Assembly (NCBI RefSeq): GCF_003991135.1
Contig: NZ_CP016379.1
Span: forward strand, 1,798,001-1,862,000
Source: Anoxybacter fermentans
GTDB lineage: Bacteria; Bacillota; Halanaerobiia; DY22613
Reading direction: 5' to 3'
DNA: 64,000 nucleotides
In this document: positions 1 to 64,000 of the stretch, in pieces
How positions within the stretch are numbered: position 1 is the first letter of the stretch
Layout: each line of letters opens with the position of its first letter
The notes under the pieces: generated by a model
Databases searched by the model: none
What the model was told of the DNA's origin: nothing
The model's input: the letters and a program-made list of their open reading frames with translations, nothing else
Translations under genes and position numbers: made by a program

Positions 1-338
1 TGAAAAAAATAAAATATCCCATATATAATTCCAATAAGCAAAAAATTATCTATTAATCCCAAAAGTGAAAACATTACCACTGACCCCAAAAGGGCAATCT
101 GAAGTATCCCTTTTTCTGCTTTCTTTAAATCAGCAAAAAGCCCCCAGAGGGGTAATGTCAAAAAAACTACTAATTTCCCAACAGAATTAATAATTCCAAT
201 CTCCGACCCTGGCATCCCTATAACCTCATGAAAAAATACATTCCGATAAGCAAGGACGGTATATGACATGTAAAAAAGAAAACTGAATAAACAAAATGAA
301 CGAATCTCCTTTTTTAACTGAATACTGCTCAGTTCCAT
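1..338 (-). CDS. MFS-type membrane transporter, N-terminal part (runs off the window)
   Basis: About 112 codons are open from an ATG at 338 to the left edge. An AAAGGAG ribosome site lies about 10 bases upstream, which supports this start over the out-of-frame ATG at 345. The translation begins MELSSIQLKKEI and then has three hydrophobic stretches, around residues 15-30, 45-65 and 80-110. The segment between the second and third reads PLWGLFADLKKAEKG, the charged loop 2-3 pattern of the major facilitator superfamily, and it resembles the MFS_1-like subgroup. The substrate cannot be read from this fragment. The gene lies downstream of valS on the same strand but beyond a good terminator, so it is probably transcribed separately. 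The family call is fairly sure; the function is unknown. Confidence 0.7.
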   Translation of the reverse strand, partial: MELSSIQLKKEIRSFCLFSFLFYMSYTVLAYRNVFFHEVIGMPGSEIGIINSVGKLVVFLTLPLWGLFADLKKAEKGILQIALLGSVVMFSLLGLIDNFLLIGIIYGIFYFF

Positions 339-473
339 TGTGCATCAACTCCTTTAATTTTCATGCTTAAACATTAGATTGGTTACATCAATTTTATTAG
401 CTATTCGTGATGAAATAAAAAAATCCTACAATTAAAATCCAAATTTAAAATAAAAATGGCTTTGTGGGGGTAT

Positions 474-508
474 AAAAGGAGGCAGGTAAATTAATTTCCC
501 TGCCTCCT
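474..508 (-). terminator. Rho-independent terminator of valS
   Basis: On the minus strand GGAGGCAGG pairs perfectly with CCTGCCTCC around a 12-base AT-rich loop and is followed by TTTTAT. It lies about 20 bases after the valS stop codon. Confidence 0.85.
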
Positions 509-526
509 TCTCCGAATTAATGATTT

Positions 527-3184
527 TTATGCCTTCAACTCAGCCAATCTTTCTTCAAGAGCCTTAAGCTGAGCAGTGTACTTTTCAACTTTCTCCCGTT
601 CAGCTTCCACTAAATGTTTTGGAGCTTTGTTAACAAAACCTTCATTGCTTAACTTATTCCTGGCCCGCTCAATCTCACTTACTGTCTTTTCAATCTCCTT
701 CTCTAAACGCTCAATCTCTTTATCCAGATCAATCATATCAGCCAGAGGCAGGATAACCTCTACTCCATTTACTACAGTAGTGGAAGATTTAGCAGGCTTT
801 TCTGCAAGCTCAGCTACAATCTTTAAATCTTCAACCCGGGCCAGATCTGCTATATAATCTGCACCCTTCTTAACAATCTCCATACGGTTTTCATCCATCG
901 GATGGAGGATTGCTTTAATCTTCTTACCTGGATTAACCTTCATCTCACTCCTTATATTACGGATGGAACGGATAACATCCATTACAACTGTCATATCATT
1001 TTCAGCCTCATCACTCAACTCATCCTCATTAACTTCAGGCCAATCAACAACCATTATACTTTCACCTTCATGTGGCAGTGCTTGCCAGATCTCTTCAGTT
1101 ATAAATGGCATAAACGGATGGAGCAACCGCAAAGTCTTCTCAAGAACAGTGGTTACCACATAGAGTGCAGTCTTTTTTGCCACCGGATCTTCATCTTGAT
1201 AAAGTCTTGGTTTAATCAGCTCAATATACCAGTCACAAAACTCGCTCCAGATATAATCGTAAAGGGCAGCAGCAGCTTCTCCAAAAAGATACTTCTCCAG
1301 ATTGGAATTTACCTCAGCAATAGTCCGATTCAGACGGCTTATAATCCATCTATCTGCAAGCTCTAGTTTCAATTCATCTAAATTCAAATCACTAAAGTCT
1401 TCATCACCTAAGTTCATCAATACAAATCTAGAAGCATTCCAGATCTTATTGGCAAAATTCCGACTGGCCTCTACCTTTTCCTGACGCCAACGCATATCAT
1501 TACCCGGAGCATTACCGGTAATCAGAGTAAAGCGCAAAGTATCAGCACCAAACTTTTCAATTATCTCTAATGGGTCAACACCATTGCCCAGAGACTTACT
1601 CATCTTCCGTCCTTCAGCATCCCGGACCAGACCGTGGATAACAACTGTATGGAATGGAGTCTCACCAGTCTGAGCAATAGCGGAGAAGATCATCCGGGCA
1701 ACCCAGAAGAAAATAATATCCCGACCGGTAACCAATACATCAGTTGGGTAAAAATATTCCAGATCTTCAGTCTTATCCGGCCAGCCTAAAGTAGAGAATG
1801 GCCAGAGAGCAGAACTGAACCAGGTATCCAAAACATCTTCATCCTGTTTTAAGTTAGTAGAGTTACATTTAGTACACTGAGCAGGATCTTCACGGCTAAC
1901 AATTACCTCACCACAATCCTGGCAATACCAGACAGGAATCCGGTGACCCCACCAGAGCTGTCGGGAAATACACCAGTCACGGATATTTTCCATCCAGTTC
2001 AAATAGATTTTGGTAAACCGCTCAGGAACAAACCGGGTTTTTCCTTCCTTAACTGCCTTGATAGCAGGCTCAGCCAATGGCTTCATCTTAACAAACCACT
2101 GTTTAGAAACCAATGGTTCAATAACAGTACCACAGCGGTAGCAGTGACCTACCGAATGGGTATGATCTTCTACTTTTACCAGATAACCTAGAGCTTCCAG
2201 TTCTTTTACCAGTTCCTGCCGACATTCATAACGGTCCATACCGTAGTATTTACCAGCCTCTTCAGTCATTGTAGCATCATCATCTATAACTTTAATCTGA
2301 GGTAAGTTGTGTCGGAGTCCAATTTCAAAATCATTAGGATCATGGGCTGGAGTAACTTTTACACAACCGGTACCAAATTCTTTATCTACATGCTCATCTG
2401 CAACTACCGGAATCTCCCGTTCCATAATCGGCAGGATCAGAGTTTTACCAATAAGGTGCTTATAACGCTCATCATCTGGATGAACTGCTACAGCAGTATC
2501 ACCCAACATGGTTTCAGGACGGGTAGTAGCTACAACCACATATTCATCATCACTACCTTTTACAGGATAACGTATATGCCATAATTTACCTTCCTTCTCT
2601 TCATGTTCAACCTCTACATCAGAAAGAGTAGTCTTACATTCCGGGCACCAGTTAACAATATAATCACCTTGATAGATAAGACCCTTTTCATAAAGACGGA
2701 CAAACACTTCCCTTACAGCTCTACTACAGCCTTCATCCATAGTAAATCTTTCTCTGCTCCAGTCACAGGAAGAACCTAATTTTTTCAGCTGATTGGTAAT
2801 CCTCCCACCATACTCCTCTTTCCAGGCCCAGGCCCGTTTCAAAAACTCTTCCCGGCCAAGTTCCTCTTTGGTTACACCTTCTGTTTCTTTGATATGCTCT
2901 ACAACTTTTACTTCTGTAGCAATACTTGCATGGTCAGTACCTGGCAACCAGAGTGCACTATAACCCTGCATCCTCCGCCATCTGATTAAAATATCCTGAA
3001 GGGTATTATCTAATGCATGGCCCATATGGAGCTGACCAGTGATATTGGGGGGCGGCATCATAATAGTATAAGGCTTACGGGTATGATCTACCTCTGCTCT
3101 AAAAAAACCCTTTTCCATCCAGTATTGATACCATTTTTCTTCTACTTGAGCCGGATCATAGGTTTTACTAAGTTCTCTTACCAT
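527..3184 (-). CDS. valS: Valyl-tRNA synthetase
   Basis: The enzyme charges tRNA-Val with valine in the cytoplasm and edits mischarged threonine. At 885 residues it has the normal bacterial length. The class I signatures are intact: the HIGH motif as HMGH (53-56), preceded by PPPNITGQL, and KMSKS at 527-531. Paired cysteines (PEC around 180-183, HCYRCG near 350, CQDCG near 421 and CTKC near 437) suggest bound zinc. The last 70 or so residues are a charged coiled coil, the usual C-terminal tRNA-binding arm. The ATG at 3184 has a GGGAGG site 10 bases upstream. A T-box leader on the same strand begins about 1.1 kb upstream, with a repeat element and a broken GNAT gene between, so amino-acid-responsive control is probable but physically unusual. 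Confidence 0.98.
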
Positions 3185-3228
3185 CTTTTATCTACCTCCC
3201 AAAAAATATTTAAATCTTCAATCTAAAA

Positions 3229-3706
3229 TTACTCATCATTAATTCGCATTCTCCGCCGTTCTCTGTCTTCTTCTTCAAATCCAAATTTTTTATAATATAA
3301 AGAGAAATAGCTCTATTATTATCGGCGCGGACTTTTAAATTAATTTTGGTTATTCCAACTTTCTTTGCATATTCAATAAAAAGGTACCGATTCCTAATCC
3401 CCAGTAGTCTTTTAAAACAGAAATCTTAAAACTGGCACTATGACGTATATGCTTTCTTAAATTTCCCTGAAAACCTAAACTATCAACAATCTTTCCATCT
3501 ACCCGCGCCACGAGAAAAAGACTGGTTTCATTTTTACGTTGGGCTTCAATAAACATGGCTTTCTCTTAAATTTTCCACCACCAAAGCTCAAATTATCTGT
3601 ATCACCTGCAACCCAGTTCACATATTTTATAAAGCTCTGCTGCATCACCTACAGTGGGCTACTCAATGATGCACTTACAGCTATCTTTTAAAGTATACTC
3701 TTTCAA
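3229..3706 (-). pseudogene. Broken GNAT N-acetyltransferase gene
   Basis: A TTG at 3706 has a strong AAGGAGGG site and opens a reading frame that soon meets an in-frame TAG. Pieces of one acetyltransferase then continue in changing frames. A middle part contains the GNAT acetyl-CoA motif as DYWGLGIGTFL. A shifted part reads IEYAKKVGITKINLKVRADN. A third frame gives KKFGFEEEDRER and ends at a TAA at 3231. At least two frameshifts and one stop are needed to explain it, so it is decayed rather than an alternative start. It sits 44 bases upstream of valS, downstream of the T-box leader. It could once have been co-transcribed with valS. Confidence 0.8.
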
Positions 3707-3770
3707 AATTATCCCTCCTTTTTCAATATCACTCCCATACTAACAAAGAACAAAATGCCCTTCGGGCATT

Positions 3771-3976
3771 GCACAAAGCTAATTTTTCACTTCACAGTGA
3801 AATTTTTCGAACCATCTAAATTTCGATCTCAGTCGAAATAAGTCTCCCTAATCAAAGGGCTCTCCTGGCCCTTGATTAGCTCATCAATCCTCAAATGAAG
3901 CTTTATTTCTCCCTCAATCTCACTAAGATAGTTTAACGAAAAATTTCAATAAAGCTCAAAATTAGCTTTGTGCAGT
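3771..3976 (+). repeat. Dispersed palindromic element, copy R1
   Basis: Forward-oriented copy of the roughly 210-bp family. Its ends are GCACAAAGCTAAT and ATTAGCTTTGTGC, an exact inverted pair. Other copies have GCAAAAAGCTAAT, so both ends here carry the matching base change. Two apical hairpins are present, around the sequence GGGCTCTCCTGGCCC and the CTCATCAATCC segment. The copy separates the T-box from the GNAT remnant and valS. Confidence 0.85.
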
Positions 3977-4032
3977 TTATATTATTACAAAATATTATCC
4001 ACATCCAGCAAAAAGCAAATTTCCTGAACAAT

Positions 4033-4316
4033 AAAAAAGTTCTCTTTATCCTTTATTTTACTAAAGGACGAAAGAGAACTTATCTTCCGCGGTACCACCT
4101 TTATTCTGTGCCATATATACACTTCTCCTATAGCACAGCACTCATTTAAGATAACGGCAACACACCGGCCAGATCTACTATAAATTTCAACCTGGCAGCT
4201 CCTGAGCGACCTTCGACCAACTTCCCACAGGAGATCTTCCAGCCCATGGATCTCCCTCTCTGTAGTGTTCCATTGGTCTACTCCTCTCATTCATAGCTTT
4301 TAGGATTTATTCGATT
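4033..4316 (-). promoter_or_regulatory. T-box leader (tRNA-sensing), presumably valine-responsive
   Basis: On the minus strand the leader carries the T-box core AAAGGTGGTACCGCG (about 4086-4101) and a Stem I region with AGAGAG and GGAAG-type elements. A terminator follows in which AAGTTCTCTTT pairs with AAAGAGAACTT and leads into a run of T (4033-4080). The best specifier candidate is GTC at 4208-4210, in the context GAAGGTCGC, which would be valine; this assignment is by eye. The next intact gene downstream on the strand is valS, about 850 bases away. The T-box identity is secure. The target gene is inferred. Confidence 0.9.
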
Positions 4317-4323
4317 TTATATT

Positions 4324-4352
4324 ATGATACTATCAGATGAAATTTTTGTCAA
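4324..4352 (-). promoter_or_regulatory. Promoter of the T-box transcript
   Basis: TTGACA (4347-4352) and TATCAT (4324-4329) are separated by 17 bases, placing the start at about 4317, right where the T-box leader begins. Confidence 0.75.
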
Positions 4353-4380
4353 GTAGAGGGAATGATTTTTTAACATTTTT

Positions 4381-4418
4381 AAAAAAGGCTGTTGACCTTC
4401 TTAACTTCGTCAACAGCC
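4381..4418 (-). terminator. Terminator downstream of the NSS transporter genes
   Basis: GGCTGTTGAC pairs exactly with GTCAACAGCC, followed on the minus strand by a TTTTTT run. It lies after repeat R2 and before the T-box promoter, so it insulates the two units. Confidence 0.85.
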
Positions 4419-4447
4419 TCAGAAAACCCAAAATAATTTATGATTTT

Positions 4448-4656
4448 ACTGCAAAAAGCTAATTTTTCGCTTCATAAAGAAATTTTTCGAACCATCTAAA
4501 GTTCGATTTCAGTCGAAATAAGACACACTAATCAATGGGTTCTTATGACCCTTGAGTAGCTCATCAATCCTCAGATGAGGCCTTATTTCTCCCTCAATCT
4601 CACTAAGATGGTCTAACGAAAAATTTCTATGATGCTCAAAATTAACTTTTTGCAGT
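4448..4656 (+). repeat. Dispersed palindromic element, copy R2
   Basis: Forward copy with ends ACTGCAAAAAGCTAATTTTT and AAAATTAACTTTTTGCAGT. Both arms are full length. The apical hairpins are partly eroded (ATGGGTTCTTATGACCCTTG). It lies directly after the small transporter subunit gene. Confidence 0.85.
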
Positions 4657-4664
4657 TTAATTAT

Positions 4665-4763
4665 TTATTTGCGCTTACTCATCGCCTTATATAAACAAAA
4701 TGCCAGACCGCCATACAGAACACTACAGCCAAAGATTAACATCGCAATTGCACCCGGATTCAT
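4665..4763 (-). CDS. metS: MetS-type small subunit of an NSS amino-acid transporter
   Basis: This 32-residue protein starts MNPGAIAMLIFG and has a single membrane span (about residues 4-26), ending in KAMSKRK. Its ATG follows the stop codon of the large transporter with no gap (TAAATG), and its ribosome site AGGAGGTG lies inside the end of that gene. Small hydrophobic partners of this kind accompany bacterial neurotransmitter:sodium symporters such as MetP/MetS, which carry methionine and alanine. Assignment rests on size, sequence pattern and location. It is too short for confident homology by eye, but translational coupling is clear. Confidence 0.8.
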   Translation of the reverse strand: MNPGAIAMLIFGCSVLYGGLAFCLYKAMSKRK

Positions 4764-6266
4764 TTACTTCACCTCCTGATTTAAGAGGCGTTCATTGGCC
4801 CAGTTCATCTTTGCAAACCATACAGCCAGAATTATCAGCACTACAGCTGCAATCCAACCCATGCTTAAAGCAGAAATTGGATAACCGCCATATGGCTTAA
4901 TAAACTCATCGATTGCCGATTTAATAACTGAAAATCCTAAAGTAAGTGGAATGAAGTACTGAACCAATACATCCCACCACTTACCAATACTAAAATCAGA
5001 AATAGGATTCATCCACTCCCGCAAACGGCTAGCTTTAAAAATCCAGGCAATAACGAGACATTCTACTACTCCCACAAGGGCTGCTCCAAATTGCATATTG
5101 AAATGATCAATGATATCCAAAAAGTAGAGTCCTGCACCTGTAGTATAAATAACACTGCCCAAAAAACCGATTCCACATACCAGAATAACCGCTTTATTTC
5201 GTTCTATATTAAACTTATCCATCAAATTGGCCACTACTGCTTCTACTAAAGATATACTGGAAGAAAGACCTGCAATAAATAATGCCAAAAAGAAGATTAA
5301 GCTAAATAGAGTCTGAAAAGCTGGAAGCATACTGATAGCCTTAGGGAAAGCCACAAATGCCAGACCAATACTCTGGGTAATTACCTCATCAACTGGAACT
5401 CCTGTCTGATGGGCCATATAACCCAGGACACCAAATACTCCCATACCAACCATAAAACTAAAACCACAATTACCTAAACCGGTAATAAAAGCATTATTAA
5501 CAACATCAGATTTTTTAGGCAAATAACTGGCATAGGTGATCATAACTCCAAAGCCCAGACTCAAAGTAAAGAAAATCTGACCAAAAGCAGCAAGCCAGAC
5601 TTTACTATCTGTCAGGCGGGAAAAATCCGGAGTTAGATATTTATTTATACCTGCCATTGCACCAGGCAAAGTCAAACCCCTTAAAGTTATAATTGCCATC
5701 AAAATGAACAGTAAAGGCATAAAAATTTTACTTGCTTTCTCTACACCATCCTGAACACCTTTATAAATAATTATAAAGTTAGCTGCCCATACTAAAAATA
5801 CAGTAATTAAAATATTAATTTGAATATTACCAATCTCCCAGACCCCTGAGGTTAAACCCAAATGATTATTAAAAAAGAATGTTTCCGGGTCATTACCCCA
5901 ACTCTGGAAGAAAGAGTATCCAACATAATTAAGTGTCCACCCGATAATAACGGTATAATAAGTCATCAACAAAAATGAAATAATGGGAGCCCACCAACCT
6001 AACCACTCCCACTTACGGTCAAGACGTGCAAAAGATAAAGCTGCAGAACCTCTCTGTCTTAATCCAAAGCCAATCTCTAAAATTAACATTGGAATTCCTA
6101 CTGTCAGTAATACAACAAAATAGGGAATGAGAAATGCTCCTCCACCATTTTCATATGCTATATAACTAAAACGCCAGATATTACCCAATCCTACTGCTGA
6201 ACCAATTGCAGCCATAATAAATCCCAGGCGTGACTCAAATGCTCCCTTCTTATCTTCCATTATCAA
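4764..6266 (-). CDS. Sodium-dependent amino-acid transporter, NSS family
   Basis: A 500-residue inner-membrane protein with about 12 hydrophobic spans. The N-terminus after MEDKKGAFESRLGF is the NSS signature, AAIGSAVGLGNIWRF, the broken first helix that binds sodium and substrate. It continues YENGGGAFLIPYF. Members of this family import amino acids with sodium. The coupled MetS-like gene points to a MetP-type carrier for methionine, alanine or similar substrates, but the substrate is inferred. ATG at 6266 has GGAGGAG just upstream. A promoter is visible at 6421-6448, giving an untranslated leader of about 150 bases that may fold (ACTG...CAGT enclosing ACCA...TGGT). I recognise no known riboswitch in it. 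Confidence 0.93.
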   Translation of the reverse strand: MIMEDKKGAFESRLGFIMAAIGSAVGLGNIWRFSYIAYENGGGAFLIPYFVVLLTVGIPMLILEIGFGLRQRGSAALSFARLDRKWEWLGWWAPIISFLLMTYYTVIIGWTLNYVGYSFFQSWGNDPETFFFNNHLGLTSGVWEIGNIQINILITVFLVWAANFIIIYKGVQDGVEKASKIFMPLLFILMAIITLRGLTLPGAMAGINKYLTPDFSRLTDSKVWLAAFGQIFFTLSLGFGVMITYASYLPKKSDVVNNAFITGLGNCGFSFMVGMGVFGVLGYMAHQTGVPVDEVITQSIGLAFVAFPKAISMLPAFQTLFSLIFFLALFIAGLSSSISLVEAVVANLMDKFNIERNKAVILVCGIGFLGSVIYTTGAGLYFLDIIDHFNMQFGAALVGVVECLVIAWIFKASRLREWMNPISDFSIGKWWDVLVQYFIPLTLGFSVIKSAIDEFIKPYGGYPISALSMGWIAAVVLIILAVWFAKMNWANERLLNQEVK

Positions 6267-6420
6267 TCTCCTCCTTTTTTGTAACTTCTATCCCTTCTCG
6301 ACTGCCAAAACCACTACCTACTCTGGTATACAGTTTAGTATGATTGTTCTTCTTAACTTCCTCCTACTCAACCCCCTTTTTATTCTATAACTTTTTTATT
6401 ATATTTAATATCACTTTTAG

Positions 6421-6448
6421 TGTATAATATAAAATATAATTTGGTCAA
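6421..6448 (-). promoter_or_regulatory. Probable promoter of the NSS transporter genes
   Basis: TTGACC (6443-6448) and TATACA (6421-6426) are 16 bases apart on the minus strand. The surrounding stretch 6267-6565 holds no gene, only this promoter, the leader and AT-rich sequence. Confidence 0.5.
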
Positions 6449-6565
6449 TACTAATTTTATTATTAATTCTGAATTTTTAAATTTAAATACCTTAATAATA
6501 GTAAAAATTGGTTTTTAAATAAATCTAGAATAAGAACATAGCCACTAGAAAATTAAATTTAAAGT

Positions 6566-6598
6566 TAAAAAAATTCACCTCTACTAAAAAGAGATGAA
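6566..6598 (-). terminator. Terminator of the LysR-mrfA-mrfB-phosphatase operon
   Basis: TTCATCTCT pairs with AGAGGTGAA (one G-U pair) and is followed by seven T on the minus strand, 57 bases after the phosphatase stop. Confidence 0.8.
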
Positions 6599-6654
6599 GT
6601 TACTATAAGACATCATTGGAAATGAAGCCAAAAAAACAAATTATAATCAATATA

Positions 6655-7269
6655 TCATTCTTCTTCACAATGTCTGGTACAATTAACTAATACTACACGA
6701 AACACTTTCCCATCATACTCAACTATATTAATAGCCGTATTCCCCTGGTGCATATGAGACCAGTCATCTAAGCTTATACCCTCTATTTGACATAAAATGG
6801 TCGCATTAATAAGACCGTGGCCCACAATTAGAATCCTCTGATCATCTTTATGTCTTAAAGCAATCTCTGAAAAAGTCTTATATGCACGTCTAGCAGCATT
6901 GGCCAGGCCTTCAAAGTTGGGTATCTTAGCTAAAGTTGGTCTCTCAATCCAGATTTTGTGAATCTCTGCATAATCCCGTTGAATATCATCCCAGGTTAGA
7001 CCTTCCCAAACTCCCATGTTAATCTCCCTCAGTCCCGCCAGAGAAACTACTTCAATTCCATGGGGTTCAGAAATAATCCGGGCAGTTTCATAAGCCCTTT
7101 TTAAATCACTGGAGTAGATGGCATCGAATTTTAGATAGCGCAACCTATCTTTAACCAGTTTAGCCTGCTTAATCCCTTTTTCAGAAAGGGGAATATCGGT
7201 CTGACCTTGAAAACGTCTTTCTGCGTTCCAGGAAGTCTGCCCATGTCTTACCAGATAGATTTCTAACAT
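6655..7269 (-). CDS. Histidine phosphatase family protein (phosphoglycerate mutase-like)
   Basis: A 204-residue cytoplasmic protein with the phosphohistidine motif YLVRHGQTSWNAERRFQG at residues 5-22. The second catalytic histidine is in LIVGHGLINA around residue 150. The family covers cofactor-dependent phosphoglycerate mutases, alpha-ribazole phosphatases (CobC) and broad-specificity phosphatases. The length and DIPLSEKGIKQA segment fit the phosphatase branch, but the substrate cannot be chosen. The gene begins 50 bases after mrfB with a clear AAAGGAG site and ends at a terminator, so it is the last gene of that operon. Confidence 0.9.
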   Translation of the reverse strand: MLEIYLVRHGQTSWNAERRFQGQTDIPLSEKGIKQAKLVKDRLRYLKFDAIYSSDLKRAYETARIISEPHGIEVVSLAGLREINMGVWEGLTWDDIQRDYAEIHKIWIERPTLAKIPNFEGLANAARRAYKTFSEIALRHKDDQRILIVGHGLINATILCQIEGISLDDWSHMHQGNTAINIVEYDGKVFRVVLVNCTRHCEEE

Positions 7270-7319
7270 AAATAATTACACTCCTTTATCATAAGTTCAA
7301 ACTCAATCAATTTTACCAG

Positions 7320-8600
7320 CTAAAGTAAGGAAACACCCTTTTCATCCAATCTCCCCATTTTTCTTAAAAGCCTCTTTTCCCGGTGTTCAAGCTCATCCAT
7401 CAGTTCCTTAAATCTGTTCCTGGTATATAACCGGCGCTGTTTTAACAACACCTGGCGCGCATCCCGGGCCATCTTTAGAGCCAGCCTATAATCTTTACTG
7501 TAATGCTCATAATATTTAGCCAGTTCAATATAGGGAAATAGACGCAGATTATTCTTAGAGTTGATAAAACTCTGCCAGATAGAACAGGCTTCTTCCATCC
7601 GCCCTAACCTTTTATAAAGAAATGAAAGTCGTTTCAATATCTCCTGTTTTAAATGGGCAGAAATCTCCTGGTTAAGACAAATAGAATAACACTTTACTGC
7701 CTGATTATACTGGCCCAAATCTTCATAAACTTTTCCTGCAGAAAAAAGATCTTCCGGCTCATCCAATACCTCATAAGGTCTAAGATAGGCCTGAATTAAG
7801 TTGGTCATAAGAGTAACCAGAGACAGAATATCCCAGTGATTATGTTGAAAAACCGGTATAAGAATCCGTCCATCCTTCTCCTCCAGATACCGAAAGAAGA
7901 GCTCTGGTACTAATGCTCCCGGAATATCATTTGTCCGGTAAAATCCTAAAACTGCTTCTTCTAACGAACCCAGATTACAGCTCATAAGCCTATTTTTATA
8001 ATATCGTCGGGCTGGATGAAGTAAGTCCACATGAACATGAGAAAAATTCCCCTTCATCCGGTGATAAATAAACCGCCCCTCAAGCAAAGGCCAATCAAAA
8101 GATTTGCCATTAAAAGTGACCAGATGGCTAAATTCCTGCAATTTACTGTATAAAGCATCCAGCATAGCAAACTCCTGATGATAATCTTCCATCATATACT
8201 GGCGCAGAATAAATTCATCCTCTTTAAAATAGCCCATACCTACTAAAAAAGCAAAGGTTCCCGTTCCTCCTGCCAAACCGGTAGTCTCAGTATCCACAAA
8301 GACAAGGCTTTCAATATTTTTAGGGCAGACCAACTCCTGATCCTTTAAAATTCCACAAAGAGCTGAGAGATCTTCTCTTAAAAGTGCTCCAAGGTAAGTC
8401 CGGCCGTGAAAGTGGTTCAATGGATAACGATATTCTACAAGAAAATACTCACCAAATTCAGACTGGATCATCTTACCGGGTAAAAGCCGGGTTAGATGAT
8501 GCTTTTTATGGAACGGTTCATATACTGGCTCATTCCTGGCTTTCTTTTTACCCTCATTTTCTTTTTTATGATGCAGTCTAAGTTTGGCTTTCAGATCCAC
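7320..8600 (-). CDS. mrfB: MrfB/YprB-type DEDDh exonuclease with TPR region
   Basis: A 426-residue protein. The RNase H-like exonuclease core shows motif I DTETTGLAGG (D103, E105), motif II TFNGKSFDWPLL (D169), an Asp in HVDLLHPARRYY (D192), and HNHWDILSL with a histidine and final aspartate (H253-D257). From about residue 290 there are helical TPR-like repeats. In Bacillus subtilis YprB (MrfB) is a metal-dependent exonuclease that acts with the helicase MrfA to repair mitomycin C adducts. The gene overlaps the end of the mrfA homologue by 23 bases. The start is a GTG at 8600 with AGGGGG about 10 bases upstream. The role in DNA repair is inferred from the family and gene order. Confidence 0.9.
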   Translation of the reverse strand: MDLKAKLRLHHKKENEGKKKARNEPVYEPFHKKHHLTRLLPGKMIQSEFGEYFLVEYRYPLNHFHGRTYLGALLREDLSALCGILKDQELVCPKNIESLVFVDTETTGLAGGTGTFAFLVGMGYFKEDEFILRQYMMEDYHQEFAMLDALYSKLQEFSHLVTFNGKSFDWPLLEGRFIYHRMKGNFSHVHVDLLHPARRYYKNRLMSCNLGSLEEAVLGFYRTNDIPGALVPELFFRYLEEKDGRILIPVFQHNHWDILSLVTLMTNLIQAYLRPYEVLDEPEDLFSAGKVYEDLGQYNQAVKCYSICLNQEISAHLKQEILKRLSFLYKRLGRMEEACSIWQSFINSKNNLRLFPYIELAKYYEHYSKDYRLALKMARDARQVLLKQRRLYTRNRFKELMDELEHREKRLLRKMGRLDEKGVSLL

Positions 8601-10860
8601 TTACATAAACCCCCTTCAAAAGTTTCAGGGTATTGATCTTTCCATGCTCCCCTACTTCATTAACTGGCCCTACACAAGAAGGACAGCCCTGTTCACATTC
8701 ACAATTATTTACCAGTTCATAAGCAGTTTCCAGTAATTTCTTATGAACTGCATATAACTTTTCACTAAATCCAACTCCTCCCGGATAGTTATCATAAAGA
8801 TAAAGGGTCGGAGCATTGGTAAAGGGGGATCTTATCTGAGCCACCACTTTAATATCTCGAGGGTCACACATAAGGTAAATTGGTGCCACATTTACAAGCA
8901 GGTTTGAAAGACCCAAAAGCCCGCTCTGTAATTCTTCTTTGCTAAAGCTGGCAGCTAAAGCCGGATTAATGCACATCCAGTAAGCTGTGGTATGCATTTG
9001 TTGTTCCGGCAGATGAATATCACCATAACCCACATTCTCATGGGTATAGAATTTGATTTTTTTAAACATGGTCGCTTTGGCAGTGACCAAAACTTCCCCG
9101 TGGGATTTATTGCCACCACAAACTTTCTCTTTCTCAAATTCATCTAAAACTTTAATATCCACCGCCAAATTGGCATCAGTATAATAATCCACATCAACTG
9201 CCCTTACATAAGCCTTCTGTTCATCCCAATCCAGTCGATCCACATGATATTGTTGACTTTCATGGATATAAATGGCATCTTTATGGAGCATGGTAGGCAC
9301 ACTAAACCTATCCATTTCACCAATGACTTTATGGTCAGGTTCTGTAATATCAATAATGACAAAATTATCAGGTGATGCACTCCTCAAACTAATATCATCT
9401 GCCGGGTAACTATCACTCATCCAATACCAGCGGCCCCCAACATGACGCAAAATCTTCTCCTCTGCTAGATATTCTAAAATCTCCTGGGTTGTCTCCACAC
9501 CAAAAACTTCTCCATCTACAAAGGGCAGCTCAAATGCAGCACATTTGATATGACTCAATAAAATAACCAGGTTATTGGGGTTGATTAAACCGTGTTCTGT
9601 AGGGTGGGAAAAGAAATACTCTGGATGGGTAATTACATATTGATCCAGAGGACTACTGCTTGCAACAAGAATAGCTGCTGATGTACCCGAACGCCTTCCA
9701 GCGCGTCCGGCCTGCTGCCAGGTACTGGCAACAGAACCTGGATAACCAGCCATAATACAGACCTCCAACTGACCAATATCAATCCCCAACTCCAGTGCGT
9801 TGGTACTGACCACTCCTAACACTTCACCACTACGTAAACCTGCTTCAATCTGGCGCCTTTCTTTGGGAAGATATCCACCACGATAGCCCCGGATAGAATT
9901 AAGATTTTGTCCTGTATCCTTGCAAAGTTTCTTCAAATAACTAACCAGAATTTCTGTCTTCAACCTACTTCGGGTAAAAACAATAGTCTGAATTTTATTT
10001 TTCAAAAAATGAGTAGCTATCTTTTTAACTTCCAGGATATTGCTTCGTCTGATCCCTAATTCTCTATTAACCACCGGAGGATTGTAAAAGATAAATTCTT
10101 TAGTTCCAGAAGGAGCTCCATTATTATCAATTAATTTTACATCTGTACCGATAAGCTTACTTGCCAATTCCTCAGGATTGGCAATAGTAGCAGAAGCACA
10201 GATAAACTGGGGATTAGAACCGTAAAATTTGCAGATGCGCTTTAAACGACGCATAACATTGGCCACATGACTTCCAAAAACACCGCGGTAATGATGAACT
10301 TCATCTATGATTACAAACTTAAGATTTTCAAACAACTTAACCCACTTGGTATGATGGGGTAAAATCCCAGTATGGAGCATATCGGGATTGGTAACAACAA
10401 TATGCCCAGCAGAACGAATCACTTTTCGTGCAGTTTGGGGTGTATCTCCATCATAAGTGTAGGTCTTAATATCTTCACCCAATAAGGTAATCAATTCATG
10501 GAGTTCTTTTAACTGATCCTGAGACAGGGCTTTTGTAGGAAATAAATACAGTGCCCGTACTTCCGGATTCTTTAAAATCTCATTTAAAACAGGAAGATTA
10601 TAACAGAGAGTTTTACCGGAAGCAGTAGGAGTTACTACTACAATACTTTCCCCGTTTTCTACTGCTTCAAAGGCACTGGCCTGATGAGAATAAAGCTGTT
10701 TAATTCCCCGTTTTATTAGAACCTCTCTAAGCCTTTTATCAAGTGATTCAGGAAAATCAGCATATTTAGCCTCACGGGCCGGAATAGTCCTCCAGGCTGT
10801 TACATTTGCATAAAATTCTTCTGAACTTTTCAGGGTTTCTAAAATCTGCACCAGATTCAT
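8578..10860 (-). CDS. mrfA: MrfA/YprA-type DEAD/DEAH helicase with DUF1998 domain
   Basis: A 760-residue superfamily 2 helicase, close to the length of B. subtilis YprA. It has Walker A TPTASGKT (about 77-84), the DEVH box in VIIDEVHHY, the helicase C domain ending QQAGRAGRRSG, and a C-terminal DUF1998 region with a four-cysteine zinc site CECEQGCPSCVG. The frame extends to 10950, but the ATG at 10860 is preferred. It follows the LysR stop by 16 bases, has GGGGGAAG upstream, and gives the family's usual N-terminus. Known MrfA proteins unwind DNA and act with MrfB in mitomycin repair. It is co-transcribed with lysR, mrfB and a phosphatase gene. Confidence 0.93.
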   Translation of the reverse strand: MNLVQILETLKSSEEFYANVTAWRTIPAREAKYADFPESLDKRLREVLIKRGIKQLYSHQASAFEAVENGESIVVVTPTASGKTLCYNLPVLNEILKNPEVRALYLFPTKALSQDQLKELHELITLLGEDIKTYTYDGDTPQTARKVIRSAGHIVVTNPDMLHTGILPHHTKWVKLFENLKFVIIDEVHHYRGVFGSHVANVMRRLKRICKFYGSNPQFICASATIANPEELASKLIGTDVKLIDNNGAPSGTKEFIFYNPPVVNRELGIRRSNILEVKKIATHFLKNKIQTIVFTRSRLKTEILVSYLKKLCKDTGQNLNSIRGYRGGYLPKERRQIEAGLRSGEVLGVVSTNALELGIDIGQLEVCIMAGYPGSVASTWQQAGRAGRRSGTSAAILVASSSPLDQYVITHPEYFFSHPTEHGLINPNNLVILLSHIKCAAFELPFVDGEVFGVETTQEILEYLAEEKILRHVGGRWYWMSDSYPADDISLRSASPDNFVIIDITEPDHKVIGEMDRFSVPTMLHKDAIYIHESQQYHVDRLDWDEQKAYVRAVDVDYYTDANLAVDIKVLDEFEKEKVCGGNKSHGEVLVTAKATMFKKIKFYTHENVGYGDIHLPEQQMHTTAYWMCINPALAASFSKEELQSGLLGLSNLLVNVAPIYLMCDPRDIKVVAQIRSPFTNAPTLYLYDNYPGGVGFSEKLYAVHKKLLETAYELVNNCECEQGCPSCVGPVNEVGEHGKINTLKLLKGVYVSGSESQT

Positions 10861-10876
10861 CTCTTTCTTCCCCCAT

Positions 10877-11767
10877 CTATTTTTTATTTTGAATATATTC
10901 GATAAACTTCTGAACCTGAATTTTATCCTCCAATTCAGAGAGATAGGCAAGATAAAACTGACGCTGTATCTGAAAACCCTTAACCTGAATCACTTTAAGG
11001 CGCTGTAACTTCTCAGCCCTCAAAGCTGCCAGACTTGAAACAATAGAGACTCCAAGTCCCGATTCCACTGCTGCAATCACAGCTTCTGTACTTCCTAACT
11101 GGGCAGCAATCTGCAAATCAGCTATATTTACCCCCAACTTAGCCAGCCCTTCTTTCATTGCTTTCCGGGTTCCAGAACCTTCCTCTCTTAAAATAAACCG
11201 TTCTTTAATTATCTCCTGCCTTATTACAATACCTTTCCTGGCAAATGGATGGTCTTTTGGAACAATTAACACCAATTCATCAGATGCAATAGGGATTGCT
11301 TTAATATCTTTTTCTTCCGGTTTTATACCCACAATCCCCAGATCGTACTTTTTTTTCAACAAATCCTGAAGAACAGATCTGGAATCTTTAACTTCCATTT
11401 TCAGCTCTACTAAAGGATATTCCTGACAAAATCCAACAATCAGTTCAGGGAGTAAATATTCACCTGGAATAGTACTGGCACCAATATTAAGCTCACCTTT
11501 AACCAGATTCTGAAGTCTATTGATTTTTTGCTTAAGATTATCCCAGATCTGTAACATCTCTTTTGTATCTCTATAAAGAATCTCCCCTTCTGGAGTTAGA
11601 ATAACTCCATCGGAAGTCCGCTTAACTAACCGAACATCAAAATATTCCTCTAATGCTTTGATCTGAATACTGACCGCAGGTTGTGTCAATTGTAGTTCTT
11701 CTGCCACCAGTGAAAAACTCTTCAATTCCGCCAGTCTAACAAAAGTATATAATCGGGAAATTTTCAT
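10877..11767 (-). CDS. LysR-family transcriptional regulator (CysL-like)
   Basis: A 296-residue regulator with an N-terminal winged helix-turn-helix (residues 1-60, including AEELQLTQPAVSIQIKALEE) and a periplasmic-binding-type effector domain (about 90-290). The FILREEGSGTRKAME-like segment around residue 195 is typical of the CysL/CysB-like branch. It is the first gene of a unit with mrfA, mrfB and a phosphatase. LysR proteins usually control a divergent neighbour, but no divergent gene exists here, so the target is unclear. It may regulate its own operon. The ligand cannot be inferred. Confidence 0.92.
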   Translation of the reverse strand: MKISRLYTFVRLAELKSFSLVAEELQLTQPAVSIQIKALEEYFDVRLVKRTSDGVILTPEGEILYRDTKEMLQIWDNLKQKINRLQNLVKGELNIGASTIPGEYLLPELIVGFCQEYPLVELKMEVKDSRSVLQDLLKKKYDLGIVGIKPEEKDIKAIPIASDELVLIVPKDHPFARKGIVIRQEIIKERFILREEGSGTRKAMKEGLAKLGVNIADLQIAAQLGSTEAVIAAVESGLGVSIVSSLAALRAEKLQRLKVIQVKGFQIQRQFYLAYLSELEDKIQVQKFIEYIQNKK

Positions 11768-11901
11768 CTTAAAAACCCCTCATTTCATCTTGTTCTGGTA
11801 TTTACACATTATCTTTTATACTTCTCGCTTCCTTAAGAAATCCCTTTTTTTCGATTCCCGAACACTAGCAATACTCTAGATTGATGATCTCTGGATAAAA
11901 G

Positions 11902-11931
11902 AAAAACTTCACTTCCAAAAAGAAGTGAAGT
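11902..11931 (-). terminator. Terminator downstream of the chemoreceptor-like gene
   Basis: ACTTCACTTC pairs perfectly with GAAGTGAAGT around a six-base loop and is followed by TTTTC on the minus strand. Between it and the gene end lies a 140-base stretch with an unassigned open frame that has no convincing start. Confidence 0.8.
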
Positions 11932-12078
11932 CTCTATTATAATTCTCCAATCCTCTAAATTGATCTGACCTTTTTTCCACTGCTTCATTTAATTTATCTT
12001 TGATAACTACTCCGTTCTCAGTAATAAAGATAGATTCTATAGGTGTACCTTTCCCAATCAATAGATACTCATATCGAT

Positions 12079-13644
12079 TTATGATACTTTTAATAAAGAC
12101 TCCAGACTTAGAGCAGCTTCAATAATCCCTTTCCGATTAAGACGCGGAATCATATAAAATTTGAATAATTTTTGATCTTCAACTCTTATATGAATTGGCG
12201 GTGAATGAACCTCTATCTCCCCAGTTAAAAGCCCCTTAGCAGAAGGATCGATCTCTAACAAATTTACCCCAATAATTGCATCCTGCGTACTGAGAATAAA
12301 GATTCCATTTTCATCGGTAACGTACAGATCATCAACCATCGATTCTGATTTAATCTGTTCTAGAACTTCACGTGTTAAAGGACCCTTCTCCTCAGCATGT
12401 TTTACCCTAAGACAAACATTCTTTAACATCCGCTCTAAACCTTTAGAGACAACAAATCTTTCAAGAGCTACTGTCTTTTCATTGATCCTGGCAAAAGAAT
12501 CGTTAATGTACGATAATAGTTTGTTTTGCACTTCTGTAGCTTTAAAAACTTTTTCACTGGTACCTGCCGTTTCTTCAGATAGCATTTTAATCGTCTCAAG
12601 ATTTTTCTGTGTTTCTTCTGCTGTTTTCCCAAGCATTTCCGTAGCATTAAGCATTTCGGCAAATTTCCGGTAATTATCCTCAACCACTTTAGATAGTGAA
12701 ACAATAATCTCACCGGTCTCGTTTATTTTTTCGGTTCCCTCCATCATCTGCTTCTCTAATTCTCCCATTTGCGCCTTAATCTCATCAATTCCATTTTGAA
12801 CCATCTGCACTACTTGAACAATCTCTTCAGTAGAAAAGCCAGCTTCTTCAGCCAGGTTACGAATTTCATTTGCCACTACTCCAAATCCTTTACCTAATTC
12901 TCCAACCCTTGCTGCTTCAATAGAAGCGTTAAGAGCAAGCAAATTGGTCTGTTGCGCAAACTTTTTTATAGATTGAACGACCTGCTCAATTTCGCCAGAG
13001 TGCTGATGTAATTGGTTGATTTTATCCATAGCATTTTGTACACTGGCCTTAATAAGATTAAATTCTTTAACAATCCTATTTACTCTCTCAATTCCTTCTT
13101 TAGAATCCTTTTGAGCATTCCTCACTTCTTCCATCATTTCCCGGAATCTTTCCTGGGTTTTTGTAACATAGTCAAAGAAAATTTCCAATGAATCATTAGC
13201 TTCTTTAATTCGGGTAACCTGTTTTTCATTCCCTACTGCCACTTCCTTAACAGCCCGGGTCAAATCCTGCTGTTGTTCATAAAATTTGTTTGTCTTTTCA
13301 GAAACAAACTTATATGATTCTTCAACCTCGGATGTAACCTGAATCATTTCATGAAACAGCTTCCTGATATTAAAAAATACATGATTTAAATTACCACATA
13401 GTTTTCCAAGAGTCCCTCCTTTTTCATAAAACTGCACCGAATAATCTCCTTCAAGAACACGCTCTAGCCCTCTTTTTATCTCTTTTAATTTATCGTCAAT
13501 AATTTGAAAAAATCCCCATAGTCCTACGACAATAGTCACCAAAGAAAAAAAGGTTCTCCAAAATAAATGAGGTACCGCGATATTAAGAATCGTAATAACA
13601 GCACAAATAGCAAAACCAACCATAAAAGGTGATATTTTTTTCAT
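12079..13644 (-). CDS. Methyl-accepting chemotaxis-type signalling protein with C-terminal sensor-like domain
   Basis: A 521-residue protein starting MKKISPF; this ATG has GGGGGAG 8 bases upstream, so the ten-residue-longer frame is not used. Two short membrane spans (about 6-25 and 28-48) are followed by a HAMP-like linker and long coiled coils. The MCP hairpin tip reads [20 protein letters not shown], followed by [15 protein letters not shown], the site that contacts CheA/CheW. There is almost no periplasmic loop. Instead, the last 100 residues (from about 420) form a mixed domain containing [16 protein letters not shown], which resembles a PAS/Cache-type sensor. The sensor therefore seems to be cytoplasmic and C-terminal. 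No other chemotaxis gene is nearby. Confidence 0.88.
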
Positions 13645-13725
13645 CTTTGTTACTCCCCCTTTGTCTGAAAACAATTTCTTTTACATTAAATTCTACAATA
13701 AACTAAATTTTCCTCTCGATCAAAT

Positions 13726-13756
13726 ATAAAAAAATGAGCAGAATAAACTTCTGCCC
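13726..13756 (-). terminator. Probable terminator of the tRNA-Arg transcript
   Basis: GCAGAA pairs with TTCTGC around a five-base loop, followed by TCATTTTTTT on the minus strand. The stem is short. Confidence 0.6.
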
Positions 13757-13773
13757 ACGTTAAATTACTAGTT

Positions 13774-13824
13774 TGATGGGGTTTATAGGAGTCAAACCCA
13801 TGAATTTGGATAACTCTATAAACA
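13774..13824 (-). pseudogene. Degenerate tRNA remnant
   Basis: On the minus strand the last 28 bases (ending GACTCCTATAAACCCCATCA) match the T arm, acceptor 3' side and CCA end of the neighbouring tRNA-Arg at about three-quarters of positions. The 5' half and anticodon arm do not form a cloverleaf. It appears to be a decayed duplicate or fragment lying 17 bases after the intact tRNA. Confidence 0.5.
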
Positions 13825-13840
13825 TTGTTAATAAAAAAAA

Positions 13841-13917
13841 TGGTGGGGCTTACAGGAATCGAACCTGTGACCTACAGATTAGGAATCTGTCGCTCTATCC
13901 TACTGAGCTAAAGCCCC
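13841..13917 (-). tRNA. tRNA-Arg (anticodon CCT)
   Basis: Full cloverleaf with acceptor GGGGCTT/AAGCCCC, a D arm with AGCTCAGTAGGATAGAGC, anticodon stem ACAGA/TCTGT with loop TTCCTAA, T loop GTTCGATTC, and an encoded CCA. It reads AGG codons. Confidence 0.97.
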
Positions 13918-13977
13918 ACAATATCACGCTATATTAGATTTTCTGTTAATCTGCACAACAAATTAACCCTACTATTT

Positions 13978-14006
13978 ATATTATATAACTTTTATCTTTT
14001 TGTCAA
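13978..14006 (-). promoter_or_regulatory. Promoter of tRNA-Arg(CCT)
   Basis: TTGACA (14001-14006) and TAATAT (13978-13983) are 17 bases apart; an overlapping TATAAT with 15-base spacing also exists. The expected start is about 55 bases before the tRNA. Confidence 0.75.
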
Positions 14007-14060
14007 CTCCTAATTTAAAAAAATATTAACATAATCATAAGCAGAATTCATTACCCAATT

Positions 14061-14807
14061 TTAACCTTGAACTTGCAACCAGAGGTCAATAATAGTAGGA
14101 GATAGTGCCCAAACTTTTAAACGAACATATTGCAAAAAAGTACTTACAACTAATGTCCCTGCTTCATTATTATTAATAGTCAATTCTCCACTATCCTCAA
14201 CCCAAATCTGGCTATCAGGACTTATCTCCATTTGACAAAAAACTTTGCTAGAATTTCCTTTATTATATATAAAAAAAGTTGCCGTTGTGTATTTAGATAT
14301 GTCATAACTCTTAGAATATTGTGGTTCTATCCCCACTTGAATATTTTTTTCGGTAAACGATATAAACTTATTTTCACAAATAATCGTTGAAGTTAAACAT
14401 CTATTTAACTCTTCATAACTTACCAACTTTACCAACCACCCTTGTATACTGACACAAATTTTTAACTCAAGCTGAACCTTATTTATTAATACAAATTTTA
14501 TAACATATGCTTTTCCAATTAATCTTAATTCAATCTCATGAGAAAATGTTTCCATTGTTAGTATACAAGAAAAATTTAATTTTCGTGAGTAAACTTTTTT
14601 CTTCCCTTCTGTAAAATAAAATATAGAAACTTCAATTGTACCTGAAATTATAATAAAGCCATTTCCTATTTTATTATCAATTTCCATAACCTTTGCTTCA
14701 ACATTTTTTATAAACACTGCTGACTCCGGTAAGTCAACATAAGCAACAAAAAAATGTTTATGTGAAATAGCATTGCTATAGGTTTTTAGAAATAAATTAG
14801 ATTCCAT
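14061..14807 (-). CDS. SPOCS-like plus DUF6385-like domain protein
   Basis: A 248-residue protein of unknown function. Residues 30-125 have the pattern of the SPOCS (DUF3794) beta domain seen in spore-coat proteins such as SipL, with segments like VEAKVMEIDNKIGNGFIIIS and an alternating hydrophobic strand pattern. Residues 160-248 (QMEISPDSQIWVEDSGE followed by STFLQYVRLKVW) match the C-terminus of the protein at 22402-22995, where the equivalent is EVSPDNQMWATDVG and ASFLKYTRISYK. It is the last gene of the glycosyltransferase operon, 17 bases after the GT-MT-GT gene, with a GGGGAGG site. There is no signal peptide or membrane span. I infer a surface or spore-associated structural role; no terminator is evident after it. 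Confidence 0.75.
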   Translation of the reverse strand: MESNLFLKTYSNAISHKHFFVAYVDLPESAVFIKNVEAKVMEIDNKIGNGFIIISGTIEVSIFYFTEGKKKVYSRKLNFSCILTMETFSHEIELRLIGKAYVIKFVLINKVQLELKICVSIQGWLVKLVSYEELNRCLTSTIICENKFISFTEKNIQVGIEPQYSKSYDISKYTTATFFIYNKGNSSKVFCQMEISPDSQIWVEDSGELTINNNEAGTLVVSTFLQYVRLKVWALSPTIIDLWLQVQG

Positions 14808-14824
14808 GTTTATTCCTCCCCACT

Positions 14825-17086
14825 TTAATAGTCAAGAGGAATATAATAGCGTTCTGGGAAATTATTTTGACCTATAAGAACTGGTAAATTTACTTTTTTT
14901 TGATCATCCAATTCCAAATCAATATTCCACTTTATTTTAAATTTTAACCAATTCTCAGCCAGTAATTTTTCATATTCCCGTAAATTCTTCTTAAAAGTCA
15001 TACTTCCAAAGTGATGCACATATACATCTCTTGCCACAACCATTTTAAAACCAGCCATTGCTGCTCGTAAACAAAAATCATCATCTTCAAAGTTCCCCAA
15101 ACCAAATCTTTCATCAAAACCACCAATTTTATTAATAACTTCTCTTTTAACCAGCATACAAAGACCTGCCAGGCGATAAGTTAATAAATAATTACCTTCA
15201 TTCTGCCAATAAAACTCACGGGCAAATATCTGAAATTGATAAAGATCATCATAATAAGCCGTAACCTGCTGAGATCCTCCAACATAATTAGAGCAAGCAC
15301 CAACAATACCAACATTTTCTTCATCTTCCAAATGGTCAATTAAATGTCCTAACCAGCCATCTCCAACGATAACATCGTTGTTTAGAAATACTAAATATTT
15401 CCCTTGTGCTTTTACAATTCCTTGATTACATGCTTTAGGATATCCTTCATTTTGCTCATTTCTGATTACTATTACACTTTCTAGCGTTTTCAAATATTCA
15501 ACTGTTCCATCTGTTGAACCATTATCAATAATGATCAGTTCAAATGGTTCTAAAGTATGGGTCAAAATACTATTGATGCATAGTTGAGTCATCTGAAGAT
15601 TATTGTGAACGGGTATAATAATTGAAGTCAATTTTCGTTCTTTAGCAACTCGCAATTGATTCGCCTTTTTAGCTTGCAAAATTAGTTGAACTGTATGAAG
15701 CTCCTGTATGGTTTTTTGATCTAAATTTCCCCATTCAAAATTTTTACCGATTTCTCGATTGAATGTTGAATCCGGTAACGTCAAGGGGTTTAAAGTCATA
15801 TCTTGCACACCAAAAGTTTGTATAATTTTATATCCAAGTTTCTTAAGCATCCTTTTTATCTCTTTTATTGTAAAAAATCGTAAATGAGTGGAATCCAAAA
15901 TTCCAGCTTCTTCGTATCGCCATTCACCCTGCAAAAGTTTATCTATAATTCTTAAATTCCTTATATTTGGTACGCTAATAATCATAAGACCATCTTTAGC
16001 TAAATAACGATACAATTTAAGCAAGACCTTCCATGGATCCCGTAAATGTTCAAGAACATCAGCAAGAATAATACAATCAAAATATTCATACTGATAGGGT
16101 AACTTTATTGTCTCTATATTCCCTACCAATACTTCATCCAGCAACTTACGTGCTACCTGACCTGCCACACTATCCAATTCGACTCCATAAACCCGGGCCG
16201 TCGGTATTTTATTCTTAATACCTCGCCCCAAATGTCCATGACCACACCCAACATCCAAAACTCTTTTTACCGTCTCAGGTATTAATTCAATGATTTCAGG
16301 CCTACTGTACTGGTAATAAATAGTATCTTTCACGAAACTGGATGAACTAGCCTCTGTGCGTTCTTCCCACCTGGCTAATATCATTCCCTCTTCAGAGGTT
16401 AAGTGATCATAATAACCCTCTGCTGCTCGCTCCGGATCATATTGACAATACCATCGGTATTTCTTTTTTCTCCGTTCGGGTTCCAAATATCCATAATGTT
16501 TCACTTTTACATCAAGCCTGCGGGGATAATAGCGTAAATTGGCAGGAATACTACCACAATGAAAATTTGAACCATGTTTTGTTGGTAAAAAACGTAGATA
16601 TTTAATATTTTGACCTCGTAAAGTGAACAAACGCGGTTGCCAGAAGTTACTATATATCCCTGGTTCAACACGATAATATTCTGGGTCATTCCAGAAATAC
16701 AAAAAATGGAAATAAAATACGGTAAACTGTGGTTCTAAAGGATCAAGAAGATGAATTTCATTAACTATAGTTGTAGGAGCTATATCCTCTAAAACTTCAT
16801 CACCATCAAGAGCAAGAACCCAATCAGGCTCATGTTTCAACACCCAATTCAATAAACGATTTTTATCCCTGACCTCATCAACAGTAACTTCATCTTGACG
16901 GTGGTATTCTACTAAATCGGGAAAAGAAAGACATATATCAGGAGTTGCATCCGTAGACCCATCATCTAAAATCACAATTCGATCCGCTATAGGAGCTAAA
17001 CTCAAAATGGATTGTTGTAGCCACTTTTCCTCATTTTTAACCCGCATCATACCCACAAGTTTAAATTCTTTATCAATTTTGTTCAT
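14825..17086 (-). CDS. Three-domain glycosyltransferase-methyltransferase-glycosyltransferase
   Basis: A 753-residue cytoplasmic protein. Residues 10-215 are a GT2 glycosyltransferase with ILDDGSTDA and LALDGDEV (the DXD-type metal site). Residues 274-385 are a class I SAM methyltransferase with VLDVGCGHGHLG and LADVLEHL. Residues 487-735 are a second GT2 domain with IIIDNGSTDGT and LNNDV. The ATG at 17086 has GGGGGTGAG upstream; a longer frame to 17137 lacks a ribosome site. It overlaps the preceding glycosyltransferase gene by 14 bases. Such fusions build and methylate glycans on surface polymers or proteins. The donor sugars and acceptor are not readable from sequence. Confidence 0.9.
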   Translation of the reverse strand: MNKIDKEFKLVGMMRVKNEEKWLQQSILSLAPIADRIVILDDGSTDATPDICLSFPDLVEYHRQDEVTVDEVRDKNRLLNWVLKHEPDWVLALDGDEVLEDIAPTTIVNEIHLLDPLEPQFTVFYFHFLYFWNDPEYYRVEPGIYSNFWQPRLFTLRGQNIKYLRFLPTKHGSNFHCGSIPANLRYYPRRLDVKVKHYGYLEPERRKKKYRWYCQYDPERAAEGYYDHLTSEEGMILARWEERTEASSSSFVKDTIYYQYSRPEIIELIPETVKRVLDVGCGHGHLGRGIKNKIPTARVYGVELDSVAGQVARKLLDEVLVGNIETIKLPYQYEYFDCIILADVLEHLRDPWKVLLKLYRYLAKDGLMIISVPNIRNLRIIDKLLQGEWRYEEAGILDSTHLRFFTIKEIKRMLKKLGYKIIQTFGVQDMTLNPLTLPDSTFNREIGKNFEWGNLDQKTIQELHTVQLILQAKKANQLRVAKERKLTSIIIPVHNNLQMTQLCINSILTHTLEPFELIIIDNGSTDGTVEYLKTLESVIVIRNEQNEGYPKACNQGIVKAQGKYLVFLNNDVIVGDGWLGHLIDHLEDEENVGIVGACSNYVGGSQQVTAYYDDLYQFQIFAREFYWQNEGNYLLTYRLAGLCMLVKREVINKIGGFDERFGLGNFEDDDFCLRAAMAGFKMVVARDVYVHHFGSMTFKKNLREYEKLLAENWLKFKIKWNIDLELDDQKKVNLPVLIGQNNFPERYYIPLDY

Positions 17087-18302
17087 AAGTCTCACCCCCT
17101 GACAACCATGTTTTATACAAATCAAAGACTGGATCATAATTAGAATTGATAGAACTAAAATCCAGATAGTTCAAAATCCTATTTTTTTGACTCTTAAAAA
17201 TTCGTAAAATTCCTTCATAAGCTGATTGATATTGGTGATTATTTTGATAGGCTAAACAATAAAACTCCACTGCTTTTTCTTCATTACCTTCTTTTTCAAA
17301 AGTCCTTCCCAAAGCCCAATAAGTTCGGAAAGATTCTAAACCATTAATCTGGATATATCTCCTTGGGTCACTCCTGATTTCGAGACACTTTTGATAGGCT
17401 GATCTGGCTATTTCTAATTGACCTTGTAAATAGTGCAACTCCCCTTTTATAAACCACAAAGCTGTAAAATCAGGAAAAATCTTTAACCCTCTTTCAACAG
17501 TCATTAACCCTTTTTTATATTCTCTCAGGTGTAAATATGAAACAGCCATTTTATATATTAAATCCGCTCCAAAACTAAGTGTCTTAAGATCAACTTTCAA
17601 AGCTTTACGATAGTAATCTAATGCTAGCTGATATTGTTGCTGCTGAAAATACTCAGTACCACAAGCATAATTTAAAAAAGGGTCATGAGGATTATTCTCT
17701 AATTCCCGTTTTAATATATTTAAATTTCGTTCATTTTTTCTTTTTTGATGAATGATCTTCTCAACATAACCAAAATGTTCGATATAAATATCTGTTGTTT
17801 CTATCCTGGCTTTCGGATTTTTTTTCAAAATAATATGTGACATTTCTTCATGAAGTGATAATTTAAAGCGATATTCTGGTCTGTTGCGAAAAATTCTACA
17901 TGCTGAATCAAAAACATAATTATAGCCTATATCTTTTCCATAATAGCTTTTAATTTTTACAATAATCCCTTCCGTTTTACGCAAAATGGCCCGATATAAT
18001 AAAGGTATTAACCTGTTCTTAAATTCTAAAGGAAAGCGCTCATCAGCATCCAGAATCAACACCCATTGGCCTCTTGCCTGTTCTAAAGAGCGATTTCTTG
18101 CCTTACCAAAATGATTTTGCCATATCTCATGATATACTTTCGCTCCATAATTTAACGCTATTTTTACCGTATTATCCGTCGATCCAGTATCAACAACTAT
18201 AATTTCATCTGCCAGATCTGATATACTTTCAAGACATCCTGGTAAAAGATCCGCTTCATTCTTTACAATCATGCATACTGATAAAAATGGATGATTTATC
18301 AA
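17073..18302 (-). CDS. GT2 glycosyltransferase with TPR repeats (409 aa)
   Basis: The N-terminal GT2 domain (about 5-200) starts LSVCMIVKNEADLLPGCLES and has IIVVDTGSTDNT, ILDADERFP (DXD-like) and a conserved IEHFGYVEK. Tetratricopeptide repeats follow from about residue 205 (DPFLNYACGTEYFQQQQYQL). The start is a TTG at 18302 with a strong GGAGGTG site 8 bases upstream. It overlaps the preceding gene by 47 bases and the next by 14, so translation is probably coupled. GT2-TPR proteins include peptide and protein glycosyltransferases such as SunS, but the acceptor here is unknown. The natural candidates are the DUF6385-type proteins of the same operon. Confidence 0.88.
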   Translation of the reverse strand: MINHPFLSVCMIVKNEADLLPGCLESISDLADEIIVVDTGSTDNTVKIALNYGAKVYHEIWQNHFGKARNRSLEQARGQWVLILDADERFPLEFKNRLIPLLYRAILRKTEGIIVKIKSYYGKDIGYNYVFDSACRIFRNRPEYRFKLSLHEEMSHIILKKNPKARIETTDIYIEHFGYVEKIIHQKRKNERNLNILKRELENNPHDPFLNYACGTEYFQQQQYQLALDYYRKALKVDLKTLSFGADLIYKMAVSYLHLREYKKGLMTVERGLKIFPDFTALWFIKGELHYLQGQLEIARSAYQKCLEIRSDPRRYIQINGLESFRTYWALGRTFEKEGNEEKAVEFYCLAYQNNHQYQSAYEGILRIFKSQKNRILNYLDFSSINSNYDPVFDLYKTWLSGGETYEQN

Positions 18303-20259
18303 GTTTATTCACCTCCCGCTTAGCCAGGGTGATTATTTTATTAAATTTTGTATTTTCAGGAAATTTTATTAACGCTTTTTGAGAATAATCACAAACATTG
18401 CGAAGAGCAATTTTTAAATAAGTTATCCAGGTGTCCAGTGATGCATCTTTTTTCGTAAGTGCTTGATTTATAAACTGAAACGCTGTAACATTATCATTAC
18501 CAATTGAAGCTATTTCTGCTAAACATTTTAGCCCTTCAGAATCTAAATTATCTTCATTTATACTCAAGAATTGTTCAATCGCGTCCTGATAATACTTTTT
18601 TTTATATAAAAGTTTTCCTAACTTTAATTTTGCTTCTTTAAGAGGAATTTGTTGATAAATTTTTAGTATTGCATCTATTCCTGTTCGAAAACCAATTGAA
18701 ATCCAATTCTTAGTCATAACGTACAATACATGTGATATATTTTTTAAATAATTAATATCTTTTGCTTCTTTTATTAAATCCTTAGAACCTTCAAGCAATA
18801 AATATACATCCTTGAGAGGATATGGAAAACTTTCAGGTATTTTGACTAAAAAATTTCTTAATTGATCCCATTTTCCCTGATACCAATAAAGTTGAAACTT
18901 AAGAAGTAGAACCTCCTCTGTCTGTTCAACATTTGATAAAGATTCTTCACATTTTTTTAACTCGTTTTTGTTCCAAAATGCTTTACATAAAAGGAAACCT
19001 TTGTTTCTACTTTGTATAAGAGCCTTTTCGCTCTGCAAAATTTGTAAGACAAAATCAGGAAAATAATCTATGGTCATATATAAAACCTGCTCCACTTCTT
19101 TAGATTCTAAAAAGTTTAATTTATCTTCAAAATATTTTTGAAAATCCTCTTCAGAATAGTAACGAATAAATAATTGAATTATTTTTTTCAAAATTTCATA
19201 ATTAGATGGGTTACTTTTTAAACCTATATAATAGAATTCAATAGCCTGGGTAATTTTTAATTTTACCTCATAGCACTCTCCTAACCGAAGGGCAGCCCGA
19301 AAAGAACCTACACCAACTTCTGAAACATAATGCTCTGGAGCCTCTCCAAGTTCCAAACATTTTTTAAAGTATTCAATCGCTTGCTCATAGAAACCTGAAT
19401 TAAAATAGATTTCTCCTAAAAAGAAGTAAAGATCTGTGTAATCAGGAAATTCCTCGCATCCATCCTTCAAAACTTTTATACTTCCGTAAAAATCTCCTGC
19501 ATCTATCAGACTCATTCCTAAACGTAAAATTAAGTACGGGTAATAGCTAATGTTGGGATTCAATAACTCAAGAGCAGTCTTAAAATGCCAGGATGCAATT
19601 TGAAATTCACCTAAACGATGATATTCAATGCCTAGATTAAATCGCATAAAGGGATCTTTTGGATTATTCTTTAATTCTAACTGTAATAGTTTTACGTTCC
19701 TCTCAATTTTAGCTTTTTCAGCAACAACATCAGCAGAATATCCGTAATGAATAACCTCTAACCTGGAAGTTCCGATCGCTGAAAGTGGTTGAGTTTGTAA
19801 TATTTGAGGCAAAATTTGTTCATGAATCCTACCCTTGTAGTAATACCCAGTTTTTCGTTTAAAAAATCTTAAGGCTAAATTTCGAATATAATGATGTTTC
19901 CCACCATCTCCACAGTTTACAATCTGAACAAAATAAGCCTCTTTATCAGTGGCCTGGATTAAACTTTGCCAATATTTCTTATCAACCATTTTTAACTCTT
20001 CATCAGCATCCAGAAAAAAAATCCAGCTACCTTGAGCTTGATTTATAGCAAAATTACGGGCTGCAGAAAAATCCTCAATCCAGGGGAAAAAAAACACTTT
20101 AGCTTTAAACTCTTTGGCAATTTTGACAGTATTATCTGTAGAACCAGTATCTACAACAATTATTTCATCTGCCAAATGTTGTATACTGGTGAGACAACGC
20201 TTTAAATTTTTTTCTTCGTTTTTAACTATAAGGCAAACACTTACATTCGGTGTAAACAT
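18256..20259 (-). CDS. GT2 glycosyltransferase with TPR repeats (667 aa)
   Basis: Residues 5-215 form a GT2 domain with VSVCLIVKNEEKNLKRCLTS, VDTGSTDNT, the metal-site region FLDADEELK and RIHEQILP. Residues 220-380 are clear TPR repeats (for example YTDLYFFLGEIYFNSGFYEQ). The C-terminal 280 residues are helical, lysine-rich and AT-codon-biased, probably degenerate TPRs. The ATG at 20259 follows GGTGGGGAG. It is a paralogue of the flanking 409- and 689-residue proteins, pointing to tandem duplication. Cytoplasmic sugar transfer is inferred; substrate unknown. Confidence 0.88.
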   Translation of the reverse strand: MFTPNVSVCLIVKNEEKNLKRCLTSIQHLADEIIVVDTGSTDNTVKIAKEFKAKVFFFPWIEDFSAARNFAINQAQGSWIFFLDADEELKMVDKKYWQSLIQATDKEAYFVQIVNCGDGGKHHYIRNLALRFFKRKTGYYYKGRIHEQILPQILQTQPLSAIGTSRLEVIHYGYSADVVAEKAKIERNVKLLQLELKNNPKDPFMRFNLGIEYHRLGEFQIASWHFKTALELLNPNISYYPYLILRLGMSLIDAGDFYGSIKVLKDGCEEFPDYTDLYFFLGEIYFNSGFYEQAIEYFKKCLELGEAPEHYVSEVGVGSFRAALRLGECYEVKLKITQAIEFYYIGLKSNPSNYEILKKIIQLFIRYYSEEDFQKYFEDKLNFLESKEVEQVLYMTIDYFPDFVLQILQSEKALIQSRNKGFLLCKAFWNKNELKKCEESLSNVEQTEEVLLLKFQLYWYQGKWDQLRNFLVKIPESFPYPLKDVYLLLEGSKDLIKEAKDINYLKNISHVLYVMTKNWISIGFRTGIDAILKIYQQIPLKEAKLKLGKLLYKKKYYQDAIEQFLSINEDNLDSEGLKCLAEIASIGNDNVTAFQFINQALTKKDASLDTWITYLKIALRNVCDYSQKALIKFPENTKFNKIITLAKREVNKLDKSSIFISMHDCKE

Positions 20260-20277
20260 TATATCTCCCCACCTTTT

Positions 20278-22347
20278 TTAGCCTAATTTTTTTAAACAAT
20301 ATTCAATGATTCTAAGCTCGTGTTCAAAATATTTTGCTTCAGGTGCAATTTTTAAAATTTGCCGGACTACTTTTTTCGACCTTTTTAAGGCCACTCTAAC
20401 AGCTGCCAGATGATACTCAATCATTCGATCATTTATGTTTAAAGCATGACAATATAAATTTTCCGCTTCAGAAAGCAATCCCCGTTGTTCACAAATCTCA
20501 CCCAAATAGTAGTACACACGCTCATTTTGTACACCAAATTCTAAACTCTTTAATAACTCATCAGCAGCTTCATTAAAATACCCATATTTGAAATATAATT
20601 CTCCAATCAGATAATGCAGTTTCCATTGATCAAAATCTAACTCCAGTAATAACTTTGAGGATTTTTGAAATAACTCAAACCCCTTGTAACGTAAACACTT
20701 TTCCAATACATACATTAACTTTTCTATATATTCATCCAGGTTTTTAGAATACGTGGTAGTACTATCTTCTTTTACAAAGGACACCCAGTTTTGTACTTTT
20801 TCTAATAAAAAACGTTTAAGCCCACTTTGCTCTTTATCTAAAACCCACAGCTGATCAATACTGCGTAAAACTTTCTGCAATTTAACGTCCAACCGTTCTA
20901 AAAATTTTGGATTTAATTTGTTAATACTTTCCTGTGGGTTTTTCAGCCACTGAGCAAGACATAACTCCAGAACCAATGCATCCGGACTTTCTGGTTGGGA
21001 TAATATTTCTAAAAATTGATTGTATGCAGTATTACATAATCCCGCTCCCAGTAAAGATTTTGCATATAAAATTTTTAAATCCTTAGATAGTTCTTCAAAT
21101 GTCTTTAATCTTTCCAGGTAACTTAAAGCCAACTGATCTTCACCAAGGACTCCACAAAGGTCAGCCATAACGGCTAAACCATATTTTGATTCAAAATCAA
21201 ATTCTGTCTCCAAATATGCTACAACCTGGTTAATATTCTGATACTTTTTTTTAAGTAGCTTGACTAAAGGATATAAAGGTTCTATAAAAGAAGGTTCAAT
21301 ATGAACTGCTTCAACATAATTATTTATTGCTTGCTCATTTTCACAAAGACCATGATAGGCTCTTCCAAGACCGTAATGTGCAAGAAAAGTACCGGTTCCA
21401 GCAGTAGTGGTGTATTTGCTAGCCACTTCACCAAGAAGTAAACATTTCTGAAACTCTTTGATTGCTCTGGAATAATTTTTTAAATTTAAATAACACAATC
21501 CACTTAAATAAAAAAGATCCGTATAATCAGAATAATTTTTAATCTCTTTTTCAATAAAATCAAGTGCTTCCTGGTAATCTCCCAAATCAATTAAACATAA
21601 TGCAATATTTCTTACCAGTGTCGGACCAAAAGCATAACCTTTTTCTAAATGTTGATAACTCTTTTTTAACCATTCTAATGCTGCCTTTTTTTCACCTAAT
21701 TCATAATATGCTAATCCCAAATGATATTCTAAAAAAGAGTTGTTTTTATTCTGATTCAATTCTATTTGTAATAATTCAATATTCCTTTTAACTTTTTCTA
21801 CCCGATTCACATTACCTTCCATATAACCGTAGTGATAAATTTGTAAATCTGTCTTTAATATTTGTGCATTTGGTCGACTACTTAAAATAGATGGAAGAAT
21901 TTGTTCATGGATTCTTCCCATAAAGCGATAATCTTTACGGTTACGAAACAGTCGACAACTTTGATGCACAAGTCGTGAACTATCCAAAACTTTACCAGTA
22001 AAATTTACTATTTCAAAAAAATACCCCTCTATATCTGGAGCATTAAGTAGTTTTTTTATATTTTTTTGTGCTAAAGGTGATAGGGCTTCATCAGCATCCA
22101 AATACAGAATCCACTCTCCCTGTGCAGCAGCCAACCCCAAGTTTCTAGCCTGACTAAAATCATTATTCCAGGGATAAACTAATACTTTGGCGCCATGCTC
22201 TTTACCTATTTGAACAGTACGATCAGTCGAACCAGTGTCGATAATAATTATTTCATCCACTAAGCCCTTAACACTTTCTAAACATCTATGAAGATTTCTT
22301 TCTTCATTTCTAACGATCATACAAAGACTGATTTTAGGCTGCTTCAT
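20278..22347 (-). CDS. GT2 glycosyltransferase with TPR repeats (689 aa)
   Basis: The first glycosyltransferase of the operon. GT2 domain at about 3-210 with ISLCMIVRNEERNLHRCLES, IDTGSTDRT, LYLDADEALS and MGRIHEQILPS. TPR repeats follow at about 210-400 and again at 560-660. The ATG at 22347 has CAGGAGGG 7 bases upstream; the longer frame to 22395 starts inside a hairpin and is rejected. It lies 54 bases after the DUF6385 gene, across a GC-rich hairpin at 22374-22396. It is a paralogue of the two following genes. Role inferred as glycan transfer. Confidence 0.88.
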   Translation of the reverse strand: MKQPKISLCMIVRNEERNLHRCLESVKGLVDEIIIIDTGSTDRTVQIGKEHGAKVLVYPWNNDFSQARNLGLAAAQGEWILYLDADEALSPLAQKNIKKLLNAPDIEGYFFEIVNFTGKVLDSSRLVHQSCRLFRNRKDYRFMGRIHEQILPSILSSRPNAQILKTDLQIYHYGYMEGNVNRVEKVKRNIELLQIELNQNKNNSFLEYHLGLAYYELGEKKAALEWLKKSYQHLEKGYAFGPTLVRNIALCLIDLGDYQEALDFIEKEIKNYSDYTDLFYLSGLCYLNLKNYSRAIKEFQKCLLLGEVASKYTTTAGTGTFLAHYGLGRAYHGLCENEQAINNYVEAVHIEPSFIEPLYPLVKLLKKKYQNINQVVAYLETEFDFESKYGLAVMADLCGVLGEDQLALSYLERLKTFEELSKDLKILYAKSLLGAGLCNTAYNQFLEILSQPESPDALVLELCLAQWLKNPQESINKLNPKFLERLDVKLQKVLRSIDQLWVLDKEQSGLKRFLLEKVQNWVSFVKEDSTTTYSKNLDEYIEKLMYVLEKCLRYKGFELFQKSSKLLLELDFDQWKLHYLIGELYFKYGYFNEAADELLKSLEFGVQNERVYYYLGEICEQRGLLSEAENLYCHALNINDRMIEYHLAAVRVALKRSKKVVRQILKIAPEAKYFEHELRIIEYCLKKLG

Positions 22348-22373
22348 AAAATCCCTCCTGGTTATATAGTATG

Positions 22374-22396
22374 TATGGCCCCATAATGGGGCCATA
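22374..22396 (-). promoter_or_regulatory. Intercistronic GC-rich hairpin
   Basis: TATGGCCCC pairs exactly with GGGGCCATA around a five-base loop. On the minus strand it is not followed by a T run, so it is more likely an RNA-stability or processing site between the DUF6385 gene and the glycosyltransferases than a terminator. Confidence 0.55.
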
Positions 22397-22401
22397 ACTT
22401 T

Positions 22402-22995
22402 TTAAATTTGAGCCTGGAAAAATATGTCAAGTGTTGTCGATTGACCAGCAGTTGTAGATTTGTAGGATATTCTTGTGTATTTAAGAAAACTAGCAGGATA
22501 CAAAACCTCCATATCGCCAGCAGCAATGGTTCTTGGTCCAACATCAGTAGCCCACATTTGATTATCTGGACTCACTTCCAAAATAACATCGACGCTATTC
22601 GCATCACCAGTATTATATACCGCAAAAGAATACGTAGAATATTGAGAAGTATTACGTGATTGACTATTTGTATAAGCATCACCGGAAGCTAAATCTTTTT
22701 CAGTCAATTCTGTAAAATCTCTAGCAGTAAGATTGGTACGAATGTTTCCATCTGTATCAGTTTTAATTCTTTGAATATTAGTACCATCATAACCATATAT
22801 CAATATGCTATCACTATTAGCAGTCAGGTCACGAATCGCTACTGTTCCATCAATATTTACAGTAATTGCATCAGAAATACTCCGAATTTTCAAAAACCCA
22901 TCTTCATCAGTAGCAAGAGGTGCTGTATCCGTAGATCCATATATTTGAGTTTTTAATTTAGTAACATCCAAATTCCGAATATGATAATTAGGCAT
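22402..22995 (-). CDS. DUF6385-type protein, first gene of the glycosyltransferase operon
   Basis: A 197-residue acidic, Ser/Thr- and Asp-rich protein with no signal peptide or membrane span. The N-terminal half has repeating beta-type units ending in DTDGNI or DEDGFL patterns. The middle is rich in hydroxyl residues (YTNSQSRNTSQYSTYSF), a plausible glycosylation region. The C-terminal 80 residues form the DUF6385-like domain shared with the 14061-14807 protein. ATG at 22995 has AGAGGTG upstream. It leads an operon of four glycosyltransferase genes, which suggests it is their acceptor or part of the same surface layer. That is inference; the molecular function is unknown. Confidence 0.8.
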   Translation of the reverse strand: MPNYHIRNLDVTKLKTQIYGSTDTAPLATDEDGFLKIRSISDAITVNIDGTVAIRDLTANSDSILIYGYDGTNIQRIKTDTDGNIRTNLTARDFTELTEKDLASGDAYTNSQSRNTSQYSTYSFAVYNTGDANSVDVILEVSPDNQMWATDVGPRTIAAGDMEVLYPASFLKYTRISYKSTTAGQSTTLDIFFQAQI

Positions 22996-23044
22996 ACTTT
23001 TTCACCTCTTTAAAAATTTTCATATTTAATTCCTTTTCTTACTT

Positions 23045-23072
23045 TAATATATGAATTTAATTTAGTCCGAGT
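23045..23072 (-). promoter_or_regulatory. Possible sporulation-sigma-like promoter of the DUF6385/glycosyltransferase operon
   Basis: On the minus strand CATATATTA (23045-23053) fits the -10 pattern CATANNNTA of mother-cell sigma factors, with AC 17 bases upstream. No good vegetative promoter was seen. The pattern is short and AT-rich, so chance is a real alternative. Confidence 0.25.
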
Positions 23073-23090
23073 GAAACAATTTATGATTAA

Positions 23091-23300
23091 ACTGCAAAAA
23101 GTTAATTTTTCGCTTTATAAAGAAATTTTTCGAATCATCTAAAACTCGATTTCCGCCGAAATAAGGCTTCCTAATCAAAGGACCCTCCTGGCCCTTGATT
23201 AGCTCATCACCTCCTGTGATGAGACCTTATTTCTTCGGAAACCTCGCTAAGATGATTTGGCGAAAAATTTCTATGCCGTTCAAAATTAGCTTTTTGCAGT
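23091..23300 (+). repeat. Dispersed palindromic element, copy R3
   Basis: Full forward copy from ACTGCAAAAAG to CTTTTTGCAGT. Both apical hairpins are intact (AGGACCCTCCTGGCCCTTG and TCATCACCTCCTGTGATGA). It lies between the methyltransferase terminator and the DUF6385 operon. Confidence 0.9.
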
Positions 23301-23363
23301 TTATAATATAAATTAATACATAATGTTATCCACATCCAGTGAAAAATACATTTTCCTAAACAT

Positions 23364-23397
23364 AAAAAACACCTGCCCTTTTTTATTTGGCAGGAGT
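23364..23397 (-). terminator. Terminator of the GNAT-methyltransferase operon
   Basis: CCTGCC pairs with GGCAGG and is followed by TGTTTTTTA on the minus strand. The stem base touches the methyltransferase stop codon. Confidence 0.75.
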
Positions 23398-24170
23398 TAA
23401 TCCAGCACAACAGATTCAACTTTTTTTGCAACAAAATAAATCCGTTCTGATTTATCATTTCCGGGATTTAAAGTAAAAGCATCATAAACCTGTTCCACTC
23501 TAAAACCTGTTTTAACAAGCAGTTTTGAAATTGTTGTGATTGGATAAGCCCGTTCAACATGAATCTCATCCTTGCGCCACATACTTCCATCTGGATTTTC
23601 TATAAAAAAGGTAAGATAAACCTTCCAATATGGCCCGGCTTTATCAACCTCATCCCGCCAGAAACAATAATATCCATCTCCCTCAAACATGGAATTTCCC
23701 TCTTCTATGTTAGTTAAGCGCCAGACGGTATTCATATCAAAGATAAAATAAGCATAAGGATTCAAAGCTTTATTTACCTGCTTAAAGGTAAGTTCAAGAT
23801 CCTCTTCAGTTAAAAGATAATTTAAACTATCATAGAGGGAGATTACTAAATCAACTGGCTCTTTTAACTGAAAAGTACGGAAATCTCCCTGACTAAAAGA
23901 AACATCAAGCTTTTTTTGCTCTGCCTTTTTTTGCGCCACTTTCACCATCTCTTTTGAGCCATCAATCCCCAGCATCTTATATCCGCGTTTTGCAAGAAGT
24001 AAAGTCATATTACCTGTTCCACAGGCCAGATCTAATATAATCCGTGGATGATAGTTGATCTCCTTTAGCAGAGTTTCCAGATACTCTACCCAATCACAAT
24101 AAGGTACTGTGGACATAATTTGATCATAATATTGGGCAAAGATTGTATATGCCTGCTTCACATCATACAC
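23397..24170 (-). CDS. Class I SAM-dependent methyltransferase
   Basis: A 257-residue cytoplasmic enzyme with the SAM-binding motif ILDLACGTGNMTLLLA (about 45-60), acidic residue in LGIDGSKEM, and QGDFRTFQ as motif III. The N-terminus AQYYDQIM and total length fit the YodH/CypM-like small-molecule methyltransferase group. Its start follows the preceding acetyltransferase gene by 10 bases, so it is the last gene of an operon of three GNAT genes. The substrate is unknown. Confidence 0.9.
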   Translation of the reverse strand: MYDVKQAYTIFAQYYDQIMSTVPYCDWVEYLETLLKEINYHPRIILDLACGTGNMTLLLAKRGYKMLGIDGSKEMVKVAQKKAEQKKLDVSFSQGDFRTFQLKEPVDLVISLYDSLNYLLTEEDLELTFKQVNKALNPYAYFIFDMNTVWRLTNIEEGNSMFEGDGYYCFWRDEVDKAGPYWKVYLTFFIENPDGSMWRKDEIHVERAYPITTISKLLVKTGFRVEQVYDAFTLNPGNDKSERIYFVAKKVESVVLD

Positions 24171-24180
24171 CTCTACGCTA

Positions 24181-24714
24181 TTATTCTTTTAAATAACGGT
24201 CAAAATACTCATCTTTAAAAATGGCCATCACATATTGATCAACATAGCGTCCATCTTTAAATATAGACCGTCTCAACTGGCCCTCTTTTCGAAAACCGAC
24301 CTTTTCAAAAGAATTAATATACTCCTCATTATCCTGATCAACCTTTACTGCTATCCGCCGGAGATTCAACAATTTAAAGCAGTAATCCAAAAATAGAACT
24401 ACTGCCTCTATTTCAAACCCTTGACCCCGATACTCTTTTTCACCAATAATGATCTCCAATTTAGCATTTTGACTCTGAACATTAATACTACTAATCCCTA
24501 CTGTCCCGAAAGGTTTATCATTAGAGCCATCACATATTAAAAACACCTTTTTATTGGAATTTACTAATTCTTCATACCATTCTTCTAATTTTGGAAATGG
24601 AGTTGGATCCGGTAGTCCGGGGTATATAAATTCAGAATCATTTCTCCATTTATGTATAATTGGCAAGTCTTCTAACTCTATTGGACGTAAAAATACTTTT
24701 TCGCCATATAACAT
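24181..24714 (-). CDS. GNAT acetyltransferase, RimJ/RimL-like (177 aa)
   Basis: Starts MLYGEKVFLRPIELEDLP, the typical RimJ/RimL N-terminus, and has the acetyl-CoA loop in GEKEYRGQGFEIEAV followed by NLRRIAVKVDQDNEEYI. RimL relatives acetylate the N-terminus of ribosomal proteins or small amines. Its ATG directly follows the stop of the preceding GNAT gene (TAAATG), with the ribosome site GGAGGAGGG inside that gene. The canonical Q/R-X-X-G-X-G/A loop is weakened (RGQGFE), so activity is likely but not certain. Confidence 0.88.
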   Translation of the reverse strand: MLYGEKVFLRPIELEDLPIIHKWRNDSEFIYPGLPDPTPFPKLEEWYEELVNSNKKVFLICDGSNDKPFGTVGISSINVQSQNAKLEIIIGEKEYRGQGFEIEAVVLFLDYCFKLLNLRRIAVKVDQDNEEYINSFEKVGFRKEGQLRRSIFKDGRYVDQYVMAIFKDEYFDRYLKE

Positions 24715-25584
24715 TTAAATCCCTCCTCCATTAAATATCAAAATATATTCTGACCCAGTCTCTTCCTTTTTAAAACCAAACTTTTCATAAAGACCCCTTG
24801 CCTGAAAATTTTCTTTGACAACAGATAGAAATATGGAACTTACATTTTGTCTTTTAAACCAGTTTATTGCATGTTTCATAAGCTGTTTACCTATTCCTAA
24901 TCTCTGGTAATCTACATGAACCCCAATACGCACCAGATGTCCTTCATCATCTATAAGGCGATTATAGTTATAACCAATCACCTGATCCATCATCTCAGCA
25001 ACAACAAAGTTTCCCCGTTCATTCTCAGCCATATTCCGGAAAATAGTTGGACTATTCCAGAATTCGGGCATAAAGATACCAGACTCAAGAGCAAGTAATT
25101 GATCCACATCTTCTTCACGAAATGACCTTATTTTCACCGGCAATCCCTTAAAATCTGGAATAGCAAAATCTCTTTTACGGTATTTGAGTAATTCTGCATA
25201 AATTTCAAACCCGGTTTTAAGAGCAGTATTAACAATTAAATCTGACTCAGTTAAATAGAAGAGAGATCTTTTTTCTTTATCTCTGAAACTATTAGAAAAT
25301 ATAGCCATAAATTGTTTAAAATAGTAAGAAAAATCATCGGAATCCATTTCCGGTGTAGAAATAATTGCACCAATTCTAAGTGCTCCTTCGCGCCAGGGCC
25401 TTATCCAACATCCCATCTGAAGTGAGTCATCTTTTTCAATAAAATATAACCCCTCTGGACAATCATTTGAATATTTTAAATCCTCTTTTAGCAAATCTAC
25501 AGGTATATTTACATTTGCTTTACAGCAAAGCTCCAAAATCCGGTTTAAATCTTCTGAATGGCCTTTCCAGACTCTAATCTCCAT
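24715..25584 (-). CDS. GNAT acetyltransferase with degenerate N-terminal GNAT-like half (289 aa)
   Basis: The C-terminal half (about 145-285, beginning VKIRSFREEDVDQLLALE) is an intact GNAT domain with acetyl-CoA motif VDYQRLGIGKQLMKHAINW and SVVKENFQARGLYEKFGF. The N-terminal half has the same size and fold pattern but no intact motif, as in tandem-GNAT proteins. The ATG overlaps the previous stop as TGATG; a GTG one codon earlier is also possible. It is the middle gene of three consecutive acetyltransferase genes. Substrate unknown. Confidence 0.88.
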   Translation of the reverse strand: MEIRVWKGHSEDLNRILELCCKANVNIPVDLLKEDLKYSNDCPEGLYFIEKDDSLQMGCWIRPWREGALRIGAIISTPEMDSDDFSYYFKQFMAIFSNSFRDKEKRSLFYLTESDLIVNTALKTGFEIYAELLKYRKRDFAIPDFKGLPVKIRSFREEDVDQLLALESGIFMPEFWNSPTIFRNMAENERGNFVVAEMMDQVIGYNYNRLIDDEGHLVRIGVHVDYQRLGIGKQLMKHAINWFKRQNVSSIFLSVVKENFQARGLYEKFGFKKEETGSEYILIFNGGGI

Positions 25585-26138
25585 CACTCTCCTCTTATAT
25601 ATTTCTCATAAATGGGCATAAACTCTTCTACCAATACTCCCATCACTATATTATCAACATATTCACCATTAATATAATTAGCATTCTTTTCTACCACTTC
25701 CACTATAAACCCACATTTTTCATAACAGCGTATAGCACGTCTATTAAAAGCAAAAACCTGAAGTTGAATACGCTGGAAATTTAGTTGTGTAAAACCATAA
25801 TGGCACATTGACATCAAAGCATCAGTACCATAACCCTTACCCCAATACTCTTTACCCAAAAAGAGCCCAACTGTAGCTTTCCTGTCTTTCCAACTAACCT
25901 CATTAAAACCAATATGACCCATATGTTCACCTGTCTTTAAGTTTTCAATAACTAAAGAAGTAAAATGATAATCTCCTTTTAAATATCCTCTATACCAATT
26001 CTCCTCAGTTTTTAAACTAATCCCAAAATATTTAGCACCTAAAGGAATGGAAACCTCTGGATCATTAAGAAAACCTGTAGTCTTTGGTAGATCTTCTCTC
26101 TCTACAGGCCGCAATTTAACCAATTTTCCATAAATCAT
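25584..26138 (-). CDS. GNAT acetyltransferase, RimJ/RimL-like (184 aa)
   Basis: Begins MIYGKLVKLRPVEREDLP, closely resembling the 177-residue paralogue two genes downstream. The acetyl-CoA loop is intact in LGKEYWGKGYGTDALMSM, followed by NFQRIQLQVFAFNRRAI. It is the first gene of the GNAT-GNAT-GNAT-methyltransferase unit, with an AGGAGGG site. The family acetylates protein N-termini, polyamines or antibiotics; the target is not determined. Confidence 0.9.
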   Translation of the reverse strand: MIYGKLVKLRPVEREDLPKTTGFLNDPEVSIPLGAKYFGISLKTEENWYRGYLKGDYHFTSLVIENLKTGEHMGHIGFNEVSWKDRKATVGLFLGKEYWGKGYGTDALMSMCHYGFTQLNFQRIQLQVFAFNRRAIRCYEKCGFIVEVVEKNANYINGEYVDNIVMGVLVEEFMPIYEKYIRGE

Positions 26139-26170
26139 TTTACTCCCTCCTCTTTTACCTTATGATGATT

Positions 26171-26230
26171 AAAAAATAAACCCTGGATAGCAAATTCCAT
26201 CTGATAAATGGAATTTACCACTCCGGGTTT
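26171..26230 (-). terminator. Terminator between the membrane-protein gene and the GNAT operon
   Basis: A long stem on the minus strand: AAACCC pairs with GGGTTT, and inside it AAATTCCAT pairs with ATGGAATTT, followed by ATTTTTTAATC. It probably ends the 26361-27033 transcript; attenuation of the GNAT operon is an alternative. Confidence 0.7.
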
Positions 26231-26360
26231 TACCTCCTTAAATACTCAAAAATCACCTAAAGCCCAGATATTCTTAAAACCTGAATAGTATATTAAATAT
26301 TATTTTAGCAAAATTATGTATAAACGTCAATAGTCTTTAAAAATTTATTTGAAATTATCA

Positions 26361-27033
26361 TTAAATTTCCAGTTTGTCTTCATTTGCTTTAGATATCTCA
26401 AAGTCTGGAGTAACTTGTGTCTGCTTGAGTAATTCACGATAAACATAAGCATTAGCTACAAGTGTAACAGGAACAGTAATTACCAGGCCAACAACCAAAC
26501 AAAGAGCTCCAACAACATTTATAAATCTAAGCAATACTTCGAAAAGAAATAGGTCTAATTTAACATCTCTTGTTATTTCCGAGCTTTTTTTCAAAGCTTT
26601 AATTGGGCCAAATCCTTTATCAACAATAAAATAACTAAAAAATCTGAATTTTATCCACCATATAATTCCAGGAATGACAAATAACAAAAAAACCAACCAT
26701 GACTATTAACCTATAAAGTATTAAACCACTTATATATTTAAAAAACAATGGAAAAGTTGAAAAAAGATCAGCAAATTTACCTTTAGTATTATCACAAAAC
26801 ATTAATGAAATTTTAATTAAACCCAAGTAAACAATAACACTCAGGACAATTGAAGCAATGACACCTATCGTTCCCAGAAAAACAGTTTCTTCCATTAATA
26901 TTCCAAAAAAATTCGGTAATAATCCTATTAAAGCTACTACTATTAGTATGCCTAAAAAAAATAAAAAATTACTGGTCAGGGTATCCCATCCAAATCTTAA
27001 AGCATCTTGAACGGAAAATTTTTTAATAGTCAT
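26361..27033 (-). pseudogene. Frameshifted polytopic membrane protein (DUF975-like)
   Basis: Two adjoining frames encode one protein. The first part (27033 to about 26690) begins MTIKKFSVQDALRFGWDTLT and has three spans. The second frame continues VGFLLFVIPGIIWWIKFRFF and KGFGPIKALKKSSEITRD, then a further span. The frames meet at a run of seven T on the coding strand (26686-26692). Removing one T gives an unbroken protein of about 223 residues with the pattern of DUF975/YciC-like membrane proteins. The break may be a true mutation, polymerase slippage, or a sequence error. Start ATG 27033 follows an AAAGGGGGAAAA site. Confidence 0.75.
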
Positions 27034-27068
27034 AATTTTTCCCCCTTTTTCTTTTCTTCAGAGTAATA

Positions 27069-27443
27069 TCATTCTACTTCTTCTTCTAAAAACCTACATA
27101 TTTCCACTGTATAACCATTTGGATCTTTAATAAAAAAATGATGAATTTTAAATCCACGATCTTCTTTTGGTGGTTCGGGAATGGTAATACCTGCTTTTAG
27201 TAACCTATTATACATCTCATTTACATGTATAGCAAGTAAAGTAATGATAGGATTTTTATTCTCTTTTACAACTGGCATATGAGAACAGAAACCCAACTTA
27301 CCACCACCGGGTACATTATAAATCCGTCGTGTCTTCAAGTCCTTGTAAAGGGTTAAACCAAGGATTTTACGGTAGAATTGATCAGTCTTCTCTAAATCAT
27401 TCGTACCATAAAAAGCAATTAAACCATCCCAGAACTGTTCCAT
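27069..27443 (-). CDS. VOC (glyoxalase/bleomycin-resistance) superfamily protein
   Basis: A 124-residue protein with the paired beta-alpha-beta-beta-beta units of the vicinal oxygen chelate fold. The first unit ends FYRKILGLTLYKD and the second has HHFFIKDPNGYTVEICRFLE, where the terminal Glu and a His are typical metal ligands. Members are glyoxalases, fosfomycin-resistance enzymes, dioxygenases or binding proteins. No specific substrate is indicated. The ATG has AAAGGAGG upstream. It is a single gene between the membrane-protein pseudogene and repeat R4. Confidence 0.88.
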   Translation of the reverse strand: MEQFWDGLIAFYGTNDLEKTDQFYRKILGLTLYKDLKTRRIYNVPGGGKLGFCSHMPVVKENKNPIITLLAIHVNEMYNRLLKAGITIPEPPKEDRGFKIHHFFIKDPNGYTVEICRFLEEEVE

Positions 27444-27528
27444 TTTATAAATCCTCCTTTTTTATGATAAGTTTTACTTCTCCAAAATTGGGTAAATATC
27501 CTGCTTTTTCTTCATAATTAGTAAATTA

Positions 27529-27652
27529 ACTGCAAAAAGCTAATTTTTCGCTCCAAAAGAAATTTTTCTAACCATCTAAAGCTCGATTTCAGACGAAATA
27601 AGGCTCCCTAATCAATGGGCCCTCCTGGCCCTTGATTAGCTCATCACATCCT
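27529..27652 (+). repeat. Dispersed palindromic element R4, left part (interrupted by IS110 element)
   Basis: Begins ACTGCAAAAAGCTAATTTTT and runs through the first apical hairpin (GGGCCCTCCTGGCCC) to CTCATCACATCCT, where the IS begins. Joined to 29627-29711 it restores a 209-bp element of normal length. Confidence 0.92.
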
Positions 27653-27800
27653 CGTATATAATTAAATTAAGCAAAGTTTTATAGCATAAAACCTTATAAA
27701 TCAAAGGTTTTCATGCTTCTAAAAATATTGTTAAAATTTTTGTTAAGGTAATTTTAAAACTAAATCTTTACAAATTAGGGTTCGTCCGGCATAATTCTCA

Positions 27801-27980
27801 ATAGGAATTAGGGGAAATACTACACATCCTTGTTGCACCTCTTTCAGGTGACTTCTTTCACAGATTGTATCCCCTACCCTGACAGGTACTTCTGACTCGC
27901 AGTTTGTTTCTTTGAATTCTAATTCTGGCGAGGTTGTTGAACTTGTCAGGGATGCCAGGACCCCTAATTCCCCTAATTCA
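27801..27980 (+). ncRNA. Predicted bridge RNA of the IS110 element
   Basis: Two internal-loop stem structures lie between the left end and the transposase. Loop 1: AGGGG-AA-ATAC (27810-27820) pairs with GTATCCCCT (27867-27875) and encloses CACATCCT (27823-27830), a CACCT/AGGTG hairpin, and TCACAG (27858-27863). Loop 2: CCCTGACAGGT (27877-27887) pairs with ACTTGTCAGGG (27941-27951) and encloses CGCAGT (27898-27903) and CGAG (27929-27932). GAATTAGGGGAA (27805-27816) can also pair with TTCCCCTAATTC (27968-27979). The loop 1 segments match the two target halves and the loop 2 segments match the two IS ends, as in the bridge RNAs known for IS621. Exact RNA ends are not determined. Confidence 0.8.
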
Positions 27981-28009
27981 ACAAAATACTTTCATAGGAG
28001 GTAATTACA

Positions 28010-29437
28010 TTGTCTAACAAACTCTTTGTCGGTATTGATGTAAGCTTAAAAGAAAACCAGTTGCAATGCCTGGATGCTGATGGTAATTTTATCAGTAAAT
28101 CAAAACGCTTTGCCAACAATTTGCCAGGCACTATGGATATGATCAACTATCTTAAATCTATCATGGACAAAGGAAATTTTGAATCACTCACCATTGGTAT
28201 GGAAGCTACATCTTCTTATTGGTTTCCCTTGTTCCATACTCTTGCTTCATCAAACGAACTTAAAAATTATTCTGTCGAAATACTGAGTCTTAATCCTAAA
28301 CTCATCAGTAATTTTCGTAAAGCTTATACTGACATGGATAAAAACGACCTTAAAGATTCTTTTGTCATTGCAGATCGCCTCCGTTTTGGCAGGTTGCCTG
28401 AATCACAAACAACTGATGCTAAATATCTAGCTCTACAACGCCTTACCAGATACCGCTTCTTTTTGTGCCAAACAAAAGCACAATTAAAAAATTATACCTG
28501 TTCACTCCTGTTTCTGACCTTCAGTGAATGGAATCGGGTTAAACCTTTTTCCGATATGTTTGGTACCACAGCCAAAAATCTATTGAAAAAATTCCACTCT
28601 GCAAAAAAATTGGCCGAAGTACCTATCAATGAACTTAAAAACATGCTTGCTTCGTCCAGCAAAAATCATTTCCGGGATATTGAACAAAAATCTATTCTGG
28701 TTAATCAAACTGCAAAACATTCATTCTCCATCCCTGACATCTTAGCTGAACAGATACACTTTATCATCAAACTAAACTTACAGCTATTGAATTTAATCGA
28801 ACAACATATAGACCGTTTAAATAAAAAAATCTCAAAATTAATGAAAAAATTTAAAAACCCTTTGCTCTCAATACCTGGTATTGGACCTGTTCTGGCTGCT
28901 GGTATAATTGCTGAAATTGGCGACATCTCCCGATTCCCTGGTCAGGCTCAACTGGCCAAATATGCTGGTCTTACCTGGAGAAAAATTCAATCAGGCAACT
29001 TCACTGGCGATCTTACTCCCTTGACCAGAACTGGAAACGCTTATCTTCGCTATTACTTCATTCAAGCTGCCCAATCGATGATAAAACATAATTCTGAGTA
29101 TCGTGAATATTATAAACGCAAGTTTAAAGAAACATCTCGCCATCCACATAAAAGAGCATTGACACTTACAGCTCGCAAACTAGTACGTTTAGTTTATGCT
29201 CTATTATCCAAAAACCAACTCTACCTTTCGCCAGAGGAAAGAAAAAAGCATAAACTTAGACAAAAGGAGGTGATTGAAAATCAGACTCCTGAAATAGTAG
29301 AAGAAAAATCCAAAAAAATACCTGTCGCAGCACAGAAAAACTCAACAAAAAAAGTGAAGACACTAGGTGTTGCTGCAAAATACACACGAACTCAGCCAAA
29401 GCTGGAACACGCATTAGTTTACGCAGTCAACACGTAG
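28010..29437 (+). CDS. IS110-family transposase (DEDD recombinase)
   Basis: A 475-residue recombinase. The RuvC-like DEDD domain shows VGIDVSLKENQ (D10), MEATSSYW (E65) and KNDLKDS (D113, D116). A coiled-coil middle follows. The C-terminal transposase domain has LLSIPGIGPVLAAGIIAEIG (about 285-304) and SGNFTGDLTPLTRTGNAYLR with the likely catalytic serine S328. A lysine-rich tail of about 60 residues extends beyond the usual end. The start is a TTG at 28010 with GGAGGT 7 bases upstream. IS110 recombinases work with a structured RNA that selects donor and target, and that RNA is predicted just upstream. All catalytic residues appear intact. Confidence 0.96.
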   Translation: MSNKLFVGIDVSLKENQLQCLDADGNFISKSKRFANNLPGTMDMINYLKSIMDKGNFESLTIGMEATSSYWFPLFHTLASSNELKNYSVEILSLNPKLISNFRKAYTDMDKNDLKDSFVIADRLRFGRLPESQTTDAKYLALQRLTRYRFFLCQTKAQLKNYTCSLLFLTFSEWNRVKPFSDMFGTTAKNLLKKFHSAKKLAEVPINELKNMLASSSKNHFRDIEQKSILVNQTAKHSFSIPDILAEQIHFIIKLNLQLLNLIEQHIDRLNKKISKLMKKFKNPLLSIPGIGPVLAAGIIAEIGDISRFPGQAQLAKYAGLTWRKIQSGNFTGDLTPLTRTGNAYLRYYFIQAAQSMIKHNSEYREYYKRKFKETSRHPHKRALTLTARKLVRLVYALLSKNQLYLSPEERKKHKLRQKEVIENQTPEIVEEKSKKIPVAAQKNSTKKVKTLGVAAKYTRTQPKLEHALVYAVNT

Positions 29438-29489
29438 GTCTTCACTTACCTTAAAAATAACATTTTTTAGGTAAGTAGTCAAGACCTAC
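29434..29489 (+). other. Long hairpin spanning the transposase stop codon
   Basis: GTAGGTCTT and CTTACCT pair with AGGTAAG and AAGACCTAC. The stop codon lies in the 5' arm. It could end the transcript or shield the IS from readthrough; no strong T run follows. Confidence 0.55.
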
Positions 29490-29624
29490 GAAGACTTTTC
29501 AGACTAAAATTTTATTAACTCAGGTGGCTGAGAATATTGTGTTATTGGTGTGGCAAAATATATTATTTAAGGATAATATTTCTTTTGAATTTTTTCTCAA
29601 TTACCTCTTGACTTTCACCGCAGT

Positions 29625-29711
29625 CTGTGATGAAGCCTTATTTCGACTGAAATCTCACTAAGATGGTTTAGCGAAAAATTTTAATAGCGCTCAAAATTGG
29701 CTTTTTGAAGT
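29625..29711 (+). repeat. Dispersed palindromic element R4, right part
   Basis: Starts CTGTGATGAAGCC after the IS and ends CTTTTTGAAGT. The final GCAGT has become GAAGT. It is the second half of the copy begun at 27529. The following 140 bases hold only a short fragment of another element end (ACTGCAAAAAGTATAATTTT, 29826-29845) and a small CTTCGGG-containing repeat. Confidence 0.92.
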
Positions 29712-29854
29712 TTAATCATATTGTTATATACAACCTGCGAAACATATAATTTCTAAACATGAACAAAATGCTCTTCGGGTACTTTATTGTACTTAGTAAT
29801 CTTTCTGACTACAGTCTTTCTTTTTACTGCAAAAAGTATAATTTTCTAAACACT

Positions 29855-29886
29855 AAAAAAGAGCTGCCTACACTAAGCAGCTCTCT
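29855..29886 (-). terminator. Terminator of lonB-lonA-engB
   Basis: GAGCTGC/GCAGCTC stem with TTTTTT following on the minus strand, just after the engB stop. Confidence 0.88.
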
Positions 29887-29894
29887 TTAGGTTA

Positions 29895-30476
29895 TCATAT
29901 ATACTCTTTTATAAACTTCCATACCTCATCTTTCCCCTCCCCTGTCTGAGCAGAGAAGAAGGTGAAGGGTTGGTTTTCAGGTAGATTAAGGGTTTTAAAG
30001 ATCAAATCTTTAGCAGGTTTACGTTTACCACGGGAAACCTTATCCGCCTTAGTTGCAACTACTAGAGCAGGTATTTTCATCTCTTTAAGCCAGTTATACA
30101 TCATCTGGTCATCTTCCGTAGGTTTATGACGTGCATCTACCAATTGAATTACCGCAGACAGATTGGAGCGATTATACAAATAATGTTCAATCATCTCGCC
30201 CCATTTCTTTTTAACCTCAAGTGGAACTTTGGCAAAACCATATCCGGGAAGATCAACAAAATAGAAGTAATCATCCATCTTATAAAAGTTGATGGTCTGA
30301 GTCCGTCCGGGTTGTGAACTGGTCCTGGCCAGTTTTTTCCGGTTAATAAGTTTATTAATCAACGAAGATTTACCAACATTAGACCTCCCTACAAGAGCTA
30401 TCTCTTTTAACTGATGTTTAGGATAATTTTTTTCAATGACAGCAGAACATACAAATTCAGGGTTATGAATTTTCAT
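29895..30476 (-). CDS. engB: Ribosome biogenesis GTP-binding protein EngB/YsxC
   Basis: A 193-residue GTPase needed for assembly of the 50S subunit. G1 is [15 protein letters not shown] (about 24-38), with G3 [11 protein letters not shown]4 TKAD and G5 [11 protein letters not shown]. Length and motifs are normal for the family. The frame opens with a GTG three codons earlier, but the ATG at 30476 (MKIHNPEF) matches the family start and has GGGGTG six bases upstream. It overlaps lonA by 14 bases, and the lonB-lonA-engB order is the same as in Bacillus, which suggests co-transcription and translational coupling. Confidence 0.96.
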
Positions 30477-32886
30477 CCTCCTCACCCCATTTCAATGCTA
30501 CTTCTAAAACTTGATCCATATGATCAACTAAGAAAAACTCCAATTCCCGTCTAACCTGTTTAGGGATCTCTTCTAAGTTACGTTCATTCTCCCGCGGTAA
30601 AATAATTTTTTTAATACCTGCTCGATGAGCTGCCAGTACTTTAGTCTTAATTCCACCTACAGCTAAAACACGTCCCCGCAGAGTGATCTCCCCTGTCATG
30701 GCCACATCTCCCCTGACAGGACGGTTACTTAATGCAGAAATAATAGCTGTTGTCATGGTAATGCCTGCAGATGGGCCATCTTTAGGTACTGCCCCCTCAG
30801 GCACGTGAATATGCAAATCAAATTTTTTATAAAAATCTTTCGGCAAACCGAGTTCTTTACGTCTGGCCCGGACATAACTTAATGCAGCCCTCGCAGATTC
30901 CTTCATTACATCTCCCATTTGACCGGTTAAAGTTAAGTCTCCCTTACCTTCAACAACAGCCACTTCAATATCCAGAATATCGCCACCTACTTCAGTATAA
31001 GCCATTCCGGTGGCAACACCTACTCTATCTTCATTCTCGCTCCGACCATAACGATATCTGGGTACACCTAAATATTTTCTCAAATTCTGAGCAGTAATCC
31101 GGCTTAAAGTCTCTTTACCAGCAACCACATCTTTTGCAACTTTTCTACAAATAGCAGCAATCTTACGTTCCAGATTACGTACCCCAGCTTCCCGGGTATA
31201 CTCTTGAATTATCAGTTTAATAGCAGAATCAGAAATAGAAATGTTCTTTTCACTTAAGCCATGTTCCTTCATCTGTTTTGGAATCAAATGGCGCTTGGCA
31301 ATCTGAATTTTTTCTTCATCTGTATAGCCGGGAATCTCCAGTACTTCCATTCTATCTAATAATGGTCTTGGAATGGTATGAGCAACATTGGCAGTTGTAA
31401 TAAACATTACTTGACTTAAGTCAAATGGTACTTCTAAATAATGATCGGTAAATGCATTATTTTGCTCAGGATCCAATACCTCTAAAAGTGCTGCAGCCGG
31501 ATCCCCTCTAAAATCCGAACTCATTTTATCAATTTCATCCAATAAAAAGACTGGATTTTTAGTTCCTGCTTCACGCATAGCATTGATAACCCTACCGGGG
31601 CGTGCTCCAATATAGGTACGTCGATGACCCCGAATTTCAGCTTCATCCCTGACACCTCCCAGGGATAGACGGACAAATTCTCGATTAACAGCACGGGCTA
31701 TAGAACGTCCCAATGAAGTCTTACCAACTCCGGGAGCACCTATAAGACAGAGAATTGGACTTTTTAATTTCGGTGAAAGTTTTCGGACAGCCAGATATTC
31801 TAAAATTCTCTCTTTTACTTCTTTTAAACCATAATGATCTTCATCCAAAATCTTTTTAGCTCGTTTTAAATCCAATTCTTCATCGGAATACTTATTCCAG
31901 GGTAAATCTAGTAATGTATCCAGATAAGTCCGAATCACTGCAGCTTCAGCAGCATGAGAAGGCATATATTCCAGTCTGTCTACTTCCTTTAAAGCTTTTG
32001 TCTTAACTTCATCAGGTAATCCTAATTCCTCAATTTTTGTTCTATATTCCTCAATCTCAGTTTCCTCATCTCCGGTACCCAATTCTTCTTTAATAGCTTT
32101 TAATTGCTCTTTTAGATAATACTCCTTTTGAGTTTTCTCTACCTGTTTTCTTACTCGATTATGAATCTTCTGTTCAACTTCCAAAATTTCTATTTCTCGA
32201 CCCAGAATATTATATAATTTCTCCAAACGCTCCTGAGGATCAATAGATTCCAAAAGCTCTTGCTGATCTTTTAACTTAAGAGTTATATGAGATACGATAA
32301 TATCAGCTAGTCGTCCAGGCTGTTCCACATTAACCACGGTAGTCATAATTTCAGGCGGAATCCGCCGACTTACCTTAATATAAGTTTCAAACTGAGTAAG
32401 AACAGCCCGCATCAAAGCCGTTACCTCTGTACCTTTTGGCTCCTCTTCAGGGAAAATTTCATATGTAACCCGGTAATAAGGGTCCATTTGAACAAATTCT
32501 TTTATTCGACCTCTCTCTAATCCTTCTACTATAATTTTTAAGGTTCCATCAGGTAATTTGACCAATTGTTTAATTTCAGCCAGTGTACCGACAGAAAATA
32601 AATCATCCACATCAGGATCTTCTGCATCTTCTACCTTCTGGGCCACCAGAAAAATCCGCTTTTCCTCCATCATTGCTTCTTCTAAAGCAGCTATAGATTT
32701 TTCACGCCCTACTAATAAAGGCAGTACCATATGTGGAAATACGACCAATCCTCTTAAACAGAGAACAGGAAGTACTTTCTTTTCAACTTCATTTTCATTT
32801 CCATATTCTTGATCATTAACTTCCTCTTCCAGAGAAATATTTACTATATCATTATCCTCTACATTATATGGACGATTTTCCGTCAT
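30463..32886 (-). CDS. lon: ATP-dependent protease La (LonA)
   Basis: An 807-residue cytoplasmic protease that degrades damaged and regulatory proteins. It has the LON substrate-binding N-domain (about 38-240), a coiled coil, the AAA+ domain with Walker A GAPGVGKT (383-390), Walker [11 protein letters not shown], and the C-terminal protease domain with the catalytic dyad S706 (KDGPSAGIT) and K749 ([10 protein letters not shown]). All are intact. ATG at 32886 has GGAGGTG upstream. It follows lonB by 143 bases, which contain a hairpin at 32989-33016. I saw no CIRCE operator. Confidence 0.98.
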
Positions 32887-32988
32887 AACTCTTCACCTCC
32901 ACTAGATCACGATATTTGCACCATCTCTCATACTTATGTTAATTCTCGTAATCTGGCATAATTCCTGCAGATATATTAAACTTAAATA

Positions 32989-33016
32989 ACGCCCTTTTCA
33001 AACTTAAAAAGGGCGT
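32989..33016 (-). terminator. Hairpin between lonB and lonA, possible weak terminator
   Basis: ACGCCCTTTT pairs with AAAAGGGCGT; only TTATTT follows, so termination is probably partial. Confidence 0.55.
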
Positions 33017-33029
33017 ATAGCTTAAAACT

Positions 33030-34721
33030 TTAAATCGTAGTAACCCCAGAAGAAGTTTGAGAGGCAGAAAGGAATTGAATACCTTCTTTTATAAAGTTAA
33101 TGTTAGATTTCTTTTTGACCAGAGCATGTTGTAAGACTTCTTCTAAATTTGAAACAGGAACAATTTCAATATCATCAATTTTTTTGAAAATCTCTTGCCA
33201 ATTTTCCTGTGGAATAATAACCTTTCTGGCTCCTGCACGCCTCGCAGCTTCAATCTTGGCTACTATACCACCAACGGGCTTAACCAACCCCCGGATGGAA
33301 ACTTCCCCTGTCATTGCAACATAATTATCAACAGGTATTCCAGTTATAGCTGAATAAATAGCTGTTGCAATAGTCACACCAGCAGAAGGCCCATCTATGG
33401 GAATTCCACCTGGAAAATTGACATGGATATCATATTCCCGTGGGTCAATCTCCATATACCGTCGGAGCAAGGTAACGACATTTTCCACAGAACCACGGGC
33501 CATACTCTGACGTTTAACGGTCCGTCCTGGCCCACCCATCTCTTCTTCATCAATTACACCAGTTACCTTAATCTCCCCTCGACCATCACGAACTTTTATT
33601 GCTGAGACTTCGATCTCAATTAAAATTCCTATATTTGGACCTGTAACAGCCAAACCATTGGCATATCCCACCTGGGGCTCATCTGGCACTCGTTTATCAG
33701 GCCGGGGATTATATTGACCGCTGTTTATTACCCGTTCAATATCTTCAACTCTTATCTCATCCCGTTTTTCTTCCAAAGCCAATCCTCCGGCAATCTGAAT
33801 CATGTTTACAGCTTCCCGGCCATTGTTAGCATATTTCATCACTACCTGGACAGCTTCTTCCCGAATCTTAAATTCCATCTTTTTAGCAGCATTTCTGGCA
33901 ATAATCCCGATCTCTTCAGGAACTAAAGCCCGGAAATAAATCTCCAGACAGCGGCTGCGGATGGCAGGAGGTAATTCATGTGGCATACGGGTCGTAGCTC
34001 CTACCAGACGAAAATCTGCAGGTAGTCCCTTTTGAAATATTTCATGAATATGCTGTGGAACATTTGGATCTTCTTCATTATAATAAGCGCTCTCTAAAAA
34101 TACTTTACGATCTTCAAGAACCTTAAGAAGTTTGTTCATCTGAATTGGATGAAGTTCACCAATCTCATCAATAAATAATATCCCTCCATGAGCTTTTGTT
34201 ACAGCTCCAGGTTTGGGTTGGGGAATACCCGCAACTCCCATAGCACCGGCTCCCTGATAAATAGGGTCGTGAACAGAACCAATCAAAGGATCAGCAATAC
34301 CCCGCTCATCAAATCTTGCTGTTGTAGCATCTATCTCAACAAATTTAGATTCCTCATTAAAAGGAGAGCGAGGATTTTTTTTTGCTTCCTCCAATACAGC
34401 TCTAGCCGCTGCCGTCTTACCAACTCCTGGAGGACCATAGATCAACACATGCTGGGGATTAGGGCCACATAGGGCCGCTTTTAAGGCACTAATTCCTTCT
34501 TTTTGACCAATAATCTCATCTAAACTGGAAGGCCGGGTTTTTTCAGAAAGAGGCTCAGTTAAAGATAGACGTTGTAAGCGCCTCAATTTCTCCATTTCTT
34601 TTCTAGATTCTTTTTGTACTGCCACTTTGGTCCCCTGTTGTGACTTAAGTAAATTCCAGAAATAGAGGCCAATGACAATGACAAAGAAAAACTGAACCAA
34701 ACCGAACAGGCTATAATTCAT
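33030..34721 (-). CDS. lonB: Membrane-anchored Lon-family protease LonB
   Basis: A 563-residue protein with an N-terminal membrane span (about 6-24, LFGLVQFFFVIVIGLYFW) instead of a LON substrate domain. The AAA+ domain has IYGPPGVGKTAAARAVL (about 94-110) and ILFIDEIGEL. The C-terminal Lon protease domain has IDGPSAGVTIATAI (catalytic serine) and a conserved lysine in PVGGIVAKIEAARRAG. In Bacillus LonB is a forespore-associated protease. Here it lies upstream of lonA and engB, as in Bacillus. The presence of lonB fits a spore-forming ancestry, although some non-sporulating relatives keep it. Confidence 0.95.
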   Translation of the reverse strand: MNYSLFGLVQFFFVIVIGLYFWNLLKSQQGTKVAVQKESRKEMEKLRRLQRLSLTEPLSEKTRPSSLDEIIGQKEGISALKAALCGPNPQHVLIYGPPGVGKTAAARAVLEEAKKNPRSPFNEESKFVEIDATTARFDERGIADPLIGSVHDPIYQGAGAMGVAGIPQPKPGAVTKAHGGILFIDEIGELHPIQMNKLLKVLEDRKVFLESAYYNEEDPNVPQHIHEIFQKGLPADFRLVGATTRMPHELPPAIRSRCLEIYFRALVPEEIGIIARNAAKKMEFKIREEAVQVVMKYANNGREAVNMIQIAGGLALEEKRDEIRVEDIERVINSGQYNPRPDKRVPDEPQVGYANGLAVTGPNIGILIEIEVSAIKVRDGRGEIKVTGVIDEEEMGGPGRTVKRQSMARGSVENVVTLLRRYMEIDPREYDIHVNFPGGIPIDGPSAGVTIATAIYSAITGIPVDNYVAMTGEVSIRGLVKPVGGIVAKIEAARRAGARKVIIPQENWQEIFKKIDDIEIVPVSNLEEVLQHALVKKKSNINFIKEGIQFLSASQTSSGVTTI

Positions 34722-34894
34722 TCAATGTACCTCCTTAAACCTCAATCTAAAAATAGTATAACCTGCTCGGAGTTCAGTAATCCTTGATTTTAAAAAACAT
34801 TTCTGGAAAATTAATTGACTTATTTAGCTTATCATACTTTTTTTGGAATTTCAACTCCCCAAATTTCTTAATTTTTAATATTATGTTTTTAATA

Positions 34895-34964
34895 TAAAAA
34901 GCTAATTTTTTATTTTAAAAGAAATTTTTCTAACTATCTAAAGTTTAATTTTAATAAAATATGA
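34895..34964 (+). repeat. Degenerate left arm of the palindromic element
   Basis: AAAAAGCTAATTTTTT followed by an AT-drifted version of the left arm (GAAATTTTTCTAACTATCTAAA). The right arm is absent. It lies just downstream of the GT4 terminator in the lonB upstream region; nothing else was found in 34722-35037. Confidence 0.6.
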
Positions 34965-34965
34965 A

Positions 34966-35006
34966 AATCTGACCCCTTATCTTCCTTGAAGATAAAGGAC
35001 CAGATT
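34966..35006 (-). terminator. Terminator of the phosphorylase-GT4 operon
   Basis: A 19-bp imperfect stem: AATCTGGTCCTTTATCTTC pairs with GAAGATAAGGGGTCAGATT (G-U pairs and one mismatch region), followed by TTCATATTTT. Confidence 0.7.
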
Positions 35007-35037
35007 TTGACTTTCATTCGTTTAACCTTTTAATAAT

Positions 35038-36381
35038 TTACTTTATATTAGTTAATAATTCTTTTAATAAGTTTCCAAGTACCTGATAGGAATAATATTT
35101 TTTACCCAACAAAAAATTTTCTTCTACCATCTTCTGACGTACTTTTCTATCCTTTAAACAGCGGATTGACTCTGTCGCTGCCTGGCTAATCTTTTCTGGC
35201 GAAACTTGAACCAGACCATTTTCCCGCCGTCTATAGGTATCACCAAGGGAGATAGTGATAAACCCTTTTTCCACTATATCACTTTTATAGACCGGGTACT
35301 CATAAATTACCATTGGTTTACGAGCAAAGAGACCTTCCAGGAATTGATTTCCCCATCCCTCTAAAATACTGGGATAAGTAATCAGGTCAGCAATAGCATA
35401 GGCATCCCAAAGGGAATAAAATTTTTTCTCTCCGACTACTTTACGGCTAGCTTCAATTACTGGGTTGATCCACTTTATCTCAACCCCTTTTTCTTCTGCC
35501 AATTGCTTCAATAAATCAATATATCTTTTATCCGCTTCAATTAATCCAGCCATCACCAAAATAATTCGACTCTCATCTGTAAAATTCCGTCCATCATAAA
35601 GAGGTCCTTCTAACTCTGAGCGACGTTTTACTAACTCGCCTACCACCTCGATGGCTAACTCAATGGCTTTCCGTTCCGCAACCCGTGTAGCTTGTAAAAT
35701 TACCAGATCAGAATCTTTTATCCCAATACTTGTCCGTAAATCCTGATTATAATCATCAACTTCCCATAAAGGCTGGTCAAAATCAAAAACATTGGGTATA
35801 ACTGTCGACTCCAACAACGTTCGTTTTTTTAATTCCATCTGGGCCAGTTTATTGATCACCACATGCTTAACCCGCGGATCCTTAGGCGGAAAATACTGAT
35901 TCAGAATCTCTTTTACAAAACTACAGGTTGGCTTACTATATCGTTCCCTTTCCCAATAAAAATCATGATGGTGGGCAATGCATGGCAAGTCAAGTTTTTC
36001 CATTACTCTAGTAAAAGCTATCCCCGCTGGTAATCCCCAACCTAAAGACCAGATATTGTTTGGAATAAGAAGTTCAATTCCATATTCTAAAATCGCCTTT
36101 TTAAGCTTCTCTTCTATCCTTTCAGCAAAAATCAGAATATCTTTTAGAAACTCTTCTTCATTTGCATAATCCTTGATTTCATCAAATCCATTGATAACAA
36201 ATTTCTTATTTTCAGGATGTAAATAATATAATTCTGGAATATAAATCTCACCATAATCAGGATTTCCGGAAATGTAATAAACCTGATGGCCTAATTCTTC
36301 TAATACTTTCCGCCATTTTTCCATCTCCAATGATACTCCATCGGTTTCTCCGACTCGAAAATGTGCTAAGCCTATTTTCAT
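35038..36381 (-). CDS. GT4-family glycosyltransferase (possible mannosylglucosylglycerate synthase)
   Basis: A 447-residue GT-B glycosyltransferase. The N-domain begins MKIGLAHFRVGETDGVSLEM, with HHHDFYWERERY near 145. The C-domain has the nucleotide-sugar motif YPSILEGWGNQFLEGL, with the EX7E-type glutamates around residues 350-358. The next gene upstream in the same operon is a GH13 phosphorylase of the sucrose/glucosylglycerate type. This pairing and the N-terminus recall enzymes that make or use glucosylglycerate-type compatible solutes such as mannosylglucosylglycerate, but the substrate call is tentative. The start lies 22 bases after the phosphorylase stop. Confidence 0.8.
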   Translation of the reverse strand: MKIGLAHFRVGETDGVSLEMEKWRKVLEELGHQVYYISGNPDYGEIYIPELYYLHPENKKFVINGFDEIKDYANEEEFLKDILIFAERIEEKLKKAILEYGIELLIPNNIWSLGWGLPAGIAFTRVMEKLDLPCIAHHHDFYWERERYSKPTCSFVKEILNQYFPPKDPRVKHVVINKLAQMELKKRTLLESTVIPNVFDFDQPLWEVDDYNQDLRTSIGIKDSDLVILQATRVAERKAIELAIEVVGELVKRRSELEGPLYDGRNFTDESRIILVMAGLIEADKRYIDLLKQLAEEKGVEIKWINPVIEASRKVVGEKKFYSLWDAYAIADLITYPSILEGWGNQFLEGLFARKPMVIYEYPVYKSDIVEKGFITISLGDTYRRRENGLVQVSPEKISQAATESIRCLKDRKVRQKMVEENFLLGKKYYSYQVLGNLLKELLTNIK

Positions 36382-36403
36382 ACTAGATCCTCCTCAATTT
36401 TAA

Positions 36404-38167
36404 TTAAACCGAAACAATCCACATAAACTGATAAGAATCAAGATGACAGATGATATTTCCTGCATCGTCTGGTATAAACACTTTATCAGAAATAATATCA
36501 CGATAAGTACTGGTAGAATCAAAGCCAATCTCTTTTAAATTAATAATAAGCCGTTGATCTTTCTGAGAAACATTCTGAAGAGAAAGTAATTTTTCACTTT
36601 GATCTGGAGATGTTCTCACTAATGAAAATACCTGATCATTAAGAAAGAGTATTTTCTGATCTCCCAGAGGATGAAAAGCTTTTCTTTTCCGACGTAATTT
36701 CAAAAGTTCTCTCATTCCGTCAAAAACTTTTCTCCTTATTGAATTTTTATCTTCCAATTCTTTATAAAGCTTATCTATCTTAAATTTTTCACGATTAATA
36801 GACCTTAATCTTCCCGTTTCTTTTACCCCTTGATAATAGTTCTGCGACCCCAGTAAACTATGCACATAAATCCCCGGCACTCCGACTAAAGATAACAATA
36901 TGGAATGGGCACAAAGGAATCGCTTAACCTTGATCTCTTCCGGGTCTTCTTCATTGGAAAGAGCATTGAAATAGGAGATATTTAATTCATAAGGTGATTT
37001 ACTTCCATCACTATTGGTCTTATAAGAAACTCCTCCTCCCCGGGCTTTTACCATTTCTACCATTTCATTGATCTCTTCTTCTGATAAAATCCCTTTAGCT
37101 GGCATCAAACCAATTCCATCATGAGAAGCTAAGAAATTAAAGAAAGTAGTTCTGTCCGACAGTTTTTCCAGTGAATCTGCCCACTTTAATAAATGGCTCG
37201 CATTTTCCCGATAAAATGCATTTAACACCAACGGCGGTAATGGAAATTGATATACCATTTGTGCTTCATTATATCCATTTCCGAAATAACTGATATTCTC
37301 TTTATGGGGTACATTTGTCTCTGTGATGAAGATCATCTCTGGATCTACAATATCGAATATATCTCTAAAAAGTTGAATTACTTTATGGGTTTCTTCCAAG
37401 TGGATACAGGTTGTACCTAACTTTTTCCATAAATACCCTATGGCATCCAGGCGAATCAGTTTTGCCCCCTTTTTACTATAAAATAAGAGTAGTTCTACAA
37501 TCTTTAGCAATACTTCTTCATTGGCGTAGTTTAGATCAACCTGATCTGCACTGAAAGTTGTCCAGATATATTTGGTCCCTTCAGGTGTATCAAATGGAGT
37601 AAGTAACGGTGTCGTTCTGGGTCTGGTTACCTGACTTATATCAGTATCTTCTGGTACAGCAATGAAAAAGTTTTTGTATTGGGGATTACCTGCTAAATAT
37701 TCCTGAAACCATTCACTTTTTGCTGAAATATGATTGATTACACCATCAAACATCAGCTTAAATTCTTTGCTTAACTCTTCGACTTCCTGCCATCCGCCCA
37801 GCTCAGGATTTACTGCAAAATAATCAATCACAGAAAATCCATCATCTGAAGAGTAAGGATAGAAAGGTAAAATATGAATCCCGGTAAACGTATCTTTTAA
37901 ATATGTACAGGCAAAATCTTTTAAATTTTTCAAAGGAATAGTTCCTTCTTTTTGGAACTGATCTCCATATGTAATTAGAATGGCATCTTTTTCATCAACC
38001 CAGTCTGTATTAAGCTGTCCCCTTGGACCACCATTTTCTTTTAAAAAGTCATTAATGATTTTTATTAATCTCTTTAGAACCTTCTGGCCGCGTTCTTTTC
38101 CATATAAAAAGTTCAATTTTTCAAGCATTTTCTGTTGGTCAGCTTGTGATATAGTGTATGATTTCAT
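36404..38167 (-). CDS. GH13 sugar phosphorylase (sucrose/glucosylglycerate phosphorylase type)
   Basis: A 587-residue cytoplasmic enzyme of the GH13_18 type, which splits a glucoside with phosphate to give glucose 1-phosphate. The catalytic triad is visible: nucleophile Asp in LIRLDAIGYLWKK, acid/base Glu in FITETNVPH, and stabilising Asp in LASHDGIGLMPA. The acceptor loop RPRTTPLLTPFDTPEG followed by TFSADQVDLNY seems closer to glucosylglycerate phosphorylases than to sucrose phosphorylases, but this is a judgement by eye. The ATG at 38167 has GGAGGAG upstream. It is controlled by a promoter overlapping a LacI-type operator, with a divergent lacI gene. Confidence 0.88.
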   Translation of the reverse strand: MKSYTISQADQQKMLEKLNFLYGKERGQKVLKRLIKIINDFLKENGGPRGQLNTDWVDEKDAILITYGDQFQKEGTIPLKNLKDFACTYLKDTFTGIHILPFYPYSSDDGFSVIDYFAVNPELGGWQEVEELSKEFKLMFDGVINHISAKSEWFQEYLAGNPQYKNFFIAVPEDTDISQVTRPRTTPLLTPFDTPEGTKYIWTTFSADQVDLNYANEEVLLKIVELLLFYSKKGAKLIRLDAIGYLWKKLGTTCIHLEETHKVIQLFRDIFDIVDPEMIFITETNVPHKENISYFGNGYNEAQMVYQFPLPPLVLNAFYRENASHLLKWADSLEKLSDRTTFFNFLASHDGIGLMPAKGILSEEEINEMVEMVKARGGGVSYKTNSDGSKSPYELNISYFNALSNEEDPEEIKVKRFLCAHSILLSLVGVPGIYVHSLLGSQNYYQGVKETGRLRSINREKFKIDKLYKELEDKNSIRRKVFDGMRELLKLRRKRKAFHPLGDQKILFLNDQVFSLVRTSPDQSEKLLSLQNVSQKDQRLIINLKEIGFDSTSTYRDIISDKVFIPDDAGNIICHLDSYQFMWIVSV

Positions 38168-38213
38168 CTTTATAACTCCTCCTTTTTTCATCCAATAGCT
38201 ACTGATATTTTTA

Positions 38214-38265
38214 TTATACTATTAATTATACTATTAATTATACTATTATCGAAACGTTTTTACAA
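38214..38265 (-). promoter_or_regulatory. Phosphorylase promoter with triplicated -10 box
   Basis: A 12-bp unit TTATACTATTAA is repeated three times (38214-38249), each giving TATAAT on the minus strand. With TTGTAA at 38260-38265 the middle box (38237-38242) has a 17-base spacing. Units differ only in the last base of the third. Confidence 0.65.
38246..38262 (-). promoter_or_regulatory. LacI-type operator O1 inside the phosphorylase promoter
   Basis: ATCGAAACGTTTTT shares ATCGAAACG with O2 and lies between the -35 and -10 boxes, so binding would block transcription. Confidence 0.65.
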
Positions 38266-38345
38266 ATTTGCTTGTTAGTAAAATTTAGATTTTTATTGAT
38301 ATTCCTTAAGTTTTCTTAGTTATCTCTTATTTTTCTCATTAATAT

Positions 38346-38362
38346 GAAATCGTTTCGATTTT
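38346..38362 (+). promoter_or_regulatory. LacI-type operator O2
   Basis: AAATCGTTTCGATTT is a perfect inverted repeat around TTT. It lies about 85 bases upstream of the lacI start codon and 100 bases from O1. Confidence 0.65.
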
Positions 38363-38438
38363 TTTTAGTTTCTCTTTTCAACCTTTAACAGATATGATAT
38401 GATTTATATTAGAACACACCTTACTGGGGGAATGAACG

Positions 38439-39473
38439 ATGAAAGCTACAATCAAAGATGTTGCCCGCCTTGCAAACGTTTCTATATCCACTGTTTCACG
38501 ATACATAAACGGTGCAGATAATCTAAAACCTGAAACCAGGCAAAAAATTAAGAAAGCAATATCCCAATTAAATTATCGCCCCAATAAGATTGCACAGAGC
38601 TTAGGTTCCCGATTGTGCTCCATTGGAGTTATAGCAACCCGTTCATCAGAGATGGCTTTTGCCAACCCCTACTTTTCCGAAGTTCTTAAGGGGATTGGTT
38701 CTATTGCGGAAGCAAACCAATATGATATCGTTCTATGCTCCTCTGAAGATGAAGAAAAAGAGATTGAACGCTGTCTTAGTTTAATCGATGGTGGTATCGT
38801 TCAGGGATTAATTCTTCTCAGTTCCCGGATATATGATAGGCTTATTTATGAACTGATCCGAATAAAGTTTCCTTTTGTGTTAATTGGACGGATTTTACCA
38901 GAAACTTTACCTGAGCCTGATGAGTACCAAATTTACACCGTAAATACCCCTAATTTTAATGACAGTTACAATATGACCAAATATCTCATTGAACAGGGAC
39001 ACGAAAAAATTGGTTTTATTCAGGCCCCAATGAATTATGTAGTAAGCCATGATCGCTATCAAGGCTTTTGTCAGGCACTTCAAGATGCAGGACTACCCTT
39101 GCGTAAAGAATGGGTTATAAATGGAGGTTATACCTGGAAGGACGCTTATGATGCCACTATTGCTCTTCTTTCTAACCCCCCTTTGCCCACTGCTATCTTT
39201 GCCAGTGACGATTTGAAAGCTGTAGGAGCCTGTAAAGCAATTAAGCAGGCTGGCTTGAAAGTCCCTGATGATATCTCTATCGTAGGACATAACGATTACG
39301 AAATGGCATCTATCAATGAACCAGAGTTAACTACCATTCGTGTACCCATTTATGAACTTGGTCTAAAAGCAACTAAACTATTAATTGATGTGATTAATGG
39401 AAAAAAAGTAGAACCGGAGATCATCCTACCTACCCAATTGATTAAAAGAAAGTCTGTTCGTTCATTAAAATAA
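38439..39473 (+). CDS. LacI-family transcriptional regulator
   Basis: A 344-residue repressor. The helix-turn-helix and hinge occupy residues 3-58 (IKDVARLANVSISTVSRYIN, then LNYRPNKIAQSLGS). A periplasmic-binding-type sugar domain follows, with IFASDDLKAVGACKAIKQAG and VGHNDYEMA near the effector cleft. The ATG has GGGGG 10 bases upstream. It is transcribed away from the phosphorylase-GT4 operon, and two LacI-type operators lie in the shared intergenic region. It most likely represses that operon and itself until its sugar ligand appears. The ligand is not known. Confidence 0.93.
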   Translation: MKATIKDVARLANVSISTVSRYINGADNLKPETRQKIKKAISQLNYRPNKIAQSLGSRLCSIGVIATRSSEMAFANPYFSEVLKGIGSIAEANQYDIVLCSSEDEEKEIERCLSLIDGGIVQGLILLSSRIYDRLIYELIRIKFPFVLIGRILPETLPEPDEYQIYTVNTPNFNDSYNMTKYLIEQGHEKIGFIQAPMNYVVSHDRYQGFCQALQDAGLPLRKEWVINGGYTWKDAYDATIALLSNPPLPTAIFASDDLKAVGACKAIKQAGLKVPDDISIVGHNDYEMASINEPELTTIRVPIYELGLKATKLLIDVINGKKVEPEIILPTQLIKRKSVRSLK

Positions 39474-39482
39474 ACCCTTACA

Positions 39483-39518
39483 AATAACCCCTGCGTACTT
39501 TTTAACGCAGGGGTTATT
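39483..39518 (+). terminator. Terminator of lacI
   Basis: A 14-bp perfect stem AATAACCCCTGCGT with ACGCAGGGGTTATT, 10 bases after the stop codon; the following T run is weak (CATTCATC). Confidence 0.7.
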
Positions 39519-39592
39519 CATTCATCTTGAGTTCTTATAAACTAAGAACAAATTCCTCTTCGGGCACTCTAATTTTAGTCAATTGTTATTTT

Positions 39593-39765
39593 ACTGCAAA
39601 GAACTAATTTTGAACAACATAAAAATTTTCATTAAATCATCTTAGTGAAATGGAAGGAGAAATAAGGCCTCACCACAGGATGTGATGAGACCTTATTTCG
39701 ACTGAAATCAAACTCTAGATGGTCAGAAAAATTTCTTTTGAAGCGAAAAATTAGCTTTTTGCAGT
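39593..39765 (-). repeat. Dispersed palindromic element, copy R5 (one-hairpin variant)
   Basis: Reverse-oriented copy ending TTAGCTTTTTGCAGT. It keeps the CCACAGGATGTGATGAG hairpin but lacks the GGGCCC-type hairpin found in full copies. It lies between the convergent lacI and clpX genes. Confidence 0.88.
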
Positions 39766-39777
39766 AAAATCATTTCT

Positions 39778-39820
39778 AAAAAATACACCTGTGGAATCAA
39801 ACCCACAGGTGTATTTTTTT
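39778..39820 (-). terminator. Terminator of tig-clpP-clpX
   Basis: AATACACCTGTGG pairs perfectly with CCACAGGTGTATT, with TTTTTT on the minus strand and a T run on the plus strand as well, so it may work in both directions. Confidence 0.88.
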
Positions 39821-41072
39821 AAGCTGTTTCTTCTTTTTTAGAATCAACTCTGACTACCTTTGGTGCAACTTTCTTCTCAACAACATCTTTTGTAATGACA
39901 ACCTTTTTGATCCCCTCTTCAGAAGGAATCTCATACATGATATCTAATAATATTTCTTCTAATATAGCACGTAGACCTCGGGCTCCCGTATTTCTCTTTA
40001 AAGCCTGCTTTGCAATACTCTTCAGAGCTTCATCGGTAAACTCCAACTCTACCTCATCTAACTGGAAGAATTTCTGATACTGTTTTATAAGAGCATTCTT
40101 TGGCTCTTTCAAAATCCGGACTAAATCGTCTTCTTTTAGATCATGTAGAGTCACAATAATCGGCAAACGACCGACGAACTCCGGTATCAGTCCATATCGC
40201 AATAGGTCTTCCGGTAAGACTTGAGAAAGTACTTCTCCAACATTTTGCTCTTTCTTACTCTTGATATCGGCACCAAATCCTATTACCTTACTATGAGTGC
40301 GGGCCTTGATAATCTTATCCAGACCATCAAAAGCACCGCCACAGATAAATAGGATATTAGTTGTATCCAGTTGAATAAATTCTTGATGAGGATGTTTCCG
40401 TCCACCCTGTGGCGGAACACTGGCTATAGTTCCTTCAAGAATTTTAAGTAAAGCTTGCTGAACACCTTCTCCAGATACATCTCTTGTAATAGACGGATTA
40501 TCTGATTTACGTGCAATCTTATCGATCTCATCAATGTAAATTATTCCACGTTCTGCTCTCTCAATATCATAATCAGCAGCCTGAATCAATTTTAAAAGAA
40601 TATTCTCCACATCTTCACCAACATATCCAGCCTCTGTCAAAGAGGTTGCATCTGCAATTGCAAACGGGACATCCAGTATTCTAGCCAGGGTTTGAGCTAA
40701 AAGAGTTTTACCTGAACCAGTCGGACCAATCATCACAATATTACTTTTTTGTAGTTCTACATCTTCTACTTTCATACCGGAATTGATACGCTTGTAATGA
40801 TTATATACTGCTACAGCTAAAGCCTTTTTAGCCTGTTCTTGACCAATAACATATTGATCTAAAGTTTCCTTAATCTCTTTTGGTTTTGGCACATTTTGCA
40901 GGCCAAGATCCATCTCATCATTTAGTTCTTCTTCAATAATTTCATTGCAAAGTTCGATACATTCATCACAAATATAAACACCTGGTCCAGCAACTAATTT
41001 TTTTACCTGATCTTGAATTTTTCCACAAAAAGAGCATTTGAGTTGGCCTTTCTCATCTCCAAATTTAAACAT
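39819..41072 (-). CDS. clpX: ATP-dependent Clp protease ATP-binding subunit ClpX
   Basis: A 417-residue AAA+ unfoldase that feeds substrates to ClpP. The N-terminal zinc domain has CSFCGK and CDECIELC (residues 13-42). Walker A is [12 protein letters not shown] (about 115-126), Walker [13 protein letters not shown], with pore loops GYVGEDV and RKHPHQEF. The ClpP-docking region has the IGF loop (KVIGFGAD). It lies 20 bases after clpP and shares its operon with trigger factor. Confidence 0.98.
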
Positions 41073-41092
41073 TATATCACCTCTTTAAAAAA

Positions 41093-41689
41093 TTACCCCT
41101 TTAGATCATCCTGGCGACTGATAATTTTATCAATGATACCATACTCTTTTGCTTCTTTCGCAGACATGAAAAAGTCTCTTTCTACATCTTTTGCAATCTG
41201 TTCAATTGGTTTACCAGTATGCTTAGCAAGAATCTCATTTTGAATCTCACGAATTCTGAGTAATTCCTTAATTGCAATCTCTGCATCAGTCGCCTTACCA
41301 GATGCCCCACCTGCAGGTTGATGAATCATAATCCTGGAATAAGGGAGAGCAAAACGTTTTCCAGGAGCCCCTGCTGCAAGCAAGAGTGCCCCAGCACTTG
41401 CAGCTTGACCCATACAGATGGTTGAGACATCTGGTTTAATATACTGCATAGTATCATACATGGCTAACGCTGCTGTTGCTGAACCTCCTGGGCTATTAAT
41501 ATAAAAGTGGATATCTTTATCTGGGTCTTCAGCTTCAAGGAATAAAAACTGTGCAATAATTAAGTTAGCAACCTCATCAGTAACTTCTGAACCTAAAAAC
41601 ACAATCCGATCTTTGAGCAAACGCGAGTAAATATCATATGAACGTTCACCTCTACTGGTTTGCTCTACTACAATAGGCACTAGGCCCAT
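41093..41689 (-). CDS. clpP: ATP-dependent Clp protease proteolytic subunit ClpP
   Basis: A 198-residue serine protease forming the double-heptamer chamber. The triad is S98 (GQAASAGA), H123 (MIHQPAGG) and D172 (VERDFFMSA). The ATG at 41689 ([10 protein letters not shown]) is chosen because AAAGGAGGGG lies 8 bases upstream; the frame extends six codons further. Middle gene of the tig-clpP-clpX operon. Confidence 0.98.
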
Positions 41690-41741
41690 TATTACCCCTC
41701 CTTTCAAAATTCATAATACCCAACAAAAACGAAATTTAAAC

Positions 41742-43028
41742 CTATTTAGCATTCTTTTCTACAAGGAAATCAATCACTTTTTCCATAGTCATACCATAAC
41801 TGAGATTATCTAAATTACCTTGCAGCAATAAAAATTGCTTGAATTTTTTCGGATCCTGATTATTTTTCTCTGCCAGTTCAGCAATCCTATTATCTATTTC
41901 TTCATCAGTTACCACAATCCCTTCTTTTTCCGCAATAGCCTCTAAAGTCAGACTGGCACGAACCCGTTTTTCAGCCTCAGCTCGATTTTCTTCCTTCCAC
42001 TTATCAACACTGGAACCAACATACTCGAGATACTTATCAAAAGGAATTCCATGCTGTTGGAAATCAAAGGCCATAGTTTGATACATACGCTCTAATTCAT
42101 CATCAATCATCTTTTCAGGAATATCAATCTCTGCATTCTGAGCTACGGTATCTACTACTTTATTCTCAAATTCTCTCCTGGCCTGTTCCTTTGCATTTTC
42201 CAGTAATTTCTTTCTGATATCTTCTTTTAACTCTTCTAGAGTTTCAAACTCGCTTACCTCTTTAGCAAAATCATCATTTAATTCAGGAACATCTTTCACC
42301 TTAATCTCCTTGACAGTTACTTTGAAAGTAGCTGGTTTACCAGCCAGATGTTCAGCACGGTAATCTTCCGGGAAGGTAACATTTACTTCAACTTCTTCGC
42401 CAACTTTGGCGCCAATCAACTGTTCTTCAAAACCTTCAATAAACGTGTTGGAACCAATCTCCAATGCATATTCTTCGCCGCTACCACCTTCAAAAGGCTC
42501 TCCATCAATAAAACCTTCAAAATCAATAATTGCATAATCACCTTTCTCTACTACATCTCTATCAGTGGTTTTCAATTGTGTATGGCGCTGCTGCAATAAT
42601 TCCAACTCACGGTTAACATCTTCTTCATCAACCTTAACTTCTTCCTGTTCTAAGCCAAGACCAGTGTACTGACCCAATTTAACTTCTGGTTTAACAAGAA
42701 CCTTTGCAGTAAAAGTAAATGGTTTACCAGCTTCAATATGAACATCTTCAATAACAGGACGGTCAATTGGCTCAATACCGATCTCTTCAACTGCCTGACT
42801 ATATGCTTCCGGTAACAAAATATCTAATGCATCATTATAGAGAACTTCAACACCAAATCGTGCTTCCAGAACTTTTCGAGGCACACGACCTTTCCGAAAA
42901 CCTGGAACCTTTACTTCTTTTACCACCTTTTTATAAGCTTTGTCCAATGCATCTGCTACCTTTTCAACTTCCACTTCCACTTTAAGTTCTACCTGATTAC
43001 CTTCTAATCTTTGATGACTTACTTTCAT
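41742..43028 (-). CDS. tig: Trigger factor
   Basis: A 428-residue ribosome-bound chaperone and peptidyl-prolyl isomerase. The N-domain has the ribosome-docking signature GFRKGRVPRK (about 44-53). The FKBP-like domain spans about 155-245 (GDYAIIDFEGFIDGEPFEGG). The rest is the helical substrate cradle. Its ATG at 43028 follows AAGGGGGCAG. It is first in the tig-clpP-clpX unit, downstream of a terminator that ends the tRNA pair. Confidence 0.97.
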   Translation of the reverse strand: MKVSHQRLEGNQVELKVEVEVEKVADALDKAYKKVVKEVKVPGFRKGRVPRKVLEARFGVEVLYNDALDILLPEAYSQAVEEIGIEPIDRPVIEDVHIEAGKPFTFTAKVLVKPEVKLGQYTGLGLEQEEVKVDEEDVNRELELLQQRHTQLKTTDRDVVEKGDYAIIDFEGFIDGEPFEGGSGEEYALEIGSNTFIEGFEEQLIGAKVGEEVEVNVTFPEDYRAEHLAGKPATFKVTVKEIKVKDVPELNDDFAKEVSEFETLEELKEDIRKKLLENAKEQARREFENKVVDTVAQNAEIDIPEKMIDDELERMYQTMAFDFQQHGIPFDKYLEYVGSSVDKWKEENRAEAEKRVRASLTLEAIAEKEGIVVTDEEIDNRIAELAEKNNQDPKKFKQFLLLQGNLDNLSYGMTMEKVIDFLVEKNAK

Positions 43029-43181
43029 TCGACTGCCCCCTTGTTAAATTATATGTATCATTTTCAAAAAATTATGTTTTTCAGCCAATTTAATAATTCT
43101 ACGAAATCAGTATATTCCCTTCTTTTGTAAATATACTAATTTATCTAGCAATAGCACAATTTCTTCCGATAATAAAACAAT

Positions 43182-43203
43182 CCTCGGCTGGTTCCAACCG
43201 AGG
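43182..43203 (-). terminator. Terminator of the tRNA-Arg/tRNA-His transcript
   Basis: CCTCGG pairs with CCGAGG, extended by a TTGG/CCAG inner stem, followed by ATTGTTTTATT on the minus strand. Confidence 0.75.
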
Positions 43204-43228
43204 CTATTGCAAACAAAAAATATAAAAA

Positions 43229-43306
43229 TGGGGTGGATGATGGGACTCGAACCCACGGCCTCAGGAGCCACAATCCTGCGCTCTAACCAACTGAGCTACA
43301 TCCACC
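43229..43306 (-). tRNA. tRNA-His (anticodon GTG)
   Basis: Cloverleaf with acceptor GTGGATG/CATCCAC, the extra 5' G paired with C73 that marks tRNA-His, anticodon loop TTGTGGC, T loop GTTCGAGTC and encoded CCA. Confidence 0.97.
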
Positions 43307-43310
43307 ACAC

Positions 43311-43387
<77 letters not shown>

Positions 43388-43417
43388 CTATTTGATTCAT
43401 TCGCTGACAGCATTACC

Positions 43418-43446
43418 AGTATAACCGATATAGCTGAAATGGTCAA
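43418..43446 (-). promoter_or_regulatory. Promoter of the tRNA-Arg/tRNA-His pair
   Basis: TTGACC (43441-43446) and TATACT (43418-43423) with a 17-base spacer, about 25 bases before the expected 5' leader of the tRNA. Confidence 0.8.
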
Positions 43447-43525
43447 AAACGAATTATTGCCTTTATTTAATATTAAATCAATTATCCTGCCTAATTCTTC
43501 ATATATCTTATTATTTCTAGCTATT

Positions 43526-44122
43526 TTATTTTAATTTCCTAATCTCCTCTATAATAGAGCAAAAAGCTTTGCCCCGGTGGCTAATTCTGTTTTTAACTTC
43601 CATAGGTAATTCTGCAAAAGTAGCATTATACTCCGGCAGATAAAAAAGCGGATCATATCCAAATCCTCCCTGGCCCCTGGGCTCTGTAAGCAACAAGCCT
43701 TCACAACTTCCTTCTACCACCCTTTCACGCCCATCTGGTAATACCAGAGCTATAACTGACTTAAAACGGGCAGTTCGCTCGTTCAAGTCAGGATGGTCCT
43801 TTAAAAGTTCAAGCAATTTTCTATTATTATCGGCATCCGTTGCATCAGGGCCAGCAAAGCGCGCCGAATAAACACCCGGCGCACCATCTAATAAATCCAC
43901 CTCTAACCCTGAATCATCTGCCAGAGTAGGAAGCTGAGTAGCTTTACAGATCTCCCTCGCTTTTTTTAAAGCATTTTCCTTAAAAGTCTTCCCATCCTCG
44001 ACCACTTCTGGTATTTCAGGAAAATGATTTAAAGATAACACCTGAATTGACTCATCTTTTAAAAGGGCTTTTAGTTCCTGGACTTTGTAGGGATTCCGAC
44101 TAGCAATAACAATTTTTTCCAT
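43526..44122 (-). CDS. rdgB: XTP/dITP diphosphatase (RdgB/HAM1 family)
   Basis: A 198-residue housekeeping enzyme that removes non-canonical purine nucleotides (ITP, dITP, XTP). It starts MEKIVIASRNPYKVQELKAL, with the substrate site SRNPYK, then LADDSGLEVDLLDGAPGVYS, GFGYDPLFYLPE and the C-terminal ISHRGKAF. The ATG at 44122 is one base from the rph stop and has GAAGGTGA upstream; the longer frame runs into rph. The rph-rdgB order is common in Firmicutes. Confidence 0.97.
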   Translation of the reverse strand: MEKIVIASRNPYKVQELKALLKDESIQVLSLNHFPEIPEVVEDGKTFKENALKKAREICKATQLPTLADDSGLEVDLLDGAPGVYSARFAGPDATDADNNRKLLELLKDHPDLNERTARFKSVIALVLPDGRERVVEGSCEGLLLTEPRGQGGFGYDPLFYLPEYNATFAELPMEVKNRISHRGKAFCSIIEEIRKLK

Positions 44123-44123
44123 A

Positions 44124-44924
44124 CTATTCACCTTCTATCAAAAAAGTCTCAACATCATCCTTATGAACCAGATTATCTCCATCTTTAGGTCGGATTAAAT
44201 ATGTAAGTTCACCTAAAACAGCTTTTTGATATTCAATCAGCTCCATTATTCCCTTTTCTCCCAGTTCATAAAGCTGATTTAACTCATCCCGGGTAAAAGG
44301 AGCTTCTTCTCCAGTCCCCTGTATTTCAATAATCTTGCCATCTCCACTCATCACAATATTTAAATCTACATGAGCATTACAGTCTTCCTCATAACAGAGA
44401 TCAAGGAGTGGTTGACCATCAACAATTCCCACACTGGTTGCAGCCAGGAAATTATTAATCGGGCTTTCAGTGAGCTTATCATTATCAATCATCCATTTAA
44501 TAGCATCTACTAAAGCAACAAAAGCTCCTGTAATAGAAGCAGTCCTGGTTCCTCCATCTGCCTGGATTACATCACAATCAAGTATGATTGTATGTTCACC
44601 CAATTTATTCAAATCAACTACCGATCGCAAAGCCCGTCCAATTAGCCGTTGAATCTCCATAGTTCTACCGCTAATTTTTCCCCTTGCCTCTCTGGGACTC
44701 CGGACATGAGTTGAACGAGGAAGCATAGAATATTCAGCAGTAATCCAGCCCTGATCCTGACCTCTAAGCCAGCCAGGTACTTTTTCTTCTACCGAAGCTG
44801 TACAGATTACTTTTGTATTTCCTGTCTCAATAAGAACAGAACCTTCTGCATATTTTGTAAAATTTCTGGTAATTCGTACCTCTCTCAATTGATCCCATTT
44901 ACGGCCATCAATACGTTCCATCAC
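44124..44924 (-). CDS. rph: Ribonuclease PH
   Basis: A 266-residue phosphorolytic 3'-5' exoribonuclease that trims tRNA 3' ends. It has [19 protein letters not shown] at the N-terminus, [19 protein letters not shown] with [20 protein letters not shown] around 65-105 (phosphate-binding arginines), and [19 protein letters not shown]. The start is a GTG at 44924 (AAAGGGG 8 bases upstream) or the ATG one codon later. It is co-transcribed with rdgB and preceded by the P-loop protein gene by 18 bases. Confidence 0.97.
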
Positions 44925-44942
44925 TTTATTTACCCCTTTCTC

Positions 44943-45845
44943 TTACAATTTACTTAACTTAAATTGACTATGTTCTTCATCTTTCCCAACTAAACCAGCT
45001 AACAAGTAGAGCTTTTCACGTGGATTATATTTAAACTCTTTTATCAATTTAAACCCCTTTATATCGCCTGTCTTTCGGACATGAATTCTAGGACCGGTAC
45101 AAAAATATTGCCGGTCTCCCAGTTTAATATGTTCTTCATCTAAATAACAGACTGGAATATCCTTTTCAATGTATTCTAAAACCCGTCTTTCAACCTCATC
45201 TAAACTGAAATCAGGTTTCTTCTCAAATTCCAAGACAAAACCGCTTTTTACATCACTATGAAATGGCGGGCGTTCATAGCCCATATCTTCAATAACCATA
45301 GAAGTTAAATCTTCCGCAGTATGAGACATTCGCCTGAGATCAATGGATTTAAAAACAATTTGAGCAATCTCTTTTGCAGTAGGGCCAAATACCCCAGGAC
45401 GTGTAACCAATACCTCTTCCCCAATACCTATTAATAAATCGGGATTAATATTAAGATGGGATTCTAACAAATCAAAATGTTCAACCACCACCCGCTTATT
45501 TTTAATCACAGCTTTTTGAACCGCCTCTGCCAGTTTCCAGGGTTGAGTAAAAGCTGCTTCAAAACGGGCATCCACATGATAGGTATGGCTCTGAAATTTA
45601 CCTTTCTGATAATCTTCTAACAAAGGTAATGGGCGGATATTAATCCCTTCATCATCATTGGTTAATGTAAGTCCTGGAAACATCCCGCGGATCAAAAGAG
45701 ACTTGCCTGCTCCTGCTACACCGATTAATCCTATAAGATGATCATTAGGGTGTAAATATCTCTGACTTAAACTATGTCCTAAAAACATTAGTCGTTCTTT
45801 ACCTCTGGGAGCAAAGTATGTAGAATGTGCAAAACCTGCGATCAT
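44943..45845 (-). CDS. P-loop NTPase related to the alanyl-tRNA synthetase additional domain
   Basis: A 300-residue cytoplasmic protein. The N-terminal half has a P-loop, LIGVAGAGKSLLIRGMFPG (about 39-57), and a Walker B-like VVVEHFDLL. The C-terminal half (MVIEDMGYERPPFHSD onward) resembles what databases label the second additional domain of alanyl-tRNA synthetase, a threonyl/alanyl-synthetase-like editing fold. I am unsure of the name and know no proven function. It is first in a unit with rph and rdgB, which suggests a role in RNA or nucleotide quality control. Upstream (45846-45999) no clear promoter was found. Confidence 0.65.
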   Translation of the reverse strand: MIAGFAHSTYFAPRGKERLMFLGHSLSQRYLHPNDHLIGLIGVAGAGKSLLIRGMFPGLTLTNDDEGINIRPLPLLEDYQKGKFQSHTYHVDARFEAAFTQPWKLAEAVQKAVIKNKRVVVEHFDLLESHLNINPDLLIGIGEEVLVTRPGVFGPTAKEIAQIVFKSIDLRRMSHTAEDLTSMVIEDMGYERPPFHSDVKSGFVLEFEKKPDFSLDEVERRVLEYIEKDIPVCYLDEEHIKLGDRQYFCTGPRIHVRKTGDIKGFKLIKEFKYNPREKLYLLAGLVGKDEEHSQFKLSKL

Positions 45846-45999
45846 AAATCTTCAACTCCTAAAGGCTAGTCTTTGATTTCATTTTTAATTCCATTCATCC
45901 TAGACCAATTTAACCTCTTTCCATTGTTTGATATAGGTATTCAGAAATCCTGCAAAATTATCTCATAAATCTGAGAATTAACAAACGATTTCTGATTTT

Positions 46000-46145
46000 A
46001 CTGCAAAAGCTAATTTTTTGCTTCAAAAGAAATTTTTCGAACCATCTAAAGTTCGATTTCAGTAACCATGATTAGCTCATCACCTCCTGTGATGAAGCCT
46101 TATTTCTCCTCCAATCTCACTAAGATGGTTAAAGCTTTTTGCAGT
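46000..46145 (+). repeat. Dispersed palindromic element, copy R6 (internally deleted)
   Basis: Forward copy beginning ACTGCAAAAGCTAATTTT and ending GCTTTTTGCAGT. It has lost the GGGCCC-type hairpin and part of the right arm, but retains ATCACCTCCTGTGATGA. It lies downstream of the HEPN/KGGVGR pair. Confidence 0.85.
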
Positions 46146-46211
46146 TTAATCATTTCTTAACTATTATATCTTTATTCAGCCTATAAATGCAAGCTTTTTC
46201 GAGCAAAGAAA

Positions 46212-46244
46212 AGTCAGTTGTTAAAAATCCTTTAACAACTGACT
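46212..46244 (-). terminator. Terminator of the HEPN/KGGVGR gene pair
   Basis: A perfect 14-bp stem, AGTCAGTTGTTAAA with TTTAACAACTGACT, around a five-base loop and followed by TTTC. Confidence 0.85.
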
Positions 46245-46254
46245 ATTTTTCAAA

Positions 46255-48495
46255 TTATAAATTCTGTAAGCATTCTTCCAATTCTTCTTCAGTTAAAGCA
46301 TACAATGGTAGATAGTTTGGATGCTTTTCATAAAAATCTGGTTGGTTATGGACTTTTTCTTTAATTTTGTTTAACACACGCCGTACAAACTGTAACAAAG
46401 CCCCCGGTACTGCTCTATCTTTCTTTGCCAGAGTGTTATAGAGCCAATCATAGGTGAGGTTGTTTGAACCTAATGATACACGTTCTCCAAATAATTCAGA
46501 AATCATAAATCTGAGAATATCTTCATCAGGATTGGGAATATAACCAAAATTACTTTCTCTATATAAAACCCTAAAATCATCAATTTTTCTCCATTTTGTC
46601 TCCAATTCATTTAATAACTCAGGAGAACAGTTTATAACACGTTTTAATAACATCGAGTATAAATCTTTCTTATTCCATCTTAAAATAACATGTTTAAAAT
46701 TCCCAGGTAATTTATTCCTTACAAATCCATTCACGAACACTTTAATATTAACAGGAAAGTTTGATAAAAGTATATTTAATAATTCCCAATGAAACTGATT
46801 AGATACATCGATTGAAATATAATATTGAAAGTTAATCTTTTCTAAAATTTTGAAAAGATCATTATTTTCAGAATCGAATTCATCAAATTTAACAAATTCT
46901 GGGTCTTCGATTTTTTCTGCTATTTTTTTATATATGTAAACTTTTTTCTTTTTGTCAAGTTTAGACTTGTCCTGAATATTACTTATTTTGGATATTTCAT
47001 CAATTTCATCTTCAATTTTGTTAAGTTCATCAATGGTAAATTCAACAATTTTTCTTTCTATCGATTTTTCTATTTTAAAATAATCTTTTAATAAGATAAA
47101 ATTATTTTTTAAATAATTATAGAGGGTTCTCTTTCCACTTCCTTTAATCCCATAAATAATTATATTTTTTTCAGAAATTATATCCCGATATTTGCTAATA
47201 GGCATAAAATATTTTTTATCAGTAACATCTCTAAAATCTTCATCAAAAAATTGATTAAGAATTTTCCTTGCTAATTCAGTATTAAATCCTCTATCTTCCT
47301 TAATATAACTCTTAAATAAATATGCTAATTTTTCGTAATACTTCATTAATCCCAGAATTTTCTCAGACAATAATAAGTCCCTATTTAGTCTTTCTAATTC
47401 ACTAATTCGTGGTATTTCAAAGTACCGTCCTTCAAAATCTTTTTTATTAAAATCAATCTCTTTTACAAATTCTTTCATTTCTTTCTGAAATTTTCTATCC
47501 ACCTCTATATTTCCACTCTCTCCAATTATACTATGAACCCATAAAAGACTAGCGTTGACCCATTCTTGATAATTTTTCAAATGGTTGCCAAGAATTTTGA
47601 GCCCTTGTTTATTTTGCTCATTGTTTTGAAATATAGTGCAGATTACATCAGCAAGATAAAAGAAGAGACTACCTCCAATTTCATTAATTCCTGTCCTGGA
47701 ATCAACAAAAATAATATCTGCTTTTGTATATTCAATTATATCATCAACAAGATTTTCTAAAAGATTATCTTCTTCAACAAGAGCATCAAAATCAATGTGG
47801 GAAAGTTTTTCAATATAATACTCATCAATTTTTCCGGCAGGCATAACATAAATAGAACCACTTCCAACTGTACCAATTAACTCTGAATCAACTTCGTAAA
47901 TATATTGTTTAGGATCCAAATTATCTTTTAAATAAGGTTTTTCAATCAAATAATCTACTACTCCCCGGCTATTTTTATTTTCTAAGAATAAAGAATCAAT
48001 ACCTGGAGCTTCTAAATCAAAATCAATAACCGCCACTTTTTTACCCATCTGGGCCAACTTTAACGCTGAAAAAATGAGAGCGGTAGTTCGACCAACCCCA
48101 CCTTTGTAACTATAAAAAACGATTATAGGGACTTCCTTTTGCCTTTTTTGTCGTTCTATAAACCAGGTTTCTAAACGTCTTCTTTTGGGAGGAAGGTAAG
48201 TTCCAGCAAGAATTGAGTCCAGATAACTATCATATTCCCTTTCTTCTTTGGTAAAAATTTTTATTGAACTTATTGGTCTTAAATTATCAGGAAATATAAA
48301 CTGACACAGAATTTTTTCACGAATTTTATTTTCTAATAAATCTTCAAGAACTTTTTCATCTTCGTTTGATTGTATAAAAACATCTAAAGCTCCCCAACTA
48401 TTAACTATTACCTTAAAATCATCTATTTTATTTTTTATTTTAAAGTCATTCAAAATTTCTTCTAATGAAGATTGACAAACCAGAGAATTTATCAT
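46255..48495 (-). CDS. KGGVGR-motif ParA-like ATPase with a second P-loop domain
   Basis: A 746-residue protein, very rich in Lys, Ile and Asn. Residues 1-120 are an unrecognised N-terminal domain. Residues 123-400 are a ParA/MinD-type domain with the variant Walker A SYKGGVGRTTAL (KGGVGRTT at 131-138), VIDFDLEAPGID (157-168) and IIFVDSRTGINEIG. Residues 430-680 contain a second Walker A, IIIYGIKGSGKRTLYNYL (about 445-462), followed by a helical C-terminus. ATPases with the KGGVGR variant are known mainly from predicted bacterial conflict systems, associated with effector domains. It overlaps an upstream HEPN gene by four bases (ATGA). A defence role is inferred from the family and partner; its activity is untested. 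Confidence 0.85.
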   Translation of the reverse strand: MINSLVCQSSLEEILNDFKIKNKIDDFKVIVNSWGALDVFIQSNEDEKVLEDLLENKIREKILCQFIFPDNLRPISSIKIFTKEEREYDSYLDSILAGTYLPPKRRRLETWFIERQKRQKEVPIIVFYSYKGGVGRTTALIFSALKLAQMGKKVAVIDFDLEAPGIDSLFLENKNSRGVVDYLIEKPYLKDNLDPKQYIYEVDSELIGTVGSGSIYVMPAGKIDEYYIEKLSHIDFDALVEEDNLLENLVDDIIEYTKADIIFVDSRTGINEIGGSLFFYLADVICTIFQNNEQNKQGLKILGNHLKNYQEWVNASLLWVHSIIGESGNIEVDRKFQKEMKEFVKEIDFNKKDFEGRYFEIPRISELERLNRDLLLSEKILGLMKYYEKLAYLFKSYIKEDRGFNTELARKILNQFFDEDFRDVTDKKYFMPISKYRDIISEKNIIIYGIKGSGKRTLYNYLKNNFILLKDYFKIEKSIERKIVEFTIDELNKIEDEIDEISKISNIQDKSKLDKKKKVYIYKKIAEKIEDPEFVKFDEFDSENNDLFKILEKINFQYYISIDVSNQFHWELLNILLSNFPVNIKVFVNGFVRNKLPGNFKHVILRWNKKDLYSMLLKRVINCSPELLNELETKWRKIDDFRVLYRESNFGYIPNPDEDILRFMISELFGERVSLGSNNLTYDWLYNTLAKKDRAVPGALLQFVRRVLNKIKEKVHNQPDFYEKHPNYLPLYALTEEELEECLQNL

Positions 48496-48965
48496 CTCCT
48501 TCTCCTCCCTTCATACTCTTCAACAGCCCGACGAACATTATTACAAAAAGCTTCAACTTCTTTCAAAAAATCATTACAAAAAACTTCAATTGTTTCTCTA
48601 TATCCTTTTCCAGCACCATACTTATCAAAAATATGCACCAAAGAACCCTGATACCTGAAAGACGGCCTCCACTCCTCTAACAACCTGTTTCTTCTTAAAG
48701 TTAAATTTTTCTTTAAACTGGGGATTTTTTCAATAATAATTGTACTTAAGAACTCTAAATTATGATACTTTACTTTATTATCTCCATCAATTTCTTTTAT
48801 AAAGTCCATAAAACTCACTCCAAATAATCTCTTAAATGCCCATTTCAATAGACATTCAACTGCATACCCACCAATATAGATAGCTCCTTCATACCTCCCT
48901 TTTTCCATAAGAGCTTTTGCATCAAATAAGCGAAAATAATAGGCCTCAAAATAATTATCTTTCAT
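48492..48965 (-). CDS. HEPN-domain protein
   Basis: A 157-residue all-helical protein. Helix 2 shows the HEPN pattern AIYIGGYAVECLLKWAFKR (about 28-46), then VKYHNLEFLSTIIIEK, and RRNRLLEEWRPSFRYQG leading into the last helices. The usual RX4-6H RNase motif is not evident, so catalysis is doubtful; it may be a regulatory or toxin-neutralised variant. It starts at an ATG 35 bases into an AT-rich leader with GGAGG upstream, and its stop overlaps the KGGVGR ATPase start as ATGA. HEPN proteins often act as RNA-targeting effectors in toxin-antitoxin and phage-defence systems. Confidence 0.75.
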   Translation of the reverse strand: MKDNYFEAYYFRLFDAKALMEKGRYEGAIYIGGYAVECLLKWAFKRLFGVSFMDFIKEIDGDNKVKYHNLEFLSTIIIEKIPSLKKNLTLRRNRLLEEWRPSFRYQGSLVHIFDKYGAGKGYRETIEVFCNDFLKEVEAFCNNVRRAVEEYEGRRRR

Positions 48966-49079
48966 AATAATCCTCCACTTTCAGTTTAAACAGCTTTCCC
49001 TTTCATTATTCTATAAACGTTAAAATTATCCTCTTATCTAAAAATCAAAGCTTAACCTTAAAAATCGAACAAAGATAAA

Positions 49080-49107
49080 GACCGCCAATCCAATAGGATT
49101 AGCGGTC
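49080..49107 (-). terminator. Terminator of the opp-peptidase operon
   Basis: GACCGCTAATCC pairs with GGATTGGCGGTC (one T-G pair) and is followed by TTTATCTTTG on the minus strand. Confidence 0.8.
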
Positions 49108-49132
49108 TTAAGGAGTATATCTTTGATGGAAT

Positions 49133-50281
49133 TCATTCGACCAATAAAGTAATTGCCTGAGCCAATAACTGGGATCTCTTAACCACTGATGGTAATTCTA
49201 TATACTTATTTGCACTATGTGCATCACCACCAACTGGACCCAATGCATCAATGGTTGGCACGCCCAAAGCACTGGTTAAATTACCATCAGAACCTCCTCC
49301 CGTCACCTTTTCACCTAGATTCTCAATCCCAACCATTTTACCAGCTTTTCTAAAAACCTCATATAATTTTTTAACCTCATTAGTGCGTACCATAGGTGGT
49401 CTATTCAGTCCACCTTCCAGACGGGTTGTTGTTCCCCTCACATAGCTTCGTCCGGCAATCTCTTTAATCTTAGCAATAACCTCCTCTGCTTCTTCTAATC
49501 TCTCAATCCGTAGGTCAATTTTTGCTTTTGCAAAATCAGCTACAACATTAGGACGACTACCGCCCTCAATTACTCCTACATTGATGGTTGTCCCTTTAGT
49601 ATAGTCAGTCAATTTATGCAATGCTATAATTTTATGAGCCAACTCTTCAATAGCACTTCTACCTGCTTGATGGTTAGAACCGGCGTGAGAGGCAACACCG
49701 GTTACAGTCATTTCAAATATACCAACCCCTTTTCGGGCAGTAACTATAGAGCCATCAGCTCGGCCCGGCTCTAAAACAAAGCAATAGGTCGCATTTTTCC
49801 CTTCTTTTTCAATTAAAGATCTAGAAGACGGTGAACCTATCTCTTCATCACCATTTAATAAAACTGTAAGATCAGGGAGATTGGGATATTCTAAATCAAG
49901 CAGGGCTTTGAGAGCATAATATAGTATAATAACTCCGCCCTTCATATCACAAACCCCTGGCCCGTAAACACAATCACCTTTGATGGTAAATGGTCTTTCA
50001 GAAACTGTTCCTTTTTCAAATACTGTATCAACATGACCTAAAAATAAGAAATTACCCGAAACATTTCCTTTTCTTCTGGCAATGAGATTATTTCCATACT
50101 CCTTTTGTTCATCAACCTCTACTTCAAAGCCCAATTCCATATATTTTCTTTTAAAAATCTTAATAATCTTATCAATCCCATCTTTATCATATGAACCGCT
50201 ATCAATATTAACTATTTCCTCTAAATCCCGAATCATCATTTCTTCCTGATCTTGAAGATAACGATTAATCTTTTCCTTCAA
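49133..50281 (-). CDS. M20-family metallopeptidase (carboxypeptidase G2-like)
   Basis: A 382-residue zinc peptidase. Metal ligands are visible in LFLGHVDTVFEKG (His and Asp), GPGVCDMKGG, LLNGDEEIGSPSSR (Glu catalytic/ligand) and PVGGDAHSANKYIE near the C-terminus; the dimerisation domain sits between. This pattern is close to carboxypeptidase G2, which releases C-terminal glutamate. The start is a TTG at 50281 with GGAGG 8 bases upstream; a nearby ATG is out of frame. It lies 18 bases after oppF as the last gene of the peptide-transport operon and next to a glutamate-fermentation cluster, which supports release of glutamate from imported peptides. The specificity is inferred. Confidence 0.9.
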   Translation of the reverse strand: MKEKINRYLQDQEEMMIRDLEEIVNIDSGSYDKDGIDKIIKIFKRKYMELGFEVEVDEQKEYGNNLIARRKGNVSGNFLFLGHVDTVFEKGTVSERPFTIKGDCVYGPGVCDMKGGVIILYYALKALLDLEYPNLPDLTVLLNGDEEIGSPSSRSLIEKEGKNATYCFVLEPGRADGSIVTARKGVGIFEMTVTGVASHAGSNHQAGRSAIEELAHKIIALHKLTDYTKGTTINVGVIEGGSRPNVVADFAKAKIDLRIERLEEAEEVIAKIKEIAGRSYVRGTTTRLEGGLNRPPMVRTNEVKKLYEVFRKAGKMVGIENLGEKVTGGGSDGNLTSALGVPTIDALGPVGGDAHSANKYIELPSVVKRSQLLAQAITLLVE

Positions 50282-50299
50282 TCATATTTCCTCCTCTTA

Positions 50300-51268
50300 T
50301 TATTTAATTAAATGACAAGCAACCTGTCTATTCTCAATAGATTTCATCTCCGGAGACTTTTGTCTGCATACCTCCATTGCATATCTACACCGTGGATGAA
50401 AATAACACCCATTAGGTAAATCTATTGGATTGGGAACATCACCTTCTAATACGTCATGATAACTTTTAGAAGTTGTGGTGAGTCTCGGAATTGAATCAAA
50501 CAATGCCCGGGTATATGGATGTAGGGGATTTGAAAAAATCTCTTCTGTTTTTCCAATTTCACAAATCTTTCCCAGATACATAATTGCAACACGGTCACTA
50601 ATGTGTTTCACAACACTTAAATCATGGGCAATAAACAAATAGGTTAAGCCAAACTCTTCCTGAAGATCCATCAGCAGATTCAAAATTTGTGCCTGGATAG
50701 ATACGTCTAAAGCTGAGATAGGCTCATCAGCAACAATAAAATCCGGCTGCATAGCCAATGCCCGGGCAATTCCAATTCGCTGCCTTTGACCTCCGCTAAA
50801 CTGATGAGGATAACGATTGGCATAATCAGGATCAATACCAACTTTCTCCATCAACTGAAAGATAAAGTCCTCCAGCTCCTCTTCGGGAACCAATTTATGG
50901 GTTATAATCGGTTCAGCAATAATTTCTTTTACTTTCATCCGTGGATTTAAGGAACTATATGGATCCTGAAAGATCATTTGCATTTTACGGCGATATGGGA
51001 ACCTCTCTTTAGGCAAAAGATTAACAATACTTTGACCTTCAAAAAGGATATCTCCAGAAGTAGGCTCATATAAACCTAAAATTGTCCGCCCTGTTGTTGA
51101 CTTACCACAGCCACTCTCTCCTACAAGTCCCAATGTTTCACCCTTATTAATTTTAAAGGATACTCCATTCACAGCATGAATATATTTCTGTTCTTTTCGC
51201 CATCTGGAAAAAAAGCCCGATTTAATGGGAAAGAATATTTTTAAATCTTTAACTTCGACCAGAGCCAT
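50300..51268 (-). CDS. oppF: Oligopeptide/dipeptide ABC transporter ATP-binding protein (OppF type)
   Basis: A 322-residue cytoplasmic ATPase. Walker A is [17 protein letters not shown] (about 51-67), the signature is [17 protein letters not shown], and Walker B is [15 protein letters not shown]. The C-terminal oligopeptide/dipeptide transporter tail is present, with [14 protein letters not shown]; such cysteine tails can bind an iron-sulfur cluster. It starts one base after oppD ends. Confidence 0.95.
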
Positions 51269-51269
51269 C

Positions 51270-52259
51270 TTAAATCACCTCTTTTATAGCCTGTAACGAA
51301 AGTTTATGACATGCAACCCAATGAGACTCTCCAACTGCTTTAAGTTCAGGCATAACATCACATTTGACTTTTGCTTCAGGACAGCGGGGTTTAAATTTAC
51401 AACCAGCTGGAAGATTTAACGGATTTGGCATAACCCCTTTAATTGGCTTGAGCCTTTTCTGTTTTTGATCAAAATTTGGCAGTGAGTTGAGTAATCCCTG
51501 AGTATATGGATGCTTAGGATTTCCTATCACCTGTGCTTTTGGGCCATATTCAACAATTTTTCCTGCATACATAACAGCAATCTTATCTGCTATCTCTGAT
51601 ACCACTGCCAGATCATGGCTAATCAGAATCATTGAAGTTTTATATTCAGCAATTAAATCCTGCATCAATTTTATAATCTGAGCCTGGATAGTTACATCCA
51701 GAGCAGTAGTTGGCTCATCTGCAATAATCAAATCCGGATTGGTGGCCATTGCTATAGCAATTACTACTCTCTGCCTCATTCCACCACTAAACTGATGCGG
51801 ATATTGTTTCAAACGTTTTTCTGGAGATGGGATTCCAACCATTCTTAACAGTTCAATGGCCCGATCTTTAGCTTCTCTTTTTTTCATCCCTAAATGATAA
51901 CGTAAAACCTCCATCAACTGCTCACCAATGGTCAAAAGAGGATTTAATGAAGTCATGGGGTCTTGAAAAACCATTGAAATTCTATTTCCCCTAATCTTTT
52001 CAATTTCAGACTCTTTCATTTTTAATAAATCCTTTCCTAAAAAGTAAATCTCTCCATTGACAATTTTCCCAGGAGGGCTAATCAATCTTAAAATTGAAAA
52101 ACCTGTAATAGATTTTCCTGCACCAGACTCACCTACTAATCCTAAAACTTCTCCTCTTTTAAGTTGAAAACTCACTCCATCAACAGATTTTATTACTCCC
52201 TGTCTGGAATAAAAATAGGTCTTTAAATCCTTAACATCAAGCAATACTTCCTTTTTCAT
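51270..52259 (-). CDS. oppD: Oligopeptide/dipeptide ABC transporter ATP-binding protein (OppD type)
   Basis: A 329-residue ATPase with Walker [15 protein letters not shown], the signature [18 protein letters not shown], and Walker [15 protein letters not shown]. The C-terminal tail [14 protein letters not shown] resembles that of OppF. It pairs with OppF to power the OppBC channel and follows oppC by 26 bases. Confidence 0.95.
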
Positions 52260-52285
52260 CTACTCACCTTCTCTCTACTGGAATT

Positions 52286-53170
52286 TTATTTTAGCTTTGG
52301 ATTTAAAGTATCACGAAGCCAATCACCCAGAATATTAATACTTAAAACAATCATTAAGAGCATTGTTCCAGGAAAAACTACCAACCACCAATATCCGCTA
52401 AAAAGCATCTTATAACCCTCTGCAATCATCAATCCAAGGGATGGTTTTGTTAAAGGAACTCCCAAACCTAAAAAGCTCAGTGTTGCTTCCAGCATAATAA
52501 CCTGTGCAACCTGTACAGTGGCAATTACAATCACCGGAGTCATAATATTTGGTAAAAGATGTCTAAGCATAATCTTATATTTACTAACCCCAATTATCTT
52601 TGCAGCTTCAATAAATTCACTTCCTTTAATTGTTAAAACTGCTCCCCTTACAGTCCTGGCATAAGTTACCCAACCGGCCAGACCAATAACAATAATAAGT
52701 TTAAGTACACCCCTACCCCAAAAAGCCATCACCGTAATTGCAATCAACGTTGTTGGAATCGAAAGCTGAATATCTGCTACCCTCATGATAAAAGAATCCA
52801 ATCTACCACCAAAGTAACCGGAAATCAAGCCTAAAATAATTCCAATAACGCCACCCAGAATCATGGCAGCAAAACCGATAACCAGAGAAATCCTGGTTCC
52901 ATATAAAATAGTACTTAAAACTCCTCTCCCCTGAAGGTCAGACCCTAATGGAAATTTTGCTACCCCTCCTTCCATCCAGGCAGGGGGACGCAAACTATCC
53001 ATCAAAGATAAAGAAGATAAATCATATGGATTATGAGGAGCTATAAATGGTGCAAAAATACTTACTAGAATAATCAGTAACAAAATTACTGAGGCAATTA
53101 TCACTGTTTTATTTTGAAAATAGTCATATGCCAGATCCGAATCCAAAAGTGTTGCTAATCTTTTCCTCAT
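52286..53170 (-). CDS. oppC: Oligopeptide ABC transporter permease (OppC type)
   Basis: A 294-residue permease with six or so spans. The N-terminal segment YFQNKTVIIASVILLLIILV and the FAPFIAPHNPYDL loop are typical of OppC. The conserved EAA loop EAAKIIGVSKYKIMLRHLLPN (about 190-210) contacts the ATPases. It follows oppB by 16 bases. Confidence 0.95.
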   Translation of the reverse strand: MRKRLATLLDSDLAYDYFQNKTVIIASVILLLIILVSIFAPFIAPHNPYDLSSLSLMDSLRPPAWMEGGVAKFPLGSDLQGRGVLSTILYGTRISLVIGFAAMILGGVIGIILGLISGYFGGRLDSFIMRVADIQLSIPTTLIAITVMAFWGRGVLKLIIVIGLAGWVTYARTVRGAVLTIKGSEFIEAAKIIGVSKYKIMLRHLLPNIMTPVIVIATVQVAQVIMLEATLSFLGLGVPLTKPSLGLMIAEGYKMLFSGYWWLVVFPGTMLLMIVLSINILGDWLRDTLNPKLK

Positions 53171-53186
53171 CCTGTCACCCCCACTC

Positions 53187-54152
53187 TCAGCTTAGTTTTA
53201 TCCGCGGATCAATTACAAGATAAAGTACATCTACAATTAAATTAATAAAAGCAAAGATTATAGCGATAATTAAAAGATATGCCATAACCACAGGTCTATC
53301 AACCCTATGAATCGAATCTAAAATTAACTTTCCAATGCCAGGCCAGGCAAAAATCTTTTCAGTAATCATCGAAAACGCAATTAACCTCCCCAGCTGAAGA
53401 CCAATAACTGTAACCACAGGTACCATGGTATTTCTTAGAGCGTGTTTTAAAGTAATAATTCTCTCTGGCACTCCTTTGGCTCTGGCAAATTTAATGTAAT
53501 CCTGTTGCAAAGTTTCTTCCATACCCGCTTTAACCAGACGAATCAGCATTGCCACCATGTAAAAACCCAGGGTTGCCGCAGGCATTAAGATATGCTTCCA
53601 TCCATCAAGAGTTAAAAGACTTATATCAAAACTCATAACATGAATAACTTCCCCACGTCCAGAAGATGGGAGCCAGGATAGATTCACTGAAAAGACCAAA
53701 ATAAACAAAATACCAATTAAAAACGTCGGTAATGAAATTCCTAGCAAGGAACCGGACATAATAATTCGGGTCAAAAAACTATCAGGTTTAACCGCCGTAT
53801 AAATTCCAGCAGGAATGGAAATCACAATAGATATAATAATTGCAATAATAGCTAGCTCCAATGTAGCAGGTAACCTCTCTATTACCAACTTAAGAGCTGG
53901 TACCTGATGATAAAAAGAAACTCCCAGATTCCCATGAAGTGCATTTTTTAAAAAAAGAATATACTGAATATATAAAGGTTTATCTAATCCCAAAGCAACC
54001 TTCATCTCTTCCACTTCCCAGGGTTCAGCATCAGGGGGTAAAAGATTGGCAATTGGATCACCAACTGCCTGCATCATCAAAAAAACGAGAATTGTAATAA
54101 CAAATAATACCAGTATAATCTGTCCGATACGTTTACTGATATATTCCAACAC
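53187..54152 (-). CDS. oppB: Oligopeptide ABC transporter permease (OppB type)
   Basis: A 321-residue permease beginning with a hydrophobic span, LEYISKRIGQIILVLFVI, and the OppB-type loop GDPIANLLPPDAEPWE. The EAA loop is KFARAKGVPERIITLKHALR. The start is GTG at 54152 with GGAGGG upstream. Repeat R7 separates it from the substrate-binding protein gene. Confidence 0.95.
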   Translation of the reverse strand: MLEYISKRIGQIILVLFVITILVFLMMQAVGDPIANLLPPDAEPWEVEEMKVALGLDKPLYIQYILFLKNALHGNLGVSFYHQVPALKLVIERLPATLELAIIAIIISIVISIPAGIYTAVKPDSFLTRIIMSGSLLGISLPTFLIGILFILVFSVNLSWLPSSGRGEVIHVMSFDISLLTLDGWKHILMPAATLGFYMVAMLIRLVKAGMEETLQQDYIKFARAKGVPERIITLKHALRNTMVPVVTVIGLQLGRLIAFSMITEKIFAWPGIGKLILDSIHRVDRPVVMAYLLIIAIIFAFINLIVDVLYLVIDPRIKLS

Positions 54153-54194
54153 CTCTACTCCCTCCTAACTACTCTATAGATTAATTATGATTAA

Positions 54195-54421
54195 ACTGCA
54201 AAAAGCTAATTTTGAGCGACATAGAAATTTTTCGTTAAACCATCTTAGTGAGATTTCAGTCGAAATAAGGCCTCATCACAGGATGTGATGAGCTAATCAA
54301 AGGCCAGGAGGGCCCTTTGATTAGTGTGCCTTATTTCGACTGAAATCAAACTTTAGATGGTTCGAAAAATTTCTATGGTTCGAAAAATTTCTTTTGAAGC
54401 GAAAAATTAGCTTTTTGCAGT
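54195..54421 (-). repeat. Dispersed palindromic element, copy R7
   Basis: Full reverse copy, ACTGCAAAAAGCTAATTTTG to TAGCTTTTTGCAGT, with intact apical hairpins (AGGCCAGGAGGGCCCT and ATCACAGGATGTGAT). A block of about 17 bases (GGTTCGAAAAATTTCT) is duplicated near the right end, making it the longest copy. It lies between the binding-protein gene and oppB, inside what would be one transport operon. Confidence 0.92.
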
Positions 54422-54449
54422 AAAATCCCTCATAAATTAAGTATAAAAG

Positions 54450-55967
54450 CTATTTTAATTTAATCTCATAAGCTTTGATATATTTATCAGGCCTTGGTGT
54501 CCAGATTACATAATCGGCAATAGCATAAATATCTTCTTGATAATGGAGAGGTATTTGTGCTACATCCTCTATAGCAACTTTAACAGCTTGCTGCATAATT
54601 TTTAATCTCTTTTCTGGGTCTATTGTTCTAGCTGCTTCTTCTACTAGACGGTCAACTTCAGGATTGCTATAATTACCCATATTAAATCGTCCATACCTAC
54701 CCTCAGGAGTGTGTAAAAGTCCTTCTAAAGTTCCGCTTCCATCTCCATCTGAATTCATCCAGCCTAACAGATAAAAATCTGTATCCCTGGCCAGTATTTT
54801 CTTGAAATAAGAAGATTTTGGTTGAATCTGTAAATTAACTTTAATTCCTACTTTTGCCAATTGGATAGCTATAGCCTGAGCTATTTGAGCATCATTAACA
54901 TAACGATCATTTGGAGCATCCAGAGTAATAGTAAATCCGTCGGGATATCCAGCTTCTTTTAATAATTCACGGGCCTTTTCAGGGTTATATTCAAGCCGCT
55001 TAATTTCGGGATTATATCCAAAAACGGTCTCGGGGAAAAATTGTCCTGCTGGATATGCATGACCGTTCATCACATATCGGACAATCTCATCTTCATTAAT
55101 CGCATGATATACCGCCTTACGAACTCGAAGATCTGCAAATGGACCCTTTTCTGTATTCATACCCAAAAAGATCAATCGCAAACTTGGTCTAGCAATTACA
55201 TGAATATTTTTAGCTTTTTTAATCTTTTCAACATCCCGAACTGGTAAATCAATAAGAATATCTACTTCTCCACTCATCAAAGCCGCAACCCGGGTCGCTG
55301 CATTGGGAATTGGTTTGAAAACAACTTTTTCAATTTCAGCTTTACCTTTCCAATACTTATCGAATGCAGTTAAAACCAAAACATTATCCTTAACCCATTT
55401 TTCCAACTTATAAGGGCCAGTTCCATTTGGATGAAGGGCCAGATACTGATCATCATGCTCTTCTACATACTCTTTTGAATAAATAAACACACTTTTTAAT
55501 TTTCTCGGTAAAACGGGAAAAGGATATTCTGTTTTTATCTCAACAGTATAAGGGTCGATTGCCCTTACTGAAGTTATTGTTGAGAAATTGGATTTGAACT
55601 GAGATTTTGGATGGTTCATAACCCGATTTAGAGTAAACACAACATCCTCTGCATCAAATGTATCACCATTATGGAAATAAACCCCTCGACGAAGGTGAAA
55701 AATCCAGGTGAGATCATCGGGATTCTCCCAGGATTCTGCTAACCCAGGAACTATCTCCATTTTACTGTTAACTTCAGTTAATGCTTCAAAAATATTTGAA
55801 TTAATGGAAAGAGTGGGGGTCTCATTAAACATGTGAGGATCTAAAGTGAGGGCATCTGAACTGGTAGCAATAATAATTTGATTTTTTTCCGCCTGTACAC
55901 TAAAGGTAAAACCAACTACAAAAGTGATGAAAGTAAAAATAACAGCTAAAGATAACTTCTTTTGCAT
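54450..55967 (-). CDS. oppA: Peptide-binding protein of an ABC transporter (SBP family 5)
   Basis: A 505-residue secreted receptor. The signal peptide MQKKLSLAVIFTFITFVVGF ends near VQA-EK, with no lipobox cysteine. The mature protein has the family-5 layout, with LTWIFHLRRGVYFHNGDTFD around 92-111, the LHPNGTGPYKLEKW region, ADLRVRKAVYHAIN, and FNMGNYSNPEVDRLVEEA at the C-terminal lobe. It captures peptides and delivers them to OppBC. The 250-base stretch upstream (55968-56223) is AT-rich and holds no gene and no promoter I could be sure of. Confidence 0.93.
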   Translation of the reverse strand: MQKKLSLAVIFTFITFVVGFTFSVQAEKNQIIIATSSDALTLDPHMFNETPTLSINSNIFEALTEVNSKMEIVPGLAESWENPDDLTWIFHLRRGVYFHNGDTFDAEDVVFTLNRVMNHPKSQFKSNFSTITSVRAIDPYTVEIKTEYPFPVLPRKLKSVFIYSKEYVEEHDDQYLALHPNGTGPYKLEKWVKDNVLVLTAFDKYWKGKAEIEKVVFKPIPNAATRVAALMSGEVDILIDLPVRDVEKIKKAKNIHVIARPSLRLIFLGMNTEKGPFADLRVRKAVYHAINEDEIVRYVMNGHAYPAGQFFPETVFGYNPEIKRLEYNPEKARELLKEAGYPDGFTITLDAPNDRYVNDAQIAQAIAIQLAKVGIKVNLQIQPKSSYFKKILARDTDFYLLGWMNSDGDGSGTLEGLLHTPEGRYGRFNMGNYSNPEVDRLVEEAARTIDPEKRLKIMQQAVKVAIEDVAQIPLHYQEDIYAIADYVIWTPRPDKYIKAYEIKLK

Positions 55968-56223
55968 ACTTCTCGCCTCCTACATTCTTTATATTTTTTT
56001 TCGCTATCATGTTTACTACTTTACTAACTACTCTTCTACTCACTTAAAAATCCTTTCACTAATCACCTCCTCTTTATTAAACCCTCAATTAATATAAAAA
56101 TGTTACATAACTATTCACTTTTTTTCGTAAAAGTCCTGCCCGTTTTTAAAAAGTTATAATATTTAGTATTTTCAAATAGTTTTTTGGTAATTGATTATCA
56201 ATTTTTTTAAAGACTATATAATT

Positions 56224-56256
56224 AAAAAAACCGCCAATCTCGAATGATTGACGGTC
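56224..56256 (-). terminator. Terminator of the AtuA-DUF4387 unit
   Basis: ACCGTCAATC pairs with GATTGGCGGT (G-U pairs) and is followed by TTTTTTT on the minus strand, 12 bases after the DUF4387 stop. Confidence 0.85.
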
Positions 56257-56267
56257 CTTTTACATAT

Positions 56268-56594
56268 TTATTCTTCCCATGGAATCTCAATATCTAAAAG
56301 TGGTGCGTGCTGCTGTGCACCATACACATCTGTTTCACCCAAAGCCCCAGAAGGTCTTGGACGAACAATGGTAGCTTTGATTGCACGCGCTGGATCATAA
56401 TTGATTACTGAAATAACATTCTTGATCGGGATATTGTATAGCCGGGCAATTAACTCAGGAGTAATCACATTAGACTCTTTCACCTTCTGATATATCTCAT
56501 CAGATTTGAAAATAAAATCAAAAGTCAACTGATATGGCCCTGCATTTTTACTTCTAATTACAGCAGCCAGTTCGGTAATTTTCCGCTTAGTCAT
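56268..56594 (-). CDS. DUF4387 protein (AtuA partner)
   Basis: A 108-residue protein beginning MTKRKITELAAVIRSKNAGP. The conserved block SKNAGPYQLTFDFIF and the end block VRPRPSGALGETDVYGAQQH are typical of DUF4387. The ATG at 56594 lies 8 bases after AAGGGGGT, so it is preferred over the ATG at 56600. It is 12 bases after the AtuA-like gene and is probably translated as a partner. In some organisms the two domains are fused or adjacent. The biochemical role is unknown. Confidence 0.88.
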   Translation of the reverse strand: MTKRKITELAAVIRSKNAGPYQLTFDFIFKSDEIYQKVKESNVITPELIARLYNIPIKNVISVINYDPARAIKATIVRPRPSGALGETDVYGAQQHAPLLDIEIPWEE

Positions 56595-56606
56595 GGCCAT
56601 ACCCCC

Positions 56607-57968
56607 TTACATATCTTCATAGTGGATGGAGCAAAGTTCCAATGGATCATCCACTATAAGAAGGTAATTTAGACAAAATTCATATACTTCCCCTGCTTTC
56701 AGATCAGAAGGTGAATAGGGAAAAGCCAGATTTCCGGCTGTAGCCACCCGGCCAGGATAACCATAATGAAGCATTGTAGAACGGGCAAAACTACAGATTG
56801 TATTTGCCAGTTCCTGAGTTTTTGCCACCACATCAATGATTATTCCCAACTCATGGCTAATTACACCTTTTAATGGCTCCAGATCACCCATGACACCGTT
56901 TTTACCATAAATCTTAAAAATAAGCGAATAATCGGAAGGATCTATATCATCAAAGTTTTCTTCCACTGTCTTCCGAACAGCTTTAATAATATCATCAATC
57001 TGGCTGATCATAATTGGATCCCGGGTTCCTGCAATAGAAAGAGTACGGTAACCTATAAGACGGGCTGCTTCCAATTTGATAGTATATTGCTCTCCTGGAA
57101 TAAATCGACTTCCTGTCACCTTTACTCTTCTTTCATCCAACTGTTCAAAATTACATCCTGTCAGATCAAGGACTCCTCCTGGGCCGTGCAATTTCAGTGG
57201 ATTACTCTTTTCATAAAGAGTATGAGCTGCTACAGAGACAGTGGTACATCTCCGCTTCTCATTCAAAGGCTCTAAAATGAAGTAATTTTCACCTAAAGTT
57301 CCAAACATACAGTCACTTCCACTTCCAGGATCGGAAGCGATGGCTGCACATTCCAGAATCTTACCCATATGAAAAGCCAGTCCAGGATCAAAACCCTTCA
57401 TAATCCCCATGGCAGCAAAGACAGTCGGGTCATAAACCCGGCCAGCAATAATCACATCAGCATCATTTTTCAATGCCTCAATAATAGGTTCAACTCCCAT
57501 CTGGCCAACAACCCGAACTGCTTCATCTAATTCAGCCAGATAATTATCCTCATCATGTTCTAAGGGTAATACCCGGTCCTTATCATAATAACTACGTAAT
57601 GTCTCTTTATCAATCTCACTATTGATATAGGCCAATTTAAAATGTAAATCTTCTTCTTTCGCAATCTCCCTCACAATATCAAGACACCAGTTTAAATGCT
57701 CATTTGCCCCTGAACCTCCCGCTGTACCTACAATAACGGGAATCTTCCGCTCTACACCCGCTTTTAACATCAGCTTTAAATCACGCTTGACAGCAGTACG
57801 GTCAGTAAACGATTTACCTGCACCGAGATAATAAGGTCCAGGATCTGTAGATCCTGCATCAACAGCAATCAAATCAGGATTCTTTGCCAGACCCTTTTTA
57901 AATGATTCTATAGGAAAGCCGTATCCTAAAATAGCGGTGGGTGATAAAACACGAATCTCTTTGCCCAT
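56607..57968 (-). CDS. AtuA/DUF1446-family protein
   Basis: A 453-residue cytoplasmic protein. Near the N-terminus are AVDAGSTDPGPYYLG and VGTAGGSGANEHLNWC, and later IIAGRVYDPTVFAAMG with CAAIASDPGSGSDCMFGT, all hallmarks of the AtuA/DUF1446 family. AtuA was named in acyclic terpene (citronellol) use, but its reaction is unproven. This gene is upstream of DUF4387 and downstream of methylaspartate ammonia-lyase, on the same strand but across repeat R8. It has AAGGAGG 9 bases before the ATG. In this context a function in handling mesaconate or a related branched acid is a reasonable but untested idea. Confidence 0.88.
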   Translation of the reverse strand: MGKEIRVLSPTAILGYGFPIESFKKGLAKNPDLIAVDAGSTDPGPYYLGAGKSFTDRTAVKRDLKLMLKAGVERKIPVIVGTAGGSGANEHLNWCLDIVREIAKEEDLHFKLAYINSEIDKETLRSYYDKDRVLPLEHDEDNYLAELDEAVRVVGQMGVEPIIEALKNDADVIIAGRVYDPTVFAAMGIMKGFDPGLAFHMGKILECAAIASDPGSGSDCMFGTLGENYFILEPLNEKRRCTTVSVAAHTLYEKSNPLKLHGPGGVLDLTGCNFEQLDERRVKVTGSRFIPGEQYTIKLEAARLIGYRTLSIAGTRDPIMISQIDDIIKAVRKTVEENFDDIDPSDYSLIFKIYGKNGVMGDLEPLKGVISHELGIIIDVVAKTQELANTICSFARSTMLHYGYPGRVATAGNLAFPYSPSDLKAGEVYEFCLNYLLIVDDPLELCSIHYEDM

Positions 57969-58029
57969 AACGGTACCTCCTTATAAAATCTCATACAACA
58001 CCAAGAGACCGAAATAAATTTATGATTAA

Positions 58030-58238
58030 ACTGCAAAAAGCTAATTTTGAGCGACATAGAAATTTTTCGTTAAACCATCTTAGTGAGATTTCAGTCGAAA
58101 TAAGGCCTCATCACAGGATGTGATGAGCTAATCAAGGGTCAGGAGGACCCATTGATTAGTGTGCCTTATTTCGACTGAAATCGAACTTTAGATGGTTCGA
58201 AAAATTTCTCTTGAAGCGAAAAATTAGCTTTTTGCAGT
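58030..58238 (-). repeat. Dispersed palindromic element, copy R8
   Basis: Full reverse copy from ACTGCAAAAAGCTAATTTTG to TAGCTTTTTGCAGT, nearly identical to R7 apart from lacking the 17-base duplication. Both apical hairpins are present. It lies between the ammonia-lyase and AtuA genes. Confidence 0.92.
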
Positions 58239-58249
58239 AAAATCTTTTA

Positions 58250-59503
58250 TTAACTTATTACCCCCTCTTTTCGAGCTTTAATCAATGTGATAACACGCTG
58301 CATTTCATTATAAACTATCATAAGACCTTCATCTACTCCCATTCCGGGCTTGGCCAGAATCTGGGTTGGTTGGGTAGCAATGGCGATATTGGTACAGATT
58401 TGAGCAGAGCGGTCTGTTTCATTACAGGTTCCACCTTCATAAGCACCCACCCCATGCTCTTTACAATAAAGTATGGCCTCAATAACGTTATTAATTCCTC
58501 CCAAATCCGGAGTCTTAATCTGTACCATATGACAGGCTTCTTCATCTACAAAGAGTTTAATATCCTCAAGGGTATTGCACCACTCATCAGCTACCAGTTC
58601 TACATTTACATCTCTCTCTTTGCAGGCAGCCAATAACTTTTTCATTGCTTCAATCTGTCCTTCACGACTTCCGGCATCAATAGGGCCTTCAATCCGCAAT
58701 TTAAATGGCTTTGCCGCTTCTTCTAAAGTCTTTAAATATTCTGCTATGGCAGTATAATCATCATTAAATGCAAGTCCAATGGTCCCATATACATCAATAT
58801 GCAGAACAGGTTTATAATCGTCTCCACCCAACTGCTTAATCCTATCTCTCAACCACTCTATATATGCCTTTAGCTTCTCACCTTTGGCACCCAACTTTGT
58901 TTTCACATTGTTAATGAGGCCGTGAGGCAAAACATCAGCTCTTTTAATAATTCCTTTATCAGCATTTATATACCGATCATCTCCAGTCTGGATAAATATA
59001 GGAACAGGTTGAGGTTCTAAGGTTAAACCATATTCTTCTGCAATCACTTCCGCCATAGTCACTTTTCTGGCTCGGGCCACTGCATCTAAAAGGGCCTGGG
59101 TCAGCCCATAGCGAATTGCAGTATGAACCCGTTTCCCATCAATCTTTAAGTGCTCAATCTCATAAGCCAATTCTCTAAAACTGTTCAACTCTCGCCCCTC
59201 AAGGATGGGGGCAACATATTTTTCAATCCTGGGAATAAAATCTTCCGTCAAAAAGAGAGGATCACGCCCTCCTGTTCCCGAATATTGCACTGCAGCACAA
59301 TCTCCATAAGCAACCTGTCCATCTTCCAATATTATCATTACAGAAATCGACTCACCCCTCTGCCGCACAGCAGAAAATCCTGGAGTCATCGGCTCCCCAA
59401 GATAAGCAAATCCATCTTCTCTAGCATCATTTTTAATTGCTTTTTGATCGTCGAAGTAAAATCCGGTTAATCCCGGTGAAGCAATCACTTTTTTAATCTT
59501 CAT
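58250..59503 (-). CDS. mal: Methylaspartate ammonia-lyase
   Basis: A 417-residue enolase-superfamily enzyme converting (2S,3S)-3-methylaspartate to mesaconate and ammonia. Characteristic segments are FYFDDQKAIKNDA near the N-terminus, VKTKLGAKGEKL with the catalytic lysine region, HIDVYGTIG and IEGPIDAGSREGQ (metal ligands), ADEWCNTLEDI and MVQIKTPDLGGINNV with the second active-site lysine. The ATG at 59503 has TTGGAGGG 7 bases upstream; the longer frame is unlikely. It follows glmE by 39 bases in the glutamate fermentation operon. Confidence 0.97.
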   Translation of the reverse strand: MKIKKVIASPGLTGFYFDDQKAIKNDAREDGFAYLGEPMTPGFSAVRQRGESISVMIILEDGQVAYGDCAAVQYSGTGGRDPLFLTEDFIPRIEKYVAPILEGRELNSFRELAYEIEHLKIDGKRVHTAIRYGLTQALLDAVARARKVTMAEVIAEEYGLTLEPQPVPIFIQTGDDRYINADKGIIKRADVLPHGLINNVKTKLGAKGEKLKAYIEWLRDRIKQLGGDDYKPVLHIDVYGTIGLAFNDDYTAIAEYLKTLEEAAKPFKLRIEGPIDAGSREGQIEAMKKLLAACKERDVNVELVADEWCNTLEDIKLFVDEEACHMVQIKTPDLGGINNVIEAILYCKEHGVGAYEGGTCNETDRSAQICTNIAIATQPTQILAKPGMGVDEGLMIVYNEMQRVITLIKARKEGVIS

Positions 59504-59542
59504 CTCAAATCCCTCCAACATTATCCTGTTTAGATTCTAATA

Positions 59543-60994
59543 CTACCGCGGTCTTCCTACCAGCATACCTTTACCGACAGAATAGATATCATCAATTACC
59601 ATCTGGAAGCTGGGTTCACGACCTTCTACCTGGCCCCGTTCAGCCAATTTGGCCTCATGGAATTCTTTAATCTCTGCATCAAAAGGTAGATTACCAGTTT
59701 CCAGGAACCGTACTGCACCATTATTATCCCGGGCCGGCAGAATCTTACCTAAATTATAGCGGGATGGCGCAAAGGGAACATCTATGACTCCTGCCTGGAA
59801 AGCCTTGATAATTCCCTGTACTAAATCACCTTCACCCAAATCCAGAACTCTATCGATGATAGCCCGAACTTCTTTTTTGATCATCTCTTTTTCAATCAAA
59901 AGCTTTTCTGTATCTTCAATACTCTGATCACGAAGCATATTTACTACCTGTTTTGTGGCCTTTAAGCCTGCGGCATTTGCTTCTTTGGTTGGAATTCCCA
60001 GTGCCTCATGAGGAGTTTTAACTATTACTTTGGTAGCTTTCGCCAGTGCTGCAGTTACTGCTCCCCAGGAAATAACCCCAAAAGCTTTAGCTTCATCCTG
60101 AGGGAATCCACCCATCCACTGATGAAAAACTGTAGTTAACTGACAGTCGGTATAGCCAAATTTATTAAAGTATTCGATGGCCAGTTCCTCTAAGGTCTGG
60201 ATAGCAGCAACATCCTGAATCAGATTTCCACACTGACCGTAACCTAATGTCAGGTTCTTTACTCCCTGTTCAGCAGCCAATAATCCTTCCAGAATGGCAA
60301 CTGCATGGGAGATAGAAGGAGGTACCAGAGTTCCGGTAAGAGGACCAAAGGGTTCCCGATTGATCTCTACTCCCTTTTCCTGATACAGACCGACAAGCCG
60401 GTCAACATACTGCCAGTAAAATAATGTCTTCTCTATTGAAACATCTTTTGCATAAGGAATATTGTAGGAGATTCCACCACCTTCAAAGTCGGTAAAACCA
60501 CCTGCAAGGGTAATTTCAGCCAATAATCTGGCATCAGGGGTTCCATGCCGAACCTGAAGTGGTCTATCCAGGGATTCAACAACTTTCCGACATGCAGCAA
60601 CACCGTGATTAACTGCCGGAAATCCATTTAACATAGAACGTCCCATTTTTCGACTTTCTTCAATCCCCCGCTGTGCTTCTTCATATTGATTTTGGCGGGT
60701 ATAACTATCAATGGTTGTTGGCAATAAATCAGCTTCTCCTTCATCCTGAAGGTATTTTAATAAATCAATGTGTTCATTGATTAGTGCTACACCTGCCCGG
60801 GGTTGAATCAAGGTTCTACCTTCTTTTTTGGCTCTGGCTAATACATCCTTAAATCGCTTATGGGCAGGAATCTCTTTTTGATAAGCAACTGCCTCTTCTA
60901 AATCTACTTCAGCACCGGTAGGCCACATTTTTAAGACTTCTTCCCGAATCTGATTAAAATAGTCAAGATCCCATTTCCTGTTACGCAATTCCAT
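59543..60994 (-). CDS. glmE: Glutamate mutase epsilon subunit (methylaspartate mutase E)
   Basis: A 483-residue subunit, exactly the length reported for clostridial GlmE. It binds the substrate and, with GlmS and coenzyme B12, rearranges L-glutamate to 3-methylaspartate. Segments include [20 protein letters not shown] near 100-120, [27 protein letters not shown] and [19 protein letters not shown]. The ATG at 60994 (MELRNRKWD) has GGGAGG 9 bases upstream; the 21-codon extension to 61057 lacks support. Upstream glmL ends 34 bases away. Confidence 0.97.
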
Positions 60995-61028
60995 AACATC
61001 ATTCCTCCCTGGTGAAAAGATTATCTCG

Positions 61029-62429
61029 TCATAAAGGTTTGATATATTTTTTAGCAATCTTTAACGCAGCAGATGGATCTCTTTCAGCCAGGAGGCCTAC
61101 TGCCGAAAGAATATACTGTTTATCAATCCAGAACTGTGGATTCTGGGGAGCTAAGAGTGTAGGATCATTATCATCAAAGATAGCACCTTTTAAAATCTTT
61201 CCAGGTTCTGGGTGGTTTACAATTACACCACCGGTTCCAATTACTATCTTCAAAGGAGTTAAATCTTTACCATATTGCAGATAGCTACTTCCAAAAGGTG
61301 TATAAATTACTTCTACTCTCCCCACATGGCGCTTAACCGCAAATTTTACAGCAGCCCAACCAATAACCGTATCCAAAGCCTTATCTACCTCAGTTTGAGG
61401 AAGATATTCTACATCTTTACTTAATCGGTATACCTTTTCTTTGATTTCATCACTGGATAATTCAAATCCCATCTCTTTTAGAGCTTCTTTCAGCAATTTG
61501 ACACCTACCACATCCAATAGGGCCTGGGCACTATAACGCATCCCCAGATCTCCTTCCACTGTTCGTTTGGCATAGGGTTCAGGTAATCCCCTTAAGTTTA
61601 CTCCCGATTTGGCTGGATCACCTTTGGCCAATGAATGGACATCTGTGGTCGCACCACCCACATCCACCACCATCAATTCCCCCAAACCTTCTTCATCATC
61701 AGTACCATCTGCCATCAACTGAGCTGCAGCAAGTACTGCAGCAGGTGTTGGCATCATCAAATTTTCCACATATTCCTGTGCCTTTTCCAATCCTTTAGCC
61801 TCTATAATTCGTTCCAGAAATACCTGACGAATAGTTTCACGTGCAGGTTCAATGTTTAATTTATCTAATTCCGGCATAACATTTTCCGTTACCCGGACAT
61901 CTTTATTGGCTTTAGCAAGAATCTCCTCCACCTCATGGGCAACACTTTTATTCCCGGCAGCAACGATGGGAACATCTAAAGATGAATGGGCCAGTACTTT
62001 TGCATTATGCAAAATTACCTTTTTATTTCCACCATCAGTTCCGCCCGCCAAAAGAATTAAATCAGGCTCTAAAGACTGAATCTCAGCCATCTCCCTATCA
62101 CTTAGTTCATAAGAGAAGACTTTAAGAACTTTGGCTCCAGCTCCTAAAGCTGCCCTTTTGGCCGCTTCCGCTGTCAATTCAGGAACCAGACCAATGGCAA
62201 CCATTTTAAGCCCTCCAGCTGCACTACTGCAGGCCAAACGATAAGTAGCCTTTTCCCAATCAACTCCCTGTTCCTTTAACTGGCTCAATGCTTTATTAAT
62301 ACCGATAGTTACATCTGTTTCCACCGTTGTATGGGCCCGGGTTGATGCCACCAGTTCCAAACACTCCAGATCAAAAAATCTTACTTTAGTATAGGTACTG
62401 CCAATATCCATCAATAGAGCAGTTTTCAT
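61029..62429 (-). CDS. glmL: Glutamate mutase reactivating factor GlmL
   Basis: A 466-residue ASKHA-fold ATPase. The phosphate-binding start is [13 protein letters not shown] (about 5-17), with [28 protein letters not shown] and [14 protein letters not shown]. GlmL proteins exchange damaged B12 on glutamate mutase. The ATG at 62429 has AAGGAG 8 bases upstream, so the three-codon extension is rejected. It lies between glmS (12 bases) and glmE. Confidence 0.96.
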
Positions 62430-62441
62430 TTCTACCACTCC

Positions 62442-62858
62442 TTAATCTTCAATCCCTAAATCCTTTTTCAAATCAGCAATAGCTGTCTCGGGCATTGTTC
62501 CCGGTGGATAAACCCTATGGAAACCCATTTCTAAAAAGCGCTTTTTCACTTCTTCAAAATCCTGTTTTCCAACAACAAGATTGCCTCCCACATAAAGAAG
62601 TACATCATCTAGACCTGCCTCTTTACATTTTTGAGGAAAACCTTGACAATCCAATTCTCCATGTCCGTAAAGGGACGAAACCAGAATGGCATCTGCATTG
62701 GTCTCAATAGCTGCATTAATAAATTCTTCCTGTGAAGCCATTACACCAATATTTACCACTTTAAACCCGGCTTCTGTCAATGCATATTCCAGGATTTTGT
62801 TACCCACTGCATGAACATCTGCCCCAATAACTCCAAGAACAAGTGTTTTCTTTTCCAT
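62442..62858 (-). CDS. glmS: Glutamate mutase sigma subunit (methylaspartate mutase S)
   Basis: A 138-residue B12-binding subunit. It has the cobalamin motif DVHAVG (D14, H16, G19, the DXHXXG pattern) with the lower histidine ligand, followed by [13 protein letters not shown] (the SXL motif) and [20 protein letters not shown] (GG motif). The ATG at 62858 has AGGGTGGG upstream. It is not the glucosamine synthase also called GlmS. First of the mutase genes, 27 bases after murI. Confidence 0.97.
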
Positions 62859-62885
62859 TATAAATCCCACCCTAATCAAAATTTT

Positions 62886-63695
62886 TTAAAATAGGTTTAA
62901 TTCTTTAAACTCTAACTTCATACCTAACTTTTTGCGTCCAATTTGCAAAAACTCTTTAGAAACTTTGTCCAACTGACTGGTTAGACAGATTTCTTCACCT
63001 TTTTCAGCAGTATTAAGGAGATTTTTTGCTTTAAGATCATTTTCAATCTTTCTTGCAATCTCTGTACCTGGGAAAATAATCTTAAGCTGACCATCACTTA
63101 CTTTCTCAATGGATTCGGTTAAAAAAGGATAATGGGTACATCCAAGAATGATGGAATCACATCCAGCATTCAAAATTGGAGTCAAATATTCTCTTAAAAC
63201 TTTTTCCGTTTCAGGGCCATATAATTTACCTGACTCGACTAATGGGACCAATTTTGGTGCAGGAACAGCTACCACCTCTGCATCAGGGTTTAATTTATGA
63301 ATCGCATTCTGATATCCACCACTTTTTACAGTACCTTCAGCAGCAATAAGGCCGATTTTCTGGTTTTTCGAAGAATTTACTGCTTTTTTTGCCCCTTCTT
63401 CAACCGGGCCAATCACCGGTACATCAAATCTCTCCCGCACCGTATCAATTGCTGCTACAGTTGCCGTATTGCAGGCGATTACAACATATTTAGCCTTTTT
63501 TTCACATACAAGATACTCAATAATTGTAAGTACATACTCCCTTACCTCTAACTGAGGTTTTGACCCGTAGGGAATATGTAAATTGTCACCATAATAAATG
63601 ATATTCTCCCCCGGAAGTCTTTTAACTACCTCACTGGTGATGGTAAGTCCTCCAACACCGGAGTCCAAAAAGCCGATTGGGCTTTCTCTAGTCAT
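62886..63695 (-). CDS. murI: Glutamate racemase
   Basis: A 269-residue enzyme interconverting L- and D-glutamate. Key parts are GFLDSGVGGLT (D11, S12), VIACNTATVAAID (C75) and ILGCTHYPFL (second catalytic cysteine near 185), all intact. It supplies D-glutamate for peptidoglycan. Directly upstream of glmS, it may also allow D-glutamate to enter the fermentation pathway. The ATG has GGAGGGAAT upstream and follows the previous gene by 12 bases. Confidence 0.96.
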   Translation of the reverse strand: MTRESPIGFLDSGVGGLTITSEVVKRLPGENIIYYGDNLHIPYGSKPQLEVREYVLTIIEYLVCEKKAKYVVIACNTATVAAIDTVRERFDVPVIGPVEEGAKKAVNSSKNQKIGLIAAEGTVKSGGYQNAIHKLNPDAEVVAVPAPKLVPLVESGKLYGPETEKVLREYLTPILNAGCDSIILGCTHYPFLTESIEKVSDGQLKIIFPGTEIARKIENDLKAKNLLNTAEKGEEICLTSQLDKVSKEFLQIGRKKLGMKLEFKELNLF

Positions 63696-63707
63696 CTACA
63701 TTCCCTC

Positions 63708-64000
63708 CTATTTCTTCAGATCTAACATAGCCATTTTCAGCATCTTTGTAGAGCCATGATCCGGCAATGATGCAAATTCAATAATTTCTTTCTCCCCCTG
63801 GGCCAACATAGCTACCTGATGATAACGGTGAGGTGATACAATAATATAGTCTAAGCCTTGAATAAATTTCCTTAATACTTCCTCTTCTTCATTAGTATTT
63901 ACTTTTAACTCAACATTACCCAAACCAATCCGGTTAAGAGTTTTTTCCACTTCTTTTGCAAAATTTTCAGTTGAACAGATAAGCCCCACGGGAATCCCTG
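63708..64000 (-). CDS. C-terminal part of a probable transcriptional regulator (runs off the window)
   Basis: The open frame continues to the right edge, so the N-terminus is missing. The visible residues read GIPVGLICSTENFAKEVEKT, then an acidic helix, then LDYIIVSPHRYHQV and ASLPDHGSTKMLKM. This resembles the effector half of GntR-type regulators seen next to glutamate mutase genes, but I cannot confirm the family without the DNA-binding part. It sits 12 bases upstream of murI and could control the glutamate fermentation genes. Confidence 0.45.
   Translation of the reverse strand, partial: GIPVGLICSTENFAKEVEKTLNRIGLGNVELKVNTNEEEEVLRKFIQGLDYIIVSPHRYHQVAMLAQGEKEIIEFASLPDHGSTKMLKMAMLDLKK

Follow-up and report, generated by a model that had tools for sequence, protein, structure and literature searches.

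A valine T-box leader separated from valS by a terminator-associated repeat and a decayed acetyltransferase gene

The valS leader compared with described T-box systems

T-box operons in which the ligase is not the first gene are known, and examples are listed in the figure key of PMC2494555. The leader analyzed in this study lies in the window, a stretch of 64,000 nucleotides of Anoxybacter fermentans DNA. It is like the T-box (RF00230) of the valyl-tRNA synthetase type in its full model match, its GUC specifier, its antiterminator and terminator, and its position before valS. Unlike the usual valyl T-box, its core is 904 nt from the valS match, compared with 73 to 132 nt in 23 relatives, and a repeat and a dead gene intervene. 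This arrangement is not described in the titles and abstract openings that we covered on T-boxes with repeats, MITEs at terminators, operons of GNAT and synthetase genes, group IIC introns, or insertions at terminators.

On the minus strand, the order is promoter, T-box, terminator, repeat, dead GNAT acetyltransferase gene, and valS (Table 1), with 877 nt between the end of the T-box match and valS. The T-box scores 144.6 bits against a gathering threshold of 93 (Rfam). At the place in the model alignment that we take to be that of the specifier, GUC (Val) was read by eye; the same triplet is present in G001, the sister genome from another genus of the same family, and, given that place, it fits valine synthetase as the controlled gene. 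The antiterminator, containing GGTGGTACCGCGG and taken from the model alignment, overlaps an intrinsic terminator, whose folded form persists with the repeat alongside when T-box and repeat are folded together. The promoter is the sole minus-strand site of its scan in 3100-4800, a scan that returned 2 sites on both strands, compared with 4.7 expected by chance. The earlier note had placed a promoter, a full T-box, and a terminator well upstream of valS, with a repeat, termed R1, and a GNAT pseudogene with a former ribosome site in between, and all of these features are present as it described them.

Table 1. Features of the valS locus in window coordinates
Feature	Position	Strand	Basis and remarks
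valS, valyl-tRNA synthetase	527-3184	-	intact, 885 aa; 86% identical to G001
GNAT acetyltransferase pseudogene	~3706-3238	-	aligns to the intact G001 protein in three frames; interrupted by in-frame stops
Former GNAT ribosome-binding site AGGAGGG	3719-3713	-	read from sequence; 6 nt before TTG at 3706-3704
Composite repeat (E2+R1) starting right after the T-box terminator	3747-4029	-	right end exact E2 match; left end by alignment
Hairpin AATGCCCGAAGGGCATT then TTGTTCTTTG, terminator-like E2 right end toward valS	3754-3770	-	-8.2 kcal/mol, T score 3.3
R1 core (copy a), a long and nearly perfect palindrome	3770-3979	-	repeat comparison and folding
T-box intrinsic terminator, stem 4080-4038 and T-run	4030-4080	-	sequence and folding; stem -20.8 kcal/mol, T score 4.6
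T-box leader (RF00230), T-box motif GGTGGTACCGCGG	4303-4061	-	Rfam covariance-model alignment
Sigma-A-like promoter TTGACA-17-TATCAT	4352-4324	-	scan, 11/12 consensus positions
R1 copy b, a MITE inserted separately, upstream of the promoter of the T-box	4442-4662	.	ATTTAT on both flanks

The remains of the acetyltransferase gene include a 68-aa open reading frame at 3350-3556 that matches PF13508/PF00583, and a single match to the G001 protein takes in one TGA, one TAG, and two TAA codons without keeping the reading frame. In G001, a T-box (109.1 bits) is followed after 67 nt by an intact 182-aa GNAT gene (P0001; L002:4190-4738, minus strand) and then by valS, with no repeat at that place. The end of an SNF-type transporter gene upstream looks similar by eye in the two genomes. 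Aligned with the G001 DNA, the GNAT remains are 62.0% identical over 463 aligned positions with 92 gap columns, the T-box is 75.5% identical over 237 positions with 11 gap columns, and the promoter is identical at 25 of 29 positions; by this sequence comparison, conservation is higher in promoter and T-box than in the GNAT remains.

The intact order in G001 argues that the GNAT gene was part of a valine-controlled operon and decayed in the lineage of the genome studied here, as one suggestion of the earlier note had it. Its other suggestion, insertion followed by decay, holds for the repeat as an insertion and fails for the GNAT gene, whose intact orthologue in the same place in G001 rules out a late arrival in this lineage. 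We regard it as almost certain, judging from the two sequences, that this history ran from a T-box/GNAT/valS operon through decay of GNAT and insertion of the repeat, both within this lineage. The G001 operon and the known T-box operons with a non-first ligase are alike in that the ligase gene is not first; the present locus differs from them in that its leading gene has died, turning the operon into a long leader. It clearly illustrates how a T-box operon can lose its leading gene with the T-box itself remaining conserved.

Repeats behind the T-box terminator

R1 is a MITE, with inverted repeats, target duplications, many copies, and no coding sequence. Its two copies at this locus are in direct orientation on either side of the T-box and are 88% identical (3770-3979 versus 4450-4659); no counterpart of copy b was seen at the corresponding place in G001. 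Copy a has terminal inverted repeats with 17-nt perfect arms and no open reading frame of 50 aa, and a 236-nt stretch containing it folds into one long stem (-93.7 kcal/mol, z -10.3) that persists when T-box and repeat are folded together. The R1 end pattern has 1,015 matches in the genome, counting both strands (reversed control, 0), from which, at about two places per element, we estimate some 500 copies. Among 67 two-ended elements, which do not include copy a because its outer right end is missing, exact flanking duplications of 6 nt were found in 12 (0.49 in shuffles) and of 7 nt in 5 (0.13); the other 50 have neither, and copy b has one. R1-related sequence was found in 5 of the 58 other genomes of the class, G001 not among them, with up to 12 candidates scored per genome. 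Terminal inverted repeats, duplications of 6 to 7 bp, and high copy number are shared with bacterial MITEs (PMC10969869, PMC5896051), but, unlike those, some R1 copies lie inside another repeat, behind terminators. Outside the window, at 1945-1985 kb of contig C1 of this genome (L075 and L076), fifteen R1 copies, many of them about 2.1 kb apart, lie between repeated open reading frames with an RHS-like core, GIGLYYYGARYYDP; the cluster looks like an array of displaced tail cassettes of the RHS type, a name given by eye.

The larger repeat in which the R1 core, like many further R1 copies, is nested, here called E2, had been missed in the earlier reading. With as many as 3 mismatches allowed, the genome has 35 matches to its right end, GCCCGAAGGGCATTTTGTTCT, and 45 to its left end, GTTTAGGAAATTATACTTTTT, and none to the reversed controls; R1 may lie within it in either orientation or be missing. 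The left end at valS is diverged; in alignments of its 50 nt with four further E2 copies, scores range from 24 to 33, compared with 19.5 or less in 500 shuffles per reference. The valS copy starts right behind the T-run of the T-box terminator, at a place where G001 has no E2. Such a position is the rule, since a T-run (5 or more T in 7 nt, inside the preceding 14 nt) precedes 42 of the 43 left ends tested, out of the 45, the one at valS not being among these 43; the frequency is 17 to 20% at positions drawn at random from the window and the fetched loci. The mean fold of the 40 nt that precede the left ends is -13.2 kcal/mol, versus -4.0 kcal/mol for the comparison. T-runs and strong folds together place E2 behind intrinsic terminators. 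An E2 can also begin at the end of another, as seen by eye in L050, L187, and L216 and at window position 29760; in the latter case, a short E2 without R1 (29760-29851, minus strand) stands behind a T-run, and a further E2-like left end comes immediately after it.

Group IIC introns insert at terminators, and their sequence starts with GUGYG. E2 is like them in its location just 3' of intrinsic terminators but unlike them in that it has no match to an Rfam intron RNA, its copies are about 60 to 310 bp long, and they start with GTTTAGG. No intron family matched the E2 copy in the window (E up to 1), and none reached gathering among 20 E2-bearing loci. Searches of this repeat against known RNA families and plasmid and phage sequences gave no match, the sole hit being a subthreshold one to "uup" (E 0.17) over the E2 hairpin. 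As for a parent element, no convincing E2 ends were found alongside the three Y1 transposase matches or the two reverse transcriptase matches in the genome; beside one Y1 transposase, the idea of an IS200/IS605 relative met only E2-end matches with 4 to 6 substitutions, and one reverse transcriptase remnant lies 1.4 kb from an already listed left end. The locus is mostly a case of ordinary decay, joined by an unusual terminator-associated repeat.

Among 20 further E2-bearing loci, no other riboswitch leader before E2 reached gathering, and two of these loci hold rRNA or tRNA genes. In one other E2 copy, the ATG of a gene follows 19 nt after the repeat, whose right-end hairpin is mismatched there (ACCCGAAGGGC); E2 therefore need not silence the gene behind it, and in that copy it might hold a promoter. 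Several E2 left arms (for example, in L046, L047, L048, and L051) contain TGTGGATAA, the complement of TTATCCACA, which we take to be DnaA-box-like.

Control of valS through a long leader

The insertion at valS has parallels within the genome. Fourteen T-box matches were found, 11 of them above gathering, and because one is the second half of a double T-box they amount to 13 leaders. In five of these, the space separating T-box and gene contains R1 and/or E2, namely at valS, asnS, metS, a transporter gene with a leucine T-box, and ileS (names other than valS were read by eye), with gaps of 877, 443, 259, 329, and about 147 nt, respectively, the ileS start being placed by eye. The ileS case, an E2 without R1, is a weak call, with scores of 19.0 and 19.5 against shuffle maxima of 17.5 and 16.5. 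The eight leaders without a repeat have gaps of 52 to 84 nt. The double T-box of asnS is present in both genomes (L036 and L044 here; L243 and L262 in G001), and here an E2 with R1 separates the two halves, which are 28 nt apart in G001. Repeats as the sole cause of long gaps were ruled out by G001, where metS has a gap of 476 nt and asnS one of 293 nt, the latter containing the second half of its double T-box, both without the R1 pattern. What began as a single odd spacing becomes a pattern: repeats can lengthen control leaders, and a repeat family that sits behind terminators can land in leaders of the riboswitch type, whose terminator regulates a gene rather than ending one.

We propose the following model. 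The ancestral operon consisted of a promoter, a valine T-box, GNAT, and valS. GNAT decayed by stops and frameshifts, and an E2 carrying the R1 MITE inserted directly behind the T-box terminator, changes that the comparison with G001 shows and for which the model implies no order in time. When uncharged tRNA-Val binds the T-box, RNA polymerase would pass the terminator, the repeat, and the dead gene and reach valS, which would have an untranslated leader some 1.1 kb long and still respond to valine. Such persisting control through the long leader is probable on the sequence evidence, as promoter and T-box are better conserved than GNAT and no substitute promoter rises above chance. In 3185-4060, the best site falls below the shuffle mean, and 97.5% of 200 block shuffles did equally well or better; our promoter scans cover sigma-A-like sites, and among these the strong promoter directly upstream of valS that, in the earlier note, would have spoken against its reading was not seen. 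The four other T-box genes with a repeat in the same gap, ileS weakly, also count for retained control. The description of the T-box as cut off from valS is therefore not upheld, and the case makes it testable through how long a leader a T-box can work.

The main doubt about retained control is the E2 hairpin that faces valS. With its U-rich tail and its exact match to the consensus, it may stop part or all of the read-through, and in two further copies compensating changes preserve the pairing of its stem (GCCTGAAAGGC). With the same flanks, the hairpin folds at -8.8 kcal/mol at valS, compared with -3.0 at asnS and -3.9 at ileS, as if strong ones were not tolerated before an active gene; being the strongest of the three, the valS hairpin weighs against retained control and toward an alternative in which E2 brought its own terminator, the T-box yields only a short RNA, and valS is transcribed from another promoter. 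If the arrival of E2 is recent, moreover, an intact T-box is no proof of persisting control. We nevertheless judge this alternative unlikely, since the hairpin is weak next to the T-box terminator (-8.2 versus -20.8 kcal/mol; T score, 3.3 versus 4.6) and the alternative calls for a promoter where no site exceeds chance.

In a more general hypothesis, tentative and rather doubtful, E2 is a mobile element that recognizes intrinsic terminators and carries a weak terminator of its own at the far end. It would then add a second attenuation step or a processing hairpin to the amino acid-controlled leaders of valS, asnS, and perhaps ileS and so retune them. T-box attenuators, being terminators before genes, would be natural landing sites for such an element.

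Retained control also admits a refinement, in which the T-box still decides but RNase III cuts the long R1 hairpin, so that the valS mRNA would start inside the repeat. RNase III prefers long stems, and the R1 RNA is predicted to form one, with its fold kept in the context of T-box and E2; we consider such cleavage improbable.

The slot between T-box and valS in relatives

valS was found in 41 of 41 genomes, and 30 loci, that of the window's genome (G000) and those of 29 relatives, were examined over 1.5 kb upstream (less at two contig ends). G001 is the only member of the same family among the 29. All 30 have a T-box core before valS; in each of the 29 fetched relatives, the T-box is above gathering (Rfam), and the one in the window outscores them all. 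In the comparison of leader distances that the earlier note had called for, core and valS match are close, at the distances given above, in 23 of the 30, the remaining seven measuring 201, 275, 276, 373, 683 (G001), 904 (this locus), and 933 nt (G029).

Of the 28 relatives that remain when G001 is set aside, 23 leave no room for a gene in the gap, four gaps of 201 to 373 nt contain no GNAT frame, and in G029 the GNAT belongs to another family, so this GNAT must have arrived at some point in the family of G000 and G001. A history in which it came from outside, had a promoter of its own, and was never part of the valine transcript is nevertheless highly improbable, because the sister genus has an intact copy at the corresponding position, immediately after the T-box terminator, and the scan of the window shows no promoter-like site above chance before it. 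The G029 gene (L023, about 622-1219) is an intact RimJ/RimL-like GNAT with a weak NCBIfam match to IleRS with a GNAT domain, and this second, independent GNAT between T-box and valS shows that genes enter this slot now and then.

In a wider survey of the named collection, in which at least 594 stretches matched, 39 of the 80 valS loci among the matches listed are preceded by a T-box core, at 54 to 192 nt in 34 cases and at 282 to 2307 nt in five. In the other 41 of these 80, some of which lack enough upstream sequence, a core with at most one substitution was not found. The nearest named valS among the matches listed is that of Halanaerobium saccharolyticum (66%), a ranking from which records of the source genome itself may be left out. 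In Thermovorax subterraneus (L108), about 2.3 kb with open reading frames that look transposase-like by eye lies between T-box core and valS.

A general partnership of this GNAT with valS found no support. In a search of 59 genomes of the class with the G001 protein (E up to 1e-10), with contigs compared with those of the valS search, 14 genomes matched, and the gene is beside valS only in G000 and G001. Ten others carry it on contigs other than that of valS, a comparison between drafts that is weak where valS is split, as in G028; G041 and G052, which also matched, are absent from the valS search. A close intact GNAT copy that might serve as a replacement was not found elsewhere in the genome of the window, where the next best match reaches 38.9 bits and 34% identity over 112 aa. 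Three further GNAT-like matches are clustered at 24214-25958 on the minus strand of the window.

What the first reader, a model, noticed from the sequence alone, without database searches (positions are those of the whole stretch)
14061..22995. Operon of four glycosyltransferases framed by two related DUF6385-type proteins
The first and last genes share a C-terminal domain, and the last adds a SPOCS-like domain known from spore-coat proteins. Between them are three paralogous GT2-TPR enzymes of 409-689 residues and a GT2-methyltransferase-GT2 fusion, with overlapping or closely spaced genes. The first protein is rich in Ser/Thr. A dedicated glycosylation system for a spore or cell-surface layer is a coherent reading, but no such system is known to me.
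Basis: partly seen in the sequence, partly recalled or inferred. Interest (0 to 1): 0.6.

Follow-up and report, generated by a model that had tools for sequence, protein, structure and literature searches.

The report
Spore-surface protein glycosylation operon
A six-gene operon, found in related form across many spore-forming Bacillota, most likely makes a glycosylated protein coat or fibre on the outside of bacterial spores: two structural proteins of an unstudied family (DUF6385) plus dedicated enzymes that probably attach sugars to them.

Summary
Six minus-strand genes (22995 to 14061) encode a DUF6385 protein (197 aa), three GT2-TPR enzymes (689, 667 and 409 aa), a GT2-methyltransferase-GT2 fusion and a SPOCS-DUF6385 protein.

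It is not a one-off. DUF6385 occurs in 55 of 398 genomes sampled from the phylum. All 46 DUF6385 genomes that are at least 90% complete carry SpoIVA. In most of 112 DUF6385 loci the genes lie beside GT2-TPR arrays. One DUF6385 protein has a conserved MPN[FY]..F start and a Ser/Thr-rich repeat 'neck'. Its partner often carries an anchor-like N-domain (SPOCS, CBM96 or a basic Cys-containing tail).

Sigma-K-type promoters sit 47-85 bp upstream, including in the window. A hairpin separates the structural gene from the enzyme genes.

The enzymes' closest solved relatives are GmaR (flagellin GlcNAc transferase) and SunS. Their architecture matches C. difficile SgtA, which glycosylates the spore protein BclA3. 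The predicted DUF6385 fold resembles PirA, XepA and endospore-appendage (ENA) subunits, but sequence homology to ENA is not supported.

Best reading: a sigma-K-controlled, mother-cell system that O-glycosylates DUF6385 spore-surface proteins, possibly forming an ENA-like fibre. No glycan, expression or localisation data exist here.

The parts
22402..22995 (-). Gene 1: class A DUF6385 protein, 197 aa; MPNYHIRN start, Ser/Thr-rich low-confidence beta region (1-114), C-terminal DUF6385 beta-sandwich (115-196). Proposed surface subunit and glycan acceptor.
20278..22347 (-). Gene 2: GT2-TPR enzyme, 689 aa (ATG at 22347 preceded by AGGAGG). LDADE (DxD) motif present.
18256..20259 (-). Gene 3: GT2-TPR enzyme, 667 aa, DxD motif FLDADE
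17073..18302 (-). Gene 4: GT2-TPR enzyme, 409 aa (TTG start), DxD motif ILDADE
14825..17137 (-). Gene 5: GT2-methyltransferase-GT2 fusion, 770 aa; proposed chain extender and methyl-capping enzyme
14061..14807 (-). Gene 6: class B protein, 248 aa: N-terminal SPOCS domain plus C-terminal DUF6385. Proposed anchor to the spore coat.
23045..23072 (-). Sigma-K-type promoter: AC-N17-CATATATTA (ACTCGGACTAAATTAAATTCATATATTA), 77 bp upstream of gene 1
22374..22396 (-). Perfect 10-bp-stem hairpin between gene 1 and gene 2 (no T-run on this strand); proposed attenuator or mRNA-stability element favouring the structural gene

Best explanation
Late in sporulation, sigma-K in the mother cell switches on this operon. 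The DUF6385 class A protein is made in excess, because a hairpin lies between its gene and the enzyme genes. In the mother-cell cytoplasm the three GT2-TPR enzymes use their TPR parts to hold the protein and attach O-linked sugars (most likely GlcNAc) to Ser/Thr in its N-terminal neck. The GT2-methyltransferase-GT2 fusion extends and methyl-caps the glycan. The SPOCS-DUF6385 protein sits in the spore coat through SPOCS, and its DUF6385 head binds class A subunits, which decorate or extend from the spore surface, possibly as a fibre chained head to N-terminal hook. Shown by sequence: genes, domains, motifs, linkage, promoter-like sites, hairpins. Inferred: sugar identity, acceptor, timing, anchoring and fibre formation.
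For: DUF6385 in 55/398 genomes; 46/46 of the near-complete ones carry SpoIVA versus 307/356 overall, P = 7e-4. The own genome has SpoIVA, sigma-K above its cut-off and 15 SPOCS hits. GT2 genes within 12 kb in 101/112 DUF6385 loci, runs of three or more in 71. Full sigma-K motif within 150 bp upstream of 15/59 non-Paenibacillaceae DUF6385 genes versus 19/307 other genes (P = 4e-5; shuffles mean 0.4), all at -47 to -85; several controls with the motif also look like spore-surface genes. The motif sits at -77 in the window and -76 in L167. The AC/CATA form matches sigma-K rather than sigma-E in C. difficile (PMC3789822). Class A necks average 29% Ser+Thr versus 11% background. GT2-TPRs match GmaR (E 1e-35 to 1e-41) and SunS. 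SgtA has the same architecture and glycosylates Thr of BclA3. SPOCS partner. Hairpin <= -10 kcal/mol after class A in 56/68 versus 202/570 other gaps. No signal peptide or TM-like segment. Not found in phages or viral contigs.
Against: No expression, proteomic or glycan data for any DUF6385 protein; no paper in the library names it. About 27% of the non-Paenibacillaceae loci have DUF6385 without a GT2 enzyme within 12 kb, so the domain can work without them. In Paenibacillaceae only the -10 element is enriched, not the full sigma-K motif. Only 3 of 61 near relatives have the system although most sampled members of the class carry SpoIVA, so it is dispensable. The window's hairpin lacks a T-run. 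Genome counts and motif counts are not corrected for phylogeny.
Confidence: 0.74

Rival explanations
1. DUF6385 proteins build a vegetative cell-surface layer or polysaccharide-associated adhesin, and the GT2 genes make an ordinary capsule or cell-wall glycan.
For: GT2 domains are common in polysaccharide clusters; some partner proteins carry CBM96, a carbohydrate-binding family.
Against: No signal peptide or transmembrane-like segment; the nearest solved relatives of the GT2-TPRs act on proteins; sigma-K-type promoters; SPOCS partner; restricted to SpoIVA-carrying genomes among near-complete assemblies.
Confidence: 0.1
2. The DUF6385 pair is a spore structural system, but the enzymes modify another target (other coat proteins or a spore polysaccharide) and the DUF6385 proteins are not the acceptors.
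For: Several loci have DUF6385 pairs without GT2 enzymes; the window's neck has only moderate Ser/Thr content, 21%.
Against: Across lineages class A necks are strongly Ser/Thr-rich (mean 29%) and the class A gene directly precedes the enzyme genes in many loci.
Confidence: 0.12
3. A phage-tail or secreted beta-sandwich protein system, with Foldseek matches to PirA and XepA reflecting kinship to such proteins.
For: Best Foldseek hits are PirA (7fcn, E 1e-5) and PBSX XepA (6i56).
Against: No match in 50,697 phage records or IMG/VR contigs; jelly-roll folds are widespread, so structural resemblance alone says little.
Confidence: 0.03

Closest known systems
C. difficile SgtA-BclA3 spore glycosylation (PMC7157674)
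   Same: Cytoplasmic GT-A enzyme with C-terminal TPRs, encoded next to a Thr-rich spore-surface protein; bclA genes are sigma-K controlled in C. difficile (PMC3789822).
   Different: Acceptor here is DUF6385, not a collagen-like BclA protein; three paralogous GT2-TPRs plus a GT2-methyltransferase-GT2 fusion instead of one enzyme; a second, anchor-like DUF6385 protein; wide spread in Bacillota.
GmaR (Listeria flagellin GlcNAc transferase) and SunS-type peptide S-glycosyltransferases
   Same: Same GT2 domain (E 1e-35 to 1e-41 to GmaR for all three enzymes) followed by TPR/helical repeats.
   Different: GmaR is also an antirepressor and modifies flagellin; SunS modifies a Cys of a bacteriocin (own knowledge). 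Scores are far below the SunS equivalog cut-off.
Endospore appendages: S/L-ENA (Enas, PF13157) and F-ENA (DUF4183; PMC11952670)
   Same: Mother-cell proteins; beta-sandwich/jelly-roll head; for F-ENA a short conserved N-terminal peptide, a variable-length neck and a separate anchor protein carrying the same head domain; ENA chains among the top 11 PDB fold hits.
   Different: No detectable sequence homology (hhalign probability 0.8%); no Cys in the window's class A protein; no DUF4183 or Enas in this genome; fibre formation untested; GT2-TPR arrays are not described for ENA loci in the paper read.
SipL / SPOCS-domain coat proteins
   Same: SPOCS domain in the class B protein; the genome has a multi-SPOCS protein cluster.
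   Different: Fused to DUF6385, single SPOCS, no LysM match in the Pfam scan.

Membership tests
GmaR/SgtA/SunS-type GT2-TPR protein glycosyltransferases | GT2 (GT-A) catalytic domain with DxD motif | tested here: met
   Pfam PF00535 in all three; LDADE motifs visible and listed for two
GmaR/SgtA/SunS-type GT2-TPR protein glycosyltransferases | C-terminal TPR repeats | tested here: met
GmaR/SgtA/SunS-type GT2-TPR protein glycosyltransferases | Closest solved relatives of the catalytic domain are protein glycosyltransferases | tested here: met
   GmaR 22ao E 4e-41, 2e-39, 3e-35; SunS 7msp/7msn
GmaR/SgtA/SunS-type GT2-TPR protein glycosyltransferases | Transfers sugar to Ser/Thr of a co-encoded surface protein | not testable with these tools
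   needs biochemistry
SunS peptide S-glycosyltransferase (TIGR04195 equivalog) | Score above curated cut-off of 350 bits | tested here: not met
   85-105 bits
S/L-ENA endospore appendage subunits (PF13157) | Sequence profile match | tested here: not met
   no Pfam hit; hhalign probability 0.8%, E 0.066
S/L-ENA endospore appendage subunits (PF13157) | Jelly-roll/beta-sandwich head | tested here: met
   AlphaFold2 head pLDDT 92-98; 8pdz, 9i0y, 7a02 at E 1.7e-4 to 4.3e-4, but TM to target only 0.51-0.57 and other jelly rolls score better
S-ENA endospore appendage subunits | Cys-containing N-terminal connector | tested here: not met
   0 Cys in the 197-aa protein
F-ENA (DUF4183) | DUF4183 domain | tested here: not met
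   none in the genome, none in the proteins
F-ENA (DUF4183) | N-terminal hook MP-psi-psi-$-P-psi | tested here: inconclusive
   class A starts are MPN[FY].[VTSI]F[NQ]..P[DE]: similar in kind, not the same motif
BclA-type collagen-like exosporium proteins | Gly-X-Y collagen region | tested here: not met
   absent from the window; only one of the DUF6385 proteins examined (L064) has one
SPOCS (SipL, PF12673) domain proteins | SPOCS domain | tested here: met
   23.2/23.6 bits vs cut-off 23.6; three-orthologue profile hits own SPOCS proteins at 8.5e-16
DUF6385 (PF19912) | Profile match above the gathering score | tested here: met
   113.5 and 80.9 bits vs 26.8

The most novel reading that the evidence does not exclude
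DUF6385 proteins form a new, widespread class of endospore fibre, independent of S-, L- and F-ENA. The class A protein polymerises head to N-terminal hook through a variable, densely O-glycosylated neck. A class B protein, with interchangeable SPOCS, CBM96 or basic-tail anchors, docks the fibre to the spore. A three-to-four-enzyme cytoplasmic assembly line glycosylates the subunit before it is built in.
Probability: 0.4. Interest if true: 0.82.

Novelty: new variant of a known kind. Interest (0 to 1): 0.62.

Why it matters
The outer surface of spores governs adhesion, dispersal and recognition, yet for most spore formers outside Bacillus and C. difficile its proteins are unknown. This gives a function proposal to an uncharacterised Pfam family (DUF6385) found in about 14% of sampled genomes of this phylum, and with it a dedicated glycosylation pathway. 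It predicts a shared surface module in Paenibacillus, Cohnella, Fictibacillus, Desulforamulus and relatives of Halothermothrix. It is directly testable in culturable Paenibacillus by electron microscopy and mass spectrometry of spores.

Tried and rejected
Phage origin: no DUF6385 relative in phage records or viral contigs. DUF4183/F-ENA membership: no DUF4183 in the genome. Sequence homology to ENA: hhalign not significant. Foldseek of the class B model gave no clear hit for the SPOCS half, so SPOCS rests on sequence profiles. The DUF6385 profile against PDB sequences hit mainly designed repeat proteins over short stretches, taken as chance. A wide DUF6385 alignment was too diverse for collection scans; a narrower one worked. 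One-to-one orthology of the GT2 positions across lineages: the quick tree shows position-specific clades within Paenibacillaceae, a clostridial group and the window's trio, but only partial correspondence between them; the careful tree search did not finish. A folded palindrome upstream first looked regulatory; it is a repeat element with at least 40 copies.
Full report
WHAT IS THERE. The six genes lie on the minus strand and read from 22995 to 14061. In order: a 197-aa DUF6385 protein; GT2-TPR enzymes of 689, 667 and 409 aa; a 770-aa GT2-methyltransferase-GT2 fusion; and a 248-aa SPOCS-DUF6385 protein. Gaps are short or overlapping (-65 to +54 bp). The start of gene 2 is the ATG at 22347, because the longer ORF begins inside a hairpin and 22347 has the ribosome site. 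DUF6385 occurs twice in this genome and only here. GT2-TPR homologues at E <= 1e-8 also occur only here. The genome belongs with a MAG labelled Halothermothrix, family Halothermotrichaceae (same family: G398, whose DUF6385 contig has the length of the named contig JAENYK010000005.1), and I treat it as a member of that family.

IT IS A CONSERVED MODULE. PF19912 was found in 55 of 398 genomes drawn from the phylum, usually as two adjacent genes. I fetched 37 loci from these genomes and 80 named loci, mostly Paenibacillus with Cohnella, Fictibacillus, Desulforamulus, Carboxydothermus and Ruminiclostridium. Of 112 loci with DUF6385, 101 have a GT2 enzyme of this type within 12 kb and 71 have an unbroken run of three or more; among 41 non-Paenibacillaceae loci the figures are 30 and 17. 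Paenibacillus clusters are nearly invariant: D6385 (about 165 aa), D6385 (about 500 aa), then three GT2-TPRs. The window's exact six-gene order recurs in the Halothermothrix MAG and in a same-class genome, L167. Yet only 3 of 61 near relatives carry DUF6385, so distribution is patchy. A quick tree shows position-specific GT2 clades inside each lineage and only partial matching between lineages; the careful tree did not finish.

TWO PARTNER PROTEINS. Class A proteins begin M-P-N-[FY]-x-[VTSI]-F-[NQ]-x-x-P-[DE] and have a repeat neck of very variable length; one protein reaches 1172 aa. Necks average 29% Ser+Thr against 11% for other ORFs; the window's is 21%. Many class B proteins carry another N-domain: SPOCS in the window, L070 and L167; CBM96 in several clostridial loci; or, in Paenibacillaceae, a short tail with 26% Lys+Arg and on average 3.7 Cys. 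All end in DUF6385. The SPOCS call is borderline in Pfam, but a profile of the three orthologues finds the genome's own SPOCS proteins at 8.5e-16 in a small search set. None of the window proteins has a signal peptide or membrane-like segment, as expected for proteins made in the mother cell and put on the spore.

LINK TO SPORULATION. In the same 398 genomes, SpoIVA is present in 53 of 55 DUF6385 genomes; the two exceptions are 80% and 75% complete. Among near-complete genomes the count is 46 of 46 against 307 of 356 overall, P = 7e-4, not corrected for phylogeny. This genome has sigma-K above its cut-off. Upstream of DUF6385 genes outside Paenibacillaceae, the motif AC-N16/17-CATANNNTA occurs within 150 bp in 15 of 59, against 19 of 307 other genes from the same loci (P = 4e-5) and 0.4 in shuffles; every hit lies 47 to 85 bp upstream of the start. 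Several of the control genes with the motif also look like spore-surface genes (collagen-like proteins), which makes the comparison conservative. By locus, 15 of 35 have it, while 0.9% of random 150-bp windows do. The window's copy is ACTCGGACTAAATTAAATTCATATATTA at 23072-23045 (-77); L167 has one at -76. In C. difficile sigma-K and sigma-E share the -10 and differ by AC versus ATA at -35 (PMC3789822), so the match is to sigma-K. In Paenibacillaceae only the -10 is enriched (15/49 versus 14/404).

EXPRESSION BALANCE. Between the class A gene and the first enzyme gene there is a hairpin of -10 kcal/mol or better in 56 of 68 cases, against 202 of 570 other co-directional gaps and 73 of 162 gaps between GT2 genes; with a T-run, 36 of 68 against 38 of 570 and 6 of 162. 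This looks like partial termination that keeps enzymes scarce relative to the structural protein. The set is dominated by Paenibacillaceae. The window's hairpin is strong but lacks a T-run, so here it may protect the upstream message instead.

WHAT THE ENZYMES DO. All three GT2-TPRs match the catalytic domain of Listeria GmaR at E 1e-35 to 1e-41 and SunS next. GmaR puts GlcNAc on flagellin, and its TPR part is proposed to hold the substrate (PMC9638930). C. difficile SgtA has the same layout (GT-A domain, four TPRs), lies beside bclA3, and adds beta-O-GlcNAc to Thr of the BclA3 repeats (PMC7157674). SgtA's sequence was not compared directly. By this analogy the window enzymes are Ser/Thr glycosyltransferases. 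The fusion protein's methyltransferase matches 3cc8 at 7e-44 and its second GT2 resembles chain-building enzymes, which suits extension and methyl capping. The donor sugar is inferred.

WHAT THE STRUCTURAL PROTEINS DO. AlphaFold2 gives a confident DUF6385 beta-sandwich (pLDDT 92-98) and a low-confidence neck. Foldseek's best PDB matches are PirA and XepA, followed by endospore-appendage subunits Ena3A, Ena2A and Ena1B at ranks 7 to 11 (E 1.7e-4 to 4.3e-4; TM to target 0.51-0.57). Jelly rolls are common and sequence comparison with ENA is not significant, so I do not claim homology. Still, the plan (conserved MP.. N-terminus, variable neck, beta head, and an anchor protein with the same head) parallels F-ENA and F-Anchor, and one clostridial F-ENA shows probable O-glycans on Ser/Thr (PMC11952670). 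ENA subunits are made late in the mother cell and sigma-K control is suggested (PMC12921279). A DUF6385 fibre is therefore plausible but unproven (about 0.4).

VERDICT. It is not without precedent: SgtA/BclA3 is a working analogue. What is new is the acceptor/structural family, the multi-enzyme set, the anchor partner and the breadth. No paper in the library mentions DUF6385.

Noticed in passing
23085-23305 (-): A ~217-bp near-perfect palindrome (TIR AACTGCAAAAAG) with at least 40 copies at 91-94% identity in this genome (687 candidates, 40 scored): a MITE-like element. It sits between the upstream methyltransferase gene and the operon; the sigma-K site lies just outside it.
   Followed up: partly
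L073:7113-7694 and 7726-8259; L088:6865-7470; L094:16013-16549: In Paenibacillaceae and Fictibacillus the clusters are flanked by 177-201-aa proteins of no Pfam family that start like class A proteins (e.g. MPNYNVF) but lack DUF6385: possible further surface subunits sharing the same N-terminal hook.
   Followed up: partly
L064:13760-15127 (-): A DUF6385 protein with a short collagen-like GPPGPP region just before the domain, reminiscent of BclA/F-Anchor.
   Followed up: no
L181 (whole-genome hit G066): A collagen-like DUF4183 protein (F-Anchor-like) with a highly basic, Cys-containing N-terminus resembling the basic tail of Paenibacillaceae class B DUF6385 proteins.
   Followed up: no
own genome C1:3270820-3278399 (L169): Cluster of four multi-SPOCS proteins in tandem; 15 SPOCS hits in the genome in all.
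   Followed up: no
13844-13917 (-): A tRNA gene downstream of the operon, between it and a methyl-accepting chemotaxis-type protein.
   Followed up: no
L049:15267-16610 and 17970-18785; L050:18459-20000: Collagen-like (GPT/GAT) ORFs near DUF6385 genes, three of them with sigma-K-type motifs: probable BclA-like spore proteins in the same neighbourhoods.
   Followed up: no
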